21,352 nt of DNA from a virus: positions 1 through 21,352 of IMG/VR virus record IMGVR_UViG_3300042691_036019; one strand, given 5' to 3'. Below the pieces are notes generated by a model. It did not search any database. It saw only the letters and a list, made by a program, of their open reading frames with translations, and was not told the origin of the DNA. Positions within the stretch are counted from its first letter, which is position 1. Every line of letters starts with the position of its first letter. Shown here in pieces: positions 1 through 21,352 of the stretch. The translations under genes were made by a program, and so were the position numbers.

Positions 1-2
1 TA

Positions 3-185
3 ATAATAGATTACCCACTTAGTCAAGGTAAGACTATGGAAGAAGCCATTGCTTATGCTTCTATGTATTCGGGATGGAACACACACAAAGAAAATAATAG
101 GTGGGGTAGAGCTATTGGTATATACTCTATAGATAAGGATAGAACTGTATGTCACAGATGTCCTGATTGCGAAAAAACGTTTTAA
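3..185 (+). CDS. 3' end of a gene cut by the window edge, cysteine-rich tail
   Basis: The reading frame is open from base 3 and stops with TAA at 183-185, giving the last 60 residues of a protein that begins outside the window. It is rich in Trp, Tyr and Gly in the middle. It ends with a Cys-x2-Cys-x2-Cys cluster (CHRCPDC) a few residues before the stop, which could bind a metal. I do not recognise the family. The next gene starts 11 nt downstream in the same direction and also contains cysteine knuckles, so the two probably share an mRNA. Confidence 0.6.
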   Translation: MIDYPLSQGKTMEEAIAYASMYSGWNTHKENNRWGRAIGIYSIDKDRTVCHRCPDCEKTF

Positions 186-196
186 AAAGGTTTAAA

Positions 197-478
197 ATGG
201 ATTTATACGTTTGTCGTTGTTGTGGTAAAAATGACTTATTAACAGATCAGATGAAAAAAGAAAAGTTTTTACATTCTAATAGAAGAGGCATCTGTAAGAA
301 ATGTAGTTCTAAAAACGAATCAAATCAAGAAATGATCCGTAGAGCTAACAAAAATCCTGAAAATTATCTATCTTGTGACAAATGTGACGGTATAATGAAA
401 AACATGACTGGCGGAAGATTTAACATCAAAAGAACTAATTGTAGATATTGTAAAAGCGAAAGCGTTTCAGCTTATTAA
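197..478 (+). CDS. Small protein with four CxxC knuckles, probable zinc finger
   Basis: This 93-residue protein has Cys pairs at about residues 6/9, 33/36, 60/63 and 82/85, enough for two zinc sites. The spacing resembles the treble-clef or ribbon fingers found at the N-terminus of phage HNH and endonuclease VII-like proteins, but no nuclease domain follows. The frame is open from a TTG at 167. I chose the ATG at 197 because it lies beyond the upstream stop and has an AAAAAGG-like ribosome site. It is Lys/Arg-rich, so nucleic-acid binding is plausible. The cytochrome gene follows 3 nt after its stop. Function beyond metal binding is unknown. Confidence 0.75.
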   Translation: MDLYVCRCCGKNDLLTDQMKKEKFLHSNRRGICKKCSSKNESNQEMIRRANKNPENYLSCDKCDGIMKNMTGGRFNIKRTNCRYCKSESVSAY

Positions 479-481
479 AAT

Positions 482-778
482 ATGAAAATATTACTTTTTT
501 TAGCATTATTAAACGTTAGCTATGCTCAATCGGGTCAAGCTTTATATAAAACTAAATGTGCTTCTTGTCACAATTTAAACCCAACTAAACCTGGTAGTAT
601 TGGTCCTGATATAGCTGGATCTAGTCTAGAGCTAGTGCGATTAAAAACGCAAAATAGAACATATCCGGCTAACTATAAACCAAAAAGAAAGACTAGGGTA
701 ATGCCAATAATTAAGTTATCAGAAACGCAAATAAAAAATATACATGAATATATAAATACTTTTTTGAAAAAGAAATAA
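482..778 (+). CDS. Small exported class I c-type cytochrome
   Basis: The 98-residue product starts with a hydrophobic signal peptide (residues 1-15, likely cleavage after the Ala of SYA). It then has the haem c attachment motif CASCH at 26-30. The sequence after it (GPD at 41-43) is typical of small mono-haem cytochromes. A Met-Pro pair at 74-75 supplies the probable sixth haem ligand, and a C-terminal helix (about 80-95) completes the fold. Size and order fit a complete class I cytochrome c. It would need the host Sec and cytochrome c maturation systems and would carry electrons in the periplasm. The gene starts 3 nt after the zinc protein, with no clear ribosome site of its own, so coupling is likely. 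A cytochrome is unusual cargo for a phage. Redox partners cannot be inferred here. Confidence 0.88.
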   Translation: MKILLFLALLNVSYAQSGQALYKTKCASCHNLNPTKPGSIGPDIAGSSLELVRLKTQNRTYPANYKPKRKTRVMPIIKLSETQIKNIHEYINTFLKKK

Positions 779-780
779 GT

Positions 781-1011
781 TTATTGATAGATTATTTTAC
801 TTTTTTCTGATGTAAGAAAGCTTCTTGTGTAAGAAATAATCCCTCTAGCTTCCAGACTTTTTAAAGCTTCTCTAACTGATCTTACGCTACAGCTAATTTC
901 CTTAGCTAAATTTTCTTGTGAAATAGACAGGGTTTTTTCAGTAAGGTTTAAATAAAGAACAATTTTTAATTCAACAGGTCCAAGCGTTTTAATATGTTCT
1001 AAATTTACCAC
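781..1011 (-). CDS. Winged helix-turn-helix DNA-binding protein
   Basis: This 76-residue protein is almost entirely one winged-helix domain. The helices around 'QENLAKEISCSVRSVREAL' (residues about 32-50) form the helix-turn-helix, and the basic C-terminal 'RGIISYTRSF' strand region resembles the wing. It probably acts as a transcription regulator. The start is GTG at 1011, chosen for a strong TAGGAG ribosome site five bases upstream. It is the last gene of the leftward block and converges with the cytochrome gene, with 2 nt between the stops. Target sites are unknown. Confidence 0.75.
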   Translation of the reverse strand: MVNLEHIKTLGPVELKIVLYLNLTEKTLSISQENLAKEISCSVRSVREALKSLEARGIISYTRSFLTSEKSKIIYQ

Positions 1012-1019
1012 TTTAACTC

Positions 1020-1163
1020 CTAAAAAATTAGAATAGCAACACTAAAGCCAATTAACATTAACGAAAAAACTAAAACAGGATTAATTGAAAAAATGGAAGA
1101 AAGTAAACTTATTCCGATTAGTAAACATAATCCTCCAATTAATTTTAACATACTTTTTGCCAT
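1020..1163 (-). CDS. 47-residue membrane mini-protein
   Basis: Translating the leftward strand from ATG 1163 gives 47 residues, nearly all hydrophobic. Two membrane segments (about 6-24 and 28-47) are joined by a short loop with Pro. The start overlaps the end of the upstream 140-residue gene. An alternative ATG at 1151 would lose four residues. No strong ribosome site is visible, so coupling to the upstream gene is likely. It could be a small holin-like or membrane-modifying peptide, but nothing in the sequence proves this. Confidence 0.5.
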   Translation of the reverse strand: MAKSMLKLIGGLCLLIGISLLSSIFSINPVLVFSLMLIGFSVAILIF

Positions 1164-1567
1164 AAACTATTTCTTAATATCCTTAATTTTTCTGATAAAA
1201 GTTCTTCAGGAGCATCCATAACAATTTCTTTATCGATATGGGGGTATTTATTACAAACGTAATTAAAAGCAAACTTAACAACTTTCCTTTGCCATAAACG
1301 TATTAAAGGAGCAAAAAATCTAAGGGGTCTACACGTAACGTCGAATCGCCAAAGCCAATTAGGATATTGGCTGTAAACATAACCTGGGTGTGTCATAGAG
1401 TGGAGTGTTCCATCACATAAATCTATCGTCCATCGAGCAGTACCAAACTTTTCCTTACTATGAACTCCTATTCTACCAAATTTTTGCATAATATTAGTAG
1501 CTTCATCTATAGCCATATATAAAGATTGCCAATCAAAGTCTGTATCATTCCAATGATGAAAAGGCAT
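1145..1567 (-). CDS. Conserved phage protein with a KEKFGxxR motif, unknown function
   Basis: The 140-residue product contains 'HSKEKFGTARWTIDL' (about residues 37-51). It matches a KEKFG-T-R motif I recognise from many small phage proteins of unknown role. The rest is rich in Trp and Tyr and has basic stretches; there is no signal peptide or membrane span. The ATG at 1567 overlaps the stop of the upstream mini-protein (TAATG) and has a GGGG ribosome-site remnant. Its neighbours are tiny membrane proteins. No catalytic motif is visible. Confidence 0.7.
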   Translation of the reverse strand: MPFHHWNDTDFDWQSLYMAIDEATNIMQKFGRIGVHSKEKFGTARWTIDLCDGTLHSMTHPGYVYSQYPNWLWRFDVTCRPLRFFAPLIRLWQRKVVKFAFNYVCNKYPHIDKEIVMDAPEELLSEKLRILRNSLWQKVC

Positions 1568-1692
1568 TACATTAACCCCAGTAAAATTCTAGATAATAAA
1601 AAACCTAAAAATATATCTAAAAAACCACCAACAAAAAAAGCTAATATAGGATTATTTTTTCCAAAATTTGTCGTTAATAATAAAGCAATCAT
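1567..1692 (-). CDS. 41-residue membrane mini-protein
   Basis: Translation from ATG 1692 gives 41 residues with a hydrophobic N-terminal stretch, a short polar loop (about 9-15) and a long Gly/Phe/Leu-rich membrane segment (about 16-38). An AAAGGAAA ribosome site lies at good distance, inside the last codons of the upstream gene. The TAA stop overlaps the ATG of the next gene (TAATG), which supports real, coupled translation. The function is unknown. Confidence 0.6.
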   Translation of the reverse strand: MIALLLTTNFGKNNPILAFFVGGFLDIFLGFLLSRILLGLM

Positions 1693-1694
1693 AA

Positions 1695-1907
1695 TTATTT
1701 CCTTTCATCAACTAGACGAACTAGAGTTTCAAAATCAGAATAATATACAGTATACTGACGATCATTAGCGAGAACAATTGTTACTTCGTTGTCGTCCGCT
1801 TTATCAGGATTTCTTTCTTTATAAATGGCAGCTATTTGCTTAGGATTGATAGCTACTTGATGATTAAGGTTTTTTGAATAAGCGTTAGCTAAAGTGAAAA
1901 TAAACAT
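1695..1907 (-). CDS. 70-residue beta-rich protein, FlbD-like pattern, unknown
   Basis: The 70-residue product has the pattern 'VAINPKQIAAI' followed by 'VTIVLANDRQYTVYYSDFETLVRLV'. This is a short beta-rich arrangement similar in outline to FlbD-like small proteins; the similarity is only by eye and may be convergent. It has a very strong GGGAGG ribosome site seven to eight bases before ATG 1907, suggesting good expression. A weakly hydrophobic N-terminus is present but does not look like a full signal peptide. It sits between two membrane mini-proteins. Confidence 0.65.
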   Translation of the reverse strand: MFIFTLANAYSKNLNHQVAINPKQIAAIYKERNPDKADDNEVTIVLANDRQYTVYYSDFETLVRLVDERK

Positions 1908-1916
1908 ACGACCTCC

Positions 1917-2069
1917 CTAGTCCTTTTTTAATTTTAACGCTTTAATATAAAAAACACAAGCTACAATTCCTAAAAATATTCCGGTCATGGGTGCTTCACA
2001 ATGTAAAGCGTAAATATTCATTAGAGAAAAAAAGTTACCAATAGAAGTGTAAATTAATAGTTGTTTCAT
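1917..2069 (-). CDS. 50-residue membrane mini-protein behind a terminator
   Basis: From ATG 2069 the frame encodes 50 residues with hydrophobic segments at about 4-20 and 28-43 and a Lys-rich tail, consistent with a small inner-membrane protein. Its ATG directly follows the nine-T tail of an intrinsic terminator, and no Shine-Dalgarno sequence fits. Expression would therefore need terminator read-through with coupling to a 12-codon ORF that crosses the hairpin, or an internal start at Met17 or Met28. It is open throughout, and its stop falls just before the strong ribosome site of the next gene. Confidence 0.5.
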   Translation of the reverse strand: MKQLLIYTSIGNFFSLMNIYALHCEAPMTGIFLGIVACVFYIKALKLKKD

Positions 2070-2103
2070 AAAAAAAAATGAGCCAGATAGAACATCTGAC
2101 TCA
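2070..2103 (-). terminator. Intrinsic terminator of the RNR-SemiSWEET transcript
   Basis: On the leftward strand a 10-bp stem (TGAGTCAGAT with ATCTGGCTCA, one wobble pair) closes a 5-nt loop (2089-2093) and is followed by nine T residues (2078-2070). This is a textbook rho-independent terminator. It separates the SemiSWEET gene from the mini membrane protein genes downstream. Confidence 0.85.
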
Positions 2104-2121
2104 TTCCAAAAGGAGGTCTTT

Positions 2122-2141
2122 CTACAAAAAATGTTTTGTAG
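2122..2141. other. Perfect 8-bp hairpin next to an AGGAGG/CCTCCT sequence
   Basis: CTACAAAA and TTTTGTAG form an 8-bp stem around a 4-nt loop. It lies 20 nt from the terminator, with AGGAGG on the plus strand (CCTCCT on the transcribed leftward RNA) between them. It falls in the untranslated gap after the SemiSWEET gene and could be an RNA 3'-end structure or a protein site. Confidence 0.45.
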
Positions 2142-2179
2142 TAGGGGTAATTAAATTTTACTAAAGTTTTTATTTATAA

Positions 2180-2434
2180 TCAATCTTTTTTTACAGGAAA
2201 GCATTTATATTTCCAAATAATGCCTAAAAACACTAGGTTAGCCGAATAATTTACTATTAAAGGTAAGTCTTTTTTAGGTACAATGTACAGTAAAGTGAAT
2301 AATTCACCAAGCGTCCAAAGTATTAGAAAGTTTAGGGAAATTCCTTCACTATGACCTTGTTTAATAGATAACAAACATTGCGGAAACCCACAAATAGCTA
2401 AGCAAATACTTCCAATATATCCAATAAATTCCAT
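2180..2434 (-). CDS. SemiSWEET-type (PQ-loop) membrane transporter
   Basis: The 84-residue product has three hydrophobic helices (about 4-22, 33-51 and 58-75), the size and topology of bacterial SemiSWEET half-transporters. The first helix contains the Phe-Pro-Gln of the PQ-loop motif at 17-19. 'GISLNFLILW' begins the second helix, and conserved-type Asn residues ('VNYSANL') occur in the third. Family members dimerise to move sugars or other small solutes across the inner membrane; the substrate here cannot be read from sequence. ATG 2434 has a strong AAGGAG site and overlaps the stop of the upstream gene (TAATG), making it the last gene of a coupled nrdJ-HNH-miniprotein-SemiSWEET unit. Other PQ-loop families remain possible. 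Confidence 0.75.
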   Translation of the reverse strand: MEFIGYIGSICLAICGFPQCLLSIKQGHSEGISLNFLILWTLGELFTLLYIVPKKDLPLIVNYSANLVFLGIIWKYKCFPVKKD

Positions 2435-2586
2435 TATAACTCCTTTAATTTACAAGAATACTTCCAAGTTTTCTTTATCTTAGATAACTCTCTACCAACT
2501 TTTCGACAGTTATCTTCCTTTAAAAACTTATACTTATGTTTTATAGTGGTATTCAGTAAAATAATAGTTAGTACCCATAGCTTCAT
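2434..2586 (-). CDS. 50-residue secreted or anchored two-cysteine mini-protein
   Basis: From ATG 2586 this small gene gives an N-terminal hydrophobic export segment (about 3-13). A strongly basic helical region follows, with two cysteines 18 positions apart, suited to one disulfide in the periplasm. Its ATG overlaps the HNH stop (ATGA) and its TAA overlaps the SemiSWEET start (TAATG). A similar layout, short signal then Cys-x20-Cys, occurs in the mini-protein at 7573-7728. The function is unknown. Confidence 0.6.
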   Translation of the reverse strand: MKLWVLTIILLNTTIKHKYKFLKEDNCRKVGRELSKIKKTWKYSCKLKEL

Positions 2587-3128
2587 AAATTACTTCTCAT
2601 ATCTCTAAAATATTTAGTCATACCATACCATTCCTCATGCGAATATCTATTTCCTTTAGAATTATTACATCTCCAACAACATACAATTAAGTTTGATTTT
2701 TCATATCCATTTGAATTATTCATCCTGTCTAAGTTATATCTAGACCCATTTTTAAATAGATTAACTTTTGTCCACTTAACTTCCTCATAACAATATTGAC
2801 AATTATTAATTTTGGTAAATTCTAAAAATTCAATATAAGTTAGAGTTACTTTAATACTTTTTTCAATTGCATTTTTTAATAAATTATTATATAAGGCTTC
2901 GTAGGGTCTTTTTACGGTAGGGTTAGGTACTAACCTAGCTTTTTTTAATTTTATTAAATTAGCACATCTTTTACAATTACCAGACCAATTACTTAAACAG
3001 TATTTATCCCTATAAATAATATTTGTACAATTTTCATTTTTACATCTACATTTAAAATAGGAGACCAATTTTTTTATTGATCCCCTTTCTTTTTTAACTT
3101 CTTCTAAAATTAATTCTTGATTTTTCAT
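2583..3128 (-). CDS. Free-standing HNH endonuclease with N-terminal zinc knuckles
   Basis: The 181-residue protein has an N-terminal cysteine-rich module (Cys near 27, 29, 34, 44, 52 and 55). An HNH module of the phage type follows: Cys pair at 110/113, the 'YNLDRMNNSNGY' beta-hairpin (about 131-142), and 'CWRCNN' with Cys at 151/154. Such enzymes nick or cut DNA and are often mobile next to nucleotide-metabolism genes. The frame extends upstream to 3155, but I chose ATG 3128 because it overlaps the ribonucleotide reductase stop (ATGA), with GGAG upstream. The reductase C-terminus is intact, so this is a free-standing gene and not an intron ORF. Confidence 0.85.
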   Translation of the reverse strand: MKNQELILEEVKKERGSIKKLVSYFKCRCKNENCTNIIYRDKYCLSNWSGNCKRCANLIKLKKARLVPNPTVKRPYEALYNNLLKNAIEKSIKVTLTYIEFLEFTKINNCQYCYEEVKWTKVNLFKNGSRYNLDRMNNSNGYEKSNLIVCCWRCNNSKGNRYSHEEWYGMTKYFRDMRSNL

Positions 3129-5011
3129 TTTATTGGACAAACTCCAGTTGCACATTCTGCGTCCATTTCAAAATCACCTATTACTGAAAGAGATTCAATT
3201 TTTTTCACTTTAGCAGAAAGTTTATCAAATTGTTCTTCATTAATTTCTTCTAAAGGTGCTTGAATAAATCCATGTTCCGAATGTAATAAAAAGGAAACAG
3301 TTTTTAAATAAAAATTATAGTTTTTCGAAAGCCATTGTTTAATTTCTTGAAGTTCTTCTTTTTTATAATAAATAGTAACTGACACAGCATTATCAGACCA
3401 TTCTTTTTGTAATCTTTTAATAACTTCTAATTGATCAATAGCTGTCATATCTTTAGCAAATGTAGTTCCTTTTGGAAAACAACTAGGAAATGAAACAACC
3501 ACCGTGTTTTTATCTTCAGTTCCATCAAAGTTTTTCTGAAACTCTATAGGATATCCATGACTTCTACAAACTTCAACTAATGAATTATTAGATGCAATTC
3601 TAATACGTCTAATGTGATATTGAGAATAACCCGGATGTGCCCCAGGAGTTACTCCTGCTAATAAACTTAAAGTACCACTAGGTTTAACTGTAGTAAGTTT
3701 AATAGAAGTCGGAAATCCATTTTTTTTAGAATAATCAACGTCATAAGCTCTAAGCATTTCATAAGCATCTGAAAGCCAAGAACGTTGTTCTTCCGTTGCT
3801 TGTAAATATCCTGTAATACCAATTCCCATTCGCATATTTTTATGAACAATAGCTTCTGTTTCAGGGTGATGACAGGGTAAAGATAAACTATGTTTAGCAA
3901 TTCTATAAAGATTTTTTAAAACTTGAAACAATCTTTTTTTAGTTTTAATATTTGGGAGAAAAGTTTCAGCTAAACAACAAGTTTCTTTATCTTCTAAAGA
4001 TTGTTCAGCACAAGGATTAAATCCAATTATGTTAGAATCTGGATATTGTGTTTCTCCTGTTCTACCAATAGTTTGAGCAAGTTTAAGATTAATTAATCCG
4101 TAAGGTTCACCGTTACCATTGTAACCTTGCCAAAATTGTTCAGGTAAAAGAGAAAAATCATTACAAACAACAGAATTATTTGACATCGCTCTCCAATTAG
4201 GAATATTACCTAAATCCCAACGTTTAGCATTTAAAAATTGTAAATCATCCATATCACCAATAGCAATTTGTGCGGATCTTCTTACATTTCCCGCTACAAC
4301 TACAGACCCAATAATATTCATTATATCTAAACAATCAATCGGACGAACTTTTTTACTAGCTCGAGAATTTAAAAGCTTATTAATTTCTGTAATTCCCCAA
4401 CAAAGATCTTCTGGTCCTGAAGCAACTCCGCCAAATCCTTTAATTAAAGTTCCTTTCCCACGAATACAAATAGTAGAGTAACTAAACCCTTTTCCGGTTA
4501 TAAAATGCGATTCTAAAGTTTTTTGAAGAAGTTCTACCCATCCTTGACGAGTATCGGGAACAATATAATCAGCATCTTTTGTATCTTGTCTTATAATTTT
4601 AACTTTTTTAGGTTTTGGAAGCTCGTATACATGTTCTCTTTGAATATTAAACCCAACCCCACATCCTAACATTAACATATCCATAGCCCAAGTAAAAGGA
4701 CGAATAGGTTCATTTACAAGCGTTACAGCGCAGTTTTGTAAAGAAGGTAATCCAAGTTTATCAACAGTTTTTGTTCCTAATTGCCATAAAAAACGTCCAG
4801 CTACAATACCTTCTAAATTAAGCATCATTTGTCTAACATCTTCTTTTTCTTCTGAAGTAAATCCAACTTTTAATTGTTTATCACAAGCGTTTAATACTCT
4901 TTCAATAGTTTGTTCAAATTCTTCTGTTGGGGAATTATCTTCATCTTTTAATTTTCTAGCATAAGTTCTTTTAAATGTCGGATAACCTATAGGACCCCAA
5001 GGAATTGTCAT
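3125..5011 (-). CDS. nrdJ: Adenosylcobalamin-dependent (class II) ribonucleotide reductase
   Basis: The 628-residue enzyme would reduce ribonucleotides to deoxyribonucleotides for phage DNA synthesis using a B12-generated thiyl radical. Key residues follow the Lactobacillus leichmannii enzyme. They include the first active-site Cys in 'LQNCAV' (Cys94), the 'NPCAEQSL' loop with the radical Cys334 and Glu336, the partner Cys345 eleven residues on, the 'GNVRRSAQIAIGD' segment (about 241-253) and the C-terminal redox pair in 'CATGVCPIK'. It is about 110 residues shorter than the bacterial enzyme. ATG 5011 has an AAGGAAA ribosome site. It heads the group coupled to HNH, a mini-protein and SemiSWEET. 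Oxygen independence would let it work in aerobic or anoxic hosts that have B12. Confidence 0.93.
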   Translation of the reverse strand: MTIPWGPIGYPTFKRTYARKLKDEDNSPTEEFEQTIERVLNACDKQLKVGFTSEEKEDVRQMMLNLEGIVAGRFLWQLGTKTVDKLGLPSLQNCAVTLVNEPIRPFTWAMDMLMLGCGVGFNIQREHVYELPKPKKVKIIRQDTKDADYIVPDTRQGWVELLQKTLESHFITGKGFSYSTICIRGKGTLIKGFGGVASGPEDLCWGITEINKLLNSRASKKVRPIDCLDIMNIIGSVVVAGNVRRSAQIAIGDMDDLQFLNAKRWDLGNIPNWRAMSNNSVVCNDFSLLPEQFWQGYNGNGEPYGLINLKLAQTIGRTGETQYPDSNIIGFNPCAEQSLEDKETCCLAETFLPNIKTKKRLFQVLKNLYRIAKHSLSLPCHHPETEAIVHKNMRMGIGITGYLQATEEQRSWLSDAYEMLRAYDVDYSKKNGFPTSIKLTTVKPSGTLSLLAGVTPGAHPGYSQYHIRRIRIASNNSLVEVCRSHGYPIEFQKNFDGTEDKNTVVVSFPSCFPKGTTFAKDMTAIDQLEVIKRLQKEWSDNAVSVTIYYKKEELQEIKQWLSKNYNFYLKTVSFLLHSEHGFIQAPLEEINEEQFDKLSAKVKKIESLSVIGDFEMDAECATGVCPIK

Positions 5012-5043
5012 TAAATTTCCTTTTGTAATTTTGGTTATTGAAA

Positions 5044-5160
5044 TTATAACTTATTTTTATCAAGAAATAAATTACTTTTTTCACATTCTTGACAAGCACA
5101 TTCGTATTCAGTTCCTTTCACTTGATCTTTAACACAAACAGAACCAATTGAATCAGCCAT
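5044..5160 (-). CDS. 38-residue cysteine-rich mini-protein
   Basis: An AAGGAG ribosome site precedes ATG 5160, and the frame runs 38 codons to TAA. The peptide has Cys at about 9, 21, 23 and 26 ('YECACQEC'), a possible zinc or iron site, and a Lys/Asn-rich tail. It sits between the 183-residue gene, whose stop is 12 nt upstream, and nrdJ. The strong ribosome site and tight packing support it as a real gene. The function is unknown. Confidence 0.6.
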   Translation of the reverse strand: MADSIGSVCVKDQVKGTEYECACQECEKSNLFLDKNKL

Positions 5161-5172
5161 AAAGCTCCTTTG

Positions 5173-5724
5173 TTAACTACCTACTATCCAATGATAACTG
5201 TTCGCTTTATATTTAGGCAAGTTCTTTTTATCATCTATTAAAGCAGCGTCTAAAAATTTTATTCTGTATTGAGGATATAAAACAAAATAATCATCTGTAG
5301 TTTGTATAGCGTGAAGTTGTTTCCAGTGTGTTGGATGTCTAGAATATCCCTCTCCAATAAAATCTATTGTAAAAAGGTATTTTCCAAGCTTATTTATGTG
5401 CTCACCCTTAACTTCGCATTCAGCATATCGCAATGATTCCATTGTAAATACTTCTATAGAATCACTTATACAATCCCACATTTGAGCATCAAATAATTCA
5501 AGTTTTCTATCCAATAATTTTTCTGTAAAAGTTATTGCATTTGCCGGTAAGCCAGTAAATAAAGCTCCGTTATCCAATAAAACAGTAAACTGAAGCGCTT
5601 GATTTTGTCTAGCCCTAACTGAAATTAAATGACCGCCAGTTTTACCTTCCTGACTAGAATCACTATCAAATAAAAAATAATCCCAAACAAAAACTCGAAT
5701 AGGAGGCAAATTTTGATTATTCAC
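5173..5724 (-). CDS. Conserved phage protein of unknown function, 183 residues
   Basis: The product begins 'LPPIRVFVWDYFLFDSD' and is acidic, aromatic and predicted soluble, with no signal or membrane segment. The N-terminal half looks beta-rich ('HLISVRARQNQALQFTVLLDNGALF'). I recognise this layout from phage hypothetical proteins but not from a characterised family. The start is GTG 5724, which overlaps the glycosyltransferase stop (GTGA), with GGAAG upstream. It is placed between the glycosyltransferase and the ribonucleotide reductase. Confidence 0.72.
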   Translation of the reverse strand: MNNQNLPPIRVFVWDYFLFDSDSSQEGKTGGHLISVRARQNQALQFTVLLDNGALFTGLPANAITFTEKLLDRKLELFDAQMWDCISDSIEVFTMESLRYAECEVKGEHINKLGKYLFTIDFIGEGYSRHPTHWKQLHAIQTTDDYFVLYPQYRIKFLDAALIDDKKNLPKYKANSYHWIVGS

Positions 5725-6644
5725 TTAAAAACTTCCATTTCGACCATACAATCAATAAACTTATTAGCTGTCATTTTAGTTACACACTCAGCTAATTCCA
5801 TTTTTCTAGGACAATCGTTAAAATTCCAACGATTTAAAGACCAGTTAGATTCACAAAAATTACATAAAATATTCGGAACCACAGATCGAGTTTTAGCTAA
5901 ACCTCTATAAGGAATTCGTAAATCTGGACGTATTGTAGTAAAACCACAAACAACTGGTACATCCGTTGTAAATGCTAAATGGATTGGTCCAGAATCCATT
6001 CCTATAACACACTTAGACATCCCCATAATTGTAGCCAGTTCTTCAAGGGTTGTTTGATTCATCAAGTCTACACCAAATCCTGGGTAAGTAAATTCAGTTT
6101 TAGCTAAATTCTTTTTCCAAATACTAATAGCTCCAGTTTTACCAACATAAACAGGGATTAACCCCCTAGCTTGTACATATTCAGCAATTTTTACAATCTC
6201 AGATGCAGGGATGGTTCTTTGACGATCACGAAAGGTAGTTATAAGAACTACAGCTTTACTGAAATCTACATTAAATTTGGATACATCAACTTTTGGTAGC
6301 GGGACATATTTTGTCTCGTAGTCTTTTAAAACACGTCCTAATAAACCAATAGAAGCATATTCAGTTAGTTTTAAACGTGAAGGAGTAAGACGACAATTTA
6401 AACCAGAGCCAACCAACATATTTAAATGACGAACTGCATAGGACTTATCGTACTCAGGTTTAACTTCAACAAACTTGTCTTCTGGAATAAAAGGAAATAA
6501 ACATTTAAAGTGTTCGTGAATACCTACTAGATAATTACCAGTAGAATGAAAGTTATCTATAGCATATTTTAATGTAGGCGCACTAGCGATTAAATCTCCA
6601 ACTGCTGCGCTATTTAAACAGTAAACAACTTTATCTGAAACCAT
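5721..6644 (-). CDS. Glycosyltransferase family 9 (LPS heptosyltransferase-like)
   Basis: The 307-residue product has the GT-B features of family 9. It has an N-terminal 'NSAAVGDLIASAPTLKYA' segment (about 10-27), where the Gly-Asp after a small-residue run is conserved. Near the C-terminus it has 'VIGMDSGPIHLAFTTDVPVV', the family's nucleotide-sugar binding signature. Family members transfer ADP-heptose or similar sugars onto lipopolysaccharide. In a phage it could modify the host surface, phage DNA or a virion protein. A TTG at 6656 is in frame, but ATG 6644 overlaps the upstream stop (TAATG) and has TTGGAG at proper spacing, so I use it. The C-terminal Cys-rich part ('NILCNFCESN') might bind metal. 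Confidence 0.85.
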   Translation of the reverse strand: MVSDKVVYCLNSAAVGDLIASAPTLKYAIDNFHSTGNYLVGIHEHFKCLFPFIPEDKFVEVKPEYDKSYAVRHLNMLVGSGLNCRLTPSRLKLTEYASIGLLGRVLKDYETKYVPLPKVDVSKFNVDFSKAVVLITTFRDRQRTIPASEIVKIAEYVQARGLIPVYVGKTGAISIWKKNLAKTEFTYPGFGVDLMNQTTLEELATIMGMSKCVIGMDSGPIHLAFTTDVPVVCGFTTIRPDLRIPYRGLAKTRSVVPNILCNFCESNWSLNRWNFNDCPRKMELAECVTKMTANKFIDCMVEMEVFK

Positions 6645-7576
6645 TAAAATCTCCAATTAGGTTTTTTGTTTGCAATCATCTGCGATGTCACAACTAAAGC
6701 TTTAGGTTTAGGCTTCATGCTAGGTGCTTCAAATTGAGCATTAATAAGGGCTTCTTCGATTGTGCTATGAAGACCTCTAGCTCCTAAATTCTTTTTTATA
6801 GCCTCTAATGAAATCATAGTCAAAGCGCTATCTTCTACGATTAATTCAATTCCTTCGCTTTCAAACCATTCTTGATAGGATAGTAATACAGATCCTTTAG
6901 AATCAGTTAAAATCTTTTTGTAATCTTTTACAGTAAGTGAATGAAGCTTTGTAATAATTGAAAATCTACCAAGAAATTCTGGTATCATTCCATATTTAGT
7001 TAATGATTGAATTGATGTGTCTGGTAAATCAACAAAAGCTCCTGAGCAAATAAACATAATACCAGAAGTATTTAATGATTTATCATAAACGTCACTACCG
7101 GAATTAGATTGATAAGGTACTTCGGAGCCTTCGATTAATTTTAAAAGACCTTGCTGTACTCCTAATCCCCCAACGTCAGGTCCGTCAGTTCCGACATTTT
7201 TACGAATTTTGTCAATCTCATCAATATAAACGATAGATTTAGAAGCTCTTAATTCACTGTTTTCACATTTAACGATCAAGTCTTTAATAATTTCCTCAAC
7301 GTCTCTTCCTTTATAACCAGATGAAGAAAATTGAGTAGCGTCTGTAGTTAAAAAATCAGTTTTTAAAATTTTAGCTAAAGTTGAAACAAGATAAGTTTTA
7401 CCACATCCAGTCGGACCAATAAGTAATACGTTAGATTTTTTTAGATTTTTATGAATCTTTCTTTTAAAATGATTATAACCAGCTAAAGCCAAATATTTCT
7501 TAGCTTCTTCTTGACCTATAACGTATTTGTCCAACTCGGCTTTAATATGTTCAGGAGTCATTTTAATAGAACTCAT
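6644..7576 (-). CDS. ClpX-like AAA+ unfoldase without ClpP-docking loop
   Basis: This 310-residue ATPase aligns by eye with the core of ClpX. It has Walker A GPTGCGKT (54-61), pore-loop GYKG (87-90, GYVG in ClpX), Walker B VYIDE (116-120), 'GVQQGLLKLIEG' (139-150), the 'PEFLGR' arginine finger (199-204) and sensor II 'GARGL' (265-269). The N-terminal zinc-binding adaptor domain is absent. Between 'FICSGAF' and 'GMIPEFLGR' there are only about 15 residues. In ClpX this stretch holds a long segment with the IGF loop that grips ClpP. It therefore probably remodels substrates alone, without ClpP proteolysis. ATG 7576 overlaps the upstream stop (ATGA). Substrates are unknown. Confidence 0.88.
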   Translation of the reverse strand: MSSIKMTPEHIKAELDKYVIGQEEAKKYLALAGYNHFKRKIHKNLKKSNVLLIGPTGCGKTYLVSTLAKILKTDFLTTDATQFSSSGYKGRDVEEIIKDLIVKCENSELRASKSIVYIDEIDKIRKNVGTDGPDVGGLGVQQGLLKLIEGSEVPYQSNSGSDVYDKSLNTSGIMFICSGAFVDLPDTSIQSLTKYGMIPEFLGRFSIITKLHSLTVKDYKKILTDSKGSVLLSYQEWFESEGIELIVEDSALTMISLEAIKKNLGARGLHSTIEEALINAQFEAPSMKPKPKALVVTSQMIANKKPNWRF

Positions 7577-7728
7577 TTTTCAACACACCTAGCTTTGATC
7601 TTCATACTAGAAGTTTCCATCTCTAAAGCTGAAGAAACAGCTCTTAAACAACTGACAGAAGTTTTAAATTCAGTTGTTGTTACAGATGTATTATTTGAGG
7701 ACATTACAATTAATATTAGTAAATACAT
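7573..7728 (-). CDS. 51-residue exported two-cysteine mini-protein
   Basis: I chose ATG 7728, which has AAAAGGAAAATA upstream, over longer in-frame starts. The product opens with a hydrophobic signal-like segment (about 2-9) followed by a Ser/Thr-rich stretch. A helical part has two cysteines 21 positions apart, compatible with a disulfide. Its start overlaps the stop of the upstream 24-residue ORF (TAATG), and its stop overlaps the ClpX-like start (ATGA). It resembles the mini-protein at 2434-2586 in plan. The function is unknown. Confidence 0.55.
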   Translation of the reverse strand: MYLLILIVMSSNNTSVTTTEFKTSVSCLRAVSSALEMETSSMKIKARCVEK

Positions 7729-7802
7729 TATTTTCCTTTTGTGTAGGGGCACCATTCTTTGCCACAAGGCTTGTCATTACAAAATGGGCAAGTATCACTC
7801 AT
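7728..7802 (-). CDS. 24-residue zinc-knuckle micro-protein
   Basis: A GGAG ribosome site precedes ATG 7802. The peptide has four cysteines (CPFC, then Cys13 and Cys18) within 14 residues, enough for one zinc ion. Both ends use coupling overlaps: ATGA with the upstream gene and TAATG with the downstream one. That is the main support for a gene this short. Confidence 0.5.
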   Translation of the reverse strand: MSDTCPFCNDKPCGKEWCPYTKGK

Positions 7803-7969
7803 CTTACTTTCTCCAGTTTATATAAAGCACCGTCTAAATAAAAAGTGCGATTTTTTAAATAACGTTTAGAAACAAAGTGTTCAACTATTACGTATGAATG
7901 AAGAAATGTTGACAAAAGAAAACCAATCATAAACCAACATAAATATTTTTCTTTAATCGTAAGATTCAT
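7799..7969 (-). CDS. 56-residue single-span membrane protein
   Basis: From ATG 7969 the frame gives 56 residues with one membrane helix (about 10-30) and a basic, aromatic C-terminal tail of about 25 residues. The start lies inside the last codons of the upstream 109-residue gene, with AAAGG at usable distance. The stop overlaps the next start (ATGA). The function is unknown; topology suggests a cytoplasmic or periplasmic tail anchored in the inner membrane. Confidence 0.55.
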   Translation of the reverse strand: MNLTIKEKYLCWFMIGFLLSTFLHSYVIVEHFVSKRYLKNRTFYLDGALYKLEKVR

Positions 7970-8282
7970 TCATTAACCTTTCTAAGTCACATTTAGTATA
8001 CGGTAATTTTTTAGATAAGTCTATTAAAGAAAAAATTCTAATATCACATCTTTTAAGTATAAACGAAACAAGTTCAAGAAGAATAGAATTATTAAAAGAT
8101 AAACTTTGAATTACTAAATAGTCATTTTCTACTGTACCTTCTTTATGTAACTGCTTAATAATACGTTTAATTTTAAATATTTCAAAAAATTTACCCTCGA
8201 CCCAAACAACTTCATTACCGTATTCAAATAAAGATTTATTAACGGGTAGTTTATTTACAAGATTATTATTAAATAAAATCAT
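7953..8282 (-). CDS. 109-residue protein of unknown function next to the antitoxin-like gene
   Basis: The product is rich in Ile, Leu, Lys and Asn and seems alpha/beta, with no signal peptide or metal motif. It starts at ATG 8282, overlapping the stop of the MbcA/ParS/Xre-like gene (ATGA), so the two are probably made in a fixed ratio. I looked for the Arg, Glu and Ser pattern of RES toxins and did not see it convincingly. It could be a partner of the upstream small protein, but that is inference from coupling only. Confidence 0.65.
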   Translation of the reverse strand: MILFNNNLVNKLPVNKSLFEYGNEVVWVEGKFFEIFKIKRIIKQLHKEGTVENDYLVIQSLSFNNSILLELVSFILKRCDIRIFSLIDLSKKLPYTKCDLERLMNESYD

Positions 8283-8470
8283 ATTCTAGATCTCAATTCA
8301 GATATTGTATCTTCTAGCCAGTATAATAATTCGTCTGATTCGTCGTTTAGGAGCATGTTATTAGGCACTCTACCTAAAAGATAGTTAGGACTATTTAACC
8401 AATTTTCTACCAGCTCCTTGTCTCGAAACACACTCAATAGTAATTGGTGGACTTTCTCTTCTGTTGTCAT
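8279..8470 (-). CDS. Stand-alone MbcA/ParS/Xre antitoxin-type domain
   Basis: The 63-residue protein matches the toxin-binding domain of MbcA/ParS/Xre antitoxins (DUF2384 type): 'VFRDKELVENWLNSPN' (14-29) then 'LLGRVPNNML' (31-40) and a C-terminal helix ending in 'LEDTI'. In full antitoxins this follows a helix-turn-helix and neutralises a RES-domain NAD-degrading toxin. Here the helix-turn-helix is missing and no RES gene is visible nearby. A strong AGGAGG site precedes ATG 8470. It may neutralise a host toxin, or regulate something else. The domain call is by motif recognition. Confidence 0.65.
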   Translation of the reverse strand: MTTEEKVHQLLLSVFRDKELVENWLNSPNYLLGRVPNNMLLNDESDELLYWLEDTISELRSRI

Positions 8471-8579
8471 GATTCCTCCTAAAATACTCGTTTAAAGCAA
8501 CAACAACAAATGGGACACCTAAAGTTGCTATTATATGAATAATCTGAAGTCTTAATCTTTTTGCTTCATATTCAGTCAT
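8391..8579 (-). CDS. 62-residue single-span membrane protein (tentative)
   Basis: From ATG 8579 the frame encodes a short charged N-terminus, a hydrophobic helix (about 12-32) and an Arg-rich tail. The last 80 nt overlap the start of the antitoxin-like gene in another frame, and no ribosome site precedes the ATG. A perfect TATAAT occurs 22 nt upstream at 8606-8601, but with no good -35. The alternative is that the 3' half is only a shadow of the downstream gene. Confidence 0.4.
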   Translation of the reverse strand: MTEYEAKRLRLQIIHIIATLGVPFVVVALNEYFRRNHDNRRESPPITIECVSRQGAGRKLVK

Positions 8580-8624
8580 AAATAAATAATATAACAAATT
8601 ATTATAGACAACAAGGAATTTTTT

Positions 8625-8831
8625 ATGGCTAAATGTAAAAACTGTAATGAAGAAAAAGTAAAAAAGCCAAAGATTTTTGGCAAGCACACACTTTTTATTG
8701 ACGATCAAGAACGTAGGTGGAATGGCAAACAATGCCCAGATTGTTATAAAGCATACAATAAAGAAAGAATGCGTAAAGTTAGAAAAGATCCAAGTCTTTT
8801 TATTGCAGAAGATTTAGTTATCGTTAAGTAA
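8625..8831 (+). CDS. Zinc-finger protein encoded against the surrounding genes
   Basis: This 68-residue basic protein has two Cys pairs, CKNC (4-7) and CPDC (37-40), with a central 'IFGKHTLFIDDQERRWNGK' segment, and ends in a Lys/Arg-rich helix. The pattern is like small phage zinc ribbons that bind nucleic acid. It has an AAGGAA ribosome site before ATG 8625. It is the only rightward gene between 781 and 11601. It is divergent from the 62-residue ORF and overlaps the 3' end of the opposite gene by 18 nt. It must have its own promoter; TATTAT at 8600-8605 is a weak candidate. Confidence 0.75.
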   Translation: MAKCKNCNEEKVKKPKIFGKHTLFIDDQERRWNGKQCPDCYKAYNKERMRKVRKDPSLFIAEDLVIVK

Positions 8832-9182
8832 TTGAGTCAAAATTACCTTATTTTTAGGTGTTAAAGCGAAAGATATTACAGCAGAAGTTCCTAAAATAGA
8901 AAACAATACTTCATTTTTTACAATAGCCACAGGCTTAACCGAAACCTCTTGTAATCTTGCAACAGCTATCTCTCTTCCTGTTTTTTTGACAAATGGATCT
9001 TTAGATGAACAAGTAGAATACCCAACTTTTAATTTAAAAGAAAAGTCTCTATTAAAGATATTTTTAATTGCTTCAAAAAATAAGTCTTCAGTCATACCCT
9101 CTATAGCAAGTGTAATTCCACCTTTAGCCTGTATATTACCAGCAGAATCTTTAGCTCTTAAATGTTTATAAAAAATAGTCAT
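8814..9182 (-). CDS. 122-residue protein of unknown function
   Basis: The product begins 'MTIFYKHLRAKDSAGNIQAKGGITLAIEG' in outline, suggesting an N-terminal beta-hairpin. An acidic helix and a Lys-rich strand region follow, and a more hydrophobic C-terminal stretch (about 88-108). No signal peptide or catalytic motif is seen. A GGGAG site precedes ATG 9182. The 3' end overlaps the convergent zinc-finger gene by 18 nt, so antisense interference is possible. I do not recognise the family. Confidence 0.65.
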   Translation of the reverse strand: MTIFYKHLRAKDSAGNIQAKGGITLAIEGMTEDLFFEAIKNIFNRDFSFKLKVGYSTCSSKDPFVKKTGREIAVARLQEVSVKPVAIVKNEVLFSILGTSAVISFALTPKNKVILTQLLNDN

Positions 9183-9198
9183 TAGATACTCCCGTTGG

Positions 9199-9453
9199 TT
9201 AACTCATTGACCAAGATAAATATAAAAGATTATCATCGGTTGATTTTATAGCTTTTGTATTTGCGTAAAACCCTTTATTTAGGGCAGCAGCTAGTAATTT
9301 TAAAGAAGACTTTCTTGTACAAAAAACTTCTAAATCATCAAACCCTAAAGCACAATGTAATTTTACAAGAGCGTTTAATTGTGCAACTGTCTCTATTGGA
9401 GGTAGTTCTAATGAGCTTCTCTGTAGTTTAACAGCGGTCTTTTTGCTAATCAT
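9199..9453 (-). CDS. 84-residue protein of unknown function
   Basis: The protein has a basic N-terminus and a central amphipathic region around 'ETVAQLNALVKLHCALGFDDLEVF'. Its C-terminus ends 'LLYLSWSMS'. It looks like a small soluble alpha/beta protein with no motif I can name. ATG 9453 has a CGGGG-like sequence about 14 nt upstream. It lies between the BCS1-like ATPase and the 122-residue gene in the same direction. Confidence 0.6.
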   Translation of the reverse strand: MISKKTAVKLQRSSLELPPIETVAQLNALVKLHCALGFDDLEVFCTRKSSLKLLAAALNKGFYANTKAIKSTDDNLLYLSWSMS

Positions 9454-9484
9454 ACTATTATACTACCCCGAAAAATTTCTTCAG

Positions 9485-10441
9485 TCAATAGGTACTTAAA
9501 CTAATTTCCCTAGTTCTACCAAAATCTTTTCTAATAAGGTCGTGTCTTTCTTTTATAACCTTTACTGCATCAGGAATAGTAATGTTTCTTTGTAAAAAAA
9601 CTAAATAAACTTCTTTTAAATCAGCAACAGCTAAATTTGCTGTATGTTTTAAATCATCCTCGGAAGCATCATAATCAAACATCTCTTTAAAGTATTTTTT
9701 TCTTACTTCTTTATCTGGATAACCTATACGATAAAATTGATCGACTCTTCCACATCGAATAACATTTTCAGGTATTTTTTCTGGGTGATTTGTTGTTACA
9801 AAAGAAATACAGTTAGTTGGACTAAACTCGCCATCCAAAAATTGTAATATTGTTGATAAAGTGTAATCTTCAAATAAAGTTACAAATTCTTCAAATATAA
9901 TTATTTTAAGTTTATCAATTTGATTTAATTGTGAAATAAAAGATTCTGTAGGTATATCATTTAAATAAATTACAATAGCATCAATATCTCTGGCTAACCC
10001 GCGCAACCAAGAAGATTTTCCGGTACCAGGAGGACCATAAATCATAAAACTTCTAGCATATCTAGTTTGAGCTTTTTCGTAAACTTCTCTATTATTTCTA
10101 AACCAAGTTATCTCATCGGAAATTTTTTTAAGTTCAGGCAGTAGTTCTAATACCCTATCATCCCTAACTTGCATACTAACAAGTTTTTCAGGCTGTGCGC
10201 TAGTAGCACATTTATACATATAAACACCATTAGGTATTTCTACTGGAGTTAAAGAACTAATATCATTATAATATTCAATTAATAAATTGTTTTTAACTTC
10301 AAAATCGTTGTTACCTTCATTGATAATTGCTATTTTTTCAATTAACTCATCACTATTTTGAAATCCGTGATACTTTTTTAACCTAGGAGATCTAGATGCA
10401 TAAAAAATTTCTTCATTATCTGAAAATTTATACCAGCTCAT
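9485..10441 (-). CDS. BCS1-like AAA+ ATPase
   Basis: The 318-residue protein has an N-terminal specific region (1-125) and one AAA+ module. That module has Walker A GPPGTGKS (136-143), a Walker B-like 'KIIIFEEF' (179-186, with Phe-Glu-Glu instead of Asp-Glu), sensor 1 'TTN' (216-218) and the 'RCGRVD' arginine motif (229-234), which is close to the RPGRxD of BCS1-type ATPases. Such proteins remodel or translocate folded proteins. No membrane anchor is visible. ATG 10441 has a strong GGAGG site. The helical protein upstream and the HU-like gene are its nearest partners by position. Confidence 0.85.
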   Translation of the reverse strand: MSWYKFSDNEEIFYASRSPRLKKYHGFQNSDELIEKIAIINEGNNDFEVKNNLLIEYYNDISSLTPVEIPNGVYMYKCATSAQPEKLVSMQVRDDRVLELLPELKKISDEITWFRNNREVYEKAQTRYARSFMIYGPPGTGKSSWLRGLARDIDAIVIYLNDIPTESFISQLNQIDKLKIIIFEEFVTLFEDYTLSTILQFLDGEFSPTNCISFVTTNHPEKIPENVIRCGRVDQFYRIGYPDKEVRKKYFKEMFDYDASEDDLKHTANLAVADLKEVYLVFLQRNITIPDAVKVIKERHDLIRKDFGRTREISLSTY

Positions 10442-10807
10442 CTATCCTCCAAAACCAGGAAAAGGTGTGGGATTTTTACGAATTTTATCATTTATTTCAT
10501 CTGCGATCGATTGTAAACTTTCAATAGCTTCTTCTGCTTCCTTTAAAAGATGTTGTTTTTCAGGGTTATCCCTTACATGATCAGCAGCTTGCTTTAAAGG
10601 AAGAATAGTGTTCTCTATAAAAGAAAGTACAGTCTCAGCCTCAGGTCTTTTTAAAGACATATAATTAGAATTATTATGTATTTTATTTCTTAGGTAAAGA
10701 AGCGTCATCGCTACTTCCGGGTCCGAACCCGCCATAGCCGTCTTTTCGACGGAACTCAAGATTTCTCTCAATAGACTCTTCTGTAACGTGTTCAAGTTTA
10801 AGTTCAT
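10442..10807 (-). CDS. 121-residue helical protein, unknown
   Basis: The product is almost wholly helical and charged ('HLLKEAEEAIESLQSIADEIND'), with a Pro/Gly-rich end (PTPFPGFGG). An upstream TTG at 10828 is in frame. I chose ATG 10807, which has AAGGAG seven bases before it. This start lies inside the HU-like gene, so the two genes share 125 nt in different frames. Its stop abuts the ATPase start, suggesting coupling. It could be an adaptor or an oligomeric partner of the ATPase; this is inference. Confidence 0.62.
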   Translation of the reverse strand: MNLNLNTLQKSLLREILSSVEKTAMAGSDPEVAMTLLYLRNKIHNNSNYMSLKRPEAETVLSFIENTILPLKQAADHVRDNPEKQHLLKEAEEAIESLQSIADEINDKIRKNPTPFPGFGG

Positions 10808-11240
10808 AGATAGGCTCCTTGTTACCAAAAATGCTAGTCATATCCGAATTAAAAAACCATGCTAACTTAGAAGATGCGCTAAAAAAAGCCTTCCAATATT
10901 TCCCACCCATCATTCTTACTTTGCGTAATTTCACATCGTAAGCCATAATTCGTTTTGTATTTCTTAAAAAGAAAGTACCAAAACTAGGGATTCTTACATA
11001 ATACCCTTCTTTCAACATTTTAGTCAATTCATCTATAAAAACATTTAGAATATGTTTAGTTTGATATTCAGATAAATTTAATCTTTTACCAATTCTTTTT
11101 CTTAGTTCTTTAGCAGAATCATTTAACGAAACATTTTCGCCTGGACCTTTTCTTCTGACATCATTATAATAATGAACATCAAAGAACTCTTCCTTAGTAA
11201 TGCCATATTTTTCTAGCTTTTCCTTCCACTTTTCGTACAT
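10683..11240 (-). CDS. HU/IHF-family DNA-binding protein with extra N- and C-terminal regions
   Basis: The 185-residue protein contains an HU/IHF-like core at about 55-128. Helices 'LSEYQTKHILNVFIDELTKML' (spanning 57-77) are followed by 'GYYVRIPSFGTFFLR' (79-93), the signature turn and beta-strand. The usual DNA-embracing arm is then basic ('KRIMAYDVKLRKVRM'). Extra regions flank it: 50 N-terminal charged residues and a Gly-rich tail. It probably bends or packages DNA. A longer frame starts at 11309, but ATG 11240 gives the more natural N-terminus. Neither has a good ribosome site, and both overlap the endolysin gene (46 nt for the chosen start). Confidence 0.75.
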   Translation of the reverse strand: MYEKWKEKLEKYGITKEEFFDVHYYNDVRRKGPGENVSLNDSAKELRKRIGKRLNLSEYQTKHILNVFIDELTKMLKEGYYVRIPSFGTFFLRNTKRIMAYDVKLRKVRMMGGKYWKAFFSASSKLAWFFNSDMTSIFGNKEPIYELKLEHVTEESIERNLEFRRKDGYGGFGPGSSDDASLPKK

Positions 11241-11601
11241 CCGCGTGGACAAAGGATTGGGCGATACCGATCGCTTTGAAGGTGCTTGCGATGATTTTGG
11301 TCCATTCATCCATTGTATCCGTTGTTAAAGTCTTAGGTCTACTGTCAACAGCGTTACCTAAAACGTGCTGACTTTTAGGTGCCCCGCCAATAGACTTATT
11401 GTGCTTGGAACATCTGTAGCCACTTGTAATTATAACAGATTGTTTGAATTCTAGTCTACACTTTTCTAACTTCTCAATAAGTTCTTTAGATATCTTTTGG
11501 TCAATACAGTCAGTATTTTCACACTTACATTCAAACTCTTTTGAATTGAAATGTGGTGTAAATTGAACTAACTCACCTTTCTTCCATGTAAAAAATTCCA
11601 T
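11194..11601 (-). CDS. M15-family zinc peptidase, probable endolysin
   Basis: The 135-residue protein has the peptidase M15 metal site: His79 and Asp86 in 'SQHVLGNAVD' and His119 in 'FVHADVR'. The 'ITSGYRCSKHN' segment (58-68) precedes them, as in D-Ala-D-Ala carboxypeptidase-like lysins. It would cut the peptide part of peptidoglycan for host lysis. There is no signal peptide, so it would need a holin; the membrane protein at 11815 is a candidate. AGGAG precedes ATG 11601. It is the first gene of the leftward block, directly after the divergent promoter region. Confidence 0.88.
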   Translation of the reverse strand: MEFFTWKKGELVQFTPHFNSKEFECKCENTDCIDQKISKELIEKLEKCRLEFKQSVIITSGYRCSKHNKSIGGAPKSQHVLGNAVDSRPKTLTTDTMDEWTKIIASTFKAIGIAQSFVHADVRKVEGKARKIWHY

Positions 11602-11631
11602 AAGTATCTCCTAATAAAATTTGTTAAATTA

Positions 11632-11660
11632 TTGAAAATACTAAGATTTACAAATATATA
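11632..11660 (+). promoter_or_regulatory. Rightward sigma70-like promoter candidate
   Basis: TTGAAA (11632-11637) and TATATA (11655-11660) are separated by exactly 17 bp. This would produce a leader of about 145 nt before the first rightward virion-block gene. It shares nearly all its bases with the leftward candidate. Confidence 0.5.
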
Positions 11661-11666
11661 GACCAA
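11638..11666 (-). promoter_or_regulatory. Leftward sigma70-like promoter candidate
   Basis: On the minus strand TTGGTC (11666-11661) is followed after 17 bp by TAGTAT (11643-11638). It would start transcription near 11631, about 30 nt before the endolysin gene. It is interlocked with the rightward candidate. The match is moderate and AT-rich DNA gives chance hits. Confidence 0.4.
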
Positions 11667-11814
11667 TTTGAATAAATATGTTACAGTGTTTATGTGGTTG
11701 TTATTATTAATAAAAACAAATACTAGTAGGGAAAGAACAAATCTGATGACCTCTAGTGGGGTATTAATAATTAAACCAGCTAACGTCTAACCCTTTTTTT
11801 AACATAGGCTAAAA

Positions 11815-12138
11815 ATGACAAGAGAATATTACCTAAATGCTCTAATTTGTTTACTTTTGCTTAGAGTTATAGTAATAGGCGGTTCTCTCGCAGATGCTCT
11901 TGCATTGTCTGCTTTTGCGCTTTATTTAGCAGTTACTCAATATGTTTCTGTTAAAAGGTGGCAAAACGACGCAGATGATATTAATAAAAAAATAGAAGAC
12001 TTAGTACAACAAATGGAACAGTCTAAAAAGAATTTGCAATCTAAAGATGATGAAATGTTTAAAGAATTGCAGATAGTTTCAGCCAAAGTAGATCAAGTTA
12101 AAATGGGTGTGAGTCTTTCACAAGGTATTCGTAAATGA
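11815..12138 (+). CDS. Holin-like membrane protein with coiled-coil tail
   Basis: The 107-residue protein has two hydrophobic segments (about 7-22 and 26-46) joined by a short Gly-containing turn. A cytoplasmic coiled coil follows ('INKKIEDLVQQMEQSKKNLQ' region, about 56-100). This resembles class II holins or small spanin-like proteins placed just before the terminase genes in podovirus genomes. Its position opposite the endolysin favours a lysis role, but the sequence alone does not prove it. The ribosome site is weak. Its stop overlaps the next start (ATGA). Confidence 0.65.
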   Translation: MTREYYLNALICLLLLRVIVIGGSLADALALSAFALYLAVTQYVSVKRWQNDADDINKKIEDLVQQMEQSKKNLQSKDDEMFKELQIVSAKVDQVKMGVSLSQGIRK

Positions 12139-12551
12139 GCGATATTATAGATTTTAATCAATTTAAAAGCGATAAGGAATGGCGAGAATTTGCCAATAGA
12201 CAAACTGCTACAATTTTAGCTCTACAAAATCAAATAAAATTTCTTGAAGAAAAGCTTACAGAATCAGAAAAGCTTTTAAAAAATACTACGCAAGTTTCAC
12301 CCCTTACAGTAAACTCAAATGAAGAAGAGTTATGTAAAATTGAAATTAAAAGACTTTATGATAAAGCAAAAATGCAACCTTTGGAATGGAACGAAGTTCG
12401 TTCATTTGAAGTATACGTAAAAGCTTTAATAGCAATTAAAAATAAAACTCCTGAAGAAGTGAGTAAAAAATCCGATAAAGCTCCAAAAATGAATCAAGCT
12501 CAGTTGCTAGAGTTAGCTTTGAAGGCAACAGATGAATCAACCGAACAATAA
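12135..12551 (+). CDS. Putative small terminase subunit
   Basis: The 138-residue protein has an N-terminal coiled coil (about 10-50) and a linker. A second helical region follows ('EEELCKIEIKRLYDKAKMQPLEWNEVRSFEVYVKALIAI', a span of about 63-101) and a polar tail. No helix-turn-helix is obvious. The assignment rests mainly on position: it lies directly before and overlaps the large terminase gene by 20 nt, where TerS is usually found. It is coupled to the upstream membrane protein by ATGA. Confidence 0.55.
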   Translation: MSDIIDFNQFKSDKEWREFANRQTATILALQNQIKFLEEKLTESEKLLKNTTQVSPLTVNSNEEELCKIEIKRLYDKAKMQPLEWNEVRSFEVYVKALIAIKNKTPEEVSKKSDKAPKMNQAQLLELALKATDESTEQ

Positions 12552-13959
12552 TTTAACCCCAGCTCAAGCTCGTACAATATTATGGAGACAAGGTAGAATT
12601 GTCGATTTCCTATTGGATAATAACCAAATGGAAATTTACAATTCGTTAAAAGATGGTAAGGGTGCTAAACATACAGTAGTGGCTTTATTTAGTCGTCAAA
12701 CTGGTAAATCCTACGGTCTTCTTACAATCGCAACACAAGAATGCTTAACTAGAAAAGGCATTACAGTGGTGTTTATCGCACCTAGATTAAAACAGGCTAG
12801 AAAGATCGCTAAAACTAACATGGCAGAGATTCTTAAGACCTGTCCAGAAGATGTTAGACCTAAATATAACGCTAAAGAAGAATCTTATTATTTTCCTACT
12901 ACAGGCAGTACGATTGAATTAGCCGGATTTAATGCGGACGAAGTTGAATCACAACGGGGTCCTAAAGCTCATTTAATTATCGTTGATGAGTGCGGGTTTA
13001 TGAGTAATCTTAAATACGGCTTGAAATCGGTTTTATATCCAAAGCTTAATACAACTAAGGGGTCGATGATCCTTTGTTCAACTCTCCCTCGTTCACAAGG
13101 GCATGAATATTTTGAGTTTATTAAAAAAGCTGAATATAACGGTACTTTAATTAAGAAAAACGTGTTAGAATGTCCTAGATATATCAAGGAAGATATAGAT
13201 AGATTTGCAGAAGAAGTTGGCGGATATGATAGCGTAGATTTTAAACGTGAATATCTGAATATAATGATTACTGATGACGAGTACGCAGTTGTTCCAGAAG
13301 CTACTGAAGAATTGATGCAAGAGATAGTTAAAGAAGTTCCAAAGCCCCCTTATTACGATGTTTACGTTGGTATGGATATTGGGGTAAAGGATTTAACAGT
13401 GGCGTTATTAGGTTACTATGACTTTAAAAAAAGTACTGTAGTTATTCTAGACGAGGTTGTTTTAAAAGGTAAAACGGTAACTACTGAAAGCATATACGAA
13501 AGTATTTCTTTTAAAGAAAACTTACATTTTGGTAATAAAAAACCATATTTAAGAATTGCTGATGATAACAACCAGATTCTTTTAAACGATTTATTGGCGA
13601 CAAAGAATATGCTATTTCAGATAACTCGAAAAGATCAAAAAGAAGCTGCCTTAAATAATCTAAGAGTTATGCTTGGGTCTAAAAGAATTATTATTCATCC
13701 AAGATGTAAAACTTTAATATTTCATTTAAAGAATGCTACTTGGAACAACCGTAAAACATCTTATGAAAGAAGTCCTGATAATGGTCACTACGATGCACTG
13801 GACGCTTTAGTATACCTTATAAGGAATGTAAACTTCGGTAAAAACCCTTACCCCAAAGATTATGACATGCCTATGGGGGATTGGTATATGTTAGAAAATG
13901 GCAAAAGAACACAGTTTGAACAGCGTATCTTAGATATGTTTACTACAAAAAAGAGATAA
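12532..13959 (+). CDS. terL: Terminase large subunit
   Basis: The 475-residue motor and nuclease drives DNA into the prohead. The ATPase half has a Walker A-like 'SRQTGKS' (54-60), 'IELAGFNADEVESQRG' (128-143) and Walker B 'LIIVDE' with Asp152 and Glu153. The RNase H-like nuclease half has its first Asp in 'GMDIGVKDLT' (Asp282) and closing acidic residues in 'HYDALDALVYL' (Asp421, Asp424). The order and length are complete. ATG 12532 has a GAAGG site inside the preceding gene. Confidence 0.95.
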   Translation: MNQPNNNLTPAQARTILWRQGRIVDFLLDNNQMEIYNSLKDGKGAKHTVVALFSRQTGKSYGLLTIATQECLTRKGITVVFIAPRLKQARKIAKTNMAEILKTCPEDVRPKYNAKEESYYFPTTGSTIELAGFNADEVESQRGPKAHLIIVDECGFMSNLKYGLKSVLYPKLNTTKGSMILCSTLPRSQGHEYFEFIKKAEYNGTLIKKNVLECPRYIKEDIDRFAEEVGGYDSVDFKREYLNIMITDDEYAVVPEATEELMQEIVKEVPKPPYYDVYVGMDIGVKDLTVALLGYYDFKKSTVVILDEVVLKGKTVTTESIYESISFKENLHFGNKKPYLRIADDNNQILLNDLLATKNMLFQITRKDQKEAALNNLRVMLGSKRIIIHPRCKTLIFHLKNATWNNRKTSYERSPDNGHYDALDALVYLIRNVNFGKNPYPKDYDMPMGDWYMLENGKRTQFEQRILDMFTTKKR

Positions 13960-13970
13960 CAAATATTTTT

Positions 13971-14213
13971 ATGGAACCAAGAAAAGGTAAAAGATTCGTT
14001 AAGTTAGTTAAAAAATTAGATGGCTCGACTAGAAAAGTTTCTTATGGTCAAGCTGGATCGGATATAAAGCCAGGTACAACAAAAGGCGATTCTTATTGTG
14101 CTAGATCGCTAGAACAATTAAGAAAGTTTAAAGATGCGGCTAAAGATCCAAATAGTCCTTTAAGGCTGTCGAGAAAAAAATGGCGTTGCGTGGGTGCTAA
14201 ATCCAAGAGGTAA
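13971..14213 (+). CDS. Small conserved phage protein with KGDSYCARS motif
   Basis: The 80-residue basic protein contains 'GTTKGDSYCARS' (about 35-46) and near its end 'PNSPLRLSRKKWRCVG'. These blocks recur in small phage proteins (DUF6321-like, from memory), often next to terminase and portal genes. Two cysteines are present. It is likely cytoplasmic or virion-associated; the role is unknown. It lies between terL and the portal gene, with 2 nt to the latter. Confidence 0.72.
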   Translation: MEPRKGKRFVKLVKKLDGSTRKVSYGQAGSDIKPGTTKGDSYCARSLEQLRKFKDAAKDPNSPLRLSRKKWRCVGAKSKR

Positions 14214-14215
14214 AA

Positions 14216-16276
14216 ATGGACGATGTTAATAACAAAGCTAAGGAATACATTAAAAACGGTTATTTTGCAGCAAAAGATGCAGAGGATACCGCTGGTGTAT
14301 TAATGGAAAAAGTCCAAGCTTGGAATAATTCATTACTGGCTAATGGCTGGATGAATAAACTAAGGGACTCTTGGCTTGCTTATTACGGTGCCTATTTTAC
14401 AAACGCTCAAGGAAATGCTCACAGAATTACGTTTGCTGGAGAACAAGGTGAAATCGCTCAGGTAGCAGTAAACCATTTAAGAAACCTCGCTCAACACATG
14501 TTAAACATGACTACAGCAAACCGTCCAGCTTTAGAAGCTAGAGCAGCTAATACAGATTTTAAATCACAAGCACAAGTAAATCTAGCCAATGGTTTATTAG
14601 ATTATTACATGCGTGAAAAACGATTAGAGCGATATATTCGTTCAGCAGTAGAAAGTGCTATTGTTTTATCTGCTGGATATGTTAGAGTTCAATGGGACGC
14701 TAATGCTGGTAAGATTGTCGATGAAGATGAAGAGACAGGATTAAAGCTATACGAAGGGGATATTAAATTTAGTAACCTTTCCCCTTTTGATATCATGTTT
14801 GATTTATCAAAAGAAGATTCTGGTCATGATTGGATAGTTATACGGGAATTCAAAAATAAGTACGATCTAGCCGCTAAATACCCAGAATATGCTCAAAAAA
14901 TCGTTCAATTATCAACTAAAGATGAAATAATGAAGCTCTCGATGAGAGCCTTCACACAAATGCAAACGGATGATATACCGATATACACTTTATACCACAA
15001 TAAAACAGATGCCATTCCTGAAGGAAGAGAGTTAGTATTTTTAGATGATCAGATAATTCTAATTGATCAACCTTTGCCATATAGAAAAACTCCTGTATAT
15101 AGAATCACACCTAATGAAATCATGGGCACACCATTTGGTTATGCCAGCGTATTTGATATTCTTCCTTTACAAGAAGTTTCTAACACTCTATATACTCAGA
15201 TATTTTCAAACCAAAATGCTTTAGGAATGCAAAACTTGTTTGTTGAACAAGGCGCAAATCTAAATTTTACAAACTTAGCTGGCGGATTAAACATTATCGA
15301 AGGCGCTAAGAAACCGGAACCTTTAAATCTTTTGAATACTTCACAAGAAACATTCCAATTCTTGCAGTTAATTGAAAAGTCAATGGAAACTATTTCAGGT
15401 ATTAACGCTGTGATGAGAGGTAATCCTGAACCAAATATGAGATCAGCAAACGCTATGGCGTTAGTTCAATCTCTTGCAATTCAGTTTATGTCAGGGCTAC
15501 AACAACAGTATGTTGCTTTATTAGAAGATGTAGGTACAGGGTTAATTGAAATATTACAAGATTATGCAAACACTGAAAGAGTAGCGTCAATTGTAGGTAA
15601 ATCAAATAGAACTTATTTAAAAGCTTTTAAAGGAAGCGATCTTTCTGAGGTTAAAGGCGTAGTCGTAGATGTGGCAAATCCTTTAGCTAGAACTACAGCG
15701 GGTCGAATTGAAATGGCTGAACAGTTAATGCAGATGAAAGCTGATGAATTTACAATTGAACAATATTTACAAGTTATTAATACAGGTAATTTACGTATAA
15801 TGACTGACGATAATACTCGTGAACAATTACTAATTCATGAAGAAAACGAAAGATTAATGGTAGGCGAATCTGTTAGAGCGCTTGTTATTGATGAACATTT
15901 ACAGCATATTAAATCACACAAAGCTGTATTAAACGATCCAGATTTTAGAAAACCTGAATATGCCGATGTTCAAGAAGTTGTTTTAAACCATATTCAAGAA
16001 CATATTGATCTTTTAAGAAAAACAGATCCAGCTTTCTTAAATATTTTAGGTCAACAAAGTTTACCTCCAGAGCCAGGGTCAGGAGCGCCCACAATGGAAC
16101 CTGGTGCTCAAGTTCCACCTAATAGTGTTGCACCTGAATTAGCTCAAGTACCTCAACCAGAGGCACCTACTGAAGTAGCTAACATACCTTCACCTCCAGG
16201 TCAGTTTAGCGAAATGCCAGTAACTTCTGAACAGAATTTAGCAAAGATAACAGGACAAGGAAATGAAGAACAATAA
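14216..16276 (+). CDS. Portal protein
   Basis: The 686-residue protein follows terL and precedes the scaffold and capsid, as portals do. Visible features include the N-terminal helical wing with repeated Trp/Tyr ('SWLAYYGAYFTNA'), 'NMTTANRPALEARA' (residues about 97-110) and 'SAIVLSAGYVRVQWD' (about 145-159). The 'GINAVMRGNPEPNMRSANAM' stem region is typical of large podovirus portals. A Pro/Gln-rich tail covers the last 60 residues. It forms the dodecameric vertex channel for DNA. AGAGG precedes ATG 14216. Confidence 0.9.
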   Translation: MDDVNNKAKEYIKNGYFAAKDAEDTAGVLMEKVQAWNNSLLANGWMNKLRDSWLAYYGAYFTNAQGNAHRITFAGEQGEIAQVAVNHLRNLAQHMLNMTTANRPALEARAANTDFKSQAQVNLANGLLDYYMREKRLERYIRSAVESAIVLSAGYVRVQWDANAGKIVDEDEETGLKLYEGDIKFSNLSPFDIMFDLSKEDSGHDWIVIREFKNKYDLAAKYPEYAQKIVQLSTKDEIMKLSMRAFTQMQTDDIPIYTLYHNKTDAIPEGRELVFLDDQIILIDQPLPYRKTPVYRITPNEIMGTPFGYASVFDILPLQEVSNTLYTQIFSNQNALGMQNLFVEQGANLNFTNLAGGLNIIEGAKKPEPLNLLNTSQETFQFLQLIEKSMETISGINAVMRGNPEPNMRSANAMALVQSLAIQFMSGLQQQYVALLEDVGTGLIEILQDYANTERVASIVGKSNRTYLKAFKGSDLSEVKGVVVDVANPLARTTAGRIEMAEQLMQMKADEFTIEQYLQVINTGNLRIMTDDNTREQLLIHEENERLMVGESVRALVIDEHLQHIKSHKAVLNDPDFRKPEYADVQEVVLNHIQEHIDLLRKTDPAFLNILGQQSLPPEPGSGAPTMEPGAQVPPNSVAPELAQVPQPEAPTEVANIPSPPGQFSEMPVTSEQNLAKITGQGNEEQ

Positions 16277-16856
16277 GACTGGTATTATGAATATGCAGGA
16301 AGAAATCGAAAGATTAACTGCTGAATTAGATAAAATTAAGTCAGAAAGAGAAAAGCCTTACGCTGAAAGATATTATGGTAAAGCTTTAGAAAAAGAAGTT
16401 CCAAAAAAGAAAAGTCCTCCAGAAATGCCTGAATTCTTAAAAGAAACCGATGTGCCTAAAAATATTCATGGACCTGACACAGATGTCAGTAGGTATGTTA
16501 CTAAACAACAAGCTAAAGCAAAATTATTTAGAAAGTTAGCTGGAGCATTAGGTAAAACAGCAAAAATTGGGGCACCTTTGTTAGGTATAGCTTCGGATGT
16601 ATTAGCTTCTGAAGATTTAGATGATGCTGAAATTAGTCCAGAAGAAATTAAACGAATGCAAATAGAAAAAGAATTAACACCAAAAGATTTAGAAATTAAG
16701 CAATCTTTAGAAGAAAAAGCTAAAAGCTTAAAACCAAGCGATTCTATAATTGACGATTTGACTGATGATAACGAAGATGATAAGATAGAGGAAATGAATA
16801 GGGAAAAAATAAAAAGGTTCCCTCTACTTAACAAAAAATTACTTAGGAAAAAATGA
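16263..16856 (+). CDS. Putative internal virion or structural protein
   Basis: The 197-residue protein starts with a coiled coil (about 11-30) and continues with a Lys/Pro-rich linker. It has one moderately hydrophobic Gly/Ala/Leu segment (about 90-114) and ends with a very acidic, then very basic, stretch. The weakly hydrophobic segment may allow membrane insertion on ejection. ATG 16263 overlaps the portal end by 14 nt with AGGA upstream; Met9 or Met11 are alternatives. It is coupled to the transglycosylase gene by ATGA. Confidence 0.65.
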   Translation: MKNNKTGIMNMQEEIERLTAELDKIKSEREKPYAERYYGKALEKEVPKKKSPPEMPEFLKETDVPKNIHGPDTDVSRYVTKQQAKAKLFRKLAGALGKTAKIGAPLLGIASDVLASEDLDDAEISPEEIKRMQIEKELTPKDLEIKQSLEEKAKSLKPSDSIIDDLTDDNEDDKIEEMNREKIKRFPLLNKKLLRKK

Positions 16857-17308
16857 ATTATATTGAATATATAAAACCAGTACAAGAAATAAAAGAATAC
16901 GTTCTAGATCATTCAAAAATTAAAACATTAAAAGTTATTGCTAAAATTGAAAGCAATGATGGTAAAAATACTCTACATAAAAAACTTAATTCCGGAATGC
17001 ATGAGGGTTCTTCTGCAATAGGTAAGTATGGCTTAATGCCGTTAACAATAAAAGATATTGACGATAGATTTAAAGCTTTATCGGATGAGCAAATACGTTT
17101 TAAATTAAATAGAAACCCTGAATTAGAATTTGATTTAGCTTCAAAGTATTACGATATTCTAAGAGAAGAGTTAAAAACTACTGACCCTGGTAAGATTGGT
17201 TACGGTTGGTTAGTAGGAGTTACTGGAGCCAAAAAGGCTCTCAAAATTGGAAAAAATATTGAGAATCACTTCCATGTCAAAAAAATCCGAAAAGCTCTAA
17301 AAGATTAA
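16853..17308 (+). CDS. Virion lytic transglycosylase (SLT-like)
   Basis: The 151-residue protein has the SLT-type pattern. The catalytic Glu33 is in 'IAKIESNDGK' (spanning 29-38), followed by 'SAIGKYGLMPLTIKDI' (54-69), where a Gly-x-Tyr-Gly-Leu-Met block lines the sugar groove. A third block 'IGYGWLVGVTGAKKAL' lies near the C-terminus. It would cut peptidoglycan glycan strands during DNA entry. There is no signal peptide, fitting delivery inside the virion. Its ATG overlaps the preceding stop, with AGGA upstream. Confidence 0.82.
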   Translation: MNYIEYIKPVQEIKEYVLDHSKIKTLKVIAKIESNDGKNTLHKKLNSGMHEGSSAIGKYGLMPLTIKDIDDRFKALSDEQIRFKLNRNPELEFDLASKYYDILREELKTTDPGKIGYGWLVGVTGAKKALKIGKNIENHFHVKKIRKALKD

Positions 17309-17392
17309 ATAAAAACAAATAATTATAGAGTCCTATCCAATTCCGGACGGGCTAACTTTTATCTTACCCCATTATGGGATAGAGGAGTAATT
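17309..17392 (+). promoter_or_regulatory. Leader of the scaffold gene with small hairpin
   Basis: This 84-nt gap has an AATAAAAACAAATA motif (about 17309-17322) shared with the leader near 11710. It also has CTATCC and GGATAG arms able to pair, and a CCC-ATTAT-GGG hairpin just before the GAGGAG ribosome site. It may be a leader that tunes scaffold expression. No consensus promoter is clear. Confidence 0.35.
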
Positions 17393-18307
17393 ATGTCAGA
17401 AGAAATCGCTTCAAGTGAAGCAGTAGAATCACAAGAATCAATTGAATCAGAATTAGCCCAAGCTGAACAAGAATTAAAAGCTCAAGCTAATAATGAATCT
17501 AAAGCCGAACAATCATCTAAACGCAAGTTTAAATTGAAAGTTGACGGAGAAGAACTAGAAGACGAGATTGATTTGTCAAATGAACAAGAACTTATCAAAA
17601 GGCTCCAGTTAGCCAAAGCAGCTCAAAAACGTATGCAAGAAGCTGCTCAGTACCGTAAACAGATTGAGGATACTGAATCAGAAGTAAACGAATTTTTAAG
17701 TAGTTTAAGGAGTAATCCGTTAGCAGTATTGAGTCATCCTGAATTAGGTATTGACATGAAACAAATCGTTGAGAATTTCCTTCAGCAGGAAGTTGAGCGT
17801 TCTCAAATGACTCCTGAGCAAATTGAACTTGAAGAGGCTAGATCTAAATTAAAAGCCTTAGAAGAGGAAAAAGAGCAATTAGAAAACCAACGCCGCGAAG
17901 AATATATGGAGCGTTTAAGAGTTGAAAAAGCTGCTGAAATTGAAAAGGAATTAATTGAAGCTCTTGATTCTGGTGATCTTCCACAGTCTGACTATATCAT
18001 GAATAAAATGGTGGACTTAGCTTCTATTGCTTATGATAACGGAATTGAATTAAGCATGAAAGAAATCCTTCCTATTGTTCGTGAATCTTATCTTAGAGAT
18101 GCGCGTCAAATTTTTGGCAAGCTACCGGATGAACTAATTGAAGATATTGTTTCTAAAGATAGAATTCGGAATATTCGTAATAAGCAATTACAAGCATTAA
18201 AAAATCAACAAAAACCAACACTTAGCGTACCTGATACGGGTAAAAAAGTTTCGCCAAAAGAAGAAAAGAAACAAAGCGCTAAAGATTTTTTCAAAGATGC
18301 TTGGTAA
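17393..18307 (+). CDS. Scaffolding protein
   Basis: The 304-residue, highly charged helical protein lies directly before the capsid gene. It has an acidic N-terminus and a 'FKLKVDGEELEDEIDL' beta segment (about 46-61). A long coiled coil follows (about 62-95 and 140-195), with a basic C-terminal end ('KDFFKDAW'). This is the usual architecture of phage head scaffolds, whose C-terminus binds the capsid protein. A GAGGAG ribosome site precedes ATG 17393. A terminator follows 16 nt after the gene. Confidence 0.85.
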   Translation: MSEEIASSEAVESQESIESELAQAEQELKAQANNESKAEQSSKRKFKLKVDGEELEDEIDLSNEQELIKRLQLAKAAQKRMQEAAQYRKQIEDTESEVNEFLSSLRSNPLAVLSHPELGIDMKQIVENFLQQEVERSQMTPEQIELEEARSKLKALEEEKEQLENQRREEYMERLRVEKAAEIEKELIEALDSGDLPQSDYIMNKMVDLASIAYDNGIELSMKEILPIVRESYLRDARQIFGKLPDELIEDIVSKDRIRNIRNKQLQALKNQQKPTLSVPDTGKKVSPKEEKKQSAKDFFKDAW

Positions 18308-18323
18308 TTTAAACAAATAATAT

Positions 18324-18355
18324 CAGAGGGTTATTACCCTCTGTTTCTATATTTT
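18324..18355 (+). terminator. Intrinsic terminator between scaffold and capsid
   Basis: CAGAGGG and CCCTCTG form a perfect 7-bp stem around a 6-nt loop, followed by TTTCTATATTTT. It would let capsid and scaffold be made at different levels. Confidence 0.8.
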
Positions 18356-18478
18356 AAGAATATAGATAATCAAGTTAGATTTATTCGCAAGCAATAGCCC
18401 GAATAATACCTTTGAGATGATTCTGTTGTGAATAAAATGTGGATTCAATTAACACAAACATAACTCAAGGAGTTTATA
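18356..18478 (+). promoter_or_regulatory. Capsid gene leader with stem-loop
   Basis: The 5' leader carries a perfect 7-bp inverted repeat TTATTCG/CGAATAA (18381-18387 with 18400-18406, 12-nt loop) and ends with a strong CAAGGAG ribosome site before ATG 18479. Because a terminator lies upstream, a capsid promoter is expected here, but I find no good consensus pair. Confidence 0.45.
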
Positions 18479-18627
18479 ATGTCTAGCGCTAATGCTAACA
18501 ATTTAGTGACCCTAAACGGTCTATTCAAAGAAGTCTATGCCGATAAATTGGAAAGACTTATCCCTGACGGAGTAAAACTACAATCTATGATTAAGTTTGC
18601 TCCTCGTCAAAAACAACCCGGTAACTT
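18479..18627 (+). CDS. Major capsid protein, exon 1 (residues 1-49 plus two bases)
   Basis: Exon 1 encodes the capsid N-terminus from 'MSSANANNLVTLNGLFKEVY' to '...RQKQPGN' plus TT of the next codon. Without splicing the frame runs only to TAA 18632-18634, giving a 51-residue fragment. Joining TT to the C at 19563 makes a Phe codon and continues '...GNF-YNQPVVLGLEHG', a natural capsid sequence. The ribosome site AAGGAG is strong. The full spliced protein is 414 residues (149 + 1096 nt with stop). Confidence 0.88.
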
Positions 18628-19562
18628 TAACTAATTATCTAAAATTGACATAGAGGAACCATTCGTGGTATACTCGTTTAATATGGAAGACGTAAAAAAG
18701 TACAAAGTATACGTTTTAAAAGATAAAGACGGAAAGATAAAATATGTTGGTCAAACCCGTCAAAGTCTAAAAAAACGTTACTATGGTCATAAATTTCAAA
18801 GCTCATTTAAAGATGAGTATTTTACTATAGAACTTGTACAATCGTTTGATAATCCTGAGCCTATGTATAAACTTGAGGCTATGCTTATTGAACAGTATGA
18901 TCTTGTTGTTAATGGTTGGAATAAAGCTGAGGGTTTTAAAGATTGCCCTGAACAATTCGATGGAACTGGTGAAAAAAATGCTTTTTATGGGCATAAGCAT
19001 AGAGAAGATGTTTGTAATAAAATAGGCGAAAGAAGCAAAGGTAATAAATATGCCGTTGGTTCTAAAAGTAGAAAGGGATTAAAAAACAAACCAGAGCATC
19101 AAAAAGCTTTAATTGAATCAAGAGAAAGAAAAATTCTTTGTTTAGATACAGGAGAAGTTTTTAGAAGTGGTGCTGAAGCAGCAAGCAAACTCGGTTTAAA
19201 AAGATCTAAGATTTGCCTTGTATGTAAAGGTTTAAGAAAATCAACTGGTGGATTACGTTTTTCGTATGTAGATAATCAAGGAGTGGTCGATTAGAAATAG
19301 TCGACAAAAACTATCCCCTTAATTGCTGGAACCCCCTAACGTAAAGACGAGGGCAATCAGCAGCGAAGCAGTAGCAATACTGAACGTTCAACGACTAGAG
19401 CAGCCATAACGCTCGTAGCTTCAAGTGAAGCGAAATGGGGGAAACCTGAACAGATAATGCTGAAGGTTAAGATATAGTCTAATCTGTAGGGAAACTTACA
19501 GCAGCGGTCACTGAAACTGGCAAACCGCGGTTAGGAATTAACAAAACCTAATGAATACAATG
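18628..19562 (+). mobile_element. Group I self-splicing intron in the capsid gene
   Basis: The intron follows U (18627) and ends in G (19562), the group I rule. Core pairings are visible 3' of the endonuclease ORF: P3 likely 19314-19318/19437-19441, P4 19324-19328/19358-19362, and P7 GACTA/TAGTC 19393-19397/19475-19479. P7 lies within the classic 'ACGACTAGA' and 'AAGATATAGTCT' sequences. P8 is GCTTC/GAAGC 19418-19422/19427-19431, and P9 hairpins are at 19484-19501, 19504-19528 and 19531-19551. P1 may use GAGGAACC (18653-18660) as guide, but this helix has a central mismatch. The endonuclease ORF is inserted 5' of P3. Subgroup looks like IA, uncertain. Confidence 0.9.
18683..19294 (+). CDS. 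Intron-encoded GIY-YIG homing endonuclease
   Basis: The 203-residue enzyme has the GIY-YIG nuclease at its N-terminus: 'KVYVL' (8-12), 'YVGQT' (21-25), a catalytic-type Arg32 and Glu70 in 'AMLIEQYD'. A NUMOD3-like 'KNAFYGHKHRED' segment (98-109) follows, and then a NUMOD1/IENR1-like helix-turn-helix module (about 150-196). It would cut intronless capsid genes and spread the intron. An in-frame GTG at 18665 gives a longer form; I prefer ATG 18683. The ribosome site is poor, as is common for intron ORFs kept at low level. Confidence 0.92.
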   Translation: MEDVKKYKVYVLKDKDGKIKYVGQTRQSLKKRYYGHKFQSSFKDEYFTIELVQSFDNPEPMYKLEAMLIEQYDLVVNGWNKAEGFKDCPEQFDGTGEKNAFYGHKHREDVCNKIGERSKGNKYAVGSKSRKGLKNKPEHQKALIESRERKILCLDTGEVFRSGAEAASKLGLKRSKICLVCKGLRKSTGGLRFSYVDNQGVVD

Positions 19563-20658
19563 CTATAACCAACCAGTAGTTCTTGGATTAGAACACGGTG
19601 TATCATTTGCTGCTGAAGATGAAGGTGCTTTTTCTCTTCAACCGGCTGTTACTGGTCAAATCAAGAACGCTCAAGTTCGAGGTTTTCAGATGTTGCTTCG
19701 TTCTGTCATGGCTTATGACGCTGCGTACGCTTCTGAAGGCGGCGGAGCTAGAGCTTTCGAAGATGCTACCAAATTTCTTGTTGGTAACATGATGAAATCT
19801 ATGGCTAAGAAGCTTGAAATTGAGCTTTTCTACGGTCAAGCTGGAATTGGCGAAATCGCTTCTACTGCTAGTAACGTAATTACTATCGTTACTTCTGAAT
19901 GGGCACCAGGAGTTTGGGCTGGATCTGAAAAGATGCCAATCGAAATCTATTCTTCTACTGCTCCAGGCTCTACTCTTCGTGGAGATTGTAACGTAGTTTC
20001 TATCGATATGGAAGCTAAAACTGTTACTGTAGATTCTCTTCCTGCTTCTGCTACTGTGGGAGATATCATTTTCATGAAAGGTGCTAAAGATAAGGAAATG
20101 CCAGGTCTTCATAAGATCATTTCTAATACTAGCACACTTTTCGGAATTCCTGCTGTTTCTTACAATCTTTGGAAAGGTAACGTAGTTAGCGCCGCTGGTG
20201 CTTTAACTTATACAAAGCTTTCTAATGCTCTTGCTAGACCAGTAGAAAAAGGTCTTGAGTCGGATGTTGACGTTTTCGTTAACCCTCGTACATGGTCTGA
20301 TCTATTGACTGACCAAGCTGCTAACCGTGACAATGCTGTTCCAAGAGTACTTGATTCTTCTTATAAGCCTGCTGAGCTTGAAGTTGGACATGAGTCTATT
20401 CTTTTCCATTCTCAGAACGGAAAAATGAGAATTCACTCTTCTAACTACGTTAAAGAAGGTTTTGCTTACGCTGTAGCTCTTGAAGACTTCTTAAGAATCG
20501 GATCTACTGAAATCACTTTCCGTAACCCAGGTCGTTCTGATGAGTTCTTCCGTGAACTCGTTGATAACGCTGGTTATGAACTACGTTGTTATACCAACCA
20601 ATCGCTTTTCTGTAAAGCCCCTGGTAAACAACTTCTTATCACTGGTATCGTGAACTAA
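19563..20658 (+). CDS. Major capsid protein, exon 2 (C to stop)
   Basis: Exon 2 supplies the last base of codon 50 and 364 further residues. These start 'YNQPVVLGLEHGVSFAAEDE' and include 'QIKNAQVRGFQMLLRSVMAYDA', a Gly/Ser/Thr-rich centre and a C-terminal 'GYELRCYTNQSLFCKAPGKQ' region. Its position after the scaffold and its size when joined fit a HK97-fold capsid subunit. Codon use (many GCT, TCT, CTT) differs from neighbours, as expected for a highly expressed gene. A gene caller would start this wrongly at an internal ATG (19690). Confidence 0.88.
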
Positions 20659-20675
20659 TTTAATTTGGTTCACTC

Positions 20676-20706
20676 GGGGAGGTGCAATGCCTCCCCTTTT
20701 TTATTT
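20676..20706 (+). terminator. Intrinsic terminator after the capsid gene
   Basis: GGGGAGG and CCTCCCC form a 7-bp GC-rich stem with a 7-nt loop, followed by TTTTTTATTT. It is the strongest terminator in the window. Confidence 0.92.
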
Positions 20707-20760
20707 ATACCGCTTAAATTAATAGTTTTAAATGGTTAGGTGATGTGGTTACTTAACAAA

Positions 20761-20774
20761 TACCTTTAGAGGTA
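20761..20774 (+). promoter_or_regulatory. Hairpin covering a ribosome binding site
   Basis: TACCT-TTAG-AGGTA forms a short perfect hairpin whose 3' arm holds the AGAGG ribosome site of the gene at 20780. With flanking AAA/TTT the stem grows to eight pairs with one bulge. Confidence 0.45.
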
Positions 20775-20779
20775 ATTTA

Positions 20780-21247
20780 ATGGCTAAAGTCCTAATTGTC
20801 AATAATACACCATATTTATATCCTCAGCCGGGTGAGCAAGCTCCGTGGGGAGAAGGTGCAACAGGTTGGGCGGAAGAAGTCACAAGAGTTTTAAGTACGT
20901 TAAAAGGTGCTGCTGATATTCTTGAAACAAGTTATGCTATAGAAAATAATGTAACTAGTCCCGAAATTATAGGTGGACTATCTTTTGATGTGAATATTGT
21001 TAGAGGGTTTGTTGTGCAAGCAACGGTTTATCGTTCAAGTGGTTCAAATGAATACGCCGAAGAAGTTTTCTTAAATGGCGTTTATCAAGGCGCTAGTGGC
21101 TGGCTTCTTCAACAGGATGGGATTGGAAACGCTGGTATATCGTTTACAATTAGTCCAAGTGGTCAATTAAATTATACATCAACTAACTTACCTACTCCAT
21201 ATTCTGGTATAATTACATTTAGAGGAATAGGAATTCTTACTGTTTAA
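20780..21247 (+). CDS. Putative head decoration or fibre-type structural protein
   Basis: The 155-residue protein opens 'MAKVLIVNNTPYLYPQPGEQAPWGEGATGWAEEVTRVL' in outline. The Pro-Gly...Trp-Gly...Thr-Gly-Trp-Ala block is one I recognise from phage structural proteins near capsid genes. The C-terminal 90 residues look all-beta ('RGFVVQATVYRSS', 'GISFTISPSGQLNYTS'), as in decoration or fibre domains. It is separated from the capsid gene by a terminator, so it has its own leader. The exact role is uncertain. Confidence 0.65.
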   Translation: MAKVLIVNNTPYLYPQPGEQAPWGEGATGWAEEVTRVLSTLKGAADILETSYAIENNVTSPEIIGGLSFDVNIVRGFVVQATVYRSSGSNEYAEEVFLNGVYQGASGWLLQQDGIGNAGISFTISPSGQLNYTSTNLPTPYSGIITFRGIGILTV

Positions 21248-21261
21248 AAAGAGATTAAAGT

Positions 21262-21352
21262 ATGGCACAAGCATTTCGTTATTTTGTTAAAGGTATTGAA
21301 TTAAGAGGTGAAACGGCTGATCCTTCAGATAATATAGAAGGTTCGATATTTC
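21262..21352 (+). CDS. 5' end of a further structural gene, cut by the window edge
   Basis: ATG 21262 begins a frame open to the window end, giving 30 residues starting 'MAQAFRYFVKGIELRGE'. It lies 14 nt after the fibre-like gene, and GAG/AAAG upstream is a modest ribosome site. Too little is present to name it; position suggests a virion protein. Confidence 0.6.
   Translation, partial: MAQAFRYFVKGIELRGETADPSDNIEGSIF

Follow-up and report, generated by a model that had tools for sequence, protein, structure and literature searches.

The DNA considered here, the window, is an entire IMG/VR record of 21,352 bases in which profile matches identify genes for terminase, portal, major head protein and ribonucleotide reductase. 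Close to its left end, at 482-778 on the + strand with the stop codon included, is an intact, ATG-initiated open reading frame of 98 codons, with relatives in other phages, whose product matches the Pfam cytochrome c profiles PF00034 (Cytochrom_C; E 1.6e-8, 36.2 bits against a cut-off of 21.3) and PF13442 (E 4.3e-7). Its first 15 residues, MKILLFLALLNVSYA (482-526, +), are a putative signal peptide without a lipobox cysteine; the hydrophobic stretch ends in SYA and is signal-like by eye. Of what had been claimed for this segment the signal-like sequence stands, with export itself a presumption. The haem attachment motif, CASCH, is at residues 26-30 (557-571, +), and a conserved basic loop, YPANYKPKRKTRVMP, at residues 61-75 (662-706, +), is shared by nine phage proteins and includes among its last residues the putative axial ligand Met74 (codon 701-703; Met74-Pro75, 701-706). 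A C-terminal helix, residues 81-96 (722-769, +), was assigned by DSSP on an AlphaFold2 model. The CASCH, Met-Pro and C-terminal helix listed in the original prediction are thus all present in a 98-residue frame. Scanning of the surrounding sequence predicted neither promoters nor terminators beyond the level of chance.

The AlphaFold2 model, built from six sequences, has a pLDDT of 82.7 and a pTM of 0.72, and its best structural matches by VIA-align are cytochromes c (Z 9.2 and 8.9). Foldseek E-values are weak, the best being 0.05, with the listed matches nearly all cytochromes c or enzymes containing cytochrome c. A viral structural match was not found in BFVD, which is weak evidence only. 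Narrower identities were tried: SoxX was rejected at 24.6 bits against a curated cut-off of 61, and each of the other named NCBIfam cytochromes scored far below its own curated cut-off. Two of the checks proposed at the outset, a profile search and a structure prediction, point the same way, with PF00034 above its curated cut-off and the model resembling solved cytochromes c. Taking profile, motifs and predicted fold together, the product is a class I monohaem cytochrome c encoded in phage DNA, with covalent haem attachment predicted and export presumed.

Carrier phages and the setting of the gene

Pattern scans found the gene in nine further IMG/VR contigs, which represent eight distinct phages since two of them, L178 and L179, are near-identical. 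The homologues are 31-61% identical to the window protein over the matched part. In the alignment of nine phage proteins, that of the window included, C26, C29, H30 and M74 are invariant, and all nine keep a GP and a Y-P-x-[GN]-Y-[KT]-P-K-R loop, the window having Asn in place of Gly at the fourth position of Y-P-x-G-Y-x-P-K-R. As homologues with an invariant haem motif and Met occur in eight other distinct phages, the cytochrome observation is beyond chance. The search of related phages that had been advised is in this respect productive, and CXXCH is in every phage copy found. Searches of annotated phages and plasmids with tblastn gave no match to the phage cytochrome, and PHROG no convincing one; annotation libraries therefore hide the family. 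No further phages were found by scanning with Bdellovibrio-type cytochromes, and a phage-only scan gave no new phage carriers.

As the window gene is close to the left contig end, its context was judged in the other phage contigs. Within the window, related phage loci contain no counterparts of ORFs 3-185, 194-478 and 781-1011, whereas the neighboring gene 1145-1567 (-) is 59% identical to 14021-14440 of L001, itself a cytochrome carrier. The description of the gene as lying beside phage genes is therefore right, but only one flank can be judged in the 21 kb. Further downstream, 5173-5724 (-) is a phage gene with relatives of 76-77% identity near the cytochrome gene in L001, where the cytochrome gene is directly upstream of it, and in L025, where one small ORF intervenes. 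In L026, a contig of 88 kb, phage genes surround the cytochrome gene, and in L178 and L179 it is flanked by a scaffold-like gene and a relative of the major capsid gene (gene names by eye). In L177 and L180 it is amid shared phage genes, in the latter also near ribonucleotide reductase (by eye). A tail-sheath-like gene, again named by eye, is near the L175 copy, and one of the nine distinct carrier phages is apparently contractile-tailed.

One alternative is that host DNA was wrongly joined to a viral contig, and the position of the window gene near a contig end, with two nearest neighbors that lack relatives in related phage loci, is what such an error could leave. However, the closest relatives of the gene belong to other phage contigs, where they have phage genes to either side, the DUF989 gene that is a near-invariant neighbor of cellular copies (below) is absent beside the phage ones, and L178 and L179, from separate metagenomes, have the same gene in the same context. 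That reading is close to refuted, and the refutation envisaged at the outset, that positions 1-778 are not phage DNA, does not apply given relatives flanked by phage genes.

The large terminase subunit gene of the window (12532-13959, +; phrog_2, 1.9e-25) specifies a protein 41-62% identical to those of L001, L026, L174, L177 and L180, and by this marker most of the carriers belong to one phage lineage. From these sequences phages do carry the gene, and probably phages of two or more types. Of 21 records found via the terminase, several of which are fragments, L001 is the sole cytochrome carrier, and since most terminase relatives are without it the gene is accessory in the lineage. A distant terminase relative, L171 (G263:C4:31835-33133), from a genome of the Oligoflexia-containing phylum, has six in-frame TAG codons and may belong to a phage in which TAG is translated as an amino acid.

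Several other window genes merit a remark in their own right. The product of 5173-5724 matches PHROG_3704, termed ‘ferredoxin’ (2.8e-28), and is conserved, at 76-77% identity, among four relatives. With no more than two cysteines invariant and an Fe-S motif absent, it is probably misnamed. The ribonucleotide reductase (3125-5011, -) is 91% identical to that of L016 and only 26-28% to those of other relatives, which looks like a recent gene swap. Two genes of host-surface type, 5721-6656 (-; a family 9, heptosyltransferase-like glycosyltransferase) and 2180-2434 (-; a PQ-loop or lipid A biosynthesis N-terminal-like membrane protein), have no relatives in related phage loci. A ClpX-like AAA ATPase gene (6644-7576, -; AAA_2, 1.6e-23) has relatives of 57-65% identity in L025, L017 and L021.

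A cellular family paired with DUF989

In alignments the Y-P-x-G-Y-x-P-K-R loop, with small variations, also marks one cellular cytochrome family. A profile made from four phage and two cellular proteins was used for counting at a threshold of E<1e-18, in samples whose phylum is in each case named after the record at the center. Among the matches listed, the family is present in 60 of 291 genomes of the Oligoflexia-containing phylum (the center genome being of Bdellovibrionota by NCBI), in 5 of 247 from the phylum of L028, and in none of 398 and none of 296 from the phyla of a Gammaproteobacteria and a Flavobacteriales genome, respectively. Sampling centered on the genome of L027 drew largely the same genomes as the L028 sample. 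With narrow patterns, the best cellular matches among 84,980 species genomes were from Binataceae (48%) and Deltaproteobacteria (42%).

Beside the cytochrome gene in 34 of 36 cellular loci (L128-L163) is a gene for a membrane protein of about 240 residues, which is a short form of PF06181, the DUF989 domain of PuuD, and has two near-invariant histidines, H17 and H169. In PuuD, a urate oxidase, cytochrome c is fused to an eight-helix DUF989 domain, and the same work also recognizes a shorter DUF989 group of four helices that is without a cytochrome domain and has another gene context (PMC4562309). The adjacency suggests that short DUF989 forms work with a separate cytochrome c, the pair apparently constituting an undescribed split redox system for which urate is not to be assumed as substrate. 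Given a narrow Bdellovibrionota family paired in this manner, a specific electron-transfer branch is favored over a generic role. No DUF989 relative was detected in the window or beside phage copies at the loci examined, and with phages lacking the gene the partner must come from the host. An identification of the phage protein as PuuD itself was rejected, as it is a stand-alone protein of 98 residues and the window has no DUF989 match.

In a tree based on 88 columns, the window protein groups with those of L001 and L025 in a single clade (support 100/99) that nests with four cellular proteins (96/88), from which capture from a host is likely. The remaining phage proteins are elsewhere; the best tree has five label changes, but no more than two are required by branches with good support. 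The AU test did not reject one common phage clade (p 0.18), and capture may have happened once or several times. The source was apparently Bdellovibrio-like bacteria. For the phages, a Bdellovibrionota-type host may be inferred from the family distribution, from the closest annotated terminase being that of a Silvanigrella phage (28.5%), and from one distant terminase (33%) in the 291 genomes of the Oligoflexia-containing phylum, the last being weak host evidence.

Conceivably the gene is a neutral passenger, captured recently and with no part in infection, and its accessory status in the lineage and differing position between phages would be in keeping with this. Against it, the key residues are all retained across nine diverged phages, and changes are concentrated at third codon positions, which vary most between the window and L001 genes (dN 0.27, dS 1.61, the latter near saturation). 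A passenger is accordingly improbable.

The phage and cellular proteins also invite comparison with regard to anchorage and charge. A lipobox-like cysteine precedes the haem motif in 33 of 41 cellular proteins. None is present at the corresponding place in the proteins of the window, L001, L025 and L026, and by eye those of L174, L175 and L178 retain one. Unanchored phage proteins have charges of +10 to +13 (+11 to +13 in the window's clade) versus +2 to +8 for the anchored. For the cellular proteins the values are about +7 to +11 for unanchored versus mostly below +5, with a few at +6 to +9, for anchored. Unanchored cytochromes tend to be more basic than anchored ones. AT-rich codon usage favors lysine and could contribute to the basic charge.

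Proposed role and relation to known systems

In being a host-like metabolic gene, of a cellular family, within phage flanks, the cytochrome gene is to be classed on present sequence data as an auxiliary gene. The preferred reading, to which a probability of roughly 60% is given, is that it was captured from a host and provides a functional periplasmic electron carrier by which an electron-transfer branch of the host stays in operation. The protein would be exported to the periplasm by Sec, loaded with haem by the host's cytochrome c maturation system, and act as a diffusible, basic electron shuttle. Its electrons may come from the DUF989-type membrane protein of the host, or else the conserved YPxGYKPKR loop may be the docking site of some other donor; either way the electrons would be passed to a terminal oxidase, with the branch staying active during infection. 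In the window's clade the strong positive charge might permit electrostatic docking in place of a lipid tether. The presence of the gene in nine distinct phages, and its apparent cellular source, suggest that such viruses tune host respiration while multiplying. The original interpretation is partly borne out, in that a complete c-type cytochrome with a likely export signal recurs in related phages; support or rerouting of respiration would be its presumed effect.

A different use of the same features would be as a decoy, with the soluble phage cytochrome outcompeting the host lipoprotein for its partner and diverting electrons, e.g. so that a host response or a rival phage is held back. That the proteins of the window, L001, L025 and L026 have lost the lipid anchor but retained the docking loop would suit this, as would the DUF989 partner not being carried by the phages. 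Yet every haem and ligand residue is kept, which a simple blocker would not need, and the L174, L175 and L178 proteins keep the lipobox-like cysteine. Diversion is unlikely, and since all nine phages have intact haem-binding and ligand residues, the original suggestion that the protein might block another electron carrier becomes less probable. Protection of the infected cell, rather than energizing it, is another potential benefit, with the exported cytochrome removing peroxide or reactive species or feeding a host peroxidase. Monohaem periplasmic cytochromes c can serve as peroxidase donors, and the phage protein could do likewise. However, the neighborhoods of the phage gene showed no peroxidase gene, and in cells the cytochrome is paired with DUF989 rather than a peroxidase, making a role in redox stress distinctly unlikely.

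Maintenance of an electron-transfer branch being preferred, a more specific extension of it is tentative and held at somewhat under even odds: phages of Bdellovibrio-like hosts may repeatedly capture one DUF989-linked cytochrome c, with one clade having made it soluble and basic, thereby rewiring that branch and marking an undescribed respiratory bottleneck.

The best-known phage electron-transfer genes are those of cyanophages, whose plastocyanin and ferredoxin are small electron carriers thought to sustain host electron flow. The window protein is likewise a small phage-encoded carrier, but the cyanophage proteins are different ones and function in photosynthetic hosts, whereas here a c-type cytochrome is linked to Bdellovibrionota-type hosts. 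With the DUF989-paired lipoprotein of Bdellovibrionota the phage copies share CXXCH, the Y-P-x-G-Y-x-P-K-R loop and the distal Met, and differ in lacking a DUF989 neighbor and, in the window's clade, in the absence of the lipobox cysteine and a far more basic character. PuuD resembles the cellular pair in having a DUF989 membrane domain working with cytochrome c, but is one fused eight-helix protein, whereas in cells the pair consists of two separate proteins with DUF989 in a short form, and of these the phage has the cytochrome only. Respiratory or sulfur-oxidation redox genes are known from viral sequences, with phage copies of soxD, whose product is the partner of SoxC, lacking one or both haem motifs (PMC8190135), and cbb3 oxidase subunit I being found in virome reads (PMC3474794). 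Unlike the window cytochrome, neither specifies a stand-alone carrier. A survey of nitrogen-cycling viruses did not observe carriers such as cytochromes in its phages (PMC8115048), and no other report of a phage-encoded cytochrome c was found in the literature, coverage of which is incomplete. With due care, the family may be regarded as new cargo for a known class, the electron-transfer auxiliary genes of phages. A stand-alone cytochrome c in nine distinct phages suggests that respiratory carriers are also phage targets in non-cyanobacterial hosts. The family in addition offers a means of recognizing, by sequence, the phages of Bdellovibrionota-type hosts, about which searches found little, and exposes the split DUF989 and cytochrome c system.
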